In this document: one piece after another, positions 1-64,000 of the stretch | How the letters are laid out: each line of letters starts with the position of its first letter | How positions within the stretch are numbered: the stretch's first letter is position 1 | Source: Anaerolineales bacterium | GTDB taxonomy: Bacteria; Chloroflexota; Anaerolineae; Anaerolineales; Villigracilaceae | Direction of reading: 5' to 3' | DNA: 64,000 nt | Assembly: GCA_013360875.1 (NCBI GenBank) | Contig: JABWAU010000002.1 | Span: forward strand, 1 to 64,000 | Translations under genes and position numbers: made by a program | The notes under the pieces: generated by a model | What the model saw: only the letters and a program-made list of their open reading frames with translations | Database searches by the model: none | Told to the model about the DNA's origin: nothing

Positions 1-1023
1 GACCACAAGCGCGTGAAGATGCTCATCCCCGATTCCGCGCACGGCACCAACCCCGCCTCCACTGGCATGATGGGCTTGCAGGTTGTGCAAATCCCCTCCG
101 ATGAGCGCGGCAACGTAGATCTCAAAGCCCTCGAAGCCGCCTGCGATGATACCGTCGTCGGCATGATGCTCACCAACCCGAACACGCTCGGTCTGTTCGA
201 CGAGAACATCGAGAAGGTCATCGAGCTCGTTCACGGCTGCGGCGGCTTGATGTATGGCGATGGCGCCAACCTCAACGCCCTGCTCGGCATCGTCCGCCCT
301 GGCGATTTGGGCTTCGACGTGATGCACTTCAACCTGCACAAGACGTTTGCCGTCCCGCATGGCGGCGGCGGACCGGGTTCAGGTCCGGTGGGAGTTGCCG
401 CGCATCTCGTGGACTTCCTTCCCGAACCGCTGGTTGGAATCATCGAAGAAGGCGAGGACGACACGCCTCCGCTGTATGGCTTCGTCAAACCCGCCAAAAC
501 GATTGGCCGCATGAAAGCCTTTCACGGGCATTTCGGCGGCGGCATGGTGCGCGCCTTCACCTACATCGCCATGCACGGACCCGATGGGCTCAAAGACATC
601 TCGCAGTATGCCGTGTTGAACGCCAATTACCTGCAGGCGAAATTGCGCGGCACCTACAAGATTCCGTATGACCGCATCTGCATGCACGAGTTCGTCGCGG
701 AAGGACGCTTCGAAGGCAGCGATGTCCGCGCTCTCGACATCGCCAAGCGCCTGATGGACTACAACTTCCACCCGCCCACCAACTACTTCCCGCTCATCGT
801 CCACGAAGCGCTGATGATCGAGCCGACGGAGACCGAGAACAAAGATACCCTCGATGCCTTCGCCGAGGCGCTGATCAAGATCGCCGAGGAAGCGAAGACC
901 CAGCCCGAACTCGTCAAATCTGCCCCGCATACCACCAAATTCGGCAGGATGGATGAGGTCAAAGCAGCGAGGGAGTTAGTGCTGTGCTGCTGGCTGCCTG
1001 AGGGGTATGATTTGGATGGGTAA
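1..1023 (+). CDS. gcvPB: Glycine dehydrogenase (decarboxylating) subunit 2, 5'-truncated
   Basis: This is the C-terminal part of the PLP-dependent P-protein of the glycine cleavage system, which decarboxylates glycine and hands the aminomethyl group to lipoyl-H-protein. The frame is already open at base 1, with four sense codons before the first possible GTG at 13, so the gene begins outside the window. About 340 of the usual 480-500 residues are present. The PLP lysine lies in FNLHKTFAVPHGGGGPG, near visible residue 114. The tail DEVKAARELVL is typical of the family. A strong terminator follows 29 bases after the stop. No other glycine cleavage gene is visible. The identification is secure; only the truncation is imposed by the window. 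Confidence 0.96.
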   Translation, partial: DHKRVKMLIPDSAHGTNPASTGMMGLQVVQIPSDERGNVDLKALEAACDDTVVGMMLTNPNTLGLFDENIEKVIELVHGCGGLMYGDGANLNALLGIVRPGDLGFDVMHFNLHKTFAVPHGGGGPGSGPVGVAAHLVDFLPEPLVGIIEEGEDDTPPLYGFVKPAKTIGRMKAFHGHFGGGMVRAFTYIAMHGPDGLKDISQYAVLNANYLQAKLRGTYKIPYDRICMHEFVAEGRFEGSDVRALDIAKRLMDYNFHPPTNYFPLIVHEALMIEPTETENKDTLDAFAEALIKIAEEAKTQPELVKSAPHTTKFGRMDEVKAARELVLCCWLPEGYDLDG

Positions 1024-1051
1024 ATCAGGGATCAGTTATCGGTAAGCGGTG

Positions 1052-1084
1052 AAGCCTCGGAGTTATGCTCCGAGGCTTTTGTTT
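1052..1084 (+). terminator. Rho-independent terminator after gcvPB
   Basis: An 11-bp perfect stem (AAGCCTCGGAG, 1052-1062, paired with 1068-1078) has a 5-base loop TTATG and runs into a T-rich stretch (TTTTGTTT). It separates gcvPB from the toxin-antitoxin pair. Confidence 0.9.
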
Positions 1085-1088
1085 GCTG

Positions 1089-1094
1089 TATAAT
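1089..1094 (+). promoter_or_regulatory. -10 box (TATAAT) of the hepT-mntA promoter
   Basis: A consensus TATAAT ends 7 bases before the hepT ATG at 1102. A start about 7 bases downstream of the box would fall on the ATG, so the mRNA is probably leaderless. No Shine-Dalgarno sequence is present and no convincing -35 box is seen. Confidence 0.6.
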
Positions 1095-1101
1095 TATCTG
1101 T

Positions 1102-1527
1102 ATGGCAGAGCAAGATATTCGCTGGATTCAAAGATTTAATCATTTCACGAAAGCCTTATCGCAACTCAGAGAAGCAGTTGAGTTGGCGCAGAAGCGTCAG
1201 CTCTCAAAACTCGAAGAGCAGGGGTTGATTCAGGCATTCGAATTTACCCATGAATTGGCATGGAATACATTAAAGGATTTTTTGGAAGAACGTGGCGTTC
1301 AAGATTTATATGGCTCAAGAGATACAACGCGTGAAGCCTTCAAAACGGGCTTGATCGAGAATGGTGAAGCGTGGATGAACATGATCCAGAGCCGCAACCT
1401 GACCTCGCACACTTATGAAGAAAGCACAGCCAAAGAAATCGTTTTTGCTATTCGTAAAACCTACCATACGGAATTTGAAGCGTTTCGCGTTAAATTCGAG
1501 GGAATGAAAAAAGAGGCAGAGACATGA
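1102..1527 (+). CDS. hepT: HepT-like HEPN toxin / nucleotidyltransferase substrate-binding protein
   Basis: A 141-residue all-helical HEPN protein of the HI0074 family, the partner of a minimal nucleotidyltransferase. Near residue 94 the sequence SRNLTSHTY carries the Rx4HxY motif. In characterised HepT toxins this motif is the RNase active site, and its tyrosine is oligo-AMPylated by MntA. The gene overlaps mntA by four bases (ATGA), so the two are translationally coupled in the usual toxin-first order. It has its own -10 box and likely leaderless mRNA. Toxicity is inferred from family and context; some HI0074 homologues may have milder roles. Confidence 0.88.
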   Translation: MAEQDIRWIQRFNHFTKALSQLREAVELAQKRQLSKLEEQGLIQAFEFTHELAWNTLKDFLEERGVQDLYGSRDTTREAFKTGLIENGEAWMNMIQSRNLTSHTYEESTAKEIVFAIRKTYHTEFEAFRVKFEGMKKEAET

Positions 1528-1859
1528 AACACGGTCTCTCAGAAGCCACAATCCAGAAGATATGCGCCGTTCTTAGCCGCTATCCACAAGTCGAAAAGGC
1601 AATCCTGTACGGTTCGCGCGCCAAAGGCAATTACAAAATCGGCTCCGATATTGACTTGACCCTGTATGGCGGCACAGAGTTGACGCTGAATGTGCTCTAT
1701 CGAATCATGGACGAACTCGACGACCTGCTCCTGCCCTACACCATTGACTTGTCCACCTATCATACGATTAGTGATCCCGACGTAATCGAACATATTCAAC
1801 GTGTGGGTGTCACGTTTTACGATAAGAGCGAGGCAGTCCCAGAGTCGGCAGGGACGTGA
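1524..1859 (+). CDS. mntA: MntA-like minimal nucleotidyltransferase antitoxin
   Basis: A 111-residue nucleotidyltransferase of the HI0073/MNT family. The catalytic GSx10DxD motif is complete (GSRAKGNYKIGSDID, about residues 31-45). A later Asp in TIDLSTY may be the third carboxylate. In characterised pairs MntA transfers AMP to the HepT tyrosine and silences it. It overlaps hepT by four bases. The 3' end of the gene runs into a relic of a gcvPB C-terminus, so its last residues may have been modified by the insertion event that brought the pair here. Confidence 0.88.
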   Translation: MKHGLSEATIQKICAVLSRYPQVEKAILYGSRAKGNYKIGSDIDLTLYGGTELTLNVLYRIMDELDDLLLPYTIDLSTYHTISDPDVIEHIQRVGVTFYDKSEAVPESAGT

Positions 1860-1903
1860 AAGCGGCGAGGGAGTTGGTGTTGCCGAAGGCGCCGGTTGCC
1901 TGA
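1853..1903 (+). pseudogene. Relic of a second gcvPB 3' end
   Basis: Read in the frame beginning at 1853, this piece encodes DVKAARELVL followed by a divergent tail and a stop. It matches DEVKAARELVL at the end of gcvPB (about 950-990). At DNA level about 24 bases around GCGAGGGAGTT match with few differences. It sits just behind the HepT-MntA pair and overlaps the last bases of mntA. Confidence 0.6.
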
Positions 1904-1949
1904 GGGGGGGAACATCAATGTCCGATGCAGCAGGACAGGAGGTACGACC

Positions 1950-2267
1950 ATGAACCCCATCGCGCTTAGATTGATTGTACTGGGGGTTTTGCTTCTGCTG
2001 TTCGAAATATTCTCGATCGTCCGAAACAAAAAGATGCCGGGGATCGTGTTTTCATTCCTCGGATTGACGGCAATCGCAAACCCCCGGTTGCCGTCAGTTA
2101 TTTTCCTGTCGGATAAATTACGCCGTTTTGGGCTGTTCCTTCGCACGCGGCAGCAGGTTGAGCGCAAGCGGAAGCGACAGGATCAACGCCAGCCAGACCC
2201 AGGTCTCCAAGGTAAAGAACAGTTCATCTTTCAACACAAAATCGAGTTCCTGGGACCGGGACCATAG
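1950..2267 (+). CDS. Small membrane protein of unknown function, doubtful C-terminus
   Basis: An AGGAGG Shine-Dalgarno sequence lies 7 bases before the ATG at 1950. The first 40 residues contain one or two hydrophobic helices (LRLIVLGVLLLLFEIFSIV and PGIVFSFLGLTAIA). After about residue 50 the sequence becomes polar and low-quality, and it overlaps the 3' end of the minus-strand gene that stops at 2118. The start is convincing but the C-terminal half may be a degraded read-through. No family is recognised. Confidence 0.4.
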   Translation: MNPIALRLIVLGVLLLLFEIFSIVRNKKMPGIVFSFLGLTAIANPRLPSVIFLSDKLRRFGLFLRTRQQVERKRKRQDQRQPDPGLQGKEQFIFQHKIEFLGPGP

Positions 2268-3167
2268 TATCAAAACCGCCTTGCCCGCCGCCGCCGTGAA
2301 CATGGATAAAGCCAGCCCAATCTGCAATAAAACGAAGCGTTTTAACGGCTCACTGTTCCGCAGATAGAACCATCCGCCGAGCGCAAGCATCAAGAGGGAC
2401 AGGGCGAAATAAGGCTCCTCATTTACGTACTCGTCGAAGATAAGCCAGAGCATCAAGGGAATCGTCCCATACAGCAAAAAGGAAAGGAGCGTCCAGTCGT
2501 CCCGGAGCCGATGGTATAAGGGGCGGAACCTCGGAACCAATCTCGATATGGCAAGCAAAAGGAACACCAGAAGGATCAATCCTATCCACAGGAAGTTCCC
2601 AAAATTGAAATCGTCCCCCCACCCTGATGATTTGTGCCACCAAACATCCAGCCTAAAATTCCCAAGGATGTTGAAGAGCAAAAAGGAGGCAATTGTCAAC
2701 AGCACGCCCAAATACGGCAGGAACCAGCGCGGCAGTCCTTTGGCAGAGCCAAGCAGGAACAAGCCAAACGCCGCAGACCAGAAGAGAATGACAAAGGCAA
2801 TCGACGCCCATATGGGTGCGGTCCAGTACCTGGCGAGGAACCCGAACAGGACCATCACCATGCTGAACAGGAAAGGCGTCAGTGCGGCAAAAGCCTCCCT
2901 GCCTGAACCAGGCTCAAAGTCGAAACGTGAGGCGGATTTTCCAGTCATTTTTACCTTTCTCCTCTCCCGCAGGTGCTCGTGGATGATCGCTTTCGGCAAG
3001 CCGGTCAGTTCGCGAAAGACCACACCTACAGTTTCGAGCGCCCCTTTTTCCAACGCGTCGTCCACCGACAATTCGAAAACCGCCTGCAATTCCTCGCCAT
3101 ACTCCTCCCGATACGCTCTTGGGAAGAGAAGCAGAAGCCAGCCGTAAAGTCCCTGAATGAACTTCAT
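2118..3167 (-). CDS. Membrane protein with N-terminal permease-prefix-like domain (paralogue 2)
   Basis: A 349-residue protein with about 80 cytosolic residues followed by roughly nine hydrophobic segments. The N-terminus (LFPRAYREEYGEELQAVF, then LPKAIIHEHLRERRK) matches that of the upstream neighbour almost word for word. The two genes are therefore tandem paralogues, 14 bases apart. The motif resembles the cytosolic prefix found on some PadR-associated permeases. It probably belongs to one operon with the PadR regulator at 4225-4575. The transported substrate is unknown. Starts upstream of 3167 are excluded by the paralogue alignment. Confidence 0.75.
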   Translation of the reverse strand: MKFIQGLYGWLLLLFPRAYREEYGEELQAVFELSVDDALEKGALETVGVVFRELTGLPKAIIHEHLRERRKVKMTGKSASRFDFEPGSGREAFAALTPFLFSMVMVLFGFLARYWTAPIWASIAFVILFWSAAFGLFLLGSAKGLPRWFLPYLGVLLTIASFLLFNILGNFRLDVWWHKSSGWGDDFNFGNFLWIGLILLVFLLLAISRLVPRFRPLYHRLRDDWTLLSFLLYGTIPLMLWLIFDEYVNEEPYFALSLLMLALGGWFYLRNSEPLKRFVLLQIGLALSMFTAAAGKAVLILWSRSQELDFVLKDELFFTLETWVWLALILSLPLALNLLPRAKEQPKTA

Positions 3168-3181
3168 GCCAACTCACCCGC

Positions 3182-4228
3182 TCAGGCAGCCTGCAACTGA
3201 TCTTTTGATTGTGGAAACAACCTGAGCAAAAGCGGGATCAGCATGCCCAGCGCGATCCACATCCACATGATGATTGTGCTCATCATTTCGGTCAACCAGG
3301 TGAAATGTCGGGTGCCCTCCCAGAAATATTGATAGATGATCGCTTTCCCAATTGCGGCAATAAAGAGGGAAACCGTCAGTCCGCCAAACAACGCCCAAAA
3401 CTGCCTGCGCGGATTATGCGTATGCAGATACATCCAAAGTCCAACCGCAAGCACGATGAATGCAAGTAATTCCCAGAGTTCTTCATTCATGTAATCGTCG
3501 AAGGTGAGGAGCAGGGCAAAGGGGGAGGAACCATACAGGAGCAGGAGGAGAAGCGTCCAGTCCTTTTTGAAGCGGCGTAGAACGGGAAGGAATGCGATCA
3601 AAAGAACCAAAAGCAGCGCTACGACGGAAAATCCCACCCACAATATGCCTTGATATGCCACCTGTCCCAGGAACCACGAACGCTCATACAGCGATGGGAA
3701 CGCCCTGACCCACAAGCGGTCGAGCATGCCGCCGATTTGATACACGCTGAAAATGGCAAGCAAAAAGCCCAGATACGTCAGGGACCAGCGCGGCAACCCC
3801 TTGAACAGACCGATCAGGCATAGAATTCCCAGGATGGCAAGCAGGAGAATGGCAATGCCGTTGAACAGCGGGTTGGGAAATCGCATCACTCCCGACAGGC
3901 TGATCATGTTGATGATCGGAAGAACGCCCCCCAGCAGGAAAAAGGGATAGAACGCCGCAAGAAATTCCCGACTCGACCCATGGGTAAAATCGAAATAAGC
4001 GCCAAATCTTCCAGCCATTTTTGCTTTTCTCCTCTCCCGCAAGTGTTCGTGGATGATCGCTTTCGGCAGGCTGGACAATTCATGTAATGCTACGTGCGCA
4101 ACTTCAAATCTGCCCGATGCCATCGCATCGTCCAGCGCCAAATCGAAAACTATCCGTAATTCCTCGCCGTACTCCTCCCGATACGCTCTCGGGAACAAAT
4201 ACAGAAGCAGGGCATACAGGCGTTTCAC
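3182..4228 (-). CDS. Membrane protein with N-terminal permease-prefix-like domain (paralogue 1)
   Basis: A 348-residue paralogue of the next gene, with the same cytosolic prefix (YLFPRAYREEYGEELRIVF) and then about nine transmembrane helices. The frame stays open further upstream. The start is placed at the GTG at 4228 because it overlaps the PadR stop codon by four bases (GTGA) and gives the same length as its paralogue. Operon order is padR, this gene, then the second copy. The PadR pairing suggests expression in response to an unknown ligand. Export or signalling is a guess. Confidence 0.78.
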   Translation of the reverse strand: MKRLYALLLYLFPRAYREEYGEELRIVFDLALDDAMASGRFEVAHVALHELSSLPKAIIHEHLRERRKAKMAGRFGAYFDFTHGSSREFLAAFYPFFLLGGVLPIINMISLSGVMRFPNPLFNGIAILLLAILGILCLIGLFKGLPRWSLTYLGFLLAIFSVYQIGGMLDRLWVRAFPSLYERSWFLGQVAYQGILWVGFSVVALLLVLLIAFLPVLRRFKKDWTLLLLLLYGSSPFALLLTFDDYMNEELWELLAFIVLAVGLWMYLHTHNPRRQFWALFGGLTVSLFIAAIGKAIIYQYFWEGTRHFTWLTEMMSTIIMWMWIALGMLIPLLLRLFPQSKDQLQAA

Positions 4229-4575
4229 GCCCCGTCCTCCCGCAGCCGCAGGCGCGCCTCCCTGACCATTCCCTGCAAGCGGACATGCTCCGCTTCGAGC
4301 ACACGCCTGCCCAGATCGGTCAATGCATAGGATTTGCGCGGCAAGCCCGGACCCGCATCCTGCTCCTCGTCCGAGAGGCGTTCGATCAACTCCTGGTCCA
4401 GCAGTCGGCCGATCGCCGTGTACAACGTGCTGGTACTTAAGTTGACGCGTTCCCCGCTCAACTCCCTCACGTCCTTCATAATGGCGTAGCCGTGTTTTTT
4501 GCCGGGCGCGAGACTCAACAAAATGTAAAACGTCGGTTCGGTAAGAGGCAGGTAAGAGATTGGGTCTGTGGACAT
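4225..4575 (-). CDS. PadR-family transcriptional regulator
   Basis: A 116-residue winged-helix repressor. The PadR pattern is clear: FYILLSLAPGKKHGYAIMKD, then a recognition region around STSTLYTAIGRLLDQELIE, the wing with YALTDLGRRVLE, and a charged C-terminal helix. It is the first gene of an operon with two paralogous membrane proteins and overlaps the next gene by four bases. An AT-rich inverted repeat at 4601-4621, just upstream of the start, is a likely autoregulatory operator. Confidence 0.9.
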   Translation of the reverse strand: MSTDPISYLPLTEPTFYILLSLAPGKKHGYAIMKDVRELSGERVNLSTSTLYTAIGRLLDQELIERLSDEEQDAGPGLPRKSYALTDLGRRVLEAEHVRLQGMVREARLRLREDGA

Positions 4576-4600
4576 GGTTTATCCTGATTATCAATCTTTG

Positions 4601-4621
4601 ATATATCGGTATATGATATAT
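4601..4621 (-). promoter_or_regulatory. Inverted repeat, candidate PadR operator
   Basis: Seven-base arms ATATATC and GATATAT are separated by seven bases, 26 bases upstream of the padR start. The block also supplies TATAAT-like promoter boxes. A PadR repressor commonly binds such an AT-rich dyad at its own promoter. Binding is inferred. Confidence 0.5.
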
Positions 4622-4785
4622 AATACTCCCTTCGCTCTTTTCTGTCAATGGTCGGAGTACCGGGGATTACCTACACCCCGGGCGTAGGGCGCACACGCGG
4701 CGTCGAATGTGCCCCGTCAGCGTTAGAGAACGGTGTCCTATGTATTGTGGGTAATCGCCAGTCGGAATATGGTATCCTCCACCGC

Positions 4786-5721
4786 ATGAATCACATCGCA
4801 TCCATACTGAATCGTTATCCCGCCCTCGTCATAGACGGCGCGCTCGCCACCGAACTGGAACGCCGCGGCTACGACCTGAAGGATGATCTGTGGTCCGCAA
4901 AGATCCTGCTCGAAAAACCCGAAGCCATCAGGCAACTCCACTACGATTACTTCAAAGCCGGTGCGGATTGCGCCATTACGGCAAGTTATCAAGCCACTGT
5001 CGAAGGTTTCATGAAACGCGGCTTGAATGAAGCCGAAGCAATTGCCCTGATTCAAAAATCGGTTCAACTCGCCATCGAGGTGCGCGATGAATTCTGGGCG
5101 GATGAAGCAAATCGAGTCGGTAGATCAAAACCGTTCGTCGCCGCGTCGGTGGGACCATACGGCGCGTATCTCGCGGACGGCTCCGAGTATCGCGGGAATT
5201 ACGGCTTGACCGAAAAGGAACTGATGGATTTTCATCGTCCGCGCATGAAGGCATTGATCGAAGCCGGCGCAGACATGTTAGCCTGCGAGACGATCCCCAC
5301 CCCCATCGAAGCGCGGGCGCTGGTCAAACTGCTGGGCGAGTTCGAAGGCGTGGGCGCGTGGATCAGCTTCAGTTGCCGCGATGAGGCGTACGTCAATGAG
5401 GGAGAGAAACTCGAAGAGTGCATCCGGCAAATCGAGTCGAGTCCGCAGGTCGCAGCGGTCGGAGTCAACTGCACGTCGCCGCGATTCATCCCCTCGTTGA
5501 TCCGCGAAGCGAAGAAGGCAACGGACAAACCGATCCTGGTATATCCCAACTCCGGCGAAACGTACGACGCGGCAAAAAATGATTGGGATGGGCATCCCGT
5601 TTACGCATCGTTCGGCGAGGAAGCCAAAGTCTGGTACGAGGCGGGCGCGCGTCTGATCGGCGGATGCTGCCGCACTTCGCCCGAGGACATTCGTGCGATT
5701 TCGAATTGGGTGCGAACGTAA
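4786..5721 (+). CDS. mmuM: Homocysteine S-methyltransferase
   Basis: A 311-residue zinc enzyme that methylates homocysteine to methionine, typically from S-methylmethionine or S-adenosylmethionine. Length matches E. coli MmuM. Zinc ligands are visible in VGVNCTSP and GGCCRTSPEDI near the C-terminus. The N-terminus (LVIDGALATELERRGYDL) is characteristic. The frame is open from 4648, but the ATG at 4786 aligns with the family start. TATCCT ends 7 bases before this ATG and no Shine-Dalgarno sequence is present, so a leaderless mRNA is possible. It appears to be a single-gene unit. Confidence 0.93.
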   Translation: MNHIASILNRYPALVIDGALATELERRGYDLKDDLWSAKILLEKPEAIRQLHYDYFKAGADCAITASYQATVEGFMKRGLNEAEAIALIQKSVQLAIEVRDEFWADEANRVGRSKPFVAASVGPYGAYLADGSEYRGNYGLTEKELMDFHRPRMKALIEAGADMLACETIPTPIEARALVKLLGEFEGVGAWISFSCRDEAYVNEGEKLEECIRQIESSPQVAAVGVNCTSPRFIPSLIREAKKATDKPILVYPNSGETYDAAKNDWDGHPVYASFGEEAKVWYEAGARLIGGCCRTSPEDIRAISNWVRT

Positions 5722-5808
5722 CGAACGTAACGCAGGATGACATCGTGCCACAGGCAAAAGGCTATCCATGACATAAAGAAGAATTACCAAACCCCGAACA
5801 GGATAATC

Positions 5809-6441
5809 ATGCAACCTCCTCTCAAAAAACGCCTGCTGTTGATCCTCGCGGTCTTCGCGATTCAATCCAATTACGCGCCCGCCACCCATCTCCTGCAAGG
5901 CGGCGTCGAACCCAAATTGCCCTGGGATATTTTTCCGCTTTGGGCGGTTTGGGTCGTTCCGTATATTTTGTGCTACCCGCTGTGGGCGTTCGGTGTGGGA
6001 TGGCTGGTTTTAAAAACGAACGAGCCGCGTTTTCGCGCGGCAACTGCCGGTCTCTTCCTTGCCTGCACGCTCGGCGTATTGACCTTCTTCCTGTTTCCGA
6101 CCTACGTCACCGATCCCGAAGTGACGGGGAGCGACATCTTCTCGAAGACCCTGCTCCTCGTCCAAAGTGTGGATGGCGATTACGCCGCCTTCCCCAGCGC
6201 GCACATTTACATCACGGTCGTCCTCGCCCTCTTTTACCGCGACTGGTATCCGCGTTACAAACGGCTTTGGCTCTTCGTCGTCGTCATCGTTGCATTCTCC
6301 ACGCTTTTCACCAAACAACATTACATTCTGGATGTCCTTGGCGGGACCCTCACCGGCTGGCTGGGTCATCGTTTCGGTCTGTGGTGGAATACAATGGACG
6401 GCAAACTCAAACAAAGGAGGATTTCCCATGCCCGACCCTAA
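5809..6441 (+). CDS. PAP2-family membrane phosphatase/transferase-like protein
   Basis: A 210-residue integral membrane protein with about six helices. The second and third PAP2 signature motifs are visible: AFPSAHIY, and the region THE-like TKQHYILDVLGG with the conserved His and Asp. The first motif is not obvious, which resembles the inositolphosphotransferase or AUR1-like branch. It may act on lipid phosphates or phosphoinositol groups. The ATG at 5809 has a weak AGGA upstream; the frame extends back to 5737. Its last 14 bases overlap the next gene, whose strong Shine-Dalgarno sequence lies inside this one. Confidence 0.72.
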   Translation: MQPPLKKRLLLILAVFAIQSNYAPATHLLQGGVEPKLPWDIFPLWAVWVVPYILCYPLWAFGVGWLVLKTNEPRFRAATAGLFLACTLGVLTFFLFPTYVTDPEVTGSDIFSKTLLLVQSVDGDYAAFPSAHIYITVVLALFYRDWYPRYKRLWLFVVVIVAFSTLFTKQHYILDVLGGTLTGWLGHRFGLWWNTMDGKLKQRRISHARP

Positions 6442-6940
6442 AATCTCGCGTCCGAAATTTCCTCCCGGTTATGCAGACAGACCCGCCTCCATCCTGACCT
6501 GGGACTGGGTCGCCGCGCAGTTGACCGAATCCAAACACTACTGGCTTTGCTCCGTCCGTCCCCCTCCGTCTGACGCCCAGGGCGGCAAACCGCACGTTGT
6601 TCCGCGCTGGGGCGTATTCATTGACGATAAATTCTATTACGACGGCAGTCCCGAGACGCGGCACGCGCGCAACATCGAAAAGAATCCACACGTATCGCTC
6701 CACCTCGAAAGTGGAAGTCAGGCGATCATCCTCGAAGGGACCGCCGCGCCCGCAGGCAAACCCTCCCCCGAACTGGCGAAGAAACTCTCAAAGGCATATA
6801 GCAAAAAATACAAGGAGATGGGCTACGCGCCCAAGCCCGATTCGTGGGACAAAGGCGGGTTGTATGTATTTACCCCGAAACAGTGCATCGCCTGGTCGAA
6901 CTTCACGCAAGACCCCACCAGGTTCGTGTTCGAGGATTAG
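6428..6940 (+). CDS. Pyridoxamine 5'-phosphate oxidase family (FMN split-barrel) protein
   Basis: A 170-residue FMN-binding split-barrel protein. The sequence shows the typical first strands (HYWLCSVRP, then PHVVPRWGVFIDDKFYYDG), the NPHVSLHLESG strand, and a late KGGLYVFTPKQCIAWSNF segment. The start at 6428 has an AAAGGAGG Shine-Dalgarno sequence. The open frame extends upstream, but only this start fits the family. Proteins of this type are often F420- or FMN-dependent oxidoreductases of unknown substrate; true PdxH activity is unlikely because the PdxH signature is absent. It overlaps the PAP2 gene. Confidence 0.8.
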   Translation: MPDPKISRPKFPPGYADRPASILTWDWVAAQLTESKHYWLCSVRPPPSDAQGGKPHVVPRWGVFIDDKFYYDGSPETRHARNIEKNPHVSLHLESGSQAIILEGTAAPAGKPSPELAKKLSKAYSKKYKEMGYAPKPDSWDKGGLYVFTPKQCIAWSNFTQDPTRFVFED

Positions 6941-6945
6941 CCCGC

Positions 6946-7554
6946 ATGTGGCTCTACGTCCTCCAGGGGGTTGGACTTGGGTTTTCCGCCGCCGTCCTGC
7001 CGGGTCCCTTCCTTGCCTATCTCATCTCTCAAACGCTGGAGCGCGGCTGGAGGCGCGCCCTGCCCGCCGCGTTCGCGCCGCTGGTCAGCGACGGTCCCAT
7101 CATTACGCTTTGCCTGCTTGTTCTGAGCCAGGTTCCGGGTTGGTTCGAACGTTTCCTCCATTTCGCAGGCGGATCGTTCATTTTGTATCTCGCGTTCGGC
7201 GCGTATAAGGCATGGAGAAATTTCGATTCGAATCTCCCCTCCACAAACCCCGGCGCGCAGGGAAGCGTATTCAAAGCCGCGCTGATGAATGCCCTGAGCC
7301 CGGGTCCTTACATTTACTGGAGCCTGGTCACGGGTCCCATCCTGTTGCGAGGCTGGCGCGAAACGCCGGTCAACGGGATCGGATTTCTGGCGGGATTCTA
7401 CGCGACCATCGTGCTAAGCCTGACCGCGATCATCCTGGTCTTCAGCCTGGCGAGGGAATTGGGTCCGAAGTTCAACCGTGCAATGCTGGGAGTCTCTGCG
7501 ATTGCCCTGCTCATTTTCGGCATCCGTCAACTCTGGCTCGGCATCCTGGGATAA
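6946..7554 (+). CDS. LysE/RhtB-family exporter
   Basis: A 202-residue membrane protein with six predicted helices. The PGP motif of the LysE family is at the end of the first helix (SAAVLPGPFLAYLIS), and the second internal NALSPGPYIYW repeat is also typical. The family exports amino acids or related small cations. The ATG at 6946 is six bases after the preceding stop, so it is probably co-transcribed with the split-barrel and PAP2 genes. The substrate cannot be told. Confidence 0.85.
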   Translation: MWLYVLQGVGLGFSAAVLPGPFLAYLISQTLERGWRRALPAAFAPLVSDGPIITLCLLVLSQVPGWFERFLHFAGGSFILYLAFGAYKAWRNFDSNLPSTNPGAQGSVFKAALMNALSPGPYIYWSLVTGPILLRGWRETPVNGIGFLAGFYATIVLSLTAIILVFSLARELGPKFNRAMLGVSAIALLIFGIRQLWLGILG

Positions 7555-7560
7555 GCAAGT

Positions 7561-10500
7561 TCATGCAGTCTTGGCAACTGACGCCCAGTTTTCCAGCCCG
7601 CATTCGGTGAACAAGTCAGCGGCTTGCGCCAGGATTTTCTGACGTTCGGGATTTTCCCTTCCGAGGCGGTGTCCGATTTCGAGCCGGGCGCGAGCCTCCT
7701 CGTATTTCATGGAGAGGACATGCGCCTTCTCTGCAGAGGTGCGCCAATATTGAAGAGCCTTCTCATGTTTGCCGTTGTGCCATTCCAGGCTCCCTGTGAA
7801 GCGGTTCAGCGCCGGTCCACCGATGGCGAATACCCCGGCATGCTTTTTCAGAATCTTGAGGGCAACCTTGGCGTGTTTTTCGATTTCCTCCATCTGCGCC
7901 TTGGGCAGGTTATTCCTCTTCCCCTCTTCCAAAGCCAGGAATGCAACTTCCGCCAGGTGCAGATTGATCAGGTGCGCCGAAAAATCAATCACGGAAGCCT
8001 TCGAGAATTTATCCAGCGCGTTTTTCACCGCATCCCAAATGCCCTCGCGTTCGCCTTTGAGCCACATTGCCAGCCACATGGCAGTGCGCACGATGTATTC
8101 AGGGATCTCTCCCACCCAGCTTTTTTCGGAGAGGGCGAGGCACGTTTGGGCATTGGCAATGCATTCGTCGTATTTACCCTGCCAGACCAGCGCGGAGCAG
8201 TCCACCTGATAGGCAAAGGCAATATGGATGGGGTTTTCGCGGCGCATGGCAATTTCCCATTCACGTTTGTTGTAGGGTTCCGCCAGTTTTGGACCGCCTT
8301 CGAACAGCGCATTGACGGCAAGATACGCCACCGCGTCGCCGTTGCGGCGGTGATCGCCCATTTCCTCGCACAGCGCAGATGACTTCTCGATCAGCTCTTT
8401 GACCTCCTGCCACTCGCCGTTTCCGCTCGATACAGCGCAGATCGCGGCAACTCCATCAATGAAAATGTTGGGGTCGTCGAACTTTTTGCCGAGGGCAAAC
8501 CAGCGCTCCTTGTAGTATTTTGCCTGAGAGGGGAGCGGAATAAACCCCGCCATGGCGCTCATATTGGCGTACATCGCCCACAATTCAGGCGCGTCCTCCA
8601 CCGTTTCGGCGACGTTCAGCCCTGCGATGACGCCGAATAGCATTGGCAGGGGATTCGGGTCGCCGTTGAGGAACTGAATAATAGCCAGTTTTTCGGTAAG
8701 ATTTACGATCTCGAGGCGCCGCTCCCGTTCCTGCGGGTCAAACGTCCTGCCGAGGAAACGGCTGGGAAACAAGCGATGTCCGGCCTGGATGGCGATATGC
8801 TTGAGGACTCCAGCGACCAAGCCCAGGTCCGAGGAGGGAAGCGGGAGTCCGAGAGTCTTCATTGCCTTGACGATGTATTCCTTGGCTTCGACGATCTTCC
8901 CCAGTCCCAGATAGGCTTCCCCCATTTTGCGGTACAGGCGTCCAAGATACAGTTTGTCCGCCTTGTTTGTGTCGGTAAGTTCAAGCAATTCCCTGAAGAA
9001 TTCGATGGCTTCCGCGTTCGCAAAATTGTTGAGGGACTGGTCCCCCGCCTTTTCCAGATACTCCCGGGCTTTGCCAAGGAGCTGCCCGCTGTTTTCAGGG
9101 TCAGGCGTACGGGCGGCTTGCGTCCAGTGATACGCAAGCAGGGTGTAGAAGGATTCGATGTCCTGTTTGTGATGCGCCTCGATCCATTCGCCGACTGCCT
9201 GGTGTAACTGCCGCCTCTGGGCGTACAACATCAGGTTGTATGCCGTCTCCTGCGTCACGGCATGCTTGAAAATATAGGCAAGGTCGGGTGTTTCCGACTC
9301 GACCAGGGTCAGGCTCAGCCGCGTCAGTTCGTCCATGTAAGCCCGCATCTCGGGTTTGTCGGATTCGACCGGATAGACCGCCTCCAGCATGCGATAGGCG
9401 AAGATGCGCCCAATGACACTTGCCACCTTCAAGATCAATTGTTGTGAGGGGGTCAAGCCGTCGATGCGGCTGGTGATAGCGGTTTGCAGGGTATCAGGCA
9501 GGGTGACATCCTCCAGCATGTCTGACCCGGAGGCGAGATGCGCCTGTTTCCCTTCGATGACCAGCACCCCCGAGTCCCGCAAGGCATAGGCAAGTTCCTC
9601 CGCGAAGAACGGGTTGCCCTCGGATTTCTCACGGATCAATTTGCCCACGACTGCAGGTATGGAGGCAACTCCCAGGCGCTGACAGACCAGCGTCTCCACA
9701 TCATCCAGGGACATGGCGTCCAGTTTGATGAAATGGGTGTCGGATTTGTCCGCGATCAGTTTGAATTCCTGCGGCGGGACGCGTTCGAACGGACGCGTGG
9801 TCAGCACCAGCATGAGCGGACGCACCTGTTGGTACACATCCAGGAGGAGGGTCCAGGACGCCGAATCAAGCCAATGGACATCTTCGATCACGATTAACAG
9901 TCGGGAGCGGCGAGCCTCAAAGCGCAATACCTTTACCAGCAATTCCCGAATGTTGCCCGCGCGCGTTTCACCCGTCAGGGAGGAGGTGAAATCATTTTCG
10001 GGTATGGAGACAGGCAAAAGTACGGTCAACAGCGGGGCATATCTGAGCAAGGCTGGGTCAATTTGATCCAGTTTTTCCAGGACAATCTCCCGAAGAGAGG
10101 CGCGCTCCTCCTCCGAAAGTTGGGGTCTTCGGAGCATCTCCTCGATCCCGAACACCCGGTGAAACACCGACCTCCAGGCATAATAGGGATTGTTCTTTTC
10201 GATCGCATCCGCCTCCCCTGCCAGGACCGTTACCGCGGAAGCTTGTGCCTGACGGATCAACTCCTCGGTCAACTGCGATTTGCCGATGCCCGCCTCGCCG
10301 TGAAGGACAACCGTCTGCAGTGGCGACCCGCGCTGTAATTCCAGCAATGCGCCGACCAGAACATTCTTTTCCGCCTGACGTCCGATCAACTGTGTCTGTC
10401 GGCGCACCGTCCCCGCCTTGCCATGCAGGGGACGGAAAACCTCCACCGCATCATCCCTGCCTTTTACTTTCTGGAGAGGCAGCGTCTCGAATTCGACCTG

Positions 10501-11805
10501 GTCATGGGACGCATCGTAGGTCGGGCGGTCACACAGGATGGCGATCCCTTCGCGTTCGATGACATCCTCCTGCCGGATTCCCAGCACCATCAGGCGGGCG
10601 GCAAGGTTCACGGAATTCCCCAGAAAAGTGTACACGCGGCGATCGTTGTTTCCCACCAATCCGCAGAACACCCGCCCGGTGGTAATGCCGATCGAACTGC
10701 GGATTCCCAATGCATGCAATTCAGCGCGAATCATCATGGCGGCTTGCACGCCGCGCAGGGGGTCGTCTTCATGCGCAAGCGGCGGCAGACCGAACGCGGT
10801 GTCGATCATGATGCCCTTGTCATCCTGGCTGATCTTGTTGACGCTCCCCTCGAAACGGTAGACTATCCGCTGAATCAGCCGCATCAACTCCTGCGCCACC
10901 TCCAGCGATGTCACCTGCGAAGGGTCAGACAGGTTGATGAACATGATCGTGACCTTCCGCAGTTCGGCAAGCCATTCAGACTGACCTGCCATGATGCGAT
11001 TGATGATCGCGCCGGGGATGTAGGGGCTCAACGCGGCTTGTGCACTTTCGGGGATTACAATCGCCTCCCTCCCCGTCGAGAGTTGTGACACCCAATTGAG
11101 TTTTATCAACCGTCCGGCTTTTTTTGTCTTCCCGCCAATGACGAATTCGACAGGCTCGAAATCGCAACCGTCCCCGATCAGGTCGAGCAGGGAAGGGCTG
11201 AGGAGGATGTCCCCGGCGTGCGCCAGGGAGTTCGCTATGCCCAACTCCACGAGAGGACTGCCCGTAATCGTAAACTCCCAGCGGTTGAACACGCCGCCCA
11301 CATGCGTTTCTGTAATGGGACCGCTGGAAAGCACAAGTTTCAAATACAAGGTGCCTTCCTCGGTTTGATAGTCGAGGAATCTTTCGCGGATCTTCAGCGC
11401 GCATTCCACAGCGCGGAGCGTTGTCCGGCGGCGCAGCGTCTCGGAAGCAGAATCAGCCATCCCTGCCTGTGCGCCAGGTGTAGGTGAAGGAGAAGCGAAT
11501 CTCCAAATGGCGATGAGGGCATCGCCGGCAAACTTCACCACATCCCCGCCGTAGTCATGGATGAGGTCAATCAGTTGACCGAAATAATCGTTGAGAATCC
11601 GCGCCAGGGTCTCGACGCCAACCGGTCCGCGCCTGGCAAGTTCTTCGGTGAGCGCCGTAAAGCCAGAAATATCCGCAAACATGACTACCGCATCATAGTC
11701 ATCGCGAATGGGAGCATCAAGTGGCAAGCCGTTCAGGACGACGCGCTCTTGGATCAGGCGCGGGACAAAACTCGCCAGCAACTGCACCAATGCTGTATCT
11801 GTCAT
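7561..11805 (-). CDS. sAC-like protein: tandem class III cyclase domains, AAA/NACHT-type ATPase and TPR region
   Basis: A 1,414-residue protein built like mammalian soluble adenylyl cyclase. The first cyclase domain (about 36-200) keeps the metal-binding Asp pair (FADISGF, D45; KFAGDALI, D95) but lacks the N..R pair. The second domain (about 284-440) has Asn in place of the first metal Asp (MFINLSD, N291). It keeps the adenine-recognition Lys and Asp (SVNKISQDDKG) and the transition-state N400/R404 (SVNLAARL). One complementary active site is therefore expected. A Walker A (HGEAGIGKS, about 503) and Walker B (LLIVIEDVHWLD) follow, then TPR-like helices to the end. A GGAGG sequence precedes the ATG. 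A paralogue lies at 13362-17615. Confidence 0.9.
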   Translation of the reverse strand: MTDTALVQLLASFVPRLIQERVVLNGLPLDAPIRDDYDAVVMFADISGFTALTEELARRGPVGVETLARILNDYFGQLIDLIHDYGGDVVKFAGDALIAIWRFASPSPTPGAQAGMADSASETLRRRTTLRAVECALKIRERFLDYQTEEGTLYLKLVLSSGPITETHVGGVFNRWEFTITGSPLVELGIANSLAHAGDILLSPSLLDLIGDGCDFEPVEFVIGGKTKKAGRLIKLNWVSQLSTGREAIVIPESAQAALSPYIPGAIINRIMAGQSEWLAELRKVTIMFINLSDPSQVTSLEVAQELMRLIQRIVYRFEGSVNKISQDDKGIMIDTAFGLPPLAHEDDPLRGVQAAMMIRAELHALGIRSSIGITTGRVFCGLVGNNDRRVYTFLGNSVNLAARLMVLGIRQEDVIEREGIAILCDRPTYDASHDQVEFETLPLQKVKGRDDAVEVFRPLHGKAGTVRRQTQLIGRQAEKNVLVGALLELQRGSPLQTVVLHGEAGIGKSQLTEELIRQAQASAVTVLAGEADAIEKNNPYYAWRSVFHRVFGIEEMLRRPQLSEEERASLREIVLEKLDQIDPALLRYAPLLTVLLPVSIPENDFTSSLTGETRAGNIRELLVKVLRFEARRSRLLIVIEDVHWLDSASWTLLLDVYQQVRPLMLVLTTRPFERVPPQEFKLIADKSDTHFIKLDAMSLDDVETLVCQRLGVASIPAVVGKLIREKSEGNPFFAEELAYALRDSGVLVIEGKQAHLASGSDMLEDVTLPDTLQTAITSRIDGLTPSQQLILKVASVIGRIFAYRMLEAVYPVESDKPEMRAYMDELTRLSLTLVESETPDLAYIFKHAVTQETAYNLMLYAQRRQLHQAVGEWIEAHHKQDIESFYTLLAYHWTQAARTPDPENSGQLLGKAREYLEKAGDQSLNNFANAEAIEFFRELLELTDTNKADKLYLGRLYRKMGEAYLGLGKIVEAKEYIVKAMKTLGLPLPSSDLGLVAGVLKHIAIQAGHRLFPSRFLGRTFDPQERERRLEIVNLTEKLAIIQFLNGDPNPLPMLFGVIAGLNVAETVEDAPELWAMYANMSAMAGFIPLPSQAKYYKERWFALGKKFDDPNIFIDGVAAICAVSSGNGEWQEVKELIEKSSALCEEMGDHRRNGDAVAYLAVNALFEGGPKLAEPYNKREWEIAMRRENPIHIAFAYQVDCSALVWQGKYDECIANAQTCLALSEKSWVGEIPEYIVRTAMWLAMWLKGEREGIWDAVKNALDKFSKASVIDFSAHLINLHLAEVAFLALEEGKRNNLPKAQMEEIEKHAKVALKILKKHAGVFAIGGPALNRFTGSLEWHNGKHEKALQYWRTSAEKAHVLSMKYEEARARLEIGHRLGRENPERQKILAQAADLFTECGLENWASVAKTA

Positions 11806-11841
11806 ACCACCTCCAAATATGACGAAAGAGACATTACATCT

Positions 11842-13269
11842 TCAAACAAAATTCACAATCTTATGGATGTTGCCTTCAAATTTTACAGGTGATGGAATTT
11901 CACCGCGTTCGGTGACGATCATGGGCAGTCCATGTTTCGGGCGGATGGAGTTCAAGCCGGTGCAATCGACGCGCGTGCCCGGCTTGAGCGTGAAGGAATA
12001 ACGCTGGAGCAATAGCGAGAGCGCGATCTTCAACTGCATCATCCCCAGCGACGTGCCGATACAATAACGAGGTCCCGCCGAGAACGGCATGAACTCGTAG
12101 GCGGAATGATATTCCGAGAGCCAGCGTTCGGGTTTGAAGCGATAGGGGTCGGGAAAGATTTCAGGGATGCGGTGAACCACGTAGGGACTCATCACAATCC
12201 ATGTGCCTTTGGGGAGGCGGTGTCCGCCCAGTTCGAAGTCGCGCATGGCGAGGCGTCCGGTCCAGGTGCCGGCCGGGAAAAGGCGCATCCCCTCCTTGAT
12301 CGCGCCTTCGAGCCAGGGAAGTTTCTCGATGGAGTCGGGCGTTGGCGTCTTTCCGCCCATCGTCTGATCGAGTTCATCCAAAACCATCTTCAACGCTTCG
12401 GGATGCCGGCTCAACAGGAAGATAGTCCAATACAACGCCATGCCGTTCGGGTTGTATCCGCCTCGAAACATGGTGGTGGTGTGACCGATCAATTCCGACT
12501 CGCTCAGCCTGTCGGGGTCAGTCTCGCGCATCTGGATCATCACGGAGAGGATGTCCTTCCCATTGAGTCCCTCCTCCTTTTTGCGGGCGATCACCATCCG
12601 CACGACGCGTTCCATTTCATCCGCCTGCTTCAGTAACTTGTGGAAGGGTAGCCCGGGAACATCATAAGGAAACATCAACGTAAGCGGGTGCATGATGATC
12701 TTCATCGTGCGTTCCAGTTGTATTCCGATGGCTTCGCCCTCCTTCTCCGGGTCGAGACCCAGCACAGGAGCCGTACCCAGCCACATGGCAAGACGTTCCA
12801 TTTCGGCGCGCAGGTTCATTACATTGCCAATCCGCCACGAGGCAATTTTTCGTTCGGTTACTTCCACGCAGGAGTCGTGATAGCGCGTGACAAATTTCCT
12901 GTGGAAATAGGGTAGCAACGCCGAACGATGGTCATCGTGACGCGGTCCGTTCATCAGCGGCATGCCGGTCGTCAGATTCCGCACCGCTCCCTCTTTTGGG
13001 AAATCCACAGGGACGAGGTCCAGGTCGTAAGCGTAAAACGAGGCGGGGTCGCGCAATATCTGACGGTTGTATTCCGGGTCGAACACCAGAACGGCGGGAT
13101 ATTTTCCGAACCCGATTCGCACCACACTTCCGTATCGTTCCCGCAGGCTCATCAACGAATCCAATGGGCGGAATGCGAATCGAAGAAGCGCCGGCAGCCA
13201 GCCCAACAGCGGCGCAGGCGACGGACCCGGAATGTCTCTTCCCCGATCGCTGGATGTGATTGCTGACAT
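11842..13269 (-). CDS. Cytochrome P450
   Basis: A 475-residue heme monooxygenase-type protein. The heme-binding motif FSAGPRYCIG places the thiolate ligand at C403. The K-helix ExxR motif is EGMR in AIKEGMRLFP. The I-helix reads MFRGGYNPNGMAL, so the usual acid/Thr oxygen-activating pair is replaced by an Asn-Pro-Asn stretch. The frame extends to 13347, but the ATG at 13269 has a GGAGGG Shine-Dalgarno sequence and starts just before the proline-rich hinge (DIPGPSPAPLLG). It lies between the two cyclase-ATPase paralogues on the same strand, with short gaps on both sides. No ferredoxin partner is adjacent. Substrate unknown. Confidence 0.93.
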   Translation of the reverse strand: MSAITSSDRGRDIPGPSPAPLLGWLPALLRFAFRPLDSLMSLRERYGSVVRIGFGKYPAVLVFDPEYNRQILRDPASFYAYDLDLVPVDFPKEGAVRNLTTGMPLMNGPRHDDHRSALLPYFHRKFVTRYHDSCVEVTERKIASWRIGNVMNLRAEMERLAMWLGTAPVLGLDPEKEGEAIGIQLERTMKIIMHPLTLMFPYDVPGLPFHKLLKQADEMERVVRMVIARKKEEGLNGKDILSVMIQMRETDPDRLSESELIGHTTTMFRGGYNPNGMALYWTIFLLSRHPEALKMVLDELDQTMGGKTPTPDSIEKLPWLEGAIKEGMRLFPAGTWTGRLAMRDFELGGHRLPKGTWIVMSPYVVHRIPEIFPDPYRFKPERWLSEYHSAYEFMPFSAGPRYCIGTSLGMMQLKIALSLLLQRYSFTLKPGTRVDCTGLNSIRPKHGLPMIVTERGEIPSPVKFEGNIHKIVNFV

Positions 13270-13361
13270 CTTCCCTCCGTGTTGACGGGTAATGATATAC
13301 ATCGTCCCGCAGCCTGATCCTCGGGACAAGCCTGCGGGACGGTTCATAGAATGTGAAACCG

Positions 13362-16300
13362 TTATCTTTGGTCCGCCAATTCCCTCGCGCGCCTAAGCAT
13401 CGGCACCGCGTCCATTTCCCCGAAGATGCGGATCGCCTCGTTAAAATGTTCCCGACGAAGATCGGCGTCCCCCGCAAGCGCCGCGCCCAATTTCAAGTGG
13501 ATCAATCCCTCGTCGTAACGCATCCTGAATTTCCGCGCGGCTTCCAGCCCGTCCCTCCACAATTTCACCGCCCCCTGGCGTCTTCCGTTCAGCCATTCGT
13601 ACCATCCCCTGTAATACAGCAGGCTCGGTTGACCGATCGGAAAAACGTTCTTGAAAGCGCGTAAAAGTTTGACCGCTCTTTCGGCGAAGTATTTCATGCG
13701 GACGGCGTCCACCGTCCCGTCCGGTTTTTGAAGCGCCTTTTCCCACAACTCGAAATACACCTCGGCGACGGCGGTGAATCCCACATCCAGGGAATAAACT
13801 GTGGGACGAAGATTCGCCGTGAAACTCAAAACCCTGTCCGCGTAGTCGAGCGCTTTTTCGGTATTGCCGAGGCGATGATGCGCCAGGGCAAGTTGCGCGT
13901 TCGTATTGATGGAGGACGCAAAGTTGGGAAGTTCCTCCAGGATACGGAGGGCTTCCTCCAGCAATGGTATCGCCTCCGCCTCATTCCCAAGCCGAATGCT
14001 GTTCGCTGCGACCCCGAACAGCGCCCACAACTGTTGCAGCGGGTTGTGTCTCTGTCGCGCGTCTTTGAGCAGGACTCTTTGGATACCCAACGCGTACTGT
14101 ATGTCCCCGGCGATCAGCGCGCTTTCCGCGAGAAGGACCGTCGAATCCCCCCACTGGCGGTAATCGCCCAATTCTTCGCAGATCGCTTTGGCTTTCAACG
14201 CCCGGGCGCGAACCTCATCCCACTTCCCGACCGTGATTTGGTAAACGCTGGTCACCACATTCACGGTGATCAGGGTGGAAGGCTGGTTCACCTTCTCCGC
14301 CACGTCAATCCCGCGAGCCACATACGTCTCGGCGAGGTTATGCAACTGGGCAAAACCGGCAAGGACAGCCATGCTCGAATACGCAACCGCCAGTTCGGGC
14401 GAAGCGCCCGCCTTTTCCGCTTCGTTCAGGAAGCGCAGCGCCACATAGATGATGGGAAGCGTTTCGTTCGAATAGAAATACACGCGCGACATCAACTCAT
14501 AGAGTCGGGCGACTTCGATCGCAACTTCGCGCTCCCTGCCGCTCGACGCCGCGCCGATGTATCGGGAAGGGAAAAAGCGATGGAATGTCTGTCGAACGAT
14601 CTGCGGGATCACGCCCAACGCAAATTGAAAGCTCGATCGGGGGATTGGGCTGTCCAGCAGGCGGAGCGCCTCCCGCACGTGGATCTCGCAATCCGGCAGG
14701 GAACCCAAGCCATAATGAGCAAGCCCAATACGGCTGTGCCAGCGCGCTCTTCTTACCTGCCGCCGACGCGCGGCTTGCCTGTCGGCGGGTTTGGGTATTT
14801 TCGTGTCCCATTCCAGAGCCTGGGTAAAGAACTGGATCGCTTCCGCGTTGGCATAGTTTTGTATCGCCTGTTCGCCCGCCTTATCGAGATAACCCACCGC
14901 CTTCTCGATGGCGAGTTCGTTCCTCGTTGCGTCGGGCATCTCGGCGGCTTGCGTCCAGTGATGGGCAAGCAGGGTGAAATAGGATTCGAGATTTTCCGCG
15001 TGGTTCCGTTCGATCCACTCCGCCACAGCCTGATGCAACTGCCTGCGCTGGGAATATAACATCAGGTTGTACGCCACCTCCTGTGTGACGGCATGTTTGA
15101 AAATGTATGCCAGGTCGGGCGACTCGGATTCGACCAGCGTCAGGCTCAGGCGCGTCAGCGATTCCATGTAATTGGGAAGCAGGGCGCGGTCTTCCTCGAT
15201 GGGATGCACCGCCTGAAGCACGCGAAAGGTGAAGATGCGCCCGATCACGCTGGCGACCTTGAGCGTCAGTTGTTGCGAGGGGGCGAGGCTGTCAATGCGG
15301 TTCGTGATGGCGGCTTGGAGCGTATCGGGCAGGGCAAGACTTTCGAAATTCATGAAGTGGGGATCCACCCGGCATTCCTGGTTGTCAATGACCAGAACCC
15401 CCGAATCGCGCAACGCATAGGCTAGTTCCTCCGCGAAGAAGGGATGCCCTTCCGATTTCTCGCGGATCAAACGCCCAATCATCGGCGGGATGGATTTAAC
15501 CCCCAGCCGCTGGCAGACCAGCGCCTCCACGTCGTCGAGCATCATTGCTTCCAGTTTAACAAGGCGCGCTCCGGGGTAGTCCAATAATTGTTTGAACTGG
15601 ACAGGCACCGGGTCCGATAACGGACGCGTGTTCAGGGCGAGGAAGATGGGGCGAACCTTTTGCTGCACGTCCACAAGCAGTGCCCACGAAGCCGAATCGA
15701 ACCAGTGCAGATCCTCCAGCACAACGAGCAGAGGCGTCTCGTCGGCGATGGAAGCCAGCACGCGCGACAATATCTCGCGGACGTTGCTGCTCCGCAACTC
15801 GCCCGTCATGGCGGAGGTCAATTCGTTATCCGGCACGTGCATCGGCAGGATCACGTCGAGCAGGGGAAAATACCGCGCCAAGTCCGGGTCAATCTCCCGA
15901 AGTTTTGCGAGAACCTTGTGCTGGATCAGGCTGCGCGCCTCCTCCGCCGAAGCCGCTTTGCCGGTCAGTTCGTCAATGTCGAAGATCCTGTTGAAAATGG
16001 GACGCCACGCATGGTACGAGTTCGTCCGCTCGATGGGATCGCCGCCGCCGATGAACATGGTCACGCGCAGGGTTTCCGCCTGCCGCACGAGGTCTTCGAA
16101 CAGGCGGGACTTTCCAATGCCCGCCTCGCCCTGAAGGATCAACGTCTGATGTTCCTCGCCGCGCGAAAGTTCCTGCAACGCGTTGGCGATCATGGCTTTC
16201 TCTTCCTGGCGGCCGATCAACTCCGTGCGGGGGCGGATGACGCTCTTCTTCTGATCGAGCGCATGGAAGACCTCCACCGGTTCATCCCGACCCTTGACCT

Positions 16301-17615
16301 GCTGAGGCGGAAGAGGCTCGAACGCCACCGCGTCCTTCGCCGCGTCATAGGTGACGCGGTCGCACAGGATGGGAATGCCGAACTTTTCGATCAACTCATC
16401 CTGCCTGACCGCTGCGCCCATCAATCGCGCCGAAAGATTGACGGCGTTGCCGATGGTGGTGTATTCGCGGCGCGAGTCGTTCCCGATCGAGCCGCAGAAG
16501 ATGCGCCCGGTGGTGATGCCGATGTAACTGCGAACCTTCAACTTCGCCAGTTCCTTGCGGATCATCAACGCCGCCTGCACGCCGCGCGCCGGGTCGTCTT
16601 CGTGCGCGAACGGAGGCAAGCCCAGCGCCGCGACGATGGTGATGCCCTTGTCGTCCACGTTGATCTTGTTGATGCTCCCCTCGTAGCGATACACGGAACG
16701 CTGGATCAGGCGCGCCAGGTTTTGCGCCTCCTCCAGTTCGGTCTTCTGGTCAATTTCCGGCAGGTTGATGAAAAGCACGGTCACGCGTCGCAGTTCCGCG
16801 ATCCAACTGCTTTGACCGGCAGTCAGGCGGTTGATGATCGCCCCGGGGATGTAGGGACGCAACAGGCTTTCCGCGCCGTCGGGAACGGCGTTCTTTTCCG
16901 GTTTCTCGAATATGGAGGAGGGTTTATTCAAGCCTTTCAATCGTCCGCCCTGGGCGATGGCATCCCTGAGTTCGAACTCGATCACCTCGGCAATACAATC
17001 GTTGCGGATCAGCCTCCAGGCGGAGGGCGTCACGAGGATGTCGCCCGATTGCGCCAGGTTGTTGGCAATGCCCACCTCGACGAGCGGGTTGCCGGTGAGC
17101 AGAAACTCCCAGCGGTTGAACACCCCGCCGACGTGGGCGGTGGTGATGTTCCCGGCGCTGACGGCAAGTTTGAGGTACAGCGTCGAATTTTCCACCTTGT
17201 AATTGGACAGGCGTTCGCGGATGGCGAGGGCGCATTCCGCGGCGCGCATGGTCCATTGCCATTGATCGGCTCTCGAAACAGGTTCCGCCATCCCGTCGTC
17301 CGAAGCGATGGTCCAGACCGCAATGACCGCGTCGCCGGCAAATTTGACCACGTCCCCGCCGTATTGATGAACGATGTCAATGAGTTGCCCGAAGTATTCG
17401 TTGAGTATGTTGGCGATGGTCTCGACGCCGGCGGGTCCTGTCTCTGCGAGACTTTCGGTCAGGCGCGTGAAACCGGAGATGTCGGCAAAAAGAACCGCCG
17501 CATGGATGTCCTCCGCCACTGGCGATTCAATCGGCGAGGGGTCCGCGGCGACGCGTTTTCGGATCAATTTGGGGACGTAACTGGCAAGCACCTCTGCCAG
17601 CGCCGGATTGCTCAT
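13362..17615 (-). CDS. sAC-like protein: tandem class III cyclase domains, ATPase and TPR region (paralogue)
   Basis: A 1,417-residue paralogue of the protein at 7561-11805 with the same domain order. The first cyclase domain has the metal Asp pair (LFADISGF, D45; KFAGDAVI). The second has Asn at the first metal position (LFINLPE) but keeps the substrate-side residues (SINKINVDDKG; NAVNLSARLM). Walker A is QGEAGIGKSRL and Walker B LLVVLEDLHWFD. The C-terminal 500 residues are TPR-like helices. The ATG at 17615 has no clear Shine-Dalgarno sequence. It may be the first gene of a three-gene unit with the P450 and the second cyclase. Whether it makes cAMP or only senses is not decided by sequence. 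Confidence 0.9.
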   Translation of the reverse strand: MSNPALAEVLASYVPKLIRKRVAADPSPIESPVAEDIHAAVLFADISGFTRLTESLAETGPAGVETIANILNEYFGQLIDIVHQYGGDVVKFAGDAVIAVWTIASDDGMAEPVSRADQWQWTMRAAECALAIRERLSNYKVENSTLYLKLAVSAGNITTAHVGGVFNRWEFLLTGNPLVEVGIANNLAQSGDILVTPSAWRLIRNDCIAEVIEFELRDAIAQGGRLKGLNKPSSIFEKPEKNAVPDGAESLLRPYIPGAIINRLTAGQSSWIAELRRVTVLFINLPEIDQKTELEEAQNLARLIQRSVYRYEGSINKINVDDKGITIVAALGLPPFAHEDDPARGVQAALMIRKELAKLKVRSYIGITTGRIFCGSIGNDSRREYTTIGNAVNLSARLMGAAVRQDELIEKFGIPILCDRVTYDAAKDAVAFEPLPPQQVKGRDEPVEVFHALDQKKSVIRPRTELIGRQEEKAMIANALQELSRGEEHQTLILQGEAGIGKSRLFEDLVRQAETLRVTMFIGGGDPIERTNSYHAWRPIFNRIFDIDELTGKAASAEEARSLIQHKVLAKLREIDPDLARYFPLLDVILPMHVPDNELTSAMTGELRSSNVREILSRVLASIADETPLLVVLEDLHWFDSASWALLVDVQQKVRPIFLALNTRPLSDPVPVQFKQLLDYPGARLVKLEAMMLDDVEALVCQRLGVKSIPPMIGRLIREKSEGHPFFAEELAYALRDSGVLVIDNQECRVDPHFMNFESLALPDTLQAAITNRIDSLAPSQQLTLKVASVIGRIFTFRVLQAVHPIEEDRALLPNYMESLTRLSLTLVESESPDLAYIFKHAVTQEVAYNLMLYSQRRQLHQAVAEWIERNHAENLESYFTLLAHHWTQAAEMPDATRNELAIEKAVGYLDKAGEQAIQNYANAEAIQFFTQALEWDTKIPKPADRQAARRRQVRRARWHSRIGLAHYGLGSLPDCEIHVREALRLLDSPIPRSSFQFALGVIPQIVRQTFHRFFPSRYIGAASSGREREVAIEVARLYELMSRVYFYSNETLPIIYVALRFLNEAEKAGASPELAVAYSSMAVLAGFAQLHNLAETYVARGIDVAEKVNQPSTLITVNVVTSVYQITVGKWDEVRARALKAKAICEELGDYRQWGDSTVLLAESALIAGDIQYALGIQRVLLKDARQRHNPLQQLWALFGVAANSIRLGNEAEAIPLLEEALRILEELPNFASSINTNAQLALAHHRLGNTEKALDYADRVLSFTANLRPTVYSLDVGFTAVAEVYFELWEKALQKPDGTVDAVRMKYFAERAVKLLRAFKNVFPIGQPSLLYYRGWYEWLNGRRQGAVKLWRDGLEAARKFRMRYDEGLIHLKLGAALAGDADLRREHFNEAIRIFGEMDAVPMLRRARELADQR

Positions 17616-17826
17616 TTATAAATCGGCTCCATCAAGGATTGGCGGACTGATGTGCGATATGATACCCCATTCCCCCATTTATGGGAGGGAAGAGTATTCG
17701 AATCTTTCCCAATCCGATGCAAGAGAGAAACTCTTCCCCTCCCTGACGCCTGGCAGCCGTTCTTGCGCCACACACCGCCTGCGTGTATGCTCGAGCCGGC
17801 CGTTGTTCACAATTGCGCCTCGGTTT

Positions 17827-18612
17827 TTAATCCGGCGTCCATATTCGGATGTTCGTCATCTCGCATTTCGTACCGTAATCCTTGTTGGTGCCGGAAAGCA
17901 GGGACAGTCCCACGTCACCCTGTAGGATGCGGCTCTGCGAGAGGGTATATTCGCCGACCAGTTCCCCATCCACAAGCGCGTAGGCGGTTATGCCTTTTAC
18001 GATGAGGGTAAAATCCGCCTCGGCGGGCATATCGAATTTCACGCGGCCGGTACCGCGTGTGGTACCGACTGTCCGCGAATAGGAATAACGATTGTCGGCG
18101 TCGAGGAATATGATCCTGCTCCTGTCGAGAAACACGGAATAATGTTCCTTGTCCTCCTGGATTGCAAAAACAAATCCGCATCCCGATTCGTTGGCATGCC
18201 GGTAGGCGCTATCCCAGGCAAAATGGGCACTGATGTAAAAGTCCCTGACATCCTTGCCCAGGGACAGCCAACTGTACCATCCCAGTTGCGCCCATTCGTA
18301 ATAAAAATCGTCAACCTCTTCGATATCGCCTTTGTCTGTGTTCAGATAACCCAGTTCAAAATACTTCCGGGTTTCGGCATCAAACGCCTCGTATTTTTGG
18401 GTTGCCGCCAGGTTGGGCGTTCTGGTGGGTCTTGGCGTTGGCGATGGGCGGGGTGTGTTGGTCGGCGTTGCGGTAATTGTAGCGGTCGGGATGCGCGTGT
18501 CCGTCGGCGCGGGCGCGGGGGAAGGCTGCGGCGTCAAGCCCGAACATGCCAGCGACGCAAGAACCAGCATCAGGATGAAAAAGGAAAGGGGATTGGACTT
18601 TTTGGTTTTCAT
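17827..18612 (-). CDS. Lipoprotein with Pro/Thr-rich linker and a C-terminal beta-sandwich-like domain
   Basis: A 261-residue exported lipoprotein. The signal peptide ends in LASLAC with the lipid cysteine at residue 23. A Pro/Thr-rich linker follows (about residues 27-68; PTNTPRPSPTPRPTRTP). The C-terminal domain has alternating strands and the sequence GKDVRDFYISAHFAWDS, resembling LamG or glycosidase-associated concanavalin-like folds, but no catalytic motif is recognised. GGAGG precedes the ATG. It is monocistronic. The fold assignment is an inference; the lipoprotein call is firm. Confidence 0.8.
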   Translation of the reverse strand: MKTKKSNPLSFFILMLVLASLACSGLTPQPSPAPAPTDTRIPTATITATPTNTPRPSPTPRPTRTPNLAATQKYEAFDAETRKYFELGYLNTDKGDIEEVDDFYYEWAQLGWYSWLSLGKDVRDFYISAHFAWDSAYRHANESGCGFVFAIQEDKEHYSVFLDRSRIIFLDADNRYSYSRTVGTTRGTGRVKFDMPAEADFTLIVKGITAYALVDGELVGEYTLSQSRILQGDVGLSLLSGTNKDYGTKCEMTNIRIWTPD

Positions 18613-18676
18613 TTTTCCTCCATGGTTGATATTTATAGACCATATTACAACATTTTCGCCGCAGAAACAACAGTTT

Positions 18677-18810
18677 ATTCGTGAAGTCTCTACCGTACAT
18701 CAATCAATTTTTACCGCCAGGCACGCCAAGATCGCGAAGGTTAAAAAGGTTTTTTTGGCGCCCTTTGCGGGCTTCGCGGTTCAAATGCACGGTAGTAAAT
18801 TCGTGAAGTC
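18677..18810. repeat. MITE-like palindromic element bracketed by 12-bp direct repeats
   Basis: ATTCGTGAAGTC occurs at 18677-18688 and again at 18799-18810. Just inside are inverted ends CTACCGTACAT (18690-18700) and ATGCACGGTAG (18785-18795), which pair with one mismatch. The interior is itself an imperfect palindrome with a T7 run. No ORF is present. Confidence 0.55.
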
Positions 18811-18893
18811 ATTAAAATTGTCATACGCCCCCATCCATCGCCCCGGCCTCCAAAATGGCTTAAAATAACAACCAAAACCTCAAGGAGAACATC

Positions 18894-19769
18894 ATGCAAC
18901 TGGCAGAAGACGTTCGCAAGAAAGTGATCCTCTTTCAAAAGACCGAGATCACGGAATATCACATCTACAAGCGGTTGGCAAGAAGGATCAAGTCCCCCGA
19001 GAACGCGAAGATACTCGACCAGATCGCCGTGGATGAATTCCGTCACTACAACGGCTGGAAGAAGTACACCGGCGAGGAGGTCAAGCCGCGCTGGCTCAGC
19101 GTGTGGTTCTATTACCTCGTCAGCCTGATCCTCGGTTTCACCTTCGGCGTCAAATTGATGGAAATGGGAGAGGAGAAGGCACAGGCGAATTACGACGCGG
19201 TCTCGACCGCGATCTCCGAAGCGAAACAGTTCCAGCACGAGGAGGAGGAACACGAACAGCAACTCCTTGCCATGCTCGACGAGGAGCGTCTGCAATACGC
19301 CGGGTCGGTGGTGCTGGGACTCAACGACGCGCTCGTGGAACTGACCGGCGCTCTCGCGGGACTGACGCTTGCCCTGCAGAACGGAAAGTTGATCGCACTT
19401 TCAGGTTTGATCACCGGCATCGCCGCGTCGCTTTCGATGGCGGCGAGCGAATACCTCTCCACGCGCTCGGAGGAAACCGCAAAGCAACCGGTGCGCGCCG
19501 CGATCTACACGGGCATCGCGTACATCATCACTGTGGCGCTGCTCGTCCTCCCCTACCTGATCATGCCTGAAAACTTCTATGTAGATCTTGTCATTGCGCT
19601 GACAACCGCCGTGATCATCATCGCGGCGTTCAACTACTACATCTCGGTCGCCAAGGGCGAATCGTTCCGGGCGCGTTTTTTGGAAATGGCTGGCTTGAGC
19701 CTCAGCGTGGCGGCGTTCTCGTTTGTGATCGGGTATTTCATCCGCCAGTGGCTTGGGATCGAGGTGTAG
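18894..19769 (+). CDS. Ferritin-like (rubrerythrin-type) domain fused to a VIT1/CCC1 metal transporter
   Basis: A 291-residue fusion. The first 140 residues are a four-helix ferritin-like domain with ExxxY and DEFRHY iron-ligand motifs and an acidic EEEEHEQQ stretch. The rest is a VIT1/CCC1-type membrane domain of about five helices, including GLNDALVELTGALAG and SMAASEYLSTRSEE. Related bacterial proteins such as MbfA export iron. An AAGGAG sequence precedes the ATG. It stands alone, between a lipoprotein and a DUF1786 gene. Metal specificity (Fe or Mn) is inferred. Confidence 0.88.
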   Translation: MQLAEDVRKKVILFQKTEITEYHIYKRLARRIKSPENAKILDQIAVDEFRHYNGWKKYTGEEVKPRWLSVWFYYLVSLILGFTFGVKLMEMGEEKAQANYDAVSTAISEAKQFQHEEEEHEQQLLAMLDEERLQYAGSVVLGLNDALVELTGALAGLTLALQNGKLIALSGLITGIAASLSMAASEYLSTRSEETAKQPVRAAIYTGIAYIITVALLVLPYLIMPENFYVDLVIALTTAVIIIAAFNYYISVAKGESFRARFLEMAGLSLSVAAFSFVIGYFIRQWLGIEV

Positions 19770-19791
19770 GACAAACTTAAATTTGTCCTAC
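19766..19791. repeat. 26-bp palindrome, GTAGGACAAA family
   Basis: Thirteen-base arms, GTAGGACAAACTT and a near-perfect complement ending GTCCTAC. The first arm begins on the stop codon of the VIT1 gene. Related copies are at 39227 and in the 41.7-41.9 kb repeats. Confidence 0.7.
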
Positions 19792-19799
19792 GAAACACC

Positions 19800-21053
19800 A
19801 TGAAAATTTTAACGGTAGACATCGGCACAGGCACGCAGGATATTTTCCTCTTCGATTCGAATCTCGACCTCGAGAACGGATTCAAACTCGTCCTGCCTTC
19901 GCCCACCATGATGATTCACCGGCGTCTCAAGCAGGCGCTTCATCTTCGGACCCCGATCCTGCTCAGCGGCCATCAAATGGGAGGCGGTCCTTCGGCATGG
20001 GCAATCGAAGAATACGCGCGGCAGGGGATTCCGGTGTACATGACGCCCGACGCGGCGAGGACGATCAACGACGAATTGGAGAAGGTGGAGGCGTTGGGGA
20101 TAAAGATTGTTTCGGATGAAGAGGTCGAAGGTCTCAAGTTGAAGGTCGAAAGTTTGGAGTTGAAAGATTTTGATTTCAAGTTGATCGCCAAGACGTTCAA
20201 GAATTACGGCGTTGCACTGGACGATCTTGCCGCCATCGCCGTTGCTGTATTCGATCACGGCAATGCGCCGCCGGGAGTTTCTGACCGGCAGTTTCGGTTC
20301 GATTATCTCGATGAACGCATCCGCGCAAAAAACTCACTGTCGGCATTTGCCTATCTTTCAACGGACATCCCCAGAATCATGACACGCCTGCAATCCGTCG
20401 CAGACTCGGCGGGGGATCTGCCCTGCCCGCTGGTAGTGATGGACACCGCGCCTGCAGCGGTGCTGGGCGCGACGTTTGATTCGAAACTCAATTTCCATGA
20501 TACCGGCGATTTTTATAAGAATCCTGGCAACCAAAACCATCCCAGCCTGGCTACACGCAGGACATTGATTATTTGTAATATTGGAAATTTTCACACACTC
20601 GCATTCCGGCTTGGTGAAAAGGGAATCGAAGGCGTCTTCGAGCATCACACCGGCGAGATTGATTTGAATAAACTCGAATCGCTGCTGCGCAGATTGGCGG
20701 ATGCCTCCCTCAAACACGAGGACGTGTTCAACGACATGGGTCACGGCGCGTTGATGTACACCGATGAAGTCCTCGAATTCGGCAGGGACGAGTTCGATGT
20801 GGTGGTGACCGGACCCAGAAGGAGCATGTTTCAGACGGCAGACGATAGACCGCAGACCACCGACCGTCGTCCATCGTCCGTCGGCAATGGTCGGCTTCGC
20901 CCCTACTTTGCCGCCCCATTCGGGGATATGATGATTGCGGGCTGTTTCGGTCTGCTGGCGGCTACAGCGGAGATTCTGCCCGGCGTGGCGGAACCAGTTT
21001 ACGGGTCGCTGCGAGGCGAACGCGGGCGCGGCGTCGCACCGTGGGATAATTGA
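19800..21053 (+). CDS. DUF1786 family protein
   Basis: A 417-residue protein with the N-terminal MKILTVDIGTGTQDIFLFD of the DUF1786 family, whose first motif resembles an ASKHA-type nucleotide-binding loop. The family has been labelled a putative pyruvate-formate-lyase activator, but no radical-SAM CxxxCxxC motif is present, so that label should not be trusted. Two low-complexity patches look like in-frame insertions of intergenic repeat: EGLKLKVESLELKDFD (about 109-124) and TADDRPQTTDRRPSSV (about 345-360). A glycine-rich GDMMIAGCFGLLAATAE near the end is conserved in type. Function unknown. Confidence 0.8.
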   Translation: MKILTVDIGTGTQDIFLFDSNLDLENGFKLVLPSPTMMIHRRLKQALHLRTPILLSGHQMGGGPSAWAIEEYARQGIPVYMTPDAARTINDELEKVEALGIKIVSDEEVEGLKLKVESLELKDFDFKLIAKTFKNYGVALDDLAAIAVAVFDHGNAPPGVSDRQFRFDYLDERIRAKNSLSAFAYLSTDIPRIMTRLQSVADSAGDLPCPLVVMDTAPAAVLGATFDSKLNFHDTGDFYKNPGNQNHPSLATRRTLIICNIGNFHTLAFRLGEKGIEGVFEHHTGEIDLNKLESLLRRLADASLKHEDVFNDMGHGALMYTDEVLEFGRDEFDVVVTGPRRSMFQTADDRPQTTDRRPSSVGNGRLRPYFAAPFGDMMIAGCFGLLAATAEILPGVAEPVYGSLRGERGRGVAPWDN

Positions 21054-21080
21054 TATTTAGCGCAGGAGGCGCTCTCATGC

Positions 21081-21114
21081 GCGCAGGCGGACATTAGAGA
21101 ACGTCTGCCTGCGC
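21081..21114. repeat. Hairpin repeat with AGAG loop (GTTCTCTAAC family), glmS leader
   Basis: Fifteen-base arms (21081-21095 and 21100-21114) pair with two G-T mismatches around the loop AGAG. It lies 21 bases before glmS. The same core in opposite orientation is at 54565-54586 and a shorter one at 4721-4732. There is no T-run, so it is not a standard terminator. Confidence 0.6.
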
Positions 21115-21135
21115 AAATTTACATGGAGAAAAATA

Positions 21136-22923
21136 ATGTGTGGAATTTTCGGATACATTGCCAAACGCGAAGTAGAGCTTGGTCCCATCCTCATCGAAGC
21201 GGCGAAGAGACTCACCTACCGCGGCTACGACTCGGTCGGCGCGGCGGCGCTGAACGGAAACAAGATTGATTTGCGCAAAGACGTGGGCAAGGTGGAGGAA
21301 GTGGCGGCAAAATATCGCTTCGCCGAACTGCGCGGCTCGCGCGGCATCGTGCAATTGCGCTGGGCAACCTTCGGCGAACCCTCGCAGGTCAACGCACAGC
21401 CGCACATTGACTCGGATGGCGATCTGGTCGGCGCGCACAATGGCAACGTGGTAAACAACGTGGAATTGCGCGAGCAGTTCATCGCCGAGGGCATGACCGT
21501 CCGCTCGCAAAACGACGGCGAGACCTGCGTCCATGCGGTGGAGCGCTACCTCAACCGCGGCTATGAATTCATTGACGCCATCCGCCTGGCATACGGCGAC
21601 CTGGAAGGCGATTACGCCTTCGTCATCGGGCGCGCGGACGACGACAAACTCTACGCCTTCAAAAAAGGCTCTGGCATGGTGGTCGGAATCGGCGAGGGCT
21701 TTACCTGCGTTTCGTCGGACCTGCCTTCGATTTTGCCGCTCACGCGCGAGGTCATCCGCCCGCAGGATGGGGAGATCGTCACATTGTGGGCGGATAAGGT
21801 CGAGGTGCGGTCGGTCAAGGATGGGAAAAAGATTGATCGAAAGCCGGAAACAGTCACGGAGTCGATGGATGCGGTGCAAAAGGGCGGGTATCCGCATTTT
21901 ATGTTGAAGGAAATCCACGAGCAGAGTCAGGTGGCGCGCGAGTTATTCCACGTGTTGAACGGCAACCGCGAGGTGGATGCGCTTGTCGCCAAAATGAAGA
22001 ACGCGCGCAATTTGTATTTCATCGGCTGCGGCACAAGTTATCACGCCGCGCTGTTGGGAGCGGTATATTTTGCGCAACTGGCAGGACGGGCGGTCATTCC
22101 CATCCTTGCGCCGCAATTCATCGCGCAGTATGCGCCGACGGTAAATCACGAGGACGTTGGACTCTTCGTCAGCCAATCGGGCGAGACAAAGGATGTGTTG
22201 AATGCGCTGGAAGCGGCAGAAGCGCGCGGCATGGAGTGTTTCGGATTGGCAAACGTGGTCGGCTCCACGCTGACCAAAGCCGCTTCGTTCTGTCTCCCTT
22301 TGTGCTGCGGCTACGAAATCAGCGTCCCTGCCACGAAGACATTTACCAATCAGGTCGTGACGTTTTTGTATCTGGCTTATAAGATGGCGGGACGTGATAC
22401 TCGTGAACTAGACACAATTCCCGAATTGATGGACAAGACCCTTGAGATGGTCGCGCCGCAGGTTGAAGCAATCGCGGCGGACCTCAACGAGTGGAACGAT
22501 TTGTACTGCCTGGGCTACGGCGCAACCTATCCCATCGCGCTCGAAGGCGCGTTGAAATTGAAAGAGGTCACCTACGCCCACTGCGAAGGGATGCTCTCGA
22601 CCGAGTTCAAACACGGACCGCTTTCCGCGGTGAGCAAGGGTTTCCCCGTCATTTTCGTGGCAGGTCCGAACGATGTTCCGCTCATCATCAGCGGACTGAA
22701 TGAGGTGAAAGTGCGCGGCGCACGTACCATCGTCATCGCCGAAGAAGATCCCCGCCTGCGCGCCAATACAGACGATATGATTGTGCTGCCCAAATCAGAC
22801 CCGCAGATTTCTGCATTGGTGGGAGTTTTGCCGTTGCAGTTGCTTTCCTATCACATGAGCGTCATGCGCGGCTTCGATCCCGACTTCCCGCGGAATTTGT
22901 CCAAGACGCTGACGGTGGATTGA
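21136..22923 (+). CDS. glmS: Glutamine-fructose-6-phosphate aminotransferase (isomerizing)
   Basis: A 595-residue enzyme that makes glucosamine-6-phosphate from fructose-6-phosphate and glutamine, feeding cell-envelope amino sugars. The N-terminal glutaminase starts with MCGIFGY, giving Cys2 (Cys1 after Met removal) as nucleophile, and contains TYRGYDSVGAA. Two SIS sugar-isomerase domains follow (GCGTSYHAALLG; SQSGETKDVLNAL; GYGATYPIALEGALKLKEV). The C-terminus FPRNLSKTLTVD matches the family. GGAG lies 8 bases before the ATG. A hairpin repeat occupies the leader, but no glmS ribozyme signature was recognised. Confidence 0.96.
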   Translation: MCGIFGYIAKREVELGPILIEAAKRLTYRGYDSVGAAALNGNKIDLRKDVGKVEEVAAKYRFAELRGSRGIVQLRWATFGEPSQVNAQPHIDSDGDLVGAHNGNVVNNVELREQFIAEGMTVRSQNDGETCVHAVERYLNRGYEFIDAIRLAYGDLEGDYAFVIGRADDDKLYAFKKGSGMVVGIGEGFTCVSSDLPSILPLTREVIRPQDGEIVTLWADKVEVRSVKDGKKIDRKPETVTESMDAVQKGGYPHFMLKEIHEQSQVARELFHVLNGNREVDALVAKMKNARNLYFIGCGTSYHAALLGAVYFAQLAGRAVIPILAPQFIAQYAPTVNHEDVGLFVSQSGETKDVLNALEAAEARGMECFGLANVVGSTLTKAASFCLPLCCGYEISVPATKTFTNQVVTFLYLAYKMAGRDTRELDTIPELMDKTLEMVAPQVEAIAADLNEWNDLYCLGYGATYPIALEGALKLKEVTYAHCEGMLSTEFKHGPLSAVSKGFPVIFVAGPNDVPLIISGLNEVKVRGARTIVIAEEDPRLRANTDDMIVLPKSDPQISALVGVLPLQLLSYHMSVMRGFDPDFPRNLSKTLTVD

Positions 22924-23047
22924 GTTTTCATCACGAAGGACACGAAGAGCACAAAGGGTTGTTGGTCTAGGCAATGGAACGGGTTTTATGAAGCACCTTG
23001 CGCACCTCGAAAACAGTTTGACAATCCTGGCATTGGTCTGATCTTTT

Positions 23048-23149
23048 CTAAAGCGTCTCGGACAGCGCTGCGGCAAAGTCACGCGCGGCGCGTTTCACCA
23101 CTTCGGCGGGGGCAATTTCGATATCGTCATATACAAGGTCGTTCATCAT
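23048..23149 (-). pseudogene. 33-residue ORF resembling the N-terminus of a YlbF-family protein
   Basis: MMNDLVYDDIEIAPAEVV starts this ORF, and AARDFAAALSETL ends it at a TAG. The end resembles the first helix of YlbF-family proteins such as the one at 46272-46685 (AAQALGKLLAETPEYQAF). Its ATG overlaps the stop codon of the universal stress gene (TGATG), so it would be translated by coupling. The following bases do not continue the family in any frame, so this is most likely a truncated gene. Confidence 0.45.
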
Positions 23150-24042
23150 CAACTCCTCTGAGACCGTACCACCACCACCGCCTGACGGCTGAGCCGCGCC
23201 ACATTCTCAAGCGTGCTGCCTGCCAGCATTTCTCGAACGGCGCTGTACCCATGCGAGCCGAGCGCAATCAGCGAGACATCCATTTCATCGGCAACCTTCA
23301 ACGCCTCTTTGAAAGGAATGCCATGCCGCAAGACAGGCTGGGCTTGCAACCCGAACATGCTTAATTTTTTGCAAAGCGCCTGTAGACGTTCGGTGTCGTG
23401 CCGGTCGAATTCCGCCAGTTGCTCCGGCGGACGCAGTTTCATCACCCTGTCGTCCTGCACGTGCAGCACGATCACTTCCTGCGTGCCGGCCGCCTTCAGG
23501 CGCTTGACCACCTGAAAGGCGGCATCAGCACAATCGGAAAAATCGGTGGGATGCAAAACGCGTCGGAATAGACTCTCGCACACCTGGCGGCACTTCACAT
23601 GCCCTAATTCGCGGACTATTTCGAATTTCTGCAGCAATACCGGCACAGTAGCGCGGCGGATGACTTCATAGGCGGTACAGCCAATCAACAACTCCTGGGC
23701 GGCGGTGGCGCCCTGCGCGCCCAGGACGATCAATGCGACGCGCTCGTCTTCGGCAACGCGGACGATTTGCTCGGCAGGGTTGCCATATTCAACGCGGGTG
23801 AATGCCCGCAGTCCTTTTCCTTCCAGCGCCATCCTGGCGATGTTCAGTTTTTCCTCCAGGCTCCAACGCCAGTATTCAAGACTGTCGCGGTTGACCGTTT
23901 CCGGCATTGGCACGTCGCTGGAGCGGATCACGCTGAGCAGGATCACCTCGCCAAGACCCGCAGGCTTTAAATCTGGCAAGCAGGCCAGCACCGCATCGGC
24001 GTAGGCGGAAAAATCGGTCGGAAAAAGGACGCGGGCGAACAT
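23149..24042 (-). CDS. Tandem universal stress protein (UspA-type)
   Basis: A 297-residue protein with two Usp domains. The first begins MFARVLFPTDFSAYADAV; the second begins about residue 158 (LFRRVLHPTDFSDCADAA). ATP-binding-type loops are visible at the ends of each domain: GAQGATAAQELLIGCTA, and GSHGYSAVREMLAGSTLENV with the G-x2-G-x9-G(S/T) pattern. The frame is open to 24153, but the ATG at 24042 fits the family and lies 8 bases after the acr3 stop codon, so the gene is the distal member of the arsenic operon. Its role in arsenic stress is inferred from position only. Confidence 0.87.
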   Translation of the reverse strand: MFARVLFPTDFSAYADAVLACLPDLKPAGLGEVILLSVIRSSDVPMPETVNRDSLEYWRWSLEEKLNIARMALEGKGLRAFTRVEYGNPAEQIVRVAEDERVALIVLGAQGATAAQELLIGCTAYEVIRRATVPVLLQKFEIVRELGHVKCRQVCESLFRRVLHPTDFSDCADAAFQVVKRLKAAGTQEVIVLHVQDDRVMKLRPPEQLAEFDRHDTERLQALCKKLSMFGLQAQPVLRHGIPFKEALKVADEMDVSLIALGSHGYSAVREMLAGSTLENVARLSRQAVVVVRSQRS

Positions 24043-24049
24043 CGTAAAG

Positions 24050-25180
24050 TTATTTGTGGGGCAAGGCCTCCGCCGCTGCTTGTGGCGATGCCGCGGCCAG
24101 TTCCTGCCCAAAGTAGCGTTTGCGGAAAGCCATCGCCAAATTGACCAGCCCAACCATCACAGGCACTTCAATCAACGGACCGATGACGGTGGCAAACGCC
24201 GCGCCCGAACTGATGCCGAAGATGGCAACCGCAACCGCAATTGCCAGTTCGAAGTCGTTGCTGGCAGCGGTGAAGGCGACCGAGACCGTCGGCGAATAAT
24301 TGTTCACCAATCGGCGGGAGATGAAGAACGAAACCAGCCACATCAGCGCGAAGTACAGAGTCAATGGGATGGCGATGCGAACCACATCCAACGGCAATTG
24401 AATAATCTTCTCGCCTTGCAGAGAGAACATCACCACGATGGTGAACAGCAGGGCGATCAGGGTCAGCGGGCTGATGCGCGGCGCGAAGACTGTCTCGAAC
24501 CATTCGCGTCCCTTCCAACGCAGCAACGCAAAGCGGGTGATCAATCCGCCGAGGAAGGGCGTGCCGAGATAGAAGAAGACCGTCTTCGCCGCCTCGCCCA
24601 TCGAGACGTGCACGTTCAATTCCTGGGCGAGTCCCAGCGCGGGCAACAAGAAACTGATGAAGAACCAGATATAGACGGCGTAGAACAACACCTGAAACAC
24701 GGCGTTGAACGCCACCATGCCCACCGCCAGTTCGCGGTCGCCATCCGAGAGATCGTTCCAGACGATGACCATGGCGATACAGCGCGCCAAACCCACCAGG
24801 ATCAGCCCGATCATGTATTCAGGTTTGTCGCGCAGGAACAGGATCGCCAGCCCAAACATCACCAGCGGACCGACAATCCAGTTCTGAATCAAAGCAAAGA
24901 TCAGCAGTTTTGGCGCTTTCAGCACACGCCCCATCTCCTCATACTTGACCTTCGTCAGCGGCGGATACATCATTAATATCAACCCAATTGCGATCGGGAT
25001 ATTAGTTGTTCCCACTGAAACCGCCGCGTTGAAACTCGCGATGGATTCAGGGAACAGGAAGCCAATCCCCACCCCCACCGCCATCGCCAGGAAAATCCAC
25101 AGCGTCAGGTAGCGGTCAAGGAAGGACAATTGTTTGCTCAGGCTTTGCGCCGAGGCTTTGGTCACAGCAACTTCAGACAT
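24050..25180 (-). CDS. acr3: ACR3-family arsenite efflux permease
   Basis: A 376-residue membrane protein with ten predicted helices. It exports arsenite from the cytosol. The essential cysteine of ACR3 transporters is in [13 protein letters not shown]. The later [15 protein letters not shown] motif is also diagnostic. GGAGG lies 6 bases before the ATG. It follows arsC by 23 bases. With arsA nearby, the pump may be ATP-assisted; ArsA normally works with ArsB, and ArsA-Acr3 coupling is plausible but not shown by sequence. Confidence 0.96.
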
Positions 25181-25203
25181 GAAGAACCTCCAGATTCAAA
25201 TAG

Positions 25204-25605
25204 TTATCCAACCTGCTTCAGCAGTTGGGGAATTTCACGCGCGATATCATCACGTACCTTGCGAAAGTCATCCATATTGTCGGTCAATGCGGGATCAGGG
25301 AAACTGTGATGAGTACGCTTCCCCTTCCCCAGCCAGACGGGACATTCCTCCGCCGCCGAGTCGCAGACGGTGACAACGACATCGAAATCCACCTCCCGAA
25401 ACTCGTCCGCCCGCTTCGACCGACCTTCATGCTGGATTCCAATTTCCCGAAGCGCTTCCAGTGCCTTGGGGTGGACGTAGCCCGCAGGCTTCGTCCCCGC
25501 GCTGACGGCTTGCCACTCCTCCCCCATCCGCGCGTTGACAATTGCTTCCGCCATCTGCGAGCGGCAGGAATTCCCTGTACATAAAAATAAGACTTTGCGC
25601 TTCAT
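25204..25605 (-). CDS. arsC: Thioredoxin-dependent arsenate reductase
   Basis: A 133-residue low-molecular-weight phosphatase-fold enzyme that reduces arsenate to arsenite. The P-loop nucleophile is CTGNSCRS at residues 9-16. The two resolving cysteines lie in VTVCDSAAEECPVW, as in the S. aureus/B. subtilis type, which uses thioredoxin. The HHSFPDPA motif is typical. The first four bases overlap the preceding gene. The product feeds Acr3. Confidence 0.96.
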   Translation of the reverse strand: MKRKVLFLCTGNSCRSQMAEAIVNARMGEEWQAVSAGTKPAGYVHPKALEALREIGIQHEGRSKRADEFREVDFDVVVTVCDSAAEECPVWLGKGKRTHHSFPDPALTDNMDDFRKVRDDIAREIPQLLKQVG

Positions 25606-25898
25606 ACAGTTTGTGTCTCCATGATATTTTCAATTTTTCGGCGGATGGCAGGCACGGAAATCTTCCCGCCGTTGACGGTCACTTCACCATTCACCATTAC
25701 CAGCGGCAACTGCGCTCCAGCAGGCATGGATGGACAGTCCGCGTCGAACAAGTCGAAATATTTGACTTCTACATCATCGCCAAAACGCGCCTTCAATTGA
25801 CCCGCTGCCCAGTGAGCCACATCGCGCCAGGTATCTTTCACGCCTTCTGCACAGGCAATCGGTGCGCCGATGATTTGAACGAGAACAGGCTGACTCAT
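25602..25898 (-). CDS. Thioredoxin-fold protein of the arsenic operon
   Basis: A 98-residue protein lying between arsA and arsC with four-base overlaps on both sides, so it is part of the operon. Strand-helix order and segments VLVQIIGAPIACAEG and EVKYFDLFDADCPSMP, followed by LPLVMVNGEVTVNGGKIS, resemble YuzD/DUF1462-type thioredoxin-like proteins, with a cis-proline-like LPLV. It lacks a CxxC; the two cysteines are far apart. A role in redox supply to ArsC or metalloid handling is inferred. Sure about the gene, unsure about the function. Confidence 0.75.
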   Translation of the reverse strand: MSQPVLVQIIGAPIACAEGVKDTWRDVAHWAAGQLKARFGDDVEVKYFDLFDADCPSMPAGAQLPLVMVNGEVTVNGGKISVPAIRRKIENIMETQTV

Positions 25899-27793
25899 GC
25901 TATTACTTTCTCTCCGTAAATTTGCTCGCCCAATTCTGCCAGCATATCCAGTCCTTTGACCTCACGCGGCAAAAGCGGGATTTGCACCAGCGGCACGCCG
26001 AAGCGTTTGCCAATCTCCGCCAGGTATTTTTCCTGCATGGCGCGGCGCGACTGCACAAAGGGCGTAGTCGCCTGCTCGCTGGGGATGACCATATTAGCGA
26101 CCACCAATCCAGGCTGAACACCGACCGTTCCCAGTTCCTGCGCGGCGCGCCAGGCTTCGAGAATCGGCGTCGCTTCGGGATACATCACAAACGCAAACGT
26201 GCTTTGCGCGGGGTCAGACATCATCTGAATCACTTTTCCAAAGCGCTGTTTGGCAACGTCATCGGCGGCGGTCGCATCCACCGAAGCGAAGACCTTCACG
26301 TCAATCTGCTTGCTCCAGTCAACGGGCAATTCCAGCAAACGCAGGGTGTGACCCGTCGGCGCGGTATCGAAGACCACCGCCTGCCATTCGTCTTGTGAAG
26401 CATATTCAATAAATTTATCAAACGCCGCCATCTCTTCGGTGCAGGGCGAGTTGAGTTCCTCTTCCATCATCTTGATCGCCGACTCGGGGCGTCCGCGTTT
26501 GCGCGCGTCATTAAGAATGCGCGCCTTGTAGGTTTCCGCGGCGGCTTTCGGGTCAATCTTCACCGCCCAGAGATTCGGCTGCCCGCTCACTTCAGCAACC
26601 TCATCGCCGACGGGCGTATCCAGCACTTCGCCCAAATGCGCGGCGGGGTCGGTCGTCAACAGCAGAGTCTTATATCCCTGCCGCGCCAGCCAGACCGCCG
26701 TCACGCACGACGCCACTGTCTTGCCGACGCCGCCCTTGCCCGCGAAGAAAACCGTCCGCCGATGACCGTTTGGAGAAAGCCGCGCCCGCACCTCGTCGAG
26801 GGATGAAGCGAAAGCCGCGTTCTGCAATTGGACTTCCGCCGCTTCATCCGACCCCGAGGCGGGTTCGCCGTCGAAGAAAATTTTCCCCACCTGACGCAGT
26901 CTCGCCGCGCCCTTGATTTCATCCGCCAGCAGAATCATGCGCTGTTTGGAATACGTGAACTCGCGCTCGATTTGCTCCAGATAACGCGCCTGCATTTCGG
27001 CTCGCGCCGCAAAGAGCGGATTCCCCGCGCCAGCAGGCGGGATGATGCCGTTGACAATCAGGCGGAAGTTGTGGATGTCGAGTTTGCTCAGTTCGTCAAT
27101 CGCACGGCGGGTTTCTTTGATGGAAATCGCTTCGGGATGGAGGACGAAGACAAATTGCGTTTGCGCGGATTGACGCATGGCGGCAAGGGCGCGCTCGTAT
27201 TTGTGCTTGGCGTCCTGAATCGCGGCGGCGGGACCCAGGCAGGTCTGCCCGCTGCCCGCGCTCGCCGCGTCAATGGACTGACTCCACTCGGCGGGCAGTT
27301 CCAGCAGGCGGATGGTGTGACCCGTCGGCGCGGTATCGAAGATGACAATATCAAAAGCTGTTCCATTGTCCGAAGGCACATCTAAAAAATCAGTAAAGCG
27401 GTCGAAGGCGGCGACTTCCGCCGTGCAGGGACCGCTCATCTGCTCTTCCATTACCTGAACGATTTGCGGTGGGAAGGCGGCGCGGATGGGCGACATGGCG
27501 CGGTCAATGTATTCCTGCGTGGCTTTATCGGGGTCAATTTCCATCGCCGACAGGTTGGGGACGCCCGCAATCGGCATGACCTGATGCCCGATTTCCTGCT
27601 CGAAAACGTCCGCCAAATTGGAGGCTGGGTCGGTGGTGACGATGAGGGTGCGTTTGCCTTCATCCGCATAACGGACGGCGTGCGTGCAAGCCATACTGGT
27701 CTTGCCCACGCCGCCCTTGCCAGAGAAGAAGATAAAGGTAGTCTGATAGTCGGATGGTCGAATAGTCGAATAATCGTTCGGCGATGAAGTCAT
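25895..27793 (-). CDS. arsA: Arsenite-transporting ATPase, tandem-domain form
   Basis: A 632-residue protein with two homologous ATPase halves. Each has a P-loop (SGKGGVGKTSMA near residue 24; AGKGGVGKTVAS near 350) and a DTAPTGHT(I/L)RLL signal-transduction motif. Metalloid-site cysteines are present in MSGPCTAEVAAFDRF, in SGQTCLGPAAA and in LNSPCTEEMAAFDKF. The first 17 residues (NDYSTIRPSDYQ) are encoded by a dispersed CGACTATC repeat and are probably non-essential. It overlaps arsD by four bases and the next gene by four. It energises arsenite export and takes arsenite from ArsD. Confidence 0.96.
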   Translation of the reverse strand: MTSSPNDYSTIRPSDYQTTFIFFSGKGGVGKTSMACTHAVRYADEGKRTLIVTTDPASNLADVFEQEIGHQVMPIAGVPNLSAMEIDPDKATQEYIDRAMSPIRAAFPPQIVQVMEEQMSGPCTAEVAAFDRFTDFLDVPSDNGTAFDIVIFDTAPTGHTIRLLELPAEWSQSIDAASAGSGQTCLGPAAAIQDAKHKYERALAAMRQSAQTQFVFVLHPEAISIKETRRAIDELSKLDIHNFRLIVNGIIPPAGAGNPLFAARAEMQARYLEQIEREFTYSKQRMILLADEIKGAARLRQVGKIFFDGEPASGSDEAAEVQLQNAAFASSLDEVRARLSPNGHRRTVFFAGKGGVGKTVASCVTAVWLARQGYKTLLLTTDPAAHLGEVLDTPVGDEVAEVSGQPNLWAVKIDPKAAAETYKARILNDARKRGRPESAIKMMEEELNSPCTEEMAAFDKFIEYASQDEWQAVVFDTAPTGHTLRLLELPVDWSKQIDVKVFASVDATAADDVAKQRFGKVIQMMSDPAQSTFAFVMYPEATPILEAWRAAQELGTVGVQPGLVVANMVIPSEQATTPFVQSRRAMQEKYLAEIGKRFGVPLVQIPLLPREVKGLDMLAELGEQIYGEKVIA

Positions 27794-28152
27794 AAGGTGT
27801 TTGCTCCATTGAGCGCGTTGCGGATTTCATCCAGCGTTGGATACGCGCCAACCTTGATGACCTTGCCGCGCACAACAATAATTGGCAGAGCCTCCATTTG
27901 TCTCTCACGTACCAGTTTCATCACTTCAGCATTTCCCAGAAAGGCGTTGGGGTGACTGGTCATCTGATAGCGTTCCACGCGCAGGTTGTCGCGTTGGAGC
28001 GCCAGGATCATCTCATTGACATCCAGCAAAGTTTGATCGAGCGTTGGTCCGCACAAGCCAGTCGGACAACACATGGGCGGATCGAAGAATTCCACATCCA
28101 CAGGAGCAACGGAGGTCGGCAGGGTATTTAGCAGGGGAATGATGTCGGGCAT
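27790..28152 (-). CDS. arsD: ArsD arsenic metallochaperone
   Basis: A 120-residue thioredoxin-fold chaperone that passes arsenite to ArsA. The diagnostic FDPPMCCPTGLCGP contains the vicinal Cys pair and third Cys of the metalloid site. An N-terminal extension of about 23 residues precedes it. The frame is open to 28182, but the ATG at 28152 is preferred because it lies after the arsR stop at 28166. The 28182 start would lie inside arsR. It overlaps arsA by four bases. Confidence 0.93.
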   Translation of the reverse strand: MPDIIPLLNTLPTSVAPVDVEFFDPPMCCPTGLCGPTLDQTLLDVNEMILALQRDNLRVERYQMTSHPNAFLGNAEVMKLVRERQMEALPIIVVRGKVIKVGAYPTLDEIRNALNGANTL

Positions 28153-28165
28153 TTCGTTTGTTTCC

Positions 28166-28564
28166 TCACTTCTCCGTAACATTAATATCGGTTAGAGAAA
28201 CCAATGCTTGCGGACCGCATTTGGGCTGACGCGGCTGGATGCGCTTCGGGTCGAAGAACGCGCCAAAGGCGGAATTCAATTCCTCCAATGCGGCGCGGTT
28301 GACCGAGTAGTACACCCAGCGCGAGTCAACTGCGTCGCGTTCCACATCCACCAATCCCACCGCGCGCAACTTGCTCAAATGATGCGAAATCAGGTTGGGC
28401 GGCATGTGCAGGGCGTCGCCAAGTTCGCAGTTGCACTGCACGCCTTCCATTAAAAGATTGAAAATGAGCAGGCGCTTCGGCTCGGCAAGCACCTTGAGGC
28501 GCTCAGACAGCAGTTCAAGGTTGACAGGAGTGGGTTTGATTTCATTTGAAATATAGTTCAACAT
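28166..28564 (-). CDS. arsR: ArsR-family arsenic-responsive repressor
   Basis: A 132-residue winged-helix repressor. The recognition helix region is ELGDALHMPPNLISHHLSKLR, and a candidate arsenite site is the QCNCELGD cysteine pair at its N-terminal end. The frame is open to 28645, but the promoter at 28572-28600 lies inside that extension. A start about 7 bases after the -10 box falls on the ATG at 28564, giving a leaderless mRNA. The operator covers the -10 box and start codon. It is the first gene of the ars operon. Confidence 0.9.
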   Translation of the reverse strand: MLNYISNEIKPTPVNLELLSERLKVLAEPKRLLIFNLLMEGVQCNCELGDALHMPPNLISHHLSKLRAVGLVDVERDAVDSRWVYYSVNRAALEELNSAFGAFFDPKRIQPRQPKCGPQALVSLTDINVTEK

Positions 28565-28600
28565 ATGTTGAATTATATTGCCACTCATGCCATAGGTCAA
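28557..28600 (-). promoter_or_regulatory. ars operon promoter and ArsR operator
   Basis: On the minus strand TTGACC (28600-28595), a 17-bp spacer and TATAAT (28577-28572) form a near-consensus promoter. The perfect 16-bp palindrome TTCAACATATGTTGAA (28557-28572) starts on the last base of the -10 box and contains the arsR ATG. Repressor bound here would block initiation. Confidence 0.85.
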
Positions 28601-28698
28601 TGAAAGATATGCAAGTTCCAAGGTGCATTTATCAAGCTGCAACAAGGTAGAGTTATTCCCTTTTAGAATAGGTTCTGAAAAATTTTCGAATTACGTAT

Positions 28699-28742
28699 TG
28701 TGACACATTTCACTTATTAATCGAATTCTCATTTTCTATAAT
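28699..28742 (+). promoter_or_regulatory. CRP/FNR-like site and promoter of the octaheme cytochrome
   Basis: TGTGA-CACATT-TCACT (28699-28714) lies 22 bases upstream of TATAAT (28737-28742). The site centre is about 42.5 bases before the expected start, the class II activator position. The -35 region (TTATTA) is poor, as expected for an activated promoter. Confidence 0.7.
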
Positions 28743-28786
28743 ATGCATAGTCCAAATCGGATCATTTGACGAAAGGAGAATGCAAT

Positions 28787-29971
28787 ATGAGAAAGTATCT
28801 GCCCGCTTTGTTCGTTGCTGTAGGTCTCTTGGTGTTGATGGCTGCCTGTCAGCCTGCCACGCCAGCGGAACCCCAAACCGTCCAAGTTGAAGTAACGCGA
28901 GTTGTGGAGGTTACCAAGGAAGTGCCGGTTGAAAAAATCGTCGAGGTGACTCCGGCACCAGCATGGGAAATTGCCAACCAGAATCTGGCCACCTCGCTTC
29001 ATCACACCACACAGGGGATGCGCTATTATTACCAAAAGGAGCAGGGCGGCTTTGAAACCTTGACTGGCGTCTCGTATGAGGATTTGGGATGCAAGAACTG
29101 CCATGTGCCTGTGGAAAACGGTCAGGCAAAATGCGACACCTGTCACATCACCGAGGCAGTTGACGCGCCTCCGCAATTCAAATGCACGGGCTGTCACGGG
29201 CGCCAAAACTTTGAGATCGTGGCAAAGCGCCCGGATGGCACCAAAGGCATCAACGATGTACACTATGCCAAGGGTATGCAGTGCATCAATTGCCATTCTG
29301 ACGAGGCGGTTCATGGGGATGGCATGGCGTACAACTCACTACTGGAAAGCCCTGCTGCGTCCAAATGCACCGATTGCCATCAGACCACTGAAAAGAAGGA
29401 ATGGGCAGACATGCAGGCGCATCAGGTACATGCTGAGAACATGGACTGCGCCGCTTGCCATGTACAACAGGTCAATTCCTGCTTCAATTGCCACTTCGAT
29501 ACGGAAGTCAACGAAAAGTTTAAGATCGAGTATCGCAAGTACTATGATTGGAAATTCCTGATGCTGAACGACGAAGGCAAGATCACTACGGCCACGATCA
29601 TGCCGATGGTCTATCAGGATGACAAATCCTTTGCAGTGCTGGCGCCCTATTACGGACATTCCATCCAACGCCCGAATCCCGAGACGGTTTGCAACGACTG
29701 TCACAAGAATGCCAATGTAGCCGCTTATAATGAGACCGGAAAAATCCAAATTTCCAAATGGAACGAAGGCACCAACTCGCTTGACTTTGCCACGGGCGTT
29801 ATCCCCGTCCCGCCTGATTACGATATAGCCTTCATCATTGACTTTGTCACCCGCGATGGGACGGCATGGAACGAGCAAAAGAACAACTGGAAGTTTATGG
29901 AGACCGGTCCCGATATGTGGCAGATCCTGTTCGGCAAGCCACTGGTAAAGATGCCCACGCAGTTCCCATAG
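28787..29971 (+). CDS. Octaheme c-type cytochrome lipoprotein
   Basis: A 394-residue exported lipoprotein with lipid Cys at residue 21 (LVLMAAC) and a VEVTRVVEVTKEV-type linker. Eight CxxCH heme-binding motifs are visible: CKNCH, CDTCH, CTGCH, CINCH, CTDCH, CAACH, CFNCH and CNDCH. The last is separated from the rest by about 75 residues. A GAAAGGAG Shine-Dalgarno sequence precedes the ATG at 28787. Its promoter carries a CRP/FNR-like site. It probably moves electrons on the outer face of the membrane for the sulfur or molybdoenzyme systems nearby. Whether it is an enzyme (such as an octaheme tetrathionate reductase) or a carrier is unknown. Confidence 0.9.
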   Translation: MRKYLPALFVAVGLLVLMAACQPATPAEPQTVQVEVTRVVEVTKEVPVEKIVEVTPAPAWEIANQNLATSLHHTTQGMRYYYQKEQGGFETLTGVSYEDLGCKNCHVPVENGQAKCDTCHITEAVDAPPQFKCTGCHGRQNFEIVAKRPDGTKGINDVHYAKGMQCINCHSDEAVHGDGMAYNSLLESPAASKCTDCHQTTEKKEWADMQAHQVHAENMDCAACHVQQVNSCFNCHFDTEVNEKFKIEYRKYYDWKFLMLNDEGKITTATIMPMVYQDDKSFAVLAPYYGHSIQRPNPETVCNDCHKNANVAAYNETGKIQISKWNEGTNSLDFATGVIPVPPDYDIAFIIDFVTRDGTAWNEQKNNWKFMETGPDMWQILFGKPLVKMPTQFP

Positions 29972-30045
29972 ACTGACAGCCTTCTTATTTACGGCAAAAC
30001 GCACAACTTTGCCCCTTTGACAATCCACTTCCAATGTAGGTCTAT

Positions 30046-30074
30046 GAACAGGGAGCGCCAAGCGCTCCCTGTTC
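30046..30074. terminator. Bidirectional hairpin between convergent genes
   Basis: A perfect 13-bp stem (GAACAGGGAGCGC, 30046-30058, with 30062-30074) has a three-base CAA loop between the cytochrome and the convergent LysR gene. There is no clear T-run, so it may act in either direction as a weak terminator. Confidence 0.65.
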
Positions 30075-30077
30075 TGT

Positions 30078-30989
30078 TCACTTTAGGATATCCACGTTTT
30101 CGGGATCGTGTACAAACCCCCAGAATAATTCTGCCGGACGCGATAACGGAACCAGGCTGTTGCGCAACATACAGATTTTTCGTTCAATATGCACCCCGTT
30201 GACCTGAACTTCGCTAACAATTCCGGCGCGCATCGCCGTCTTGGCTGTTACACGTGGCACGAAAGCCACGCCAATGCCTGTAGAGACCGTGTTAACGATT
30301 CCTTCGGCATTGCCCAGTTCCAGCAAAACATTCAAGTCAGATATGGAGATGTCATGTGCCGCTAGCGCGGAAGCCAGCGCGCGGCGGGTCCCTGATTCCG
30401 GTTCACGAAGAAGAATGGGCTCAGCGAGCAGGTCATCAGGGTCAATGATGTAGCGTTTCGCCCAGGGATGTCTGGCGGGAACAATCAGTACCACTTCGTC
30501 TACAAAGAATTGCTGACAGGAAAGTCCCTCGGCAACATTCTCAAAACTGACAATTCCAAGGTCGGCTTCTTTGTTGAGCAGATCGGCGCTGATCTGACGT
30601 GGGGAACAGGGTTTCAGAAATAGTCGGACTTCTGGAAAGCGCTGGCGAAAGCGCGCCGCCAGCAACGGAAGAAGATACTTCCCTGATGCCGTTGCGCACG
30701 CAATGGAGAGCGTACCTGTGATGCGGTCGTTGAGCGAGTGTGCCAGTTCGTGGAAGCGGTTGCACTCGCGCAGGAGTTGTTGTGCCCAAGGGAGCAACGC
30801 CCGTCCCTGCTGACTCAGTTTGAGTTTCCTGCCGCTAATGCGCTCGAATAATTCAACACCCAATTCACCTTCCAGTTCCTTGATATGCTTGCTCACCGTT
30901 GGCTGGGAAGTGTGCAGGCGTTGCGCAGTTTCGGAAAAGTTCAATGTCTGGGCGGCATCGGCAAAGGTTTGAAGATGGTCAAGTTCCAT
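30078..30989 (-). CDS. LysR-family transcriptional regulator (paralogue A)
   Basis: A 303-residue LysR regulator. The N-terminal helix-turn-helix is NFSETAQRLHTSQPTVSKHI; the effector domain follows from about residue 90. It is similar throughout to the LysR at 39249-40172, including SGKYLLPLLAARFRQRFP, EPESGTRRAL and GNAEGIVNTVSTGIGVAFV. The ATG at 30989 (MELDHLQTF) is preferred over upstream ATGs by alignment. The two genes bracket the Hdr/TusA/YeeE island, so sulfur-compound sensing is inferred. It is convergent with the cytochrome gene. Confidence 0.9.
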   Translation of the reverse strand: MELDHLQTFADAAQTLNFSETAQRLHTSQPTVSKHIKELEGELGVELFERISGRKLKLSQQGRALLPWAQQLLRECNRFHELAHSLNDRITGTLSIACATASGKYLLPLLAARFRQRFPEVRLFLKPCSPRQISADLLNKEADLGIVSFENVAEGLSCQQFFVDEVVLIVPARHPWAKRYIIDPDDLLAEPILLREPESGTRRALASALAAHDISISDLNVLLELGNAEGIVNTVSTGIGVAFVPRVTAKTAMRAGIVSEVQVNGVHIERKICMLRNSLVPLSRPAELFWGFVHDPENVDILK

Positions 30990-31178
30990 TGTCATCCGGC
31001 CAATAATGATATAGCCGACTGTATCGCTTAAACCTGTTACCTGCAAGGATTGAAAGTCATTTTGTGCCTGTGAGTTCTATCAAAACTGGTTTTGCCTAAC
31101 GCCATGGGCTTGATACGACCAGGATCTGTATGTTATTCAATTTATCTATAGCTAACAAGAGTTTTATGGAATTTGATT

Positions 31179-31222
31179 TGTGACGCCTGTCACTATCTGC
31201 TTTGTGAAAACTGTCACATAAT
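31179..31222 (+). promoter_or_regulatory. Tandem CRP/FNR-like sites upstream of the sulfur operon
   Basis: TGTGA-CGCCTG-TCACT (31179-31194) lies 22 bases before CATAAT (31217-31222), the same spacing as at the cytochrome. A second, perfect TGTGA-AAACTG-TCACA (31203-31218) lies between the putative -35 and -10 boxes. The first could activate and the second repress. Confidence 0.6.
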
Positions 31223-31273
31223 AAACTCGATGGAAAAACATAACTGGTTGTTCTTTTTCGAAAAAGTACAATA

Positions 31274-31609
31274 ATGAAACCATACCTTCCAAAAGAAATC
31301 CAAATATCGGCAGAACATCAGGCGGCATTTTTTCGGGTGTTGGGAAACGCACAGCGGGTAATGATCCTTTGGCTTATTGCAGAGCAGGCACGAACCGTTA
31401 ATGAAATTGCATTGGCGATTGGGGCTACCCAGACAAGCGTGGGGCATCATCTCCGCATTTTGGAATTCAATCATCTGGTGGAGATTCGAAGAGAGCACAA
31501 CAACGTCTACTATCACCTCGCCGACAATGAAATCACCCGGGATTGCCTGGTTATCAAGTCCAAACCCAAGGAAATGTTGATGGAAATCAACTTAGTCGAA
31601 AACATCTAA
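31274..31609 (+). CDS. ArsR-family winged-helix regulator
   Basis: A 111-residue winged-helix protein. The recognition helix is in AIGATQTSVGHHLRILEFNHL and the wing in VEIRREHNNVYYHLAD. It has one cysteine only, so a metalloid site like that of ArsR is unlikely. It is the first gene before tusA and the Hdr-like genes and may control them. No Shine-Dalgarno sequence is visible before the ATG at 31274. The promoter carries two CRP/FNR-like sites. Effector unknown. Confidence 0.85.
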   Translation: MKPYLPKEIQISAEHQAAFFRVLGNAQRVMILWLIAEQARTVNEIALAIGATQTSVGHHLRILEFNHLVEIRREHNNVYYHLADNEITRDCLVIKSKPKEMLMEINLVENI

Positions 31610-31627
31610 TTCATAAAGGAGATAAAG

Positions 31628-31885
31628 ATGGAAGCAACAATTGATCTTAATACCGTAAAGGCAGCCAAAGTCGTGGACGCGCGTGCCATGTCCTGCCCGG
31701 GTCCCTTACTGGAGGCAAAGAAAGCCATCGGCGCCGTCAAAGTCGGTGAAGTGCTGGAAATCTGGTCTGGCGACCCGAACACACGCAGCAACCTTGACCA
31801 GTGGTGCAAGAAACTGGGGCATGATTTCATGGGCTACATCGAGACTGGCGGCTATGACCGCTTGTTCATCCTGCGGAAGAAGTGA
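31628..31885 (+). CDS. tusA: TusA-family sulfurtransferase
   Basis: An 85-residue sulfur-carrier protein. The active-site cysteine is in MSCPGPLLEAKKAI, the CPxP motif that carries persulfide. AAAGGAG precedes the ATG. It lies between an ArsR regulator and the MvhD-like/HdrA genes. A TusA next to Hdr-type genes usually delivers sulfane sulfur to or from a heterodisulfide-reductase-like complex. Direction of sulfur flow is not shown by the sequence. Confidence 0.93.
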   Translation: MEATIDLNTVKAAKVVDARAMSCPGPLLEAKKAIGAVKVGEVLEIWSGDPNTRSNLDQWCKKLGHDFMGYIETGGYDRLFILRKK

Positions 31886-31896
31886 GCAACCGCGCC

Positions 31897-31952
31897 GCGA
31901 CACATCGTCCCCGCATGGGGATTCATGTCGCCCGTTGCGAGATAGATCTCGC
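31897..31952. repeat. Palindromic repeats (GCGACACATCGTCCC family and GCGAGAT-ATCTCGC)
   Basis: GCGACACATCGTCCC and GGGGATTCATGTCGC form an imperfect hairpin at 31897-31931. GCGAGATAGATCTCGC follows at 31937-31952. A second copy of the first family lies at 50051-50083. No coding signal is seen. Confidence 0.65.
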
Positions 31953-32008
31953 GGCACAACAAACAATCCATTCTCGAATTCGGCGTTTTGCTGAAAGAGA
32001 GGAGACCC

Positions 32009-32455
32009 ATGACAACCGAAACACCACAGAAAGGCAAAATCCTGCTCCTTGCCACCCTGTCTGGCGGCTACCGCGGCGCGGACATGGTCGGGCAGGGACA
32101 CATGGATTACCCACCCAACACTTACATCCTGCCCGTGATGAGTTCGGCGATTTTTCCGCCCAAGTTCTACATTGACGCCTTCGAGAAGGGCTTCGATGCC
32201 ATCACGGTCATGTACAGCGGCACGGACAGCCCCTACAAGGGCGAATCGGAGAAAACGGCGGAAATCATCAACGAGACCTATGAGAAGATGAAAGAACTCA
32301 ACCTCGATTTACGCCGCCTGCGGCTAGCCGCCATCTGTACCGTATGCGTGCGCCCGTTTCTTGAAGAAGTCCAGCGCGCCGAATCGCTGCTGGAGGAAAT
32401 CGGGCCCCTGCCGCGCCCGTTGGCTAAACAAGGAGTTGCCGCCAATGTCAACTAA
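32009..32455 (+). CDS. MvhD-like (hydrogenase Fe-S subunit-like) protein lacking the canonical cysteines
   Basis: A 148-residue protein with the MvhD fold order: GADMVGQGHMDYPPNT, then YIDAFEKGFDAITVMYSG. At the places where MvhD proteins carry cysteines, this sequence has LSGGYRGAD, VMSSAIFPP and MYSGTDSPY, so those ligands are lost. A CxxC pair remains near the end (AAICTVCVRPF). GAGAGGAG precedes the ATG at 32009. It overlaps the next gene by 11 bases. Canonical MvhD passes electrons to HdrA; this form may be structural or carry sulfur. Confidence 0.75.
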   Translation: MTTETPQKGKILLLATLSGGYRGADMVGQGHMDYPPNTYILPVMSSAIFPPKFYIDAFEKGFDAITVMYSGTDSPYKGESEKTAEIINETYEKMKELNLDLRRLRLAAICTVCVRPFLEEVQRAESLLEEIGPLPRPLAKQGVAANVN

Positions 32456-33791
32456 CCAAATCAAAGTGGATGCGCTGGTGGTCGGCGGCGGGATCTCCGG
32501 GATGCAGACCGCGCTCGACCTGGGCGACCAGGGCTACAAGGTCGCGGTCGTGGAACGCAAATCCAGTATCGGCGGGAAGATGATTGACCTGAGCAAGGTC
32601 TTTCCCACGCTCGACTGCTGTTCCTGCATCACCACCCCCAAGATGTCTGCCACGGCGCATCACGACAACATCACCCTGCTGACCTACAGCGAAATCGAGT
32701 CCATCAACCGCGACGGGAATGGTTTCAAGGTGCAGGCCACCAAGAAACCGCGTTACGTGCGCGAAGACGATTGTACGGGCTGCCGCTCCTGCGAGTTGGT
32801 CTGCCCGCTCGAAGTCTCGGAAGACGAGCATGAGTTCGGGCGCACCTCGCACCGCGTGGTGTACGTGCCGTTCAGCACGGCTGTCCCGCAAAAGGCACTC
32901 GTGGACCTCGATCACTGCCTGTTCTGCGGCAAGTGCATCCAGGCTTGCCCCTCGGATGCGATTGATTTCACCCAACAACCCGAACCCGTCGAAATTGAAA
33001 CCCGCAGTATCGTGCTGGCGACTGGCTTCGAGACAACGCCGATTAACGCCAAAAAGGAATACGGTGCGGGAAAACTGCGCAACGTCATCAGCGGCATGAT
33101 GATGGAACGCCTGCTCGCTCCCACCGGACCTTATGGCCGCGTCCTGCGACCCTCGGACGGGAAGATGCCCGCCTCGATTGCCTACGTCCAGTGCGCGGGT
33201 TCGCGTGACCAGACGCTGGGCGTGCCGTATTGCTCGCGCGTCTGCTGCATGTACGCCATCAAGCAAGCCATGCTGCTTTCGGGCGCGCTACCCTTGGCGG
33301 AAATTACCATCTATTACATGGACATCCGCACCTTCGGCAAAGGCTACGAACAGTTCTACCAAAACGCCAAAGCGATGGGCGTGGAATTCCTGAAAGGCAA
33401 GGTGGCGCGCATTACCGAGGATGAAAACCAAAATCCCATCGTGCGTGTGGAATTGATTGACGAATTCGGCAAGACCCGCGTCACCGAGCGGCAACATGAC
33501 CTGGTGGTGCTTTCAGTCGGCTTGCTGCCAGGCGGAAATCCGCAGCCCAAATTTGGCGTGCCAGTGGGCGAGGACGGCTTCGTTCAAGTTCCCGATTACA
33601 ACGTGTTCCCTGCCGTGACCTCGCAACCAGGCATTTTCGTGACCGGCGCGGCGGCGGGACCGATGGACATTGTAGACAGCATCATGATGGCTGGCGCCGC
33701 GGCGTCGTCCGCCGCGTCTTATCTGGAAGCCGGTAACGGGTCGAGGAAAGAAGCGCAACGTCAGCCCGAGAGGAGCGTGGAGTATGCCTGA
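32445..33791 (+). CDS. HdrA/QmoA-like FAD and iron-sulfur protein
   Basis: A 448-residue flavoprotein. The FAD-binding motif is LVVGGGISGMQTALDLGDQG. A cysteine cluster follows (DCCSCITTPKM). Two complete [4Fe-4S] ferredoxin motifs are present, CTGCRSCELVCP and CLFCGKCIQACP, at about residues 107-170. Later CAGSRD and YCSRVCCMYAIK match HdrA. AGGAG precedes the ATG at 32445; the open frame begins earlier. It overlaps the MvhD-like gene and the next HdrA gene. It probably forms a complex with the 688-residue HdrA protein and the membrane subunit at 36151, like QmoABC. Confidence 0.88.
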   Translation: MSTNQIKVDALVVGGGISGMQTALDLGDQGYKVAVVERKSSIGGKMIDLSKVFPTLDCCSCITTPKMSATAHHDNITLLTYSEIESINRDGNGFKVQATKKPRYVREDDCTGCRSCELVCPLEVSEDEHEFGRTSHRVVYVPFSTAVPQKALVDLDHCLFCGKCIQACPSDAIDFTQQPEPVEIETRSIVLATGFETTPINAKKEYGAGKLRNVISGMMMERLLAPTGPYGRVLRPSDGKMPASIAYVQCAGSRDQTLGVPYCSRVCCMYAIKQAMLLSGALPLAEITIYYMDIRTFGKGYEQFYQNAKAMGVEFLKGKVARITEDENQNPIVRVELIDEFGKTRVTERQHDLVVLSVGLLPGGNPQPKFGVPVGEDGFVQVPDYNVFPAVTSQPGIFVTGAAAGPMDIVDSIMMAGAAASSAASYLEAGNGSRKEAQRQPERSVEYA

Positions 33792-35850
33792 AGAAATCGT
33801 CAACACACAGGCGCAAAATCCGAAAGAGGACGAGCCGCGTATTGGCGTATATGTCTGCAACTGCGGCGGAAACATCGGCGACGTGGTGAAATGCGAACAT
33901 GTCGCCAGAACGTTGGAAAGATTACCCAATGTGGTTGTCTCGCGTGACAACATGTTCATGTGCTCCGACCCCGGGCAAAAGATGATTGCGGACGATATCA
34001 AGGAGAAGGGTGTCAACCGCGTGGTGATTGGCGCTTGCTCCATTTTCCTGCACGAGCAGACCTTCCGCCGCACGCTGGAACGCGCCGGGCTGAATCCCTA
34101 TTTGTATTATCACATCGGCTTGCGCGAGCAGGTCAGTTGGGTGCATCACGGCACGCCGAAGGAAGCCACCGAAAAATCCATCCGCATGATGGCGGCTGGG
34201 ATTGCCAAGGCGCGCAACATGAAACCGCTGGAACCGGTGCGCCTGCCTGCTCATCGTCAGGCGTTGGTGATCGGCGGCGGCGTGGCAGGACTGCGCTCCG
34301 CGCTGGATCTGGCGCGGCGCGGGTTGAAGGTGACGCTCGTCGAAAAGAGTCACTACCTGGGCGGACACATGGCGCAGTGGGAGCGCGTCTTCCCGACCAA
34401 CGAAGAGGCGCGTCCGCTGCTCAAACGGCTGATTGACCAGGTGTTGGCAGAGCCGAATATCACCATCCACACGGGCGCGGAAGTGATCGGCGCGAAAGGG
34501 TACGTGGGCAATTACAACGTGACCATTCGACAAACTCCACGCGGCGTGCGCGAGACTTTCCCCAACGAACAGGAAGCCATTGACGTTTGTCCCATCAAGC
34601 GGCGGAAGCGGTTTGATTTTGGTCTCTCGACCAGCAAAGCGATTTACCGAACGTACACAGGCTGTGTACCCGAAAGCCTGGTGATTGATTGGGAGACCTG
34701 CACCAAATGCGGCGAGTGCGTCAAGGTTGCGCCGGAGGGAATGATTAACCTGGATGAAGAAGCCCAGGAATTTACAGTGGATGTCGGCGCGGTGGTACTT
34801 GCCACGGGCTTCCAGCCTTATGAACCGTTCTACGGCGAGATGGGTTGGAAGGAATTCCCCGAGGTCATCACCCTGCCGCAACTGCACCGCCTGCTGGATG
34901 ACGAAGGTCCCACTCAGGGAAAGTTCTGGTGGAACGGTCATCCCGTGAAAAACGTGGCGATTATCCATTGCGTGGGAAGCCGCCAGGTGGAGGGCGTGCA
35001 TCGCGCCCAACCCGATGGCAACGTCAACAACTACTGCTCGCGGGTGTGTTGCACTGCGTCGTTGAGCATGGCTTCGCTCATCCGCCAGAAAGCGCCCGAC
35101 GCGAAAATTTATGAAGTCTTCGAGGATATTCGCGCCTACGGACGCGGTCACGAGGATTATTACACCCGCGCCAGCAAGAACAACGTCACCTTCCTGAGAT
35201 ATTTCGCGGAGGAAATCCCCGAAGTGCGGCGCGCGGACGAGAAGGCGGAACATCCGCTGCTGGTCAAAGTCCGCGACCATCTGACCTGGGGCGAGGAAAT
35301 CGAAATCCCTGTGGATTTGGTGGTGCTGTCAGTGGGCATGATGCCCAACCCTGTGCAAGACCTGATGGAAATCTTCAAGGTCACGCCAGGCAGCGACCGC
35401 TTCCTGCTGGAAGTCCACCCGAAACTGCGCCCGGTCGAGACGGCGGTCAATGGAGTCGTCCTGGCTGGAACGGCGCAGGGTCCGATGAACATTCAGGAGA
35501 GTTGCGCGGCGGCGTCTGCGGCGGCGTCGAAAGTGTCGGCGTTGATCGAGCAGGCGAAGGTCGAGTTGGAGCCGTATGTCGCCCGCGTGGACCCGGACAA
35601 ATGTCAGGGAAGCGGCGAGTGCGTCAAGGTTTGTCCGCAGGAGGAAGCCATCGAACTCAAGACGTTCAGCGAGAACGGGAATACATTCCAGCGCGCGGTT
35701 GTCACGCCCGCCAACTGTAACGGCTGCGGCGTGTGCGTGAGCGCCTGCCCGAACCGCGCCATTGACGTGCAAGGCTGGCGGCTGGACGAGTATGAAGCGA
35801 TGGTTAGCGCCATTGCCGCCGATATTCCTGCATGGGAAGGTGCCGCATGA
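33784..35850 (+). CDS. HdrA/QmoB-like flavoprotein with altered ferredoxin sites
   Basis: A 688-residue HdrA-type protein. The N-terminal cluster region has VYVCNCGGNI and ACSIFLHEQTFRR. FAD binds at ALVIGGGVAGLRSALDLARR. The inserted ferredoxin is degraded: one site keeps only a CP, and the other reads CTKCGECVKVAP, with Ala for the fourth Cys. The C-terminal ferredoxin has CQGSGECVKVCP (Ser for one Cys) and an intact CNGCGVCVSACP. The gene overlaps its neighbours by eight and four bases. It pairs with the previous HdrA protein. Confidence 0.87.
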   Translation: MPEEIVNTQAQNPKEDEPRIGVYVCNCGGNIGDVVKCEHVARTLERLPNVVVSRDNMFMCSDPGQKMIADDIKEKGVNRVVIGACSIFLHEQTFRRTLERAGLNPYLYYHIGLREQVSWVHHGTPKEATEKSIRMMAAGIAKARNMKPLEPVRLPAHRQALVIGGGVAGLRSALDLARRGLKVTLVEKSHYLGGHMAQWERVFPTNEEARPLLKRLIDQVLAEPNITIHTGAEVIGAKGYVGNYNVTIRQTPRGVRETFPNEQEAIDVCPIKRRKRFDFGLSTSKAIYRTYTGCVPESLVIDWETCTKCGECVKVAPEGMINLDEEAQEFTVDVGAVVLATGFQPYEPFYGEMGWKEFPEVITLPQLHRLLDDEGPTQGKFWWNGHPVKNVAIIHCVGSRQVEGVHRAQPDGNVNNYCSRVCCTASLSMASLIRQKAPDAKIYEVFEDIRAYGRGHEDYYTRASKNNVTFLRYFAEEIPEVRRADEKAEHPLLVKVRDHLTWGEEIEIPVDLVVLSVGMMPNPVQDLMEIFKVTPGSDRFLLEVHPKLRPVETAVNGVVLAGTAQGPMNIQESCAAASAAASKVSALIEQAKVELEPYVARVDPDKCQGSGECVKVCPQEEAIELKTFSENGNTFQRAVVTPANCNGCGVCVSACPNRAIDVQGWRLDEYEAMVSAIAADIPAWEGAA

Positions 35851-36149
35851 CAACCAATGAAGAAAAGAAAAAACGAACTGAAATGCTGGTGGAGATGCGC
35901 AAGGAGCGCCGCGAGACGGTGCAAAGAGCGCAGGAACTTTTGAAGGCTCAACAGTCCGCCCGCAAGGCGCTGGAACGCGCCCTGACGGGAGGTCCGCACA
36001 GCGTGCCGCAACTGGCGCAAGCCGTGAACATGCCCGCGCATGAAGCGCTGTGGCACATCGCGGCGATGAAGAAATACGGCATCGTGGCGGAGGCTGGCAC
36101 CGACGAAAGCGGCGATTACTATCTCTACCGCCTGGTGAAGGAGGCGTAA
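35847..36149 (+). CDS. Small winged-helix-like protein of the Hdr operon
   Basis: A 100-residue protein with a charged coiled-coil-like N-terminal half (EEKKKRTEMLVEMRKERRE) and a helix-turn-helix-like C-terminal half (VPQLAQAVNMPAHEALWHIA, then KKYGIVAEAG and a YYLYRL strand). It overlaps the HdrA gene by four bases (ATGA) and ends one base before the next ATG, so it is an operon member. It could be a DNA-binding regulator or a complex assembly factor. No family is recognised with certainty. Confidence 0.75.
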   Translation: MTTNEEKKKRTEMLVEMRKERRETVQRAQELLKAQQSARKALERALTGGPHSVPQLAQAVNMPAHEALWHIAAMKKYGIVAEAGTDESGDYYLYRLVKEA

Positions 36150-36150
36150 C

Positions 36151-37323
36151 ATGGCTGAGCGCGTCAACCCTTATTTTCTAAAGGAACTAAAAAAATACGG
36201 GGATGTCAGAATCGAAGAATGTTTCAACTGCGGCAACTGCTCAGCCATCTGCCCGCTTTCCACCGAAGAAGACAACTTCCCCCGCCGCATGAATCGCTTT
36301 GCCCAACTGGGATTGCGCGACCGTTTGCTGGCTAGCAAGGAACTGTGGCTATGCTACTACTGCGGCGAATGTACCAAGACTTGCCCGCGTCAGGCTGACC
36401 CTGGCGAGTATATGGCATCTGCGCGGCGCTATGCGATTGCCTCGTATGACCCGACAGGTCTGGCAAAGTTACTTTACACTTCGCCTGTTCTGAGCGTCAT
36501 CTTTCTGCTCGTGCTGGCTGTTGCGATTGGATTGTTCTTCTTCCAGGCCAGCGCGCCGATGGATTTGCAGACCCTGCGCCTGTTCGAGTTCATCCCCTCG
36601 GCATTGATTCACAACGCGGGCATCATCGCGGGCGTCGTCATCGTGCTGGCGGCGCTGGTTGGGATGGTCTCGATGTGGCGGCGCACCTTTCAGGCGCTGG
36701 GCTATCCCAAAGGCACGCGCCTCGACTGGTGGGGCGCCATCTGGAAAGCCTTTGGCGTGGAAGTGTTGGGACAGTTGCGCTATCGTAAGGATTGCGAGTC
36801 GTCAGCGGTCAACAAACCCTGGTATGCCCAGAAATGGTTCATCCATGCCTCCATGCTATGGGGTTTCCTGGGTCTCTTCGTGGCGACCGCGCTGAACTAT
36901 TTGCTGGAACTGTTGAGCGTCAAGGCAACGGGGACGTGGGTGCCACTCTGGTATCCCATCCGCCTGCTGGGGACGGTTTCGGGTCTCTTCCTGCTCTACG
37001 GGACGAGCCTGGCGCTCCTGCGCCGTTTCCGCAAGGACGATACATCCTATGAAAAATCCACCTTTTCGGATTGGACTTTCCTGGCGCTGATGTGGCTGGC
37101 GGGCGTGACGGGCTTCCTGCTGGAGATTGCCGTCTATCTGCCGCCCTTTGCCTGGAGTTACTGGATGCTGCTGGCGCACCTCATCGTAGTCGGCGAGCTG
37201 CTCCTGCTGGCGCCGTTCAGCAAATTTGCCCATGCGGTGTATCGCAGCATCGCGCTCTATCTCTGGACGCTCAAGCCGCTGCCAGAAAGCGAACAGGCCT
37301 CTGCGCCTGCCGCCGCCGATTAA
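36151..37323 (+). CDS. QmoC-like membrane subunit: HdrC-type ferredoxin plus heme b-type membrane domain
   Basis: A 390-residue protein. The first 90 residues hold two [4Fe-4S] motifs of the HdrC type, CFNCGNCSAICP and CYYCGECTKTCP. From about residue 105 there are five or six transmembrane helices with His residues in places expected for heme b (FIHASMLWGFLG, LLAHLIVVGELL). This architecture matches QmoC, which links quinones to a soluble HdrA-like complex. GGAGG lies 6 bases before the ATG. It is the last gene of the MvhD/HdrA/HdrA unit; a hairpin follows. Confidence 0.87.
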   Translation: MAERVNPYFLKELKKYGDVRIEECFNCGNCSAICPLSTEEDNFPRRMNRFAQLGLRDRLLASKELWLCYYCGECTKTCPRQADPGEYMASARRYAIASYDPTGLAKLLYTSPVLSVIFLLVLAVAIGLFFFQASAPMDLQTLRLFEFIPSALIHNAGIIAGVVIVLAALVGMVSMWRRTFQALGYPKGTRLDWWGAIWKAFGVEVLGQLRYRKDCESSAVNKPWYAQKWFIHASMLWGFLGLFVATALNYLLELLSVKATGTWVPLWYPIRLLGTVSGLFLLYGTSLALLRRFRKDDTSYEKSTFSDWTFLALMWLAGVTGFLLEIAVYLPPFAWSYWMLLAHLIVVGELLLLAPFSKFAHAVYRSIALYLWTLKPLPESEQASAPAAAD

Positions 37324-37331
37324 GAACTTCC

Positions 37332-37365
37332 ATGCCCGCTGACCCTGCTCAGCGTCGGCGGGCAT
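37332..37365 (+). other. Intercistronic hairpin between qmoC-like and dsrE-like genes
   Basis: ATGCCCGCTGAC (37332-37343) pairs with GTCGGCGGGCAT (37354-37365) with one wobble. There is no T-run. It may be an mRNA-stability or processing element rather than a terminator. Confidence 0.55.
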
Positions 37366-37394
37366 AACACAAAAACTTTCAAGGAGAAAAAATC

Positions 37395-37763
37395 ATGAGC
37401 GATGAAATGCCCAAAACTGTCATCATGTGCAACCACGGCGACTCGGACAGCGTCATGGCTGCCCTGATCATGGGCGCGGCCGCGGCCGCCACTGGCGACC
37501 AGGTACTGATGTTCTTCCAGCCTGGCGCGGCGAAGATGCTGGTGAAGGGTGAACTGGAGAAATACAACGGCTTGCCCGGTCTGCCAGACCCGATCTACCT
37601 TTACGATTCCATCGTGACCCTGGATGGCAAGTTCATCCTGTGCGAACTCGGACTTCCCAACAAAGGCATCAAGAAGGAAGACCTGCGCGAAGAAGTCGAA
37701 GTCCGCATGGCGGCAGACTTCCTGCTAATGGCGGAAGGCGCGGCCAAATTCTTCTCGTACTAA
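37395..37763 (+). CDS. DsrE-family sulfur-relay protein
   Basis: A 122-residue protein with the DsrE/DsrF-like fold: KTVIMCNHGDSDSVMAAL, then the hydrophobic GAAAAATGDQVLMFF, and a C-terminal AADFLLMAEGAAKFF. Two cysteines are visible, one in IMCNHGD and one in ILCELGLPNKG; the second is near the position of the sulfur-carrying Cys in some DsrE2-like proteins. AAGGAG precedes the ATG. Next to TusA it probably receives or donates persulfide. Confidence 0.85.
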   Translation: MSDEMPKTVIMCNHGDSDSVMAALIMGAAAAATGDQVLMFFQPGAAKMLVKGELEKYNGLPGLPDPIYLYDSIVTLDGKFILCELGLPNKGIKKEDLREEVEVRMAADFLLMAEGAAKFFSY

Positions 37764-37785
37764 AAAATCATAAGGAGTAAATCCC

Positions 37786-38040
37786 ATGACTGAAGCAACT
37801 CTCACCCCCACCAAAACGATTGACGAACGCGGCAAGATTTGTCCCTACCCCGATGTGGACACGATGACCACGCTTAAGAAGATGAACAAGGGCGAAATCC
37901 TGGAAGTGCTGATTGATTATCCGCTTTCGGTAGAACGCATCCCCCGCAGCGCCGAGAAGAACGGACATAAGGTTCTCAGCGTCAAGCAGGTGGATGGTCC
38001 TGTTCACAGCATCCTCATTGAAGTGCTGGGCAATAAATAG
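37786..38040 (+). CDS. TusA-family sulfurtransferase, CPYP type
   Basis: An 84-residue TusA-like protein with active-site Cys in GKICPYPDVDTMTTLKKM. The CPYP form matches the TusA-like proteins often found beside YeeE/YedE transporters. AAGGAG precedes the ATG. It follows the DsrE-like gene by 22 bases and precedes the transporter by 58. It probably accepts sulfur imported by the transporter. A selenium role (YedF-like) is an alternative. Confidence 0.9.
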   Translation: MTEATLTPTKTIDERGKICPYPDVDTMTTLKKMNKGEILEVLIDYPLSVERIPRSAEKNGHKVLSVKQVDGPVHSILIEVLGNK

Positions 38041-38098
38041 AAACCATGTGCATGCAAAATAAATTTTGCGGCACAAAAATAAAATCAAGGAGAATGTT

Positions 38099-39166
38099 AT
38101 GACCCCCATCGTTTCTGGCTTGCTGGTAGGCGTCCTGTTCGGATTTGCCCTGCAACGCGGCCGCTTCTGCATGAACTCCGCCTTCCGTGACATCATTCTG
38201 GGGCGGGACTTCACACTGTTCAAAGCCCTGGCTGTTGCCATCCTGGTTTCAATGATCGGCTTTTCGATCATGGCAATGACGGGCATCATTACGCTTGCGC
38301 CCAAGCCATTCATGTGGGGTGCGAATATCGTCGGCGGCTTGCTCTTCGGCGTCGGCATGGTACTGGCTGGCGGATGCGCCAGCGGGATCACCTATCGCAC
38401 CGGCGAAGGCATGATGGGCGCAGTGACAGCTGTGCTGGGGTTTGGGATTGCCGGTATGATGACGGCTACGGGTATATTGAATCCACTGCTCAAGTCGCTT
38501 CAAAACACAAAGGTCATGACCGCCGATGACAAGCCCCTGACCCTGGCAAACATCGCCGGGTTGGACTTGAAAATCGTAATGCTTGTAGTGGCGGTCATTA
38601 TCATCGTCATTTGGGCTTTGCTTGCTATGCGGAACAAATCCGCCGCGCCAAGTTATGGAACCAAGGCAAAATCTCTGGGTGAAGCAGTCTTCAAGAAGGG
38701 CTGGAACTGGTTCCCCACTGGTATTGTTGTTGGCTTGATTGGCATGTTGGCGTTTCCGCTTTCCGCGGCGGCAGGACGCAACTATCCGCTCGGTATCACC
38801 GGCGGCTGGATCAACATCTTCCAATCGCTGATCAAGTGGCAAACACTGGTCGAGGATAAGTTGAAAGTCACAGCGCTCAACTGGGAAGGCGCGGAAGTGA
38901 TCGGAATTGTGTTGGGTGCGCTGGTCGCGGCATGGATCGCCGGCGAGTTTGCCATCCGCGCGCCGGAACCGAAGATCCTTCTGCAAACCCTTGTGGGCGG
39001 ACTCTTGATGGGCTTTGGCGCGGTTGTTTCCGGCGGATGCAACATCGGTCATATTTTGAGCGGCGTTCCGCAGCTCTCGATCGGTTCCATCGTTGGCGGT
39101 TTTTCTATCGTTGCCGGCGGCTGGACGATGGCGTATTTCATGTTCATCCGTCCGATGAATGCCTGA
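38099..39166 (+). CDS. YeeE/YedE (TsuA-like) thiosulfate transporter
   Basis: A 355-residue membrane protein with about nine helices and two inverted halves. Conserved cysteines of the family are visible: QRGRFCMNSAF, LAGGCASGITYRTGEG and VSGGCNIGHILSG. In TsuA these cysteines relay thiosulfate through the membrane. AAGGAG precedes the ATG at 38099. A strong terminator follows. Together with TusA it suggests uptake of thiosulfate or a related sulfur species. A selenium-linked YedE role remains possible. Confidence 0.92.
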   Translation: MTPIVSGLLVGVLFGFALQRGRFCMNSAFRDIILGRDFTLFKALAVAILVSMIGFSIMAMTGIITLAPKPFMWGANIVGGLLFGVGMVLAGGCASGITYRTGEGMMGAVTAVLGFGIAGMMTATGILNPLLKSLQNTKVMTADDKPLTLANIAGLDLKIVMLVVAVIIIVIWALLAMRNKSAAPSYGTKAKSLGEAVFKKGWNWFPTGIVVGLIGMLAFPLSAAAGRNYPLGITGGWINIFQSLIKWQTLVEDKLKVTALNWEGAEVIGIVLGALVAAWIAGEFAIRAPEPKILLQTLVGGLLMGFGAVVSGGCNIGHILSGVPQLSIGSIVGGFSIVAGGWTMAYFMFIRPMNA

Positions 39167-39190
39167 TTGACTCCCCACTGATAATTGAAA

Positions 39191-39226
39191 AAAACTGGAG
39201 CCGCAATACAAACGGCTCCAGTTTTT
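39191..39226. terminator. Rho-independent terminator after the YeeE gene
   Basis: AAAACTGGAGCCG (39191-39203) pairs with CGGCTCCAGTTTT (39213-39225) around a 9-base loop, with A-rich and T-rich flanks. It can work for both convergent genes. Confidence 0.88.
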
Positions 39227-39252
39227 GTAGGACAAAATGAATTTTGTCCTAC
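39227..39252. repeat. 26-bp palindrome, GTAGGACAAA family
   Basis: Twelve-base arms GTAGGACAAAAT and ATTTTGTCCTAC are separated by GA. The last bases overlap the stop codon of the LysR gene. Confidence 0.8.
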
Positions 39253-40172
39253 GCTTCTGGCAAGGCGAGAACATCCTCGTTTTCAGGTGCATGGATGAAC
39301 GCCCAGAACGCATCCCGCACCAGATTGGGATGTGACAACTTGCGGCGGGCGATACAAATCCGTCGTTGCAAGTTCAATCCTTCGACAGGAACATCCACAA
39401 CACAGCCCCACACCCTGGCGTAAGCCGAAGCCATGCGCGAGACAAAAGACACGCCCAGGTTGCCTGCCACAGCGAGAACAATGGCTTCGGCATTCCCCAC
39501 TTCCATCAAGACGTTCATTTCATCGAATGAAATATCGTACTTCGCCAATTCCGCCTGCAGGGTACGGCGCGTGCCAGAAGATGGCTCGCGCAAAATGATC
39601 GGCACATCAAGCAATTCTGCCGGTTCGATGGAGTCGCGTTTGGATAGCGGATGTTTCTCTGGAACTATAAACGATATGTAATCGGTAAAGAAATATTGAC
39701 ACTCCAAATCGTTTTCCCTAACCTCGCTGCTGACCACACCCAGGTCGGCATCCTCGGACAGCAAACGTGAGGTCATCTCCTGGCGGACACAGGGTTGGAT
39801 GAAAATTTGGACGCCTGGATAGCGCTGACGAAAACGCGCCGCCAGATGAGGCAGAATGTATTTTCCCGCAGTCGTCGTACATGCAATCCGCAACTGACCG
39901 ACCACCGAATCCTGCATGGCTTGCATCATTTCCTGCACCTCGGTGGACTGACGCACAATCTTGCGCGCCCAGGGCAGCAGGGTCATGCCCGCGTTGGTGA
40001 TTCGTAATTGTGCGCCTTCACGCACGAATAATTGCACATTCAATTCGGCTTCGAGATTCTGGATGTGTTTGCTGACCGTCGGCTGACTGAGATGCAGGCG
40101 CTTTGCCGCCTCGGAGCAACTTTGGGTGGCCGCGACTTGAATGAAAACGTTAAGTCGGTTGATGTCGAGCAT
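39249..40172 (-). CDS. LysR-family transcriptional regulator (paralogue B)
   Basis: A 307-residue LysR regulator related along its length to the one at 30078-30989. The helix-turn-helix is SCSEAAKRLHLSQPTVSKHI. Effector-domain parts GKYILPHLAARFRQRYPG, REPSSGTRRTLQ and GNAEAIVLAVAGNLGVSFV match its paralogue. It is convergent with the YeeE gene and marks the right border of the sulfur island. The stop codon is inside a 26-bp palindrome. The effector may be a sulfur compound, by context only. Confidence 0.92.
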   Translation of the reverse strand: MLDINRLNVFIQVAATQSCSEAAKRLHLSQPTVSKHIQNLEAELNVQLFVREGAQLRITNAGMTLLPWARKIVRQSTEVQEMMQAMQDSVVGQLRIACTTTAGKYILPHLAARFRQRYPGVQIFIQPCVRQEMTSRLLSEDADLGVVSSEVRENDLECQYFFTDYISFIVPEKHPLSKRDSIEPAELLDVPIILREPSSGTRRTLQAELAKYDISFDEMNVLMEVGNAEAIVLAVAGNLGVSFVSRMASAYARVWGCVVDVPVEGLNLQRRICIARRKLSHPNLVRDAFWAFIHAPENEDVLALPEA

Positions 40173-40250
40173 GGTAGGTTCCTAGACCTAATTTACTATA
40201 AGGAAACTGCTGTCAGCAAGGACAGATGTCATTGGATTGCATGACCCTTA

Positions 40251-41000
40251 TCAAGAACGGATCGCAGCCTTGCTGCCGTGCCTCACCGAGATGATCTCTG
40301 CCAGAATAGAAACGGCGATTTCCTCGGGTGTCGGACCACCCAGATCAAGACCGATGGGAGCGTAAACACGTTTGAACTCATCTTCACCAATTCCATCAGA
40401 GCGCAGATGATCCAAAATCGTCTTGCATTTGTGACGACTGCCAATCATGCCGATATAGCGGACGGGAGAATTGATTACCTGCCGCAACGCAGCTTCATCC
40501 GAGACGTGATCGGTCGTGATCAGGACGATGAAACTGTCCGCCGTTAAATGGACCGAGTCCAACCCTGGAACGTTTGCGCGTCCCGCCTCCGCGTCAACGA
40601 CCAGTACATCGAAGCCAGCCGCCTCGCCCATCACTTTGAGCGGACGCCCGATGTGCCCGCCGCCGACGATGATCAATTGCGGCGGGGGCAGAAAGGGCTG
40701 GATGAACACGTGCACCTCCCCACCGCACAATGTCCCGATTGAGTCGACTCCCTCTTCGGTGAGGGAGTATTTGGGAAAGCGTGGCAGGCTATCGGTCAGG
40801 GCGAGGCGGGCGTCCTCCAAAATGGCAGATTCCAATTTCCCGCCGCCCACAGTCCCTGCTGTTCTTCCGTCTTCCAGCAAGACAATCTGCGCGCCGACTT
40901 TGGCAGGCGACGCGCCCTTGACCTCAACGACAGTCGCCAACACGGCGGGCTGTTTGTTCGCAATGGCTTTCGCCAGGACTTCAATCGGATGAGTTGTCAT
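40251..41000 (-). CDS. XdhC/CoxI-family molybdoenzyme maturation protein
   Basis: A 249-residue protein. The XdhC/CoxI N-terminal domain (AVLATVVEVKGASPAKVG, then GTVGGGKLE) is followed by a Rossmann-like C-terminal domain (LIIVGGGHIGRPLKVMGEAA; YIGMIGSRHKCKTI). XdhC binds the molybdenum cofactor and helps its sulfuration for insertion into xanthine-dehydrogenase-type enzymes. GGAGG lies 7 bases before the ATG at 41000. It overlaps the Fe-S protein gene by four bases. No xanthine dehydrogenase is visible here, so the client enzyme is unknown. Confidence 0.9.
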   Translation of the reverse strand: MTTHPIEVLAKAIANKQPAVLATVVEVKGASPAKVGAQIVLLEDGRTAGTVGGGKLESAILEDARLALTDSLPRFPKYSLTEEGVDSIGTLCGGEVHVFIQPFLPPPQLIIVGGGHIGRPLKVMGEAAGFDVLVVDAEAGRANVPGLDSVHLTADSFIVLITTDHVSDEAALRQVINSPVRYIGMIGSRHKCKTILDHLRSDGIGEDEFKRVYAPIGLDLGGPTPEEIAVSILAEIISVRHGSKAAIRS

Positions 41001-41515
41001 AACATCGCCTCCAGGGTTGCCTTGCGGTCGGCAAAGGATGAGTCGGATTGCAGCGGTGGACATTCAATAAGGGATCGTTTGTGCTGGATCACCGCGACAG
41101 CAAATGCCAGACATGTGGATTCGCCGCATGCCCCGCAATTGGAGCGCGGTAACAACTCCCAAATGTCCAGGTGACGTGGGGCGCGCTTCTTTGCAGTCAC
41201 GGCGATGAGTTCGGCACGCTTCTCCCAAGTGACATTGACCGCATCTTTCAACGCCTCGAATAATTGCAAGCCCTCGGCGGCATCCACCACTTGCGTGATG
41301 TACACCTTGTCCGCGTACAACGTCATAAATCCATGCGGGCGGCGGAAGGTCAGTGTGCGCGTTTCGGGATTGTAGGCGATGACGCCAGGCAGAGTGGCAA
41401 GATAGGGTAACACTTCATCCAGCAAACGGTTCGGCTTGCCGATGACGATAATCCTGCCTGGTTCGGCGAGGCAGGGCAGGGTTTTGGTGAGGGTGATGGA
41501 ATCGAGATAGTTCAT
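40997..41515 (-). CDS. [4Fe-4S] domain protein (paralogue 1)
   Basis: A 172-residue protein with a C-terminal four-cysteine Fe-S motif, SNCGACGESTCLAFAVAV followed by IECPPL, the pattern of the small Fe-S domain found in corrinoid and CO-dehydrogenase accessory proteins. The N-terminal 110 residues include a domain with RRPHGFMTLYADKVYITQV. It is paralogous to 41894-42427. The ATG at 41515 overlaps the stop of a 19-codon ORF. It overlaps XdhC by four bases, suggesting a joint role in cofactor maturation. Function unproven. Confidence 0.8.
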   Translation of the reverse strand: MNYLDSITLTKTLPCLAEPGRIIVIGKPNRLLDEVLPYLATLPGVIAYNPETRTLTFRRPHGFMTLYADKVYITQVVDAAEGLQLFEALKDAVNVTWEKRAELIAVTAKKRAPRHLDIWELLPRSNCGACGESTCLAFAVAVIQHKRSLIECPPLQSDSSFADRKATLEAML

Positions 41516-41571
41516 TTCTTGAACAGATTGCCGCTGACCTTCAATGTGCCTGTACCAGGCACTTCGATCAT
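41512..41571 (-). CDS. Possible 19-residue coupled peptide
   Basis: ATG at 41571 opens a short frame, MIEVPGTGTLKVSGNLFKK, that ends in TGA overlapping the next ATG (ATGA). An AAAGG sequence precedes the ATG at short spacing. It might be a translational coupler or leader peptide. It is too short to support by homology. Confidence 0.3.
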   Translation of the reverse strand: MIEVPGTGTLKVSGNLFKK

Positions 41572-41577
41572 CACCTT

Positions 41578-41724
41578 TCAACCGCCTTCAAGCAGGTCGC
41601 GCGCCTTGCCCTTGAAATGCTCCCGCAGAAATTCCAACGCGCCTTCGGCATCACTGTCCATCAGGATACGCATCAACTCGATGATGTCCTTGTCTTCCAA
41701 GACAATGGTCAATGCTTTTTTCAT
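41578..41724 (-). CDS. 48-residue protein of unknown function
   Basis: MKKALTIVLEDKDIIELMRI starts this small acidic, helical protein, which ends at TGA 41578. A GGAG sequence lies 5 bases before the ATG. Codon use looks like real coding sequence (LMDSDAEGALEFLREHFKGK). It lies between the two Fe-S paralogues, on the same strand. Its first nine codons are present again in the adjacent 103-bp tandem duplication, where the frame breaks. No family recognised. Confidence 0.6.
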   Translation of the reverse strand: MKKALTIVLEDKDIIELMRILMDSDAEGALEFLREHFKGKARDLLEGG

Positions 41725-41904
41725 CACGGCTCCTGTATCCTCGTAGAACGAGATTTATCTCGTCCAATAACGGACAAAATAAATTTTGTCCTACAACGCG
41801 GAAGACAATGGTCAATGCTTTTTTCATCACGGCTCGTGTATCCTCGTAGGACGAGATTTATCTCGTCCAATAGCGGACAAAATAAATTTTGTCCTACAAC
41901 GCGG
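41699..41904. repeat. Tandem duplication, two 103-bp units
   Basis: Units 41699-41801 and 41802-41904 differ at only a few bases. Each holds the start of the 48-residue ORF and two palindromes: a GTAG(A/G)ACGAGAT-type hairpin (41743-41765; 41846-41868) and a GGACAAAAT-type hairpin (41772-41794; 41875-41897). Confidence 0.9.
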
Positions 41905-42427
41905 GCGCTTCGATGACGATTTCCTCCAGCGCGGCGCGTTTCTCGGCGTACTGCGGCTCGGCGAGCGGCGGGCAATCGGCAAGTTTCTTTTGCGAGGCGG
42001 TGAGTTTCAACGCGAACGAATAACAGGTCGGTTCGCCGCACTGTTTGCAGTTGGTGTTCGGCAGCAGTTTGTAGATTGCCATCGGCGTGGGGCGCTGACG
42101 GGTGGTGTGGTCGGGCGTGATTTCGGCGCGGCGCTCCCACGTGCGGTTGACAAAATCAATGAGCCCGCGCAATTCCTTCTCCGCGCCGTCGCGGTCTTCC
42201 ACGTTGCTGGTGGCAATTTCGTAAGCGTGAAAGGCGATATTATGCCCGCCCTTCTTCCACGTCAGTGCCTTCGCTTCGGGCAAATAGACCGCGCCTCGCA
42301 AGGTCGCATTGAGATATGGCAGGACTTCTGAAATATCCGTCACCAGCCGCGCCTTTGCCGCATAGCGTTCCGCGCCTGGCTCGCAGGGCGGGGTGAAAAC
42401 TTCAACGTCATATTTTTCGATGAGCAT
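41894..42427 (-). CDS. [4Fe-4S] domain protein (paralogue 2)
   Basis: A 177-residue protein paralogous to 40997-41515. The C-terminal Fe-S motif is NTNCKQCGEPTCYSFALKL followed by LADCPPL. The middle TWERRAEITPDHTTRQRPTP parallels TWEKRAELIAVTAKKRAP of its partner. The region before it carries HNIAFHAYEIA. Its stop codon lies within the second unit of the 103-bp tandem repeat. It opens the minus-strand set with XdhC. The reaction is unknown. Confidence 0.8.
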   Translation of the reverse strand: MLIEKYDVEVFTPPCEPGAERYAAKARLVTDISEVLPYLNATLRGAVYLPEAKALTWKKGGHNIAFHAYEIATSNVEDRDGAEKELRGLIDFVNRTWERRAEITPDHTTRQRPTPMAIYKLLPNTNCKQCGEPTCYSFALKLTASQKKLADCPPLAEPQYAEKRAALEEIVIEAPAL

Positions 42428-42447
42428 AACAGCCTCTCAATTTCATT

Positions 42448-42858
42448 TTACGGATTCTTTGTCAACGCTTCAACCTGACGTTCAGCCTGATTCAGGTCTA
42501 GCGGCGACTCATCGCTCACGCCTTCATCCTGCTTCCAAACGACCTGACCCGCGGCGTCCACCAACACGAGAGCGGGCGCGCGAAAGACATGGAATTGCTC
42601 TGCCAGATCGCGGCGGTGGTCGAAGTCCACGCGGTGAAGCGGCAGGGGCGAGACCCAATCCGCCAGTTGCGCTTCGGCGGCGCGGATGACGATCATCTGG
42701 CACTCGCACCCTTTTGAGAGCGTGAAGAAGACCAGGGCGGGCTGTCCGTTTAACGGCAGCGGCTCACGGGCGGCGAACCAGCCCTCGGCCACGGCTTTCA
42801 GCCCCAGGGTCAGGGTGAGCGAGGCGAGGAAGAGAATCCAGAGGATACGCCGAGTCAT
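42448..42858 (-). CDS. Membrane-anchored thioredoxin-like protein with CEC motif
   Basis: A 136-residue protein with an N-terminal membrane anchor (ILWILFLASLTLTLGL) and a thioredoxin-like domain. Instead of CxxC the active site reads SKGCECQM, a CxC arrangement. The FRAPALVLVDAAGQVVW strand with its cis-Pro is typical of the fold. The start at 42858 overlaps the ccdA stop by four bases (ATGA), so it is coupled to ccdA. It may accept reductant from CcdA outside the membrane. Confidence 0.75.
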   Translation of the reverse strand: MTRRILWILFLASLTLTLGLKAVAEGWFAAREPLPLNGQPALVFFTLSKGCECQMIVIRAAEAQLADWVSPLPLHRVDFDHRRDLAEQFHVFRAPALVLVDAAGQVVWKQDEGVSDESPLDLNQAERQVEALTKNP

Positions 42859-43529
42859 GCAATCCACACAAAGTACAAGCCGACAGCGATCACCACGACT
42901 CCCGCGACTTTCTCCAGCGCGTCATTCCAGCGACCGAATGCCTGCAACCGTTTTAATATGCCCGTGAACGTCCCTGCGAGCACAATGGGCACGCCGCGCC
43001 CGAGGGCATAGACAAACAATAACGCTGCACCGTAGAGAAGCGCGCCCTTCGCCATCACATAGGTCAGGATGGCGGCGAGGACAGGTGTGGCGCACTGCGA
43101 AGCTACCAAGCCAGAGACGAGACCCAGCAGTAACGCGCCAGGCGCGCCCTTGAGCGTGACGCGCTCGCGCAATCCGCCCAGCCAGAGCGGGGTTTCGAGA
43201 TGGATGAGACCGAGCATATTCAGCCCGATGACGAAGCACACAAAGGCAACGAGGTAGTACCACCAGGTTGTGGACGCGCCTACAAGCCCGCCGATGAGCG
43301 CGGCAAACACGCCAAGCAGCATGAAGGTTAGGGCGAGACCGATGGCGAACATGAGCGAGAGGAGGAAAGCGCGGGCGCGCGGCAGGTCGCGTGAACCGCC
43401 CACGTAGCCAATCACCAGCGGAATCATCGCCACGTTGCAGGGTCCAATGCTGGTGAGGACGCCGCCGAGGAAGACCAGCGCGAAGGCGAGGGGCGAGATA
43501 TTTTGGATGAGGGTAAAGTCAAGGTTCAT
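42855..43529 (-). CDS. ccdA: CcdA/DsbD-type thiol-disulfide membrane carrier
   Basis: A 224-residue protein with six helices. The two redox cysteines of the family are in SIGPCNVAMIP and VASQCATPVL. CcdA moves electrons from cytosolic thioredoxin to exported thioredoxin-like proteins for cytochrome c maturation or disulfide repair. It is flanked by two anchored thioredoxin-like genes, consistent with that path. Overlaps the downstream gene by four bases. Confidence 0.92.
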   Translation of the reverse strand: MNLDFTLIQNISPLAFALVFLGGVLTSIGPCNVAMIPLVIGYVGGSRDLPRARAFLLSLMFAIGLALTFMLLGVFAALIGGLVGASTTWWYYLVAFVCFVIGLNMLGLIHLETPLWLGGLRERVTLKGAPGALLLGLVSGLVASQCATPVLAAILTYVMAKGALLYGAALLFVYALGRGVPIVLAGTFTGILKRLQAFGRWNDALEKVAGVVVIAVGLYFVWIA

Positions 43530-43545
43530 GTTTTTTTGAAGCGTA

Positions 43546-43592
43546 GCGCAAGTCTCTGACTTGCGGCTGCAATTCGCAAATTGAAATTTGCG
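43546..43592. repeat. Two short palindromes (GCGCAAGTC and CGCAAATT families)
   Basis: GCGCAAGTC and GACTTGCG form a hairpin at 43546-43567, and CGCAAATTGAAATTTGCG follows at 43575-43592. The first is repeated at 51444-51464. Confidence 0.7.
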
Positions 43593-44039
43593 TTACTGTG
43601 CCAGTTGACTCAATGTCTGGCGGAATTGGTCGGCTTGCATGACACCGACGAAGACCTGGCGCGTTCCTTGCGCGTCATAAAAGACCAGGGTGGGAATGGA
43701 TTGCAGATTTTCGCGGCGTAGAATGTTCGTGTTGTTCTGGTCATAGACGTCCACGTCAATCAGCGTCACCGAGTCTTGAAATTCGGGATAGACTTCTGCC
43801 ACCGTTCCCATCATTTCCTTGCAGGGAATACAATCCAGCGAGTGCAGGAAGACGAAGGTGGGGTGTTTGGCGGCAAGCGCCTCATCAAGTTGAGATTCGA
43901 GGGTAGAGGCGGTGGATACGCCGCTGCCTTTTGCCAGAAATACAGCAATCAACAGCAAGGCAATCCCCGCCAAAATCAAGAGAGTGGGCGGATTCTTGGC
44001 GGGACGGTATTTGCGTTTGGCGCGGTTGGATTTAGGCAT
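43593..44039 (-). CDS. Membrane-anchored thioredoxin
   Basis: A 148-residue protein with a basic N-terminus, one transmembrane anchor (TLLILAGIALLLIAVFLA), and a thioredoxin domain with CxxC in LHSLDCIPCKEMMG and cis-Pro in SIPTLVFYDAQG. Its ATG overlaps the stop codon of the VKOR gene by one base (TAATG). It is probably a partner of CcdA or of the VKOR fusion in extracytoplasmic disulfide exchange. Confidence 0.9.
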   Translation of the reverse strand: MPKSNRAKRKYRPAKNPPTLLILAGIALLLIAVFLAKGSGVSTASTLESQLDEALAAKHPTFVFLHSLDCIPCKEMMGTVAEVYPEFQDSVTLIDVDVYDQNNTNILRRENLQSIPTLVFYDAQGTRQVFVGVMQADQFRQTLSQLAQ

Positions 44040-45460
44040 TATTCTTCCTCATCTGGAATCGCAAACTGAAGAACGGCGGGCGGTGTGCCAAGCATAAGCA
44101 AGAGGGTTACGATGACCGCCGAAGTGAGACACCAGATACAAACGGCTCGAATGACGAATGGTTCAAGATAGGTGAGATAAAGCGAAAAGATTACGGCGAA
44201 GAATGCCATGCCAAAGAATCCGATGGCAGCAGGCTTTTCAAGTTTAGGAACGAATCTCCGCGCAATCCAAGAAGCAAGTAAAGCAACATAACCCAACAAG
44301 CCAAGAACACCAATTGGTAGAATGTCAAATAATTTGGCATAGCGGCTTTGCTGAACGGTATTGCAATCGCCGACGGGTCCGCAGATGGCTTCAACGGATT
44401 GGGTCTCTACGTATGAGAGGTAGGCAGCAACCCCAATGCCAATCACGATCAGGGCCGGGATGAGCCAATCCGTCCAGGCTGGCAGGGAAAAGGTCTTTCC
44501 CAGGGTAAAGGCAAGCAGGCTGTAAACAAGCGCAATGACCATAAGAGCTATGACAACGATGGCCAGGATAAAGCCATTGGATTGCGTATGTGCGGGGGCA
44601 GCCTCAGCGGGGAGGGGAGCCTCGGTAGCGGCAGGCAGGTCGAGGGTCGGGGAAGAGGCGGCTGCGTCGCTGCGCGGGGGGTGGGATGGGAAGTCCACGC
44701 CGCCCCGGGCGAGGTAAAACTTGATCAGCGCGGGCAGTTGGGCGGGAATTTCCTCGACCATCAGCACATGTTCGCCGATGATCAGCAGCGGCAGGTCCAC
44801 CTGGTCGCTGGACAAACCGTAGCCGGCCGCCACCTGGTAGAGATACGCCACATCTGCTGAGGTGACCACGTCAATGGTCTGGACTTGCAACTGCTCACCG
44901 TATTGTTGATAGAGTGGGCCTAGCGCCTGGGCAGTAATCAACTGACAATCCTGACAATCAAGGGTGGTGAACAGGCTGACGCGCACAACCGCGCCGCCAG
45001 GTATGGAGGCGACCTGCGGCACAGGGGTCGGTTGTAGGAGAAACTCATCCAGGCGGGGGATGGCCGGCCAGTCCACGCCACTCTTTGCCAAGTGAGACTC
45101 GATCAGGCCGGGCAATTCGTCGGGAATCTGACGCGCACCAATCAGGACGCGGTCGCCGATGACCAGGAACGGCACACCGACTTGTTCGCGCGGGATACCG
45201 TAGGAGGCGGCAACTTCATAGAGACGATTGACATCCTCCACGTCAACCACTTCGACCAGCAGGATTTCCAGTTGCGCTCCATATTTTCCCTGCAATGGCG
45301 GCAGGACATTCTCCAGCACTTCGTGGCAGTGTGGGCAACCGTTCATCCAGAACATCACAGCGTGAACGACGGGCGGGGCTTCTGCCTGAGCTGAAGCGGA
45401 GGAAAAAGTCAGGGCGATGGCGATCAGGATGATGGTCAGAAAAGAGGCGAGACGTCTCAA
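44039..45460 (-). CDS. VKOR-type disulfide catalyst with two N-terminal thioredoxin-like domains
   Basis: A 473-residue exported or membrane protein. A signal peptide (residues 1-26) is followed by two thioredoxin-like domains with CPHC (NGCPHCHEV) and CQDC (TLDCQDCQL). A Pro/Ala-rich linker follows, then a vitamin-K-epoxide-reductase domain of about five helices. The VKOR cysteines are in AICGPVGDCNTVQQS and RAVCIWCLTSAV. VKOR oxidises quinone-linked to make disulfides in DsbA-like partners. The start is TTG at 45460, overlapping the NifX-like stop, with GGAG upstream. Two thioredoxin domains placed before the VKOR are unusual. Confidence 0.88.
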   Translation of the reverse strand: MRRLASFLTIILIAIALTFSSASAQAEAPPVVHAVMFWMNGCPHCHEVLENVLPPLQGKYGAQLEILLVEVVDVEDVNRLYEVAASYGIPREQVGVPFLVIGDRVLIGARQIPDELPGLIESHLAKSGVDWPAIPRLDEFLLQPTPVPQVASIPGGAVVRVSLFTTLDCQDCQLITAQALGPLYQQYGEQLQVQTIDVVTSADVAYLYQVAAGYGLSSDQVDLPLLIIGEHVLMVEEIPAQLPALIKFYLARGGVDFPSHPPRSDAAASSPTLDLPAATEAPLPAEAAPAHTQSNGFILAIVVIALMVIALVYSLLAFTLGKTFSLPAWTDWLIPALIVIGIGVAAYLSYVETQSVEAICGPVGDCNTVQQSRYAKLFDILPIGVLGLLGYVALLASWIARRFVPKLEKPAAIGFFGMAFFAVIFSLYLTYLEPFVIRAVCIWCLTSAVIVTLLLMLGTPPAVLQFAIPDEEE

Positions 45461-45867
45461 TGTAGTTTCTCCTTATGATCCACGATAACGCCCTGCGCGG
45501 CTTCGAGCGCGGCTTCATCAATATTGATGATGTCGGTGATGATGGGCTTGATGCCGACCTGTTCCATGCTGTAATACGCGCCCGCGCCCATGCCGCGAGC
45601 GAGCAGGAACTGGCAATCACGAATCGCCTCCGCCATACGGAAGTGGCGATCCTGTTCGGCGGGGGCAAAGCCGTGACCGCGCGGGTCTTGTTCTTCGCTG
45701 TGTTCCCCTTGTGGGCTCGCGAAATGGGTGTGTCCCAATTTTTCGCGCTGCTCGCGGGCGGCGATCTTGCCTTCCTCGATCGTCAGGACAGTGTAATATT
45801 TGGCGCGCCCGAAGTGCTGGCTGATGGTCTGACCGTCATCGGTGACGGCGGCAATTTTGATGGACAT
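45457..45867 (-). CDS. NifX/NifB-type (dinitrogenase iron-molybdenum cofactor-binding family) protein
   Basis: A 136-residue protein with the family N-terminus KIAAVTDDGQTISQHFGRAKYYTVL and C-terminal RDCQFLLARGMGAGAYYSME. Histidines and a GHTHF/HSEEQD-rich middle could bind metal. In nitrogen-fixing cells such proteins carry cofactor, but no nif genes are visible here; stand-alone copies often have unclear roles. It overlaps the VKOR start. Confidence 0.85.
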   Translation of the reverse strand: MSIKIAAVTDDGQTISQHFGRAKYYTVLTIEEGKIAAREQREKLGHTHFASPQGEHSEEQDPRGHGFAPAEQDRHFRMAEAIRDCQFLLARGMGAGAYYSMEQVGIKPIITDIINIDEAALEAAQGVIVDHKEKLH

Positions 45868-45890
45868 GGTTTTTCTCCTTTGGTTGGTGA

Positions 45891-46256
45891 TTATTCCAGC
45901 GCAGCAAGCGCCAGCGTGGGGAAGTCCACGCCAAGTTGATTGGTAATTTCCGTGCCCGCCTCGGCAAACAGGCTTTTGACCTGGGCAAGGGCATCCTCAC
46001 GCGCCTTGATGAGCGGGTGATACTGCACTTGATTGCGCAGGGCGTAAAAATCCTGCACTTCAGGCTGAGCCAGTTGTTCGCCACTTTGCTGGCGGACAAG
46101 GAGCGCCTGATAGACTTCCAGCATGTGCGCTTCCAGGGAGGCGGCTTCGGGATTTTTCTCCGCTTCGGCTTTGGCTTCCAGATACGATTGGACGGTTCGC
46201 GACTCGCTCAGAGCTGTTCCCAACAAACGGGCGGATTCTATTAGTTCGGGATTCAT
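45891..46256 (-). CDS. YlbF-family protein (copy 1)
   Basis: A 121-residue helical protein of the YlbF/YmcA family. It begins MNPELIESARLLGTALSESR and contains an amphipathic helix typical of the family (FYALRNQVQYHPLIKARED). B. subtilis YlbF and YmcA form an Fe-S-containing complex with YaaT that affects RNA processing. No cysteine is visible in this copy. It follows the next YlbF gene with a 15-base gap. Confidence 0.85.
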   Translation of the reverse strand: MNPELIESARLLGTALSESRTVQSYLEAKAEAEKNPEAASLEAHMLEVYQALLVRQQSGEQLAQPEVQDFYALRNQVQYHPLIKAREDALAQVKSLFAEAGTEITNQLGVDFPTLALAALE

Positions 46257-46271
46257 CTTTTCTCCTGTTCT

Positions 46272-46685
46272 TCATCCGCCGCAACCGCAACTGCTCTTGC
46301 GTGCGTTCGGGGCAAATTCGACTCCTGCGCTTTCGCTGATCGTCTGGTTGATCTCGCGACACAGATGTACGAAGACTCGCTCGGCATTGTGATAGGTTTG
46401 TATAAGCGGCAGAGACTCAAGCTGCACTTGCAAGGTCTCCATCTCGCCATGATGTTCAAGAACGTTCCCCTGTCCCCATTGGATGGCGCGATCATGTTCG
46501 CGAATTTTGGCTGAGAGTTTCTGCACTTCGAGATCGTGGTTGACATCTTTTAAGGCTTGCAGGAACGCCTGATATTCGGGCGTCTCTGCCAGCAGTTTGC
46601 CCAGCGCTTGAGCGGCTTGCGTAACTTTTGTGTCTCCCATCATGGACAGGATGGGCAGGTCTATTTTTGGGGATGGTGTGCTCAT
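46272..46685 (-). CDS. YlbF-family protein with C-terminal CGCGG (copy 2)
   Basis: A 137-residue YlbF-like helical protein (AAQALGKLLAETPEYQAF, later LPLIQTYHNAERVFVHLCRE). It ends in SSCGCGG, a likely metal or Fe-S site that copy 1 lacks. One Cys in HLCRE may complete the site. The pair resembles YlbF plus YmcA. The position beside a CoA-binding gene and a ferredoxin fusion suggests an Fe-S-linked function. Confidence 0.85.
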   Translation of the reverse strand: MSTPSPKIDLPILSMMGDTKVTQAAQALGKLLAETPEYQAFLQALKDVNHDLEVQKLSAKIREHDRAIQWGQGNVLEHHGEMETLQVQLESLPLIQTYHNAERVFVHLCREINQTISESAGVEFAPNARKSSCGCGG

Positions 46686-46718
46686 GAATTCCTTTCCAAG
46701 GATTTCTAAACGCTGTTT

Positions 46719-47132
46719 CTATGGAAGTTCGACCCAACGTTCGCGCGGCAACTTCAACACAAAAACGGGACAGAATCCTTGAATGGCGGTCACATTGTTT
46801 TCTTTGCAGATTTCAAGCGCCGCGTCGGTTTCGGTGCCAGGCGGCATCCAGAAAATCGGGATGCCCAGCGCAGCGCAGGTCTCGGCGATTTTTTCGCTGA
46901 CGGGCGCAGGCGCGGCGGTCAGGACGACGTCGGGCTTTTGGGGCAGGTCTGCCAACGATGGGTAGCAGGCTACGCCGTCAATCTGCGCGTATTTCGGGTT
47001 GATGGGCAGGACGGTGTGTCCGTGTCGCGTGAGCGTCTCAAAGACTTCGTAGCCGTATTTACTTTTGTCTTGCGACGCGCCGACGATGGCGAAAGTGTGC
47101 GGAGTTTGGAGCAGCGGGGCGATGAGGCTCAT
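46719..47132 (-). CDS. CoA-binding protein (YccU-like)
   Basis: A 137-residue Rossmann-fold protein with the family pattern TFAIVGASQDKSKYGYEVFE, then INPKYAQIDGVACYPSLADL and IFWMPPGTETDAALE. Such proteins bind CoA or related dinucleotides; the function is unclear. The ATG at 47132 lies 4 bases after the ferredoxin-fusion stop. Confidence 0.88.
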   Translation of the reverse strand: MSLIAPLLQTPHTFAIVGASQDKSKYGYEVFETLTRHGHTVLPINPKYAQIDGVACYPSLADLPQKPDVVLTAAPAPVSEKIAETCAALGIPIFWMPPGTETDAALEICKENNVTAIQGFCPVFVLKLPRERWVELP

Positions 47133-47135
47133 GGC

Positions 47136-47798
47136 TTATCCTGCCACAGGCGCGCGTTTCTTGATGTCGTATTTTTCGGGGTCGGCGCGCAGCATGTTTT
47201 TGGATTGAGTAACAACCTTGTTCTTCTTGATGACGTGGCGAATGTAGCCGGTGGAAGGGAACTCGATGGCATCCTGTGTGCAGATGGTGGCGCAGGTGGT
47301 ACAGCCAACCATACACATCTGTGGTGCGACCACAACGGGTTTGTTGGTCTCATAATCAAATGAGTACACATTCCGCCCGCAGGATGTGACGCACAAGCCA
47401 CAGCCGATACAGCGTTCGGCGACGACGGTGGGATGCCAGTTAATCTGTTCGCGCGGAATTCCGTGCCACATGTTGTTATTAGGCGTGTTTGACATTTTGA
47501 TTTCTCCTTCACTTGACCTTTTGCACTGTTTATCCTGTAAAAGACAATTCAGCATATTTTTGATGGTTTCGGGCTGGGTGAGTTCATATTGAATGTTGAT
47601 GCCCAGTCGAGTACTTCTGACCATGCCAGCCTGGCGGAGCAGCATAAGGTGTTGCGAGATGTATGCCTGCCGCTGACGGGTTTGGGCAACCAGATCGCAA
47701 ACGCACGTCGGTCTCTGTGCAAGAATGTCCAATATCTGCAAGCGCACAGGATGCGACATGGCGTGCAAGATCTTCGCCCGTTTGCGGTACTCTTTCAT
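47136..47798 (-). CDS. ArsR winged-helix domain fused to a ferredoxin
   Basis: A 220-residue fusion. The ArsR-type part spans residues 1-90 (MSHPVRLQILDILAQ, the CVCDLVAQ cysteine pair, QAYISQHLMLLRQAG). The second part starts near residue 102 and has two ferredoxin motifs, CIGCGLCVTSCG and a second set ending GCTTCATIC, followed by a basic tail. The start is ATG 47798 with AAGGAAAG upstream; 47816 is a weaker alternative. An internal ATG at 47495 has a strong GAAGGAG Shine-Dalgarno sequence, so a free ferredoxin may also be made. The promoter carries an ATTCA-N6-TGAAT operator, fitting autoregulation by redox or sulfur state. Confidence 0.85.
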   Translation of the reverse strand: MKEYRKRAKILHAMSHPVRLQILDILAQRPTCVCDLVAQTRQRQAYISQHLMLLRQAGMVRSTRLGINIQYELTQPETIKNMLNCLLQDKQCKRSSEGEIKMSNTPNNNMWHGIPREQINWHPTVVAERCIGCGLCVTSCGRNVYSFDYETNKPVVVAPQMCMVGCTTCATICTQDAIEFPSTGYIRHVIKKNKVVTQSKNMLRADPEKYDIKKRAPVAG

Positions 47799-47834
47799 CA
47801 GAAACTTTCCTTGCATTCCATAAACATCCGAGTC

Positions 47835-47876
47835 ATTCAGGAAAATGAATATATTTCGACGGCAAGGTTTTTACAA
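47835..47876 (-). promoter_or_regulatory. Promoter of the ArsR-ferredoxin gene with ATTCA-N6-TGAAT operator
   Basis: On the minus strand TTGTAA (47876-47871), a 17-bp spacer and TATATT (47853-47848) form a promoter. The palindrome ATTCA-N6-TGAAT (47835-47850) overlaps the end of the -10 box and covers the expected start. Confidence 0.75.
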
Positions 47877-47927
47877 ATTCATCTCGTCAGCTCTTCACAC
47901 GGTCAGTTATCGAGGGTGAGCACTACG

Positions 47928-48188
47928 CTAACCTGCGTTCTGAACGGAGACGCCAGAGAGCCACTCGACCAGTTTTTCGCGCGGCGGCAGTTCGCGCGTG
48001 CTCGCCAGCACACCGTCAATCACCAAGCCTGGGATTTCATCCAGCGATATGTGATGACGGATTTGCTTTTCATCGTCCACACGCACGACCTCGACATCGG
48101 ACTTGCCAAGTTCCTGAAGAACTTCGTCAATCAGCGATTCGAGTTTGACGCAGTTATAGCAGCCAGTTCCCAAAATCTCGATTTTCAT
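47928..48188 (-). CDS. Small thioredoxin-like protein (redox-active disulfide type)
   Basis: An 86-residue thioredoxin-fold protein with CxxC at LGTGCYNCVKLESL and cis-Pro in DEIPGLVIDG. The length fits the glutaredoxin-like redox-active disulfide family. A GGAGG sequence lies 5 bases before the ATG. It lies between the ArsR-ferredoxin promoter and the next thioredoxin gene. Probably a thiol or metal carrier. Confidence 0.88.
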   Translation of the reverse strand: MKIEILGTGCYNCVKLESLIDEVLQELGKSDVEVVRVDDEKQIRHHISLDEIPGLVIDGVLASTRELPPREKLVEWLSGVSVQNAG

Positions 48189-48217
48189 GGCGTCCTCCTT
48201 TCAGGACTTGTTTCAGT

Positions 48218-48243
48218 GTAGGACGAGATTAATCTCGTCCTAC
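48218..48243. repeat. 26-bp perfect palindrome, GTAGGACGAGATT family
   Basis: Thirteen-base arms GTAGGACGAGATT and AATCTCGTCCTAC meet without a loop. Close to the stop codon of the thioredoxin gene at 48247. A related copy is at 53329-53354. Confidence 0.85.
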
Positions 48244-48246
48244 GGC

Positions 48247-48501
48247 TTATGATTGTTGCATGGCGGCGTCCGCCAGCCAGGTGGTGACTTCGGCGGGGGT
48301 GGGGATGCGTCCCGCGCAGACCAGTTTTTCGTTGACGACCAACCCAGGCGTGGAGAGAATGTTGTACGCCATGATGTCCTTGTAGTCGGTCACTTTGACG
48401 ATTTCCGCCTGAAAGCCCATTTCGTCCACAACTTTGCGGGCAATCTGTTCGACGCGTTTGCAATTGGCGCAGCCAGAACCGAGGATTTTGATGGTAAGCA
48501 T
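48247..48501 (-). CDS. Small thioredoxin-like protein paired with permease (copy A)
   Basis: An 84-residue protein with CxxC at [14 protein letters not shown] and cis-Pro in [12 protein letters not shown]. It is closely similar to the one at 51909-52181. AAGGAG precedes the ATG. It follows the permease at 48554, and the same permease-thioredoxin order recurs at 52242/51909. It probably reduces or binds the substrate of the permease. Confidence 0.9.
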
Positions 48502-48553
48502 GAGAAACTCCTTGTGATGGGTAGGTTGGTGATTGGTGATTGGTAATTGGTGC

Positions 48554-50023
48554 TTAGTCGGCGGAGACGGGGACGGTTTTGCGTTCGTTGCGGCGGTTGA
48601 CCAGCCAAAGCGCCGCGCCGAGGGCGGCTATCATCGCGGCAAGATAGAGCGCCAGCAGACCGAGCGGCGTACCGTCCACCCACTCGCCGTAGATGAGTCC
48701 CGCCAGCGTGCTGAAGAGCGCGACCCAGAAGACGTAGGTCCAGGCTTTGAGCCGCCCGATGATGACCGAAATCATCAGGATGCTTTGCAGGCTGAGTTCG
48801 GGGTCTGCCATCAGGTACGCCAGCAGCGGACCGCGGTGCATCCCCAGGCTGAGGAACATGTTGGCAATCGGCACTTCCACCAGCGTCGGGAAGTACATGA
48901 ACACGCCGAAGACCACGCCCGCCAGGTTGCCGAGGATGGTGTTGCTCCCCGCGAGGGTCTCAATCCATTCGGGTTTAATCAATACGCGGATGACACCCAC
49001 CGCAAACACGCCGCCCACCAGCAGCGGGAATATCTGTTTGACGAAGCGCCACGATTCCCACAGCCAGTCGCGCAGTTCGTCTTCGCTCAGGCGTTTGAAC
49101 ATCAGCCAGACGAGCGCGGCGATGGCGATGATCACGCCGAAGAAGCGCCCCGTGAACTGGATGTCCAATCCGCCCGCGTGGGGGTTCATGCCGACAGCGG
49201 CGGTGAGCAAGGTCAAGGCGACCAAACTCATGGCAATCCACGTCCAGACGGTGAAGCCCTCGTGGATTTTGTCGAGTCCCTTCCACGAAGCCAGTCCGAT
49301 GAGGACAAGTAAGACGATGAGAATCGCGCCTTGCGCGGTGACTCCTTCCTGCCCCTTGCTGGCGTCGTAAGGAACGAGGCGGTAGAGGAAGTCCTGGAAT
49401 TTGTCCATGCCTGCGATGGGGAGCGTAACCTGCCCGTAGGAGTTTGTGAGCAAACCAACTTTGAACGTGCCAGCCAACAGCAGCGCGACCAAAATCAGCA
49501 GAAAGACCAGCGCGGCGCGGCGCATTTTTCCCTGACCCGCGAACATGGCGTCGGATTCTTTATCGTGAGCAAGGTCTTCGCGCGAGAAGATGAGCGCCAT
49601 AATCATGCCGATACCGACGCCAAAGGTCAGCGAGAGGAACAGGCGGGCAAACGCCAGGTCAACGCCGATGACGCCGCCCGTGTAAACCAGCGCCAGAATG
49701 TTGGCGGCGGGCGCGAAGAACAGGAAGGTGATGGCGGGACCAATCCCCGCGCCTTTTTTGTAAATCCCCGCGAAGAGCGGCACGATGGTACACGAGCAGA
49801 CCGCCAGCACCGAGCCAGCCAGCGCCGCAGCAGGATAAGCGATCCATTTGGGAGCGTTGCGCCCCAAAAAGCGAGTGACCGATTCCTTCGGGATGAGGGC
49901 TGTCATCGCGCCCGCAATGTAGAAGGCAGGGACGAGGCAAAGCAGCACGTGCGCGGCGAGATAGGCAGCCAGGTTGCCCAGTCCGCCGTTGAGCATTTGA
50001 AGAAGGAAGTCACCGATTTGCAT
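48554..50023 (-). CDS. Predicted permease (YraQ/ArsP-like, UPF0718), long form (copy A)
   Basis: A 489-residue membrane protein with about ten helices. The family motif [20 protein letters not shown] is present in the second transmembrane region; the two cysteines may be a substrate site. A second, C-terminal half repeats the pattern ([20 protein letters not shown]). The frame is open to 50170; GGAG lies 6 bases before the ATG at 50023, which is preferred over 50029. The relatives include ArsP, an organoarsenical exporter. Substrate unknown. It is followed by a thioredoxin gene. Confidence 0.85.
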
Positions 50024-50050
50024 TTTCATCTCCGATGTTTGAAGTACCGA

Positions 50051-50083
50051 GACACATCGTCCCAGAAAGGGATTTATGTCGCA
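50051..50083. repeat. Palindromic repeat, GACACATCGTCCC family
   Basis: GACACATCGTCCC and AGGGATTTATGTC form an imperfect hairpin. The sister copy is at 31897-31931. Confidence 0.65.
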
Positions 50084-50105
50084 CTTTTGCGAAATGAATT
50101 TCACA

Positions 50106-51347
50106 TTACGGACATTGAATGACTCCCCACGCCCACAGGCATCCGCCGCAGGTGGGGAAGGTATTGCCAAAACAATCTTCCAGGTTGGCTTCCGCCATGT
50201 CGCAACCGCCGCTCAACGTACACGGCGAAAAGTCAAACTCATGCACTCGCTGGCGGAAGGCGAGATGATTCGCGTCGTTCCAGATTTCGGTCAGTGGCGC
50301 GTCGTTGACATTGCCGATGACATACCGACTGACCTGACGCGGCTTGTCGTAGAGATAACTGACGTGACTGTGCATCAGCCCCAGGCAGGGACTCACGCTT
50401 CCATCCCAGGACACCGCGACGGCTCCCGTTTCGATGAACGGACACCTGCCCTCGGCGGGATTCAGCCGCGCCCCGTTGATCTGCACGTTATGGCGGGCGC
50501 GCAGAGTCTGGTAAAGCGGCGTGAACGTGACTTCGTTCCAGTCCATGCGCGGCAGTTGCAGGGACGGCGACCACATCGAGGGCTGGCTTTCCAGCGTATC
50601 CAGCGTGCGCGAGTACAGCATCTCTTCGCACATCTCCGCCGTGTACGGCAGAATGTTGGTCACCATGTAGTGTGAAATCCCATAGCGGCTGGCGACATGC
50701 AGGAGATTAGGCAGTTCGCTCAGGTTGGAACGCGCCGCCACGAAGACGATTCCCGTCTCGGGCAGGTGGGCGTTATGCACGTAGCGCAGGTAATTCAGTT
50801 TTTCGATGTTCTGTGTGGGGTTCGCTCCATTGGCATACGCATCGGCGTGGAGTCGGTCGAGCGAGAACCAGACCAGGTTCACCCCGAGGCGGATGAATTC
50901 CAGCGCGAGGTCTTCGGTGAACAAAATCCCATTGGTGATCAACTCGACGCGCGCGGCAACCGACTTCGCCCGCTTCACCATCTCGCGGATTTTCGGATGA
51001 AATAATGGCTCGCCAAACCCGCCAAAGACGATGATGGGCTTTTCGGGCAGGGCTTCGAGGCTGTCCATCAGCCGCTCAAAGGTCGCCTCGCTCATCGTCC
51101 CCTGTTGCTCCTGCCACGAATAGCGGATACACATGCGGCACGACAGGTTACAGCGGCTGGTCGGCTCAAGGTAGATTTTGGCTGGATGGGTGGGGGCACG
51201 GCGCAAGGTCAGGGCTTGAGGCGTCTCTTCGAGCAGGACTTCCGCTCCCTCGGTCAAGCCAAGACGCGTCGCAACTTCGGGCGGAAGGGTGATTCTGCCC
51301 TCGTCATTCACTTGCACGCGCAACCCATTGGAAAGTACCACAGGCAC
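50106..51347 (-). CDS. AbrB-type domain fused to radical SAM/SPASM protein
   Basis: A 413-residue fusion. Residues 4-45 look like an AbrB/SpoVT swapped-hairpin (GRITLPPEVATRLGLTEGAE). The radical SAM cluster is CNLSCRMC (C66, C70, C73). The C-terminal region is cysteine-rich (SVSPCLGLMHS, ENDING in CGGCLWAWGVIQCP), like SPASM auxiliary clusters. The start is GTG at 51347, with GTG 51341 as alternative. The promoter carries both a CRP/FNR-like site and an ATTCA-N6-TGAAT operator. SPASM enzymes often modify peptides, but no precursor peptide is obvious. The AbrB domain may bind DNA or only mediate dimerisation. Confidence 0.88.
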   Translation of the reverse strand: MPVVLSNGLRVQVNDEGRITLPPEVATRLGLTEGAEVLLEETPQALTLRRAPTHPAKIYLEPTSRCNLSCRMCIRYSWQEQQGTMSEATFERLMDSLEALPEKPIIVFGGFGEPLFHPKIREMVKRAKSVAARVELITNGILFTEDLALEFIRLGVNLVWFSLDRLHADAYANGANPTQNIEKLNYLRYVHNAHLPETGIVFVAARSNLSELPNLLHVASRYGISHYMVTNILPYTAEMCEEMLYSRTLDTLESQPSMWSPSLQLPRMDWNEVTFTPLYQTLRARHNVQINGARLNPAEGRCPFIETGAVAVSWDGSVSPCLGLMHSHVSYLYDKPRQVSRYVIGNVNDAPLTEIWNDANHLAFRQRVHEFDFSPCTLSGGCDMAEANLEDCFGNTFPTCGGCLWAWGVIQCP

Positions 51348-51360
51348 CTCGCTAAAATAT

Positions 51361-51423
51361 ATTCATTCTTTTGAATATAGTATACGACTTTCAACGAGCA
51401 GGGTCAATGTGACATATATCACA
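51361..51423 (-). promoter_or_regulatory. Dual-controlled promoter of the radical SAM gene
   Basis: On the minus strand TTGACC (51407-51402), a 17-bp spacer and TATACT (51384-51379) form the promoter. TGTGA-CATATA-TCACA (51408-51423) abuts the -35 box. ATTCA-N6-TGAAT (51361-51376) covers the expected start. Confidence 0.82.
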
Positions 51424-51443
51424 AACAGATAGTGATACCTGTA

Positions 51444-51464
51444 GCGCAAGTCTCAGACTTGCGC
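51444..51464. repeat. Palindrome, GCGCAAGTC family
   Basis: GCGCAAGTC and GACTTGCGC surround TCA. A sister copy is at 43546-43567. It overlaps the 3' end of the cation-efflux relic. Confidence 0.75.
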
Positions 51465-51835
51465 CGCCTGCGCCACAGATCTCCCCTGCCCGCACGCCTC
51501 ACATTCAAACTGGATGGTGGTGTGTTCGATGCCGAATTTCTTCAGCCGCTTCTTGATTTCCGCCATCACGCCGCCGTTGGCGGTGATGGTCTGGTCGGCG
51601 GTGATGACATGCGCGCTGAGGGCAACGTGACCCGAGCAAATGCTCCAGACGTGCAGGTCATGGACATCCAGCACACCTTCCACTCCCGCCATGCTTTGTC
51701 CGATTTTTTCGATGGAGAGATGTTCGGGGACGCCTTCCACCAGGAGACGACTTCGGCAACGAGAATCGCGGCGGTGAAAATCATCGAGAGGACGAATTTG
51801 TTTTCGAGGGTTTTGTTGGGACGGGGGGTAATCAA
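51453..51835 (-). pseudogene. Cation diffusion facilitator relic (CzcD-like), internal deletion
   Basis: The part at 51740-51835 encodes a first transmembrane helix (NKFVLSMIFTAAILVAEVV). The part at 51453-51740 encodes a CDF C-terminal dimerisation domain (DVHDLHVWSICSGHVALS, and ending CEACGQG) in another frame. The middle, with all other helices and metal sites, is missing. A full CDF transporter is about 300 residues. It is therefore a disabled gene, lying between the radical SAM and thioredoxin genes. Confidence 0.8.
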
Positions 51836-51854
51836 AGTTCCTTTTGGGTTATGT

Positions 51855-51890
51855 GAGATTTATCTCGCCGATGTGCGACATTAATGTCGC
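51855..51890. repeat. Short palindromes (GAGATTTATCTC; GCGACATTAATGTCGC)
   Basis: GAGATT/TATCTC (51855-51866) and the perfect GCGACATTAATGTCGC (51875-51890) lie side by side upstream of the thioredoxin stop at 51909. Confidence 0.7.
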
Positions 51891-51908
51891 GCTACATTGT
51901 CGCGCTCG

Positions 51909-52181
51909 TTAATTCAGCGGAATCATGCCGCTGGGTTTGCCCTGCGCTTCGTTCAGCCATTGGATGATTTGCACAGGAGCGGGAATCCGCCCGACTGCGA
52001 GCAGCTTTTCATTGACGACCAGCCCCGGCGTGGACATCACGTTGTACGCCATGATGTCGGCGTAGTCGGTCACTTTGACGATTTCGGCAGGGATGTTCTC
52101 TTTGGCGAGAATGTCGCGCACGATGGCTTCCAGTTTTTTGCAGTTGGCGCAGCCAGAGCCGAGGATTTTGATGGTAAGCAT
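51909..52181 (-). CDS. Small thioredoxin-like protein paired with permease (copy B)
   Basis: A 90-residue redox-active-disulfide protein with CxxC at [14 protein letters not shown] and cis-Pro in [12 protein letters not shown]. It is nearly a duplicate of the protein at 48247-48501, with a longer tail. AAGGAG lies upstream. It sits after the permease at 52242, as copy A sits after its permease. Confidence 0.9.
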   Translation of the reverse strand: MLTIKILGSGCANCKKLEAIVRDILAKENIPAEIVKVTDYADIMAYNVMSTPGLVVNEKLLAVGRIPAPVQIIQWLNEAQGKPSGMIPLN

Positions 52182-52241
52182 GGGGGGGCTCCTTGTAGTT
52201 GGTAAATTGGTGAGTGGTAAATTGGTAATTGGTGAATGAGG

Positions 52242-53306
52242 TTACATGACCAGATTGAACAAATAGCCCGTGAGGATGATGGCAACGCCAATGACGCCGA
52301 TGAAGACGGCAATCAATTGCGGTTTGAACACGCGGCGCAGGATGATGGCTTCGGGCAGGCTCAAGCCGACCACCGACATCATGAACGCGAGAACCGTGCC
52401 GAGTGACGCGCCCTTATCCAACAGCGCGCTGACGATGGGGATGACGCCCGCGGCGTTGGAGTAAAGCGGGATGCCGACCAGCACCGAAGCGGGGACGCTC
52501 CACCACGCGCTTTTGCCCATGATGCCTGTCAGCGCGTCTTGTGGGACGTAGCCGTGAATGAATGCCCCAATGCCAATGCCGATGATGACGAACCAAAACA
52601 CCTTGCCGACAATTTCCTTTGTGCTGTCCCAGGCGCGGCTGATGCGTTCTGTCCAGGTCAGTTTTTCTTCCACAACTTCCACATTGGCGCGCGGCTTCAT
52701 GTCATAAACGAAGCCTTCCACGTAGCGTTCCAGTTTCATGCGTCCCAAAATCAGTCCGCTGACGACGCCGATGGTCACGCCCGAAAGCAGGTACAAGCCC
52801 GCAACTTTCCAGCCGAACAAGCCAATCAGCAGGACAAAGGCAACTTCGTTCATCAGCGGGGAAGTGATGAGGAACGAGAAGGTGATTCCCAGCGGAATGC
52901 CCGCCTGCACAAAACCAATAAAGAGCGGCACGGACGAGCAGGAGCAGAAAGGCGTGATTGCGCCGAATACCGCCGCCATCAGGTTGCCAATCCCTTCGCC
53001 GCGCTTCTCGACCATGACGCGCACTTTCTGCGTGTCAATGAAGGTTTGGAAGAGCGTGATGACGAAAATCATGCCGCCCAAGAGCAGGAACAATTTCGGC
53101 ACGTCGTAGAAGAAGAACGCCAGCGATTCGCCCAAATGCGAGCCTTGCGGCAGGGCGAGCAAGCCGTAAGCCAGCCAATCCGCGAAGGGTTGAATGACGT
53201 TGTACAGCGCGAACCAAAGAATGGCGGCAAACGCCACAATTCCCCAGGAACGCGCATCGGTTTGGCTAAAAGGTGTTTTTTCCTGCTTGGTGAGTTCTGT
53301 TTGCAT
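52242..53306 (-). CDS. Predicted permease (YraQ/ArsP-like, UPF0718), short form (copy B)
   Basis: A 354-residue membrane protein with about eight to ten helices. The family motif TPFCSCSSVPLFIGF is present, and SPLMNEVAF and VGIPLYSNAAGVIP are typical. AAGGAG lies upstream of the ATG. The promoter (53353-53397) carries an ATTCA-N6-TGAAT operator, within the 3' end of the arsR-type gene. It belongs with the thioredoxin gene downstream. Metalloid or sulfur-compound export is a guess. Confidence 0.87.
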   Translation of the reverse strand: MQTELTKQEKTPFSQTDARSWGIVAFAAILWFALYNVIQPFADWLAYGLLALPQGSHLGESLAFFFYDVPKLFLLLGGMIFVITLFQTFIDTQKVRVMVEKRGEGIGNLMAAVFGAITPFCSCSSVPLFIGFVQAGIPLGITFSFLITSPLMNEVAFVLLIGLFGWKVAGLYLLSGVTIGVVSGLILGRMKLERYVEGFVYDMKPRANVEVVEEKLTWTERISRAWDSTKEIVGKVFWFVIIGIGIGAFIHGYVPQDALTGIMGKSAWWSVPASVLVGIPLYSNAAGVIPIVSALLDKGASLGTVLAFMMSVVGLSLPEAIILRRVFKPQLIAVFIGVIGVAIILTGYLFNLVM

Positions 53307-53328
53307 TGGTAAAGTCTCCTTCGTTTGC

Positions 53329-53354
53329 GTAGGGCGAGATTAATCCCGCCCTAC
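53329..53354. repeat. 26-bp palindrome, GTAGGGCGAGATT family
   Basis: Thirteen-base arms with one mismatch, a relative of the palindrome at 48218-48243. It directly abuts the operator beginning at 53353 and lies in the permease leader. Confidence 0.8.
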
Positions 53355-53397
53355 ATTCATAAATTTGAATGTAATTTCCTAAAAAAATTCCCTACAA
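53353..53397 (-). promoter_or_regulatory. Permease promoter with ATTCA-N6-TGAAT operator
   Basis: TTGTAG (53397-53392), an 18-bp spacer and TACATT (53373-53368) form the minus-strand promoter. The 20-bp palindrome ACATTCATAAATTTGAATGT (53353-53372) overlaps the -10 box and covers the start. Confidence 0.75.
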
Positions 53398-53736
53398 TTG
53401 AATCAACTCATCCGCGCAGTTGGGGCAGGTGCAGACGTTGGTTTTGGCGGGCAAGGCAGGCTGAGTTCCCGTCAGCGCGCGCATGGCGTCCATCACGCCG
53501 AAGATTTCGGGGCGGATGACGCGGTAGTAGATGTTCAACCCGTCGCGGCGGACTTCCACCAGACCCGCTTCCTTTAAGACCATCAACTGCTGCGAGATGT
53601 ATGCCTGTCGGTAGCCGAAAACCGCTTCCATGTGACAGACGCATTGCTCGCCGCCCCGCAACAGGTCCAGGATGGCGAGGCGGACGGGGTGCATGAGGGC
53701 TTTGTAGAGTTTGGTTTCTTTTTCGTAGGTTTCCAT
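53392..53736 (-). CDS. ArsR-family repressor, candidate regulator of the thiol-redox island
   Basis: A 114-residue winged-helix repressor. It has MHPVRLAILDLLRGGEQCVC, the recognition region GYRQAYISQQLMVLKEAG, and a C-terminal four-Cys tail with NVCTCPNC. The CVCH pair and the extra cysteines could bind metal or react with thiols or persulfides. The ATG at 53736 is preferred; the frame is open to 53844. Its promoter has an ATTCA-N6-TGAAT operator over the start (53800-53815), so it is probably autoregulated and may also repress the permease and radical SAM genes. Confidence 0.88.
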   Translation of the reverse strand: METYEKETKLYKALMHPVRLAILDLLRGGEQCVCHMEAVFGYRQAYISQQLMVLKEAGLVEVRRDGLNIYYRVIRPEIFGVMDAMRALTGTQPALPAKTNVCTCPNCADELIQL

Positions 53737-53799
53737 TGGTTTGCCTGTATCACCGTGCGCGCTCGACGCGAGAGAGCGTCTCTTACGCTGCACTGTTAT

Positions 53800-53844
53800 A
53801 TTCAAAATCTTGAATGAGTATACACCTGTAAACAGATGTGTCAA
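53800..53844 (-). promoter_or_regulatory. Promoter of the ArsR gene with ATTCA-N6-TGAAT operator
   Basis: TTGACA (53844-53839), a 16-bp spacer and TATACT (53822-53817) form a near-consensus minus-strand promoter. ATTCA-AAATCT-TGAAT (53800-53815) begins just after the -10 box and covers the start. Confidence 0.85.
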
Positions 53845-53962
53845 GGATGAGTTTTGTCATATGTTGCACAAATAAGCATCAACCTGCAAGAATGAAACGC
53901 TATTCTCCTGCTAAAAATGGCTCCCCCCTGAATTGTGTGTGGGCAAGTTGAGTCATCTGGAA

Positions 53963-54163
53963 TTACACGGTTTCCAATTGGACAAGATTCAATTTCTCCT
54001 TTGCTACGCGGCTGGATAAATTGAGTATCTCGATTCCCACCACGCGGTTTTCTTCGTCGAAGTCGAGAATAACGCCTGGCTGGACTTCTTCGGATGCAAT
54101 GATAGCGCTTTCGTCGAGCCGCAAATACAAGGCATCGTTTTCTTTATCAATTTTGAGTCTCAT
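53963..54163 (-). CDS. DUF2283 family protein
   Basis: A 66-residue protein with the DUF2283 pattern: DKENDALYLRLDE, then PGVILDFDEENRVVGIEIL. These short proteins usually travel with DUF4258 partners, as here, in a probable toxin-antitoxin-like pair where this one is the antitoxin candidate. It overlaps its partner by four bases. The role is inferred. Confidence 0.85.
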   Translation of the reverse strand: MRLKIDKENDALYLRLDESAIIASEEVQPGVILDFDEENRVVGIEILNLSSRVAKEKLNLVQLETV

Positions 54164-54408
54164 TTGTTCCTCTTTACTCTACGGTCAAAAAAGACGGTGA
54201 CGACACGGTTGGGCTGGACATTTGGGTTAACGACCACATGCAAAACCAGTCCGTTTCGTTCTTTGATGGATTTGACATAGTGCATGTTCCCGTCCTCGCC
54301 CAAGCGCTTTTTATCAGGATGATTCAAGACGCGCCAAATCCATTCTTCGGCGATATTACGTTCAGCAAGCATATCCTTGGCATGGGAGGTGAGTTTAACA
54401 TCGGGCAT
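54160..54408 (-). CDS. DUF4258 family protein
   Basis: An 82-residue protein with the RelE-like DUF4258 pattern (LTSHAKDMLAERNIAEEWI, then LHVVVNPNVQPNRVVTVFFD). It overlaps the DUF2283 gene by four bases. The pair looks like a toxin-antitoxin module, with this one the toxin candidate. Toxicity not proven. Confidence 0.82.
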   Translation of the reverse strand: MPDVKLTSHAKDMLAERNIAEEWIWRVLNHPDKKRLGEDGNMHYVKSIKERNGLVLHVVVNPNVQPNRVVTVFFDRRVKRNK

Positions 54409-54564
54409 GAATTCCTGCCATTGTCATTGCTGTAATGCAGATAATTATACATTCTTCTATGACATTCATCCTCCTTTTGTCGGGCTTTTCCCTACAGCCT
54501 GCCTCAAAAAAACGGGTTTTTCCCGCTATTCCTCAGGCGGCGGATTGGATAAAGTAGGAGCGTA

Positions 54565-54586
54565 GCGGATGTTCTCTAACGTCCGC
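54565..54586. repeat. Hairpin repeat with CTCT loop (GTTCTCTAAC family)
   Basis: GCGGATGTT and AACGTCCGC pair around CTCT. It is the opposite orientation of the element upstream of glmS. It lies in the 250-base leader before the molybdoenzyme operon, where no other signal was recognised except the Shine-Dalgarno sequence. Confidence 0.65.
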
Positions 54587-54661
54587 ACGTGACCCACAAG
54601 ATCAATTGACGTAAGAGAACACCAATTACGCGTAAGTCACATCTTTTGAAGGAGAAGCAGC

Positions 54662-55531
54662 ATGTCCAATCCGAATGAAGCAACTTTGCCCCCTACGGGG
54701 ACGATGCTAAGCAAGTATGCTTCCGAGGTCTTCGCCGGGCTGGTCGCTCCGCTAGAAGGCGTGGAAATTTCCATGCTTTCCGCCGACGACCCGCTGGCGA
54801 AAGAGGACGTCCTGGTGCGCATGAACCGCGAGTTGCAGCGCGCGCTGGAAAAGCCCGCCTCGGAACGGCGCTGGGTGATGGTGATTGACCTGCGCCGCTG
54901 TATCGGCTGTCACGCCTGCACGGTGGCCTGCGTGGCGGAGAACAAACTTCCGCCTGGGGTAGTCTATCGCCCGGTTATTACGGAAGAGGTCGGTACATAC
55001 CCCAACGTGACGATGAAGTTCCTGCCCCGTCCGTGTATGCAATGCGATCAACCGCCTTGCACCCCTGTCTGCCCTGTGACCGCCACATACAAGAACGAAG
55101 AAGGCGTCGTGGTGGTGGACTACGAGCAGTGTATCGGCTGCCGCGCCTGCATGGCGGCATGCCCCTACGGCGCGCGCACGTTTGACTTCGGCTACAACTA
55201 CGTCGAGCAATTGCCCGTCTTCGACGGCGCAATCGTCGGCGGGGAAACTGCCGCGGGGTACGAGCACGCCAGCCAGGAGTACGGCGAAGCGTGGAAGCGG
55301 GAAGGGCGGCACGAGTCGCCCGTCGGCAACGTCCGCAAGTGTCACTTCTGCCTGCACCGCATCAAGGACGGTATCCTGCCCGCCTGCACCACCACCTGCA
55401 TCGGGCGCGCCACCTACTTCGGCGACGCCAACGACCCCGAATCGCTCGTCAGCGAGTTGATTGCCAAATCCAACGTGGTTCGGCTGAAGGAAGAACTCGG
55501 CACCGAACCGCGCGTGTATTACATTGTGTAG
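54662..55531 (+). CDS. Four-cluster [4Fe-4S] electron-transfer subunit (TtrB/PsrB/NrfC-like)
   Basis: A 289-residue protein with four ferredoxin-type cysteine groups: [11 protein letters not shown], then [14 protein letters not shown], then [12 protein letters not shown], and a fourth set in CHFCLHR and CTTTC. This is the pattern of the beta subunit of polysulfide, tetrathionate and related reductases. The first 75 residues are an extension without a clear Tat motif. AAGGAG precedes the ATG. It is the first gene of a B-C-A operon. Confidence 0.9.
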
Positions 55532-55540
55532 GAGGCGGAG

Positions 55541-56683
55541 ATGTTGAAGAAACTTTCTTACGCTGTGGGCGCGCTCGCCCTGCTGTTCGGGTTGTGGGGC
55601 GTGTACATTCGTCTCTTTGAGGGCGAGCAAAGCGCCAATTATGGCTCCTACATCGGCTGGGGGCTGTGGGTTGCCATGTATCTGTTTTTGGCGGGTCTCG
55701 CGGCGGGAGCCTACATGCTTGCCGCCTTCGATTACCTGTTCAACGTGCCGCAGTTCAAAGGCACGGGCAAGACCATGCTGTGGGCGGCGCTCGTGACATT
55801 GCCTGCGGGTCTCGCTTCCATCGGGATGGACCTGGGTCACATGGAGCGCATCTGGAAGGTGTACCTCCAGCCGAACTTCAATTCGTTCCTGGCGCTGATG
55901 GTCTGGGGCTACACCATCTTCCTGATTTTGATCGCGGTCTCGCTCTACTTCGCCTTCACCGCTCCTGAAAAGAAAGCGATGAAAGCCGTGATGTGGATTG
56001 GCTTCGTCGTCTCGATTTTGGTGGCGGGCGGCGTGGGCTTCCTGCTGGGCGGGAACGCGGCGCGCCTGTACTGGCACGTCGGTCTGCTCCCCGTTCAATT
56101 CCCCGTTTTCGCCATCGCTTCGGGCGCGGCGCTGATGCTGCTGCTCGTCGGCTGGTTCATGCCCAATCTGGAAGAAAAACAACGCGGCGACCTGCTCTGG
56201 CTGCTGGCAATCATCACGATTGCGACCAGCGTGGCAAAACTCTACTTCCTGGTCTCCGACTACACCCAATCGCTCTACGCGGGTGTGACGGATAATCTGA
56301 TTGCCGTCAATTACGTGTTGAACGGACCTCACGCTTTCATGTTCTGGGGCGTGCAGATTGTGCTCGGCTTGCTCATTCCCGTTCTTGTGTTGGCGCAGCC
56401 CAAACTGGCGAAGAACGGCGTGGTCGCTGGCTTGATGGGCGTCTTCCTGCTGGTCGGCTACGCCGCCGCCCGCATCCTGATCGTGGTGCCTGGGCAGGTG
56501 GCGGAAATGATGCCTGGTCAGGCGGCGGCATTCCACGGTCCGAAATTGACGCTCGATTACACCCCCAGCCTGATGGAATGGTCGGTCACCTCTGCCGTGA
56601 TGGGCTTCGCCATCCTGGGCGTCCTGATTGGCATGGATTACTTGCTGGGTTATCTGGCGCGCTTTACGGAGGCAAAGAAATGA
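55541..56683 (+). CDS. NrfD/PsrC-type membrane subunit
   Basis: A 380-residue membrane protein with about nine or ten helices. It starts 10 bases after the Fe-S gene. The family pattern of the quinone-reactive NrfD subunit is visible: YLFLAGLAAGAYMLAA, and the conserved charged residues in later helices. The last bases overlap the catalytic subunit by four (ATGA). It anchors the enzyme and exchanges electrons with quinones. Confidence 0.9.
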   Translation: MLKKLSYAVGALALLFGLWGVYIRLFEGEQSANYGSYIGWGLWVAMYLFLAGLAAGAYMLAAFDYLFNVPQFKGTGKTMLWAALVTLPAGLASIGMDLGHMERIWKVYLQPNFNSFLALMVWGYTIFLILIAVSLYFAFTAPEKKAMKAVMWIGFVVSILVAGGVGFLLGGNAARLYWHVGLLPVQFPVFAIASGAALMLLLVGWFMPNLEEKQRGDLLWLLAIITIATSVAKLYFLVSDYTQSLYAGVTDNLIAVNYVLNGPHAFMFWGVQIVLGLLIPVLVLAQPKLAKNGVVAGLMGVFLLVGYAAARILIVVPGQVAEMMPGQAAAFHGPKLTLDYTPSLMEWSVTSAVMGFAILGVLIGMDYLLGYLARFTEAKK

Positions 56684-59600
56684 AAACCAATAAACAACTT
56701 TCACGGCGCGACTTCCTCAAACTCTCTGGCGTCACAGGCGCAACCGCCGCATTCCTCGGCAGCCTGCCGCAGGCGCAGAAAGCCATCGCCAGCGCGATGA
56801 AGGAAGGCGCGGGCAATTTTGAAGCCAAGCCTGAAAATCAACTCTACACCGTTTGTCTGCAGTGCAACACGGGCTGCGGTATCAAGGTCAAAATCATGGA
56901 AGGACTCGCCGCTAAAATTGACGGCAACCCCTACAGCCCCTGGACGCTCTGGCCCCATCCCGCTTACGAAACTCCCATCAAGGAGATGGCGACGGTTGAA
57001 GGCGCGCTCTGCCCGAAGGGACAGGCGGGCATCCAGACCGCGTACGACCCGTACCGCATTATCAGTGTGCTGAAGCGCAAGCCAGGGACGAAGCGCGGTG
57101 AAGGGAAGTGGATTACCATCCCCTTCGAGCAAGCCATCGAAGAAATCGTCGAAGGCGGCGACCTGTTCGGCGAAGGCAATGTGGATGGGTTGAAAGCCGT
57201 CCGAGCGTTGACCGACGCGGAACTTTCCAAAGAGATGAAAGCCGCCGTCCAGAAAATTTGGGATGAGAAAGACCCCGAAAAGAAGAAAGAACTGGTCAAG
57301 GAATTCCAGACCGAGTTCAAAGACCATCTCGACGTGTTGATTGACCCCGAACACCCCGACTTGGGTCCAAAGAACAATCAGTTTATGTTCGTGTGGGGAC
57401 GCATGAAGGGCGGACGCGAAGACGTGGTTCACCGCTTCGTGCAGGAGGCTTATGGCTCCATCAACATGAACGGGCATACCACCGTTTGCCAGGGTTCGCT
57501 GTACTTCACGGGCAAGGCGATGAGCGCCAAATGGAATGAAGCCAAAGGTTCCTTTGACAGCGGCGACAAATTCTACTGGCAGGTGGATACCGCCAACAGC
57601 GAATTCGTCATCTACGTTGGCACGAACCTGTTCGACTCGAACTACGGACCGCCGCAGCGCGTTCCCAAAGCCACCGACGCTATCGTCAACGGGCGCAAGT
57701 TCGCCGTTGTGGACCCGCGCCTGAGCAAACTCGCCGCCCGCGCCTGGAAGTGGGTGCCAATCAAACCTGGCACAGACGCCGCCTTCGCGCTCGGCATGAT
57801 TCGCTGGATAATTGAGAACGAGAAAATCAACAAGGCGTACCTGGCAATTGCCAACGTCGCCGCGCAGGTTGCCGCTAAAGAGCCGAACTACACCAACGCC
57901 TCCTGGCTGGTCAAAATCAAGGATGGCGTTCCCGGCAAGCACCTGCGCGCCAGCGAACTGGGTCTGCTCACCAAGCAAACCGTTCAGAAAGACGGCAAGG
58001 ATGTGGACATCTACGTGGATGCAAACGGCGTGGAATATCCTGGCGATACCCCCGTCGCGCTCGTCGGCGGAGTCCCGACCCCCATCAACGTTCTGAACAA
58101 AGACGCGGCGCCTGTCGTCGGCGACCTGTTCGTCAATCAGAAGATTGGCGACTTCCAGGTCAAGGACGGAATGCAGATTTTGCTCGAATCGGCGCAGGAA
58201 CACACCATCGCCGAGTGGGCGGAGATTGCGGACGTGAGCGAGAACGACATTCTCGAACTCGCCGCTGAGTTCACCTCGCACGGACGCAAAGCCGCCGCCG
58301 ACATCCATCGCGGTCCGTCACAGCACACCAACGGTTTCTACAACAACAACGCCTGGTACATGGTCAATCTGCTGATCGGCAACTTCGATTACGCGGGCGG
58401 CACCATCAAACTCAGCGCCTATGACCGCAAAGGCAGCAAGAAGGGGCAACCCTTCCCGGTGACGAAGATGTTCGGCGAAGAAGAAATGACCGCTTTCGGT
58501 CTGGATATGCTGCGCACCAAGACCACCTACGAGAAGTCCACGCTCTTCGATGGCACCTATCCCACCAAACGCCCGTGGTTCCCGATTGCCACCGACATCT
58601 ATCAGGAAGACATCCCCTCCATCGGCGACGCCTACCCGTACCCCATCAAGATTTTGATGACCTACATGTCCTCCCTGCCGTACAGCGTGCCAGGCGGGCA
58701 GAAAATCATCGAAGTCCTCGCCGACACCAAGAAGATTCCGCTGCACATCGCCAGCGACATCATGATTGGCGAAACCAGCATGTACGCGGATTACATCTTC
58801 CCCGACCTCTCCTACCTCGAACGCTGGGAGTTCCACGGTTCGCATCCCTCTGTGCCGTGGAAGGTGGAAAACGTGCGCCAGCCTGTCATCAGCATCCCCG
58901 GCTGGCAGACCACCAAAGTCTGGGGCGAAGAAATCCCGCTGTCGTTTGAAGCGGTCTTCCTGGCGATTGCCGAAAAGTTGGAACTGCCCGGCTTCGGTCC
59001 GAACGGCTTCGGCGAAGGCGTCCCCTACATCCGCCCCGAAGACTTCTACCTGAAACAGGTTGCCGATATCGCCTTTGGCGAGAAGGAAGACGGATCGGAT
59101 TCTGTCCCCGAAGCGGACGACGAAGAAGTCCGCATCTTCCTGGAAGCGCGGCGGCACCTGCCCAAGAGCGTCTTCGACGCCGAAAAGTGGAAAGCCGCTG
59201 TTGGCGGAGATGAGAGCCTGTGGCGCAAGGTCGTCTATGTGCTCAATCGCGGCGGACGCTACGAAGCCTTTGAGAAAGGCTACAAGGGCGACAAGGTGGC
59301 GCATCCCTATGGGCGGCTGATCAACCTGTATCAGGAGAAGACCGCCACCTCCATCAACACGATGACGGGCAAGCCGTTCGTGGGCTACACCAAGTACATC
59401 CCGCCCGCGCTCTCCTCGACGGGCGAAGAAATCAAGAGCGACGGCTACGACCTGCATCTCATCACCTTCAAGACGATGACGATGGCGAAGGCGCGCGGCA
59501 TCAGCAACTATTGGACGCTCGCCGTCGTCCCCGAAGGCTACCTGCTCATGAATACGCAGGACGCCAAACGCCTCGGACTCAAGGACGGCGACGCCATCCG

Positions 59601-59922
59601 CATCACCTCGTCCAGCAACCCCGAAGGCGTGTATGACCTGCAAAACGGGAAGAAACACCCCATCGAGGGCAAGGTCAAAGTGAGCGAAGGCATCCGCCCC
59701 GGCGTGGTGGCTTTCCCGCTCGGATTCGGTCACTGGGCAAGCGGCGCCGCCGACGTGGAAATTGACGGCAAACTCGTCCAGGGCGACCCGCGCCGCGCGG
59801 TCCCGCTGATGGCGAACGGCGCCATGCAACTCGACCCCGCCGTGAACTACTCCCCGCTCAGCGACCTGGCTGGCGGCTCGGCGGTGTTCTACGATAGCAA
59901 GGTGAAGGTCGAAAAAGTCTGA
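56680..59922 (+). CDS. Tat-exported molybdopterin oxidoreductase catalytic subunit (TtrA/PsrA/SrrA-like)
   Basis: A 1,080-residue enzyme. A Tat signal ([12 protein letters not shown] at 9-10) is followed by an N-terminal [4Fe-4S] motif [10 protein letters not shown]59/C62/C66, with the fourth Cys in [11 protein letters not shown] probable Mo-ligating Cys is at about residue 270 (HTTVCQGSL). The C-terminal domain has the MoCo-binding beta-barrel. A Lys-Glu-rich insert lies near residues 150-230. Gene order B-C-A and length match tetrathionate reductase, but polysulfide, thiosulfate, selenate or arsenate reductases remain possible. It overlaps the NrfD gene by four bases. Confidence 0.88.
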
Positions 59923-59953
59923 TAGTCGTTTGTCAGATAGTCGAATAGTTTTT

Positions 59954-59998
59954 GCGCCGCCTCGCAGGGCAGAGTCCTTGCGGGGCGGCGCGTTTTTT
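59954..59998 (+). terminator. Rho-independent terminator after the molybdoenzyme operon
   Basis: A GC-rich stem with arms GCGCCGCC (59954-59961) and GGCGGCGC (59984-59991), extended by further pairs, is followed by six T residues. A CGACTATC-type repeat lies just upstream (about 59925-59949). Confidence 0.88.
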
Positions 59999-60040
59999 GG
60001 TTGGGGTAAAATTGACATAACCTTTCGCCGTGAGAATGCC

Positions 60041-63000
60041 ATGACCACAGACCTTACCTTCATCACCAACGAAGAAAACCGCACCCTGAAAGACAGGTTC
60101 AATGCGCTCATCAAAGATGCGCGCTTTTTCGACGTCCTGGTGGGATATTTTTACGCGAGCGGCTTTTATGCCATTTATCCCGCGCTCGAAAAGAGCGAGA
60201 AAATCAGAATTCTGGTGGGAATCGGCACGGATAAAACCACTCACGAACTATTCGTGAACGCGAGCGAAGCGCAACAATTGGAGTTGAGGTTTTCCCACGC
60301 AGAGACCAAACAAATGGCTGAAAGTCAAATCGTGGCGGAGATGGAAGAATCGCAGGATGACCGCTCCATTGAGCAGGGCGTGATGAAGTTCATCGAGTGG
60401 ATTCGCAGCGGCAAACTGGAAATCCGCGCCTACCCTTCGCGGAGCATTCACGCCAAAGTGTATATCGTCACGTTTCAGGAAGGCGACAGGGATTTAGGGC
60501 GCGTGATTACGGGGTCGAGCAACCTGACTCAAGCGGGGCTGGTGGACAATCTCGAATTCAATGTGGAACTCAAAAACAGCGCCGATTACAAATTCGCCAG
60601 AGAGAAATTCGAGCAACTGTGGAACGAGGCGGTTGACCTGAGCGAAAAATACGTCCAAACCATCCAAACCAAAACCTGGCTCAATCAGGAGATTACGCCG
60701 TATCAACTTTATCTGAAACTCTTGTACGAATACTTCAAGGATGAACTGAACCGCTCCGAGACAATTTTTGCCGACTTGCTGCCCGAAGGCTTTTTGAAAC
60801 TGGAATATCAGGAACAAGCCGTGTTGAACGCCAAGAAAATCCTTGAAGAATACGGCGGCGTGTTCATCTCCGACGTGGTGGGGTTGGGGAAAACCTACAT
60901 CGCCACCCTGCTGGCGGCTCAATTGGACGGCAGGACGCTGGTCATTGCGCCGCCCGCGCTGTTGGATGAAAATAACCCTGGCTCGTGGCGCAATGCCTTT
61001 GTGGATTTTGGCGTGCGCGCCGCCGACTTTGAATCCATTGGCAAACTGGATGAGATTCTCGAACGGGGAACGGGAAAATACAAAAACGTCATCATTGACG
61101 AAGCCCACCGCTTCCGCACCGAGACCAACGTCACCTATGAAAAACTGGCGGAGATTTGCCGCGGCAAGCGCGTGATTCTCGTCACGGCGACGCCCTACAA
61201 CAACTCGCCCAAAGACATTCTCAGCCAACTCAAACTGTTCCAAAGCGCGCGCAAAAGCGCCATTCCCAACCTGCCCGACCTGGAATCATTCTTTGGCAAA
61301 TTGCAAAAGCGGCTGAAAGGATTAGACCGCCAAAGGGACAATCAAGAATATCTGCGCATGGCGCGCGAGAACGCGCGCGAGATACGCGAAAAGGTCTTGA
61401 AGTATCTGATGGTGCGGCGCACGCGCAGCGAGATTATCCGCTATTTTGAGCGCGACCTGCAAACGCAGGGGCTGAAATTCCCCGAAGTCGCCGCTCCGCA
61501 GCCGTTGTATTACGAACTGAACGAAGAAGAAGACGCGGTTTTCACCGAGACCATCGAACTCATCTCCCAACAATTCACCTACGCCCGTTATACCCCGCTG
61601 CTGTATTCCAAAAAGGCGCTCGACCAGTTGGAAGAACAATCCCAGCGCAATATGGGCAAGTTTATGAAAATCCTGCTGGTCAAACGGCTGGAGAGCAGTT
61701 TCTTCGCCTTCCGCCATTCGATTGAGCGCTTCATTCGTTCCTACGAGATGTTCATTGCCGAGTATGAAAAAGGCAATGTGTACGTCAGCAAAAAGCACAT
61801 CCACAAGATTTTTGAACTGCTGGAAAACGACGACGATGAAGCCATTCAGCGGCTGATTGACGAAGGCAAGGCGGAACGGCACGCCGCCAGCGAGTTCACC
61901 GAACAATTCATTCGGGATTTACGCAGCGATTTGGAGATTCTGCGGCGGGTGCGGCGCTTGTGGCAACAGATTGACCGCGACCCCAAACTGCTGGCGTTGC
62001 TGGAGCAACTCCGCGCCAACCCGCTGCTCAAGGCGGGCAAGTTGATTCTCTTCACCGAATCGAAAGAGACGGCGGAATATCTGGCGGAGCATGTCAATCG
62101 GGCGCGCCCTGGCGAAGCGTTTTGCTTTACGGGCGGTTCGAGCGAAGCGGCGCGGCAGGTAGTGATTCAAAACTTCGACGCCAAAGCCCGCCATCCGAGG
62201 GACGATTACCGCATTTTGATTTCGACCGAAGTCCTTTCGGAAGGCGTCAACCTGCACCGCTCGAATGTGGTGATTAACTACGACATCCCCTGGAACCCAA
62301 CCCGTATGATGCAGCGCGTGGGACGTATCAACCGCGTGGACACGAAGTTCGACGTTATCTACACCTTCAACTTCTTCCCCACTCAGCAGGCAAACGACCA
62401 AATCAAATTGAAGGAAGCCGCCGAAGCCAAAATCAACGCCTTTTTGACCCTGCTCGGCGGCGACGCGGCGCTCTTGACCGAAGGCGAACCCATCGGCTCG
62501 CACGAGTTGTTCGACCGTTTGGTCTCGAAGAAGACGCTGACGGGCGAAGACGAAGACGAGACCAGCGCGCTCAAGTATCTCAACGTTATCAAGGATATCC
62601 GCGACCGCCAGCCCGATTTGTTCGAGCAAATCAAAAGGCTGCCGAAGAAGGCGCGCTCAGCCAGAAGTATGTCGCTGCGAGACGGCGTTTTTCCGTCGAA
62701 GCAGTCTCCTGGCAATGAGGACGCTTCGATTGCGCTCAGTGCAGAGATTGCTTCGGGGCAAAGAACGCCCCTCGCAATGACAGGTTCTCTTGTTACTTAC
62801 TTCCGCCGCGGCAAGGTGCAAAAGTTCTTCCAAACCGCGCCGCAGGGCGAATCTGTAGAGTTGGATTTCATCGCCGCCGCGCAACGGTTGGAGTGCGCGG
62901 CAGATGAAAAACGCCAAAAACTCCCCGAAGGGTTCTTCGATTTGCTGGAGAAGAACAAACAAGCCTTTTTGGACGCCACCACCACGGGCGAGGATGACTC

Positions 63001-63331
63001 GCAGCCGCGTAAGGGCAGGGACAGCGCCTATCAGTTGCTGAAAATTCTCAAAGCCGCCTTCAAAAACACCCAACAACTGACCGACGAGCAGGAACTGTAC
63101 GCCCAGACCGTGATGGCAAGGCTCGAAGACGGCGCGCTGCCCAAAGAAACCGCCGCAAAAACCTTGAAGGCGCTCAAGGCGCTTGGCAATCAGGCGGCGA
63201 ATCCGCTCAAGACTCTGGCTGTGTTGCAGACGAACATCCCCGCGGGGCTGTTGGAAAGCCATTACGCCGAGCAAAACCCGCGCCTGACGGGAAAGCGCGA
63301 GGTGATTTTGAGCATGTATCTGGCTGAATGA
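60041..63331 (+). CDS. PLD-family nuclease domain fused to SNF2-type helicase
   Basis: A 1,096-residue protein. An N-terminal phospholipase-D-like domain has the HxK motif and downstream Asn (IHAKVYIV about 136, GSSNLTQAG about 160). The SNF2/DEAD-like helicase follows: Walker A VVGLGKTYIA (about 281), DEAH box IIDEAHRF (about 353), TATPYNNSP, and the second helicase lobe with NPTRMMQRVGRINR. The ATG at 60041 fits; the frame runs to 59930. Residues about 874-915 are encoded by an inserted repeat. It begins a probable defence cassette with the next two genes. A DNA-cleaving anti-phage role is inferred. Confidence 0.88.
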   Translation: MTTDLTFITNEENRTLKDRFNALIKDARFFDVLVGYFYASGFYAIYPALEKSEKIRILVGIGTDKTTHELFVNASEAQQLELRFSHAETKQMAESQIVAEMEESQDDRSIEQGVMKFIEWIRSGKLEIRAYPSRSIHAKVYIVTFQEGDRDLGRVITGSSNLTQAGLVDNLEFNVELKNSADYKFAREKFEQLWNEAVDLSEKYVQTIQTKTWLNQEITPYQLYLKLLYEYFKDELNRSETIFADLLPEGFLKLEYQEQAVLNAKKILEEYGGVFISDVVGLGKTYIATLLAAQLDGRTLVIAPPALLDENNPGSWRNAFVDFGVRAADFESIGKLDEILERGTGKYKNVIIDEAHRFRTETNVTYEKLAEICRGKRVILVTATPYNNSPKDILSQLKLFQSARKSAIPNLPDLESFFGKLQKRLKGLDRQRDNQEYLRMARENAREIREKVLKYLMVRRTRSEIIRYFERDLQTQGLKFPEVAAPQPLYYELNEEEDAVFTETIELISQQFTYARYTPLLYSKKALDQLEEQSQRNMGKFMKILLVKRLESSFFAFRHSIERFIRSYEMFIAEYEKGNVYVSKKHIHKIFELLENDDDEAIQRLIDEGKAERHAASEFTEQFIRDLRSDLEILRRVRRLWQQIDRDPKLLALLEQLRANPLLKAGKLILFTESKETAEYLAEHVNRARPGEAFCFTGGSSEAARQVVIQNFDAKARHPRDDYRILISTEVLSEGVNLHRSNVVINYDIPWNPTRMMQRVGRINRVDTKFDVIYTFNFFPTQQANDQIKLKEAAEAKINAFLTLLGGDAALLTEGEPIGSHELFDRLVSKKTLTGEDEDETSALKYLNVIKDIRDRQPDLFEQIKRLPKKARSARSMSLRDGVFPSKQSPGNEDASIALSAEIASGQRTPLAMTGSLVTYFRRGKVQKFFQTAPQGESVELDFIAAAQRLECAADEKRQKLPEGFFDLLEKNKQAFLDATTTGEDDSQPRKGRDSAYQLLKILKAAFKNTQQLTDEQELYAQTVMARLEDGALPKETAAKTLKALKALGNQAANPLKTLAVLQTNIPAGLLESHYAEQNPRLTGKREVILSMYLAE
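62662..62784. repeat. In-frame REP-like repeat inside the helicase gene
   Basis: The stretch contains the inverted arms ATTGCTTCGGGGC (62747-62759) and GCCCCTCGCAAT (62767-62778), the common bacterial interspersed GTCATTGCGAGG...GAAGCAATCTC type. The insertion keeps the reading frame and adds about 41 residues. Confidence 0.7.
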
Positions 63332-63579
63332 ATATGAAACCTATTCCAGAGACCCTTGCCCCCTTTTTTCAAGAGTATGACATTGCGCTTTTGACTCCGC
63401 AGAAAGATGCCGCCACCATCATCGAGCGGACATTGAGGTATGGCTCGCGGGCGGAATTAAGATGGCTGTTTCAGGAATTTCCCCGCGCCATGATTTGCGA
63501 CTGGCTAAAGCATTGGGGAAGTTTTGCCCTGCCCGCGCCGCACCTTGCTTTTTGGCGGCTGGTATTGGAGGTGGAGTAA
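63328..63579 (+). CDS. Small protein upstream of AbiEii-type gene, unknown function
   Basis: An 83-residue protein overlapping the helicase stop by four bases (ATGA) and ending directly against the next ATG. The sequence PETLAPFFQEYDIALLTPQ, then YGSRAELRWLFQEF, is helical and of unknown family. Its position before a nucleotidyltransferase toxin suggests an antitoxin or regulatory partner. ATG 63334 is an alternative start. Confidence 0.7.
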   Translation: MNMKPIPETLAPFFQEYDIALLTPQKDAATIIERTLRYGSRAELRWLFQEFPRAMICDWLKHWGSFALPAPHLAFWRLVLEVE

Positions 63580-64000
63580 ATGTATTGGAACACCGTCAGC
63601 CCCGCTTTGCGCGCGGTTTTAGAGGACTTTTCAAAGAGCCAGATTGCCAGCGAGTTTTATCTGGCGGGCGGAACGGCGCTTGCCCTGCAAATGGGACACC
63701 GTATCTCCCTTGACCTGGACTTTTTCTCCCCGACCCAGAGCGACATCTCCGCGCTGACGGAGCCTTTGCGCCGCGCGTTGGCAAATCACACTCCCTTGCT
63801 TGCGGATACTTCATGGGGGAATCTTGTTTTTCTGGCGGATAATCTCCGCGTGGGGTTTTATGGATATGGCTACGACTTGGTTCGTCCGCTTGTAAAAATA
63901 GAATCGGTTTCGCTGGCAAGTATCGAAGATATTGGCTTGATGAAAATGGACGCGCTGCTCGCCCGCGCCAGCCGCAAGGATTTTCATGACCTGTATCAGA
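63580..64000 (+). CDS. AbiEii/AbiGii-type nucleotidyltransferase, 3'-truncated by the window
   Basis: The visible 140 residues carry the nucleotidyltransferase signature of AbiEii toxins: LAGGTALALQMGHRISLDLDFFS, with GG and two Asp residues. Helices and the KMDALLARASRKDFHDLYQ region follow, also typical. No stop codon is reached before the window ends. It follows the small ORF without a gap and probably forms a toxin-antitoxin or abortive-infection pair with it or with the helicase. The C-terminal domain is outside the window. Confidence 0.82.
   Translation, partial: MYWNTVSPALRAVLEDFSKSQIASEFYLAGGTALALQMGHRISLDLDFFSPTQSDISALTEPLRRALANHTPLLADTSWGNLVFLADNLRVGFYGYGYDLVRPLVKIESVSLASIEDIGLMKMDALLARASRKDFHDLYQ

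Follow-up and report, generated by a model that had tools for sequence, protein, structure and literature searches.

The window analysed here, a 64,000-nucleotide stretch of an Anaerolineales genome, holds a gene (arsR-fd) in which an ArsR repressor is tethered to a ferredoxin and an internal start signal is retained between the two; no described ArsR repressor with a whole ferredoxin was found in the open-access literature searched. The gene captures a coupled gene pair becoming a fusion, with the old start codon kept.

The fused gene and its internal start signal

The arsR-fd gene is encoded on the minus strand and runs in one unbroken frame of 220 aa from the ATG at 47798 to the stop at 47136 (Table 1); a second candidate start, the in-frame ATG at 47816, would add six residues and give 226 aa. 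The initial annotation had described a CVC-type winged-helix repressor continuing into a two-motif ferredoxin, and this is what the window contains, with no stop codon between the two domains. Residues about 14-83 were assigned to ArsR/SmtB by hmmscan, and the domain scored 51.3 bits against PF01022 (cutoff 22) and 71.1 bits against NF033788 (cutoff 55). Residues 130-173, with matches to Fer4_7 and Fer4, contain CxxCxxCxxxC and CxxxCxxCxxxC; the eight invariant cysteines (130, 133, 136, 140, 162, 166, 169 and 173) in two motifs, the second of the CxxxCxxCxxxC form, indicate a putative 2[4Fe-4S] ferredoxin. The AlphaFold model of the whole chain, computed from a 20-row alignment, had a mean pLDDT of 81 and a pTM of 0.45. 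It consisted of two folded domains joined by a disordered stretch (residues 92-107), in which the internal ATG (codon 102) is located. Residues 1-90 (block-mean pLDDT 82-96) formed a complete winged helix with α5 ending at residue 92, and the ferredoxin domain had a pLDDT of about 80. The predicted ArsR part comprises α1-α5 and a β wing, with ArsR/SmtB proteins as its nearest folds; in fold and profile searches it grouped with SmtB, SqrR, HlyU and BigR, and the ferredoxin part grouped with dicluster ferredoxin subunits.

Table 1. Features of arsR-fd and of the surrounding island, in window positions
Feature	Position	Strand	Remark
arsR-fd fusion gene, 220 aa	47136..47798	-	stop 47138-47136; L065/G121 and L064/G106 built alike
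ArsR/SmtB winged-helix domain, residues 1-91	47526..47798	-	α1-α5 and wing all predicted
C32-V-C34, candidate soft-metal/thiol sensing site	47697..47705	-	start of α3
Disordered linker, residues 92-107	47478..47525	-	holds internal start signal; pLDDT below 50
Internal Shine-Dalgarno AAGGAG	47504..47509	-	8 nt before ATG; kept in window, L065, L064, L115
Internal ATG, predicted free-ferredoxin start	47493..47495	-	aligns with relatives' free-ferredoxin start codons
2[4Fe-4S]-type ferredoxin domain, residues 102-220, 119 aa	47139..47495	-	8 invariant Cys
Operator ATTCA-N6-TGAAT upstream of arsR-fd, ATTCAGGAAAATGAAT	47835..47850	.	1 of 4 exact genome copies
Promoter-like TTGTAA-17-TATATT	47848..47876	-	-10 overlaps operator; consensus scan only
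Operator upstream of radical-SAM gene 50106-51347	51361..51376	.	promoter-like 51407-51379 abuts
Operator upstream of ArsP-type permease 52242-53306	53355..53370	.	
Operator upstream of second ArsR	53800..53815	.	promoter-like 53844-53817 abuts
Second ArsR: CVC, extra CTCPNC tail, no ferredoxin	53392..53736	-	recognition helix nearly identical (RQAYISQ)
ArsP_1-type permease, upstream in same gene row	48554..50170	-	
MTH895/ArsE-family small thioredoxin	48247..48501	-	
Second small thioredoxin, just upstream of arsR-fd	47928..48188	-	
CoA-binding protein, immediately downstream of arsR-fd	46719..47132	-	
Two YlbF-type proteins (first with CGCGG tail) and NifX-like protein	45457..46685	-	conserved operon neighbours

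The GAAGGAG and ATG noted in the initial annotation are both present, and AAGGAG-N7/8-ATG is kept at the domain boundary of all three fusions found, GTGAAGGAGAAATCAAAATG in the window, GACCAAGGAGCAACCAAAATG in L065 and CATCAAGGAGCAAAGCTAATG in L064, as well as in the unfused relative L115 (AATCAAGGAGGAACAAAATG). The residues encoded over AAGGAG vary between the fusions (SEGE, DQGA and HQGA) and in L115 the hexamer falls in another frame; since AAGGAG stays identical while the encoded residues change, it is the DNA, not the protein, that is kept at the junction. In L115 it must start the ferredoxin, which is there a separate gene. For each fusion (n=3), the ferredoxin ATG is the sole in-frame ATG, GTG or TTG with a six-nucleotide Shine-Dalgarno sequence at 5-10 nt. 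Shuffling of codon order placed such a sequence at this ATG in 6, 11 and 9 of 5000 trials for the three genes, and by this measure the signal exceeds chance; with synonymous shuffles it came back more frequently, in 21%, 13% and 9% of cases, and the joint rate is about 0.25% provided that the three are independent. An internal start, predicted from a Shine-Dalgarno sequence and an ATG that are both conserved where the two domains meet, is well supported at the sequence level and should yield free ferredoxin, in line with the double output that had been suggested for the gene.

Operator, neighbours and the candidate sensing site

An island operator had been claimed for the arsR-fd promoter, and it is found there. 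The 3,987,936-base genome has exactly four copies of its motif, ATTCA-N6-TGAAT, all at 47835-53815 within 6 kb, so that it is unique to the island; the backwards control of the motif gave zero copies in the same genome. Three of the four operators, including that of arsR-fd, overlap or abut a predicted -10 box (47835, 51361 and 53800). The promoter scan as a whole was not above shuffles (7 in total vs 4.5 ± 2.5), and what is suggestive in it is the coincidence of promoter-like -10 boxes with operators, nothing else. A palindrome in the putative promoter of its own gene, at or next to the predicted -10 box, has the geometry of a repressor site. The same motif is located shortly upstream of ArsR genes, fused and unfused, in dozens of Chloroflexota loci, and its restriction to the island in this genome gives a ready-made candidate regulon. 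The recognition helix of the second ArsR is nearly the same as that of arsR-fd, and for this reason the two repressors are likely to cross-regulate.

Several observations concern the neighbourhood (Table 1). The YlbF-type protein at 46272-46685, with the CGCGG end, is related to the halo-CC-star family; the conserved Anaerolineae row comprises YlbF with CGCGG, a second YlbF, NifX-like, VKOR-thioredoxin and Fe-S proteins. The radical SAM/SPASM protein (50106-51347), under an island operator, has an N-terminal MazE/AbrB-like domain. A 26-bp palindrome (GTAGGRCGAGATTAATCYCGYCCTAC), possibly a REP/MITE-like element, is present at 48218-48243, where it separates the operon's two thioredoxin genes, and at 53329-53354 and 41846-41871; it is dispersed in the genome (seven places at ≤3 mismatches, four on this contig). 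In three loci of Chloroflexota (L064 3575-6666, where an ABC ATPase is beside it; L146 1-1866; and L162) a SufBD-type gene directly precedes the ArsR and ferredoxin genes, which suggests that ArsR/ferredoxin islands are linked to Fe-S assembly.

Among 24 ArsR relatives C34 was invariant and C32 was present in 90% or more, and the α5 cysteines of arsR-fd (C85 and C92) were not conserved; this makes the CVC pair the best candidate sensor, and sensing most likely proceeds via its thiols. The CVCDL motif and the ArsP/ArsE-type neighbours suggest a soft metalloid such as As(III) as the ligand. Alternatively, the SqrR-like relatives suggest that the pair senses a sulfur or redox signal. None of arsB, acr3, arsC and arsM was found among the genes examined.

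Distribution and origin of the fusion

We looked for the fusion among relatives of the window and through its order, family, class and phylum, in 1,757 partly overlapping searches of genomes, and in a scan of 84,980 GTDB species genomes; beyond the window, the architecture was seen only in L065 (G121, uncultured Anaerolineales; 71% identity) and L064 (G106, Nak19; about 53-55%), which belong to the same order and another family. Both also have the internal start signal, as had been proposed for checking. No relative was found in viral contigs, and the plasmid search yielded no ArsR-ferredoxin fusion but did yield a Sulfuricella ferredoxin-reductase (Fd-FNR) fusion. Separate ArsR and ferredoxin genes, the second check proposed, do occur in relatives. 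L115 (S25.Bin185), from the window's own family, has the same neighbours as the window, a TAG in the ArsR frame between the domains, and the ferredoxin in another frame, with a separate 1-nt change in the spacer. We rejected a mere frameshift error as the origin of this split, since the TAG interrupts the ArsR frame before the spacer change is reached. In L070 (G016, the window's genus) the operon is the same, ArsR has 103 aa, and the CoA-binding gene follows it with no ferredoxin in between. The ferredoxin is a free gene in many further genomes of Anaerolineae and their relatives, frequently close to a separate ArsR or ArsP, and the free ferredoxins of Anaerolineae ArsP/ArsR islands are 58-79% identical to that of arsR-fd. 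Judged from these genomes, the fusion is genuine, rare and evolutionarily labile, the last because L115 carries a TAG before the ferredoxin.

The longer ferredoxin frames of L036-L058 and L152-L158 (200-245 aa) were considered as fusions and rejected, as those whose translations were examined had no ArsR; we take the extra length to be a NIL-like domain at the C-terminus or a TusE/DsrC-like region at the N-terminus. In L034 (G151), around 1501-1761, an in-frame TGA interrupts the ferredoxin immediately ahead of its first cluster motif; this would be either a decayed gene or an assembly error.

The ArsR tree joined the window with L065 as sisters (100/90), followed by L070 and then L115, and placed L064 outside at lower certainty; in the ferredoxin tree L115 and L065 were nearest to the window. 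A single origin of all fusions was not retained: L070, without ferredoxin, and L115, unfused, fall between window/L065 and L064, which would mean either two gains, or one gain and losses, L064 being a long branch. Between the window and L065 synonymous sites were near saturation in both domains (pS 0.73-0.78). In the ArsR domain pN was 0.14 against a pS of 0.78, and purifying selection thus acts on this domain, though it is translatable only in the fused form.

It is unlikely, in our estimation, that adjacent coupled genes were joined by a mere tolerated accident (neutral stop loss), in which case the fusion would have no function of its own and only free ferredoxin and repressor activity would matter. 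The lability of the fused state, as seen in the split of L115, the loosely conserved linker (pN 0.31 between the window and L065), and neutral simulations, in which the 16-codon linker stayed stop-free in 20-35% of runs at relevant distances, are all consistent with such an accident. With these frequencies the open linker is no proof of selection for the fusion, and selection on it is not claimed. However, two sister lineages of different families have kept the fusion, without a net indel, while their synonymous sites diverged nearly to saturation, and it is found again in L064.

Proposed function and comparison with known systems

We think it probable that arsR-fd is a dual-output gene of a thiol/metalloid-type operon, providing a ferredoxin-tethered autorepressor and a free ferredoxin, and that the fusion arose by stop loss. 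An ArsR dimer on ATTCA-N6-TGAAT beside the -10 box would repress the promoter. Starts at the ATG at 47798 would give the ArsR-linker-ferredoxin chain, and the dimer would bear two ferredoxins; as ribosomes from this ATG cannot stop before the ferredoxin, the repressor would exist only as the fused chain. Starts at the internal AAGGAG/ATG would give free ferredoxin, a presumed redox partner of the thioredoxin and Fe-S proteins of the operon. A thiophilic ligand, or a sulfur or redox change, at the CVC pair would lead to derepression, as in ordinary ArsR proteins. With loss of the arsR stop codon the ferredoxin, chiefly an electron carrier, would have become attached, and since the internal start kept free ferredoxin, the tethering may have been tolerated or mildly useful.

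Most likely the ferredoxin is an electron carrier: elsewhere its family consists of free proteins or is joined to an FNR-like reductase, an indication of electron transfer and not of sensing, and the role fits a thioredoxin- and Fe-S-rich operon. Fusions of this type of ferredoxin to an FNR-like FAD/NAD reductase were seen at L163 1453-2562, L165 676-1785 and L171 6034-7122; they occur in Chloroflexota and also on a plasmid of Sulfuricella, whose annotation names the protein only as an FAD-binding oxidoreductase.

These features bear on the suggestion of the initial annotation that the protein would be a direct redox or Fe-S sensor, in which DNA binding by ArsR would change when the ferredoxin clusters are oxidised, reduced or lost, and the operon would read redox or Fe-S status. 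Such sensing is possible, since every repressor from arsR-fd carries the ferredoxin, and the eight intact cluster cysteines, the existence of the Fe-S winged-helix regulators SufR and ArnR (PMC12343034) and the SufBD-type Fe-S assembly genes next to the cluster in L064, L146 and L162 are in its favor. Nothing in the sequence demands it, and the evidence makes it quite unlikely: relatives without the ferredoxin keep the operator type and CVC, the linker is flexible, non-conserved and predicted with low confidence as disordered, the same gene should also make free ferredoxin, and the ferredoxin has the standard form of an electron carrier and is joined to reductases in other loci. A two-input reading appears more doubtful still; in it the chain would integrate the CVC ligand with the electron load or integrity of the tethered [4Fe-4S] clusters, free ferredoxin would compete for electrons or partners, and one gene would encode a sensor and its own redox buffer. 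A sequencing, assembly or annotation artefact is extremely improbable: all sequences are metagenome assemblies and the stop in a close relative, named in the initial annotation as the sign of an error, does exist in L115, but the TAG of L115 is a true in-frame stop and distinct from the spacer change, and the frame is present in three separate assemblies, two of them independent of the window, so that an assembly error was ruled out.

Returning to the dual-output gene, a regulatory role of the fused protein would mean that a thiol-type repressor is coupled in a new way to the electron pool of the cell. Should the fusion be a passenger, it still ties ferredoxin physically to Anaerolineae ArsP/thioredoxin operons, in which the two are elsewhere separate neighbours.

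Canonical As(III)-sensing ArsR of the E. coli type, with the motif CVCDLC (PMC7876115), shares CVCDL with arsR-fd, and the ArsP-type permeases and the MTH895/ArsE-family thioredoxin are a further likeness; in arsR-fd the motif is CVCDLV, with C32 and C34 present and the third cysteine absent. The nearest solved relatives of its ArsR profile are of the persulfide-sensing SqrR/BigR/YgaV type (6o8k/6o8l and 3pqj), which also share the operator, as ATTCA-N6-TGAAT contains the published RcSqrR site ATTC-N8-GAAT (PMC9774250). The SqrR/BigR dithiol pair (α2 and α5) is absent from arsR-fd, in which the α2 cysteine position aligns with Asp24, the α5 cysteines are unconserved and CVC is found at α3 instead; the BigR equivalog score was 39.9 against a cutoff of 155 bits. 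The fused ferredoxin sets arsR-fd apart from both groups. The free 2[4Fe-4S] ferredoxins of Anaerolineae islands and the Fd-FNR fusions have the ferredoxin domain in common with arsR-fd, but no DNA-binding domain is attached to them. In Cas8b/Cas11b, too, one gene gives two proteins via an internal in-frame start, the C-terminal part of the larger being also produced on its own, starting at an internal Met (PMC11899642); the proteins are unrelated, and that case was shown experimentally whereas arsR-fd is read from sequence. SufR and ArnR likewise combine a wHTH domain and Fe-S ligands within a single chain. ArnR has a single cluster in a dedicated sensory domain (PMC12343034); arsR-fd, in contrast, carries a complete eight-cysteine ferredoxin on a disordered linker, which should also be made free.
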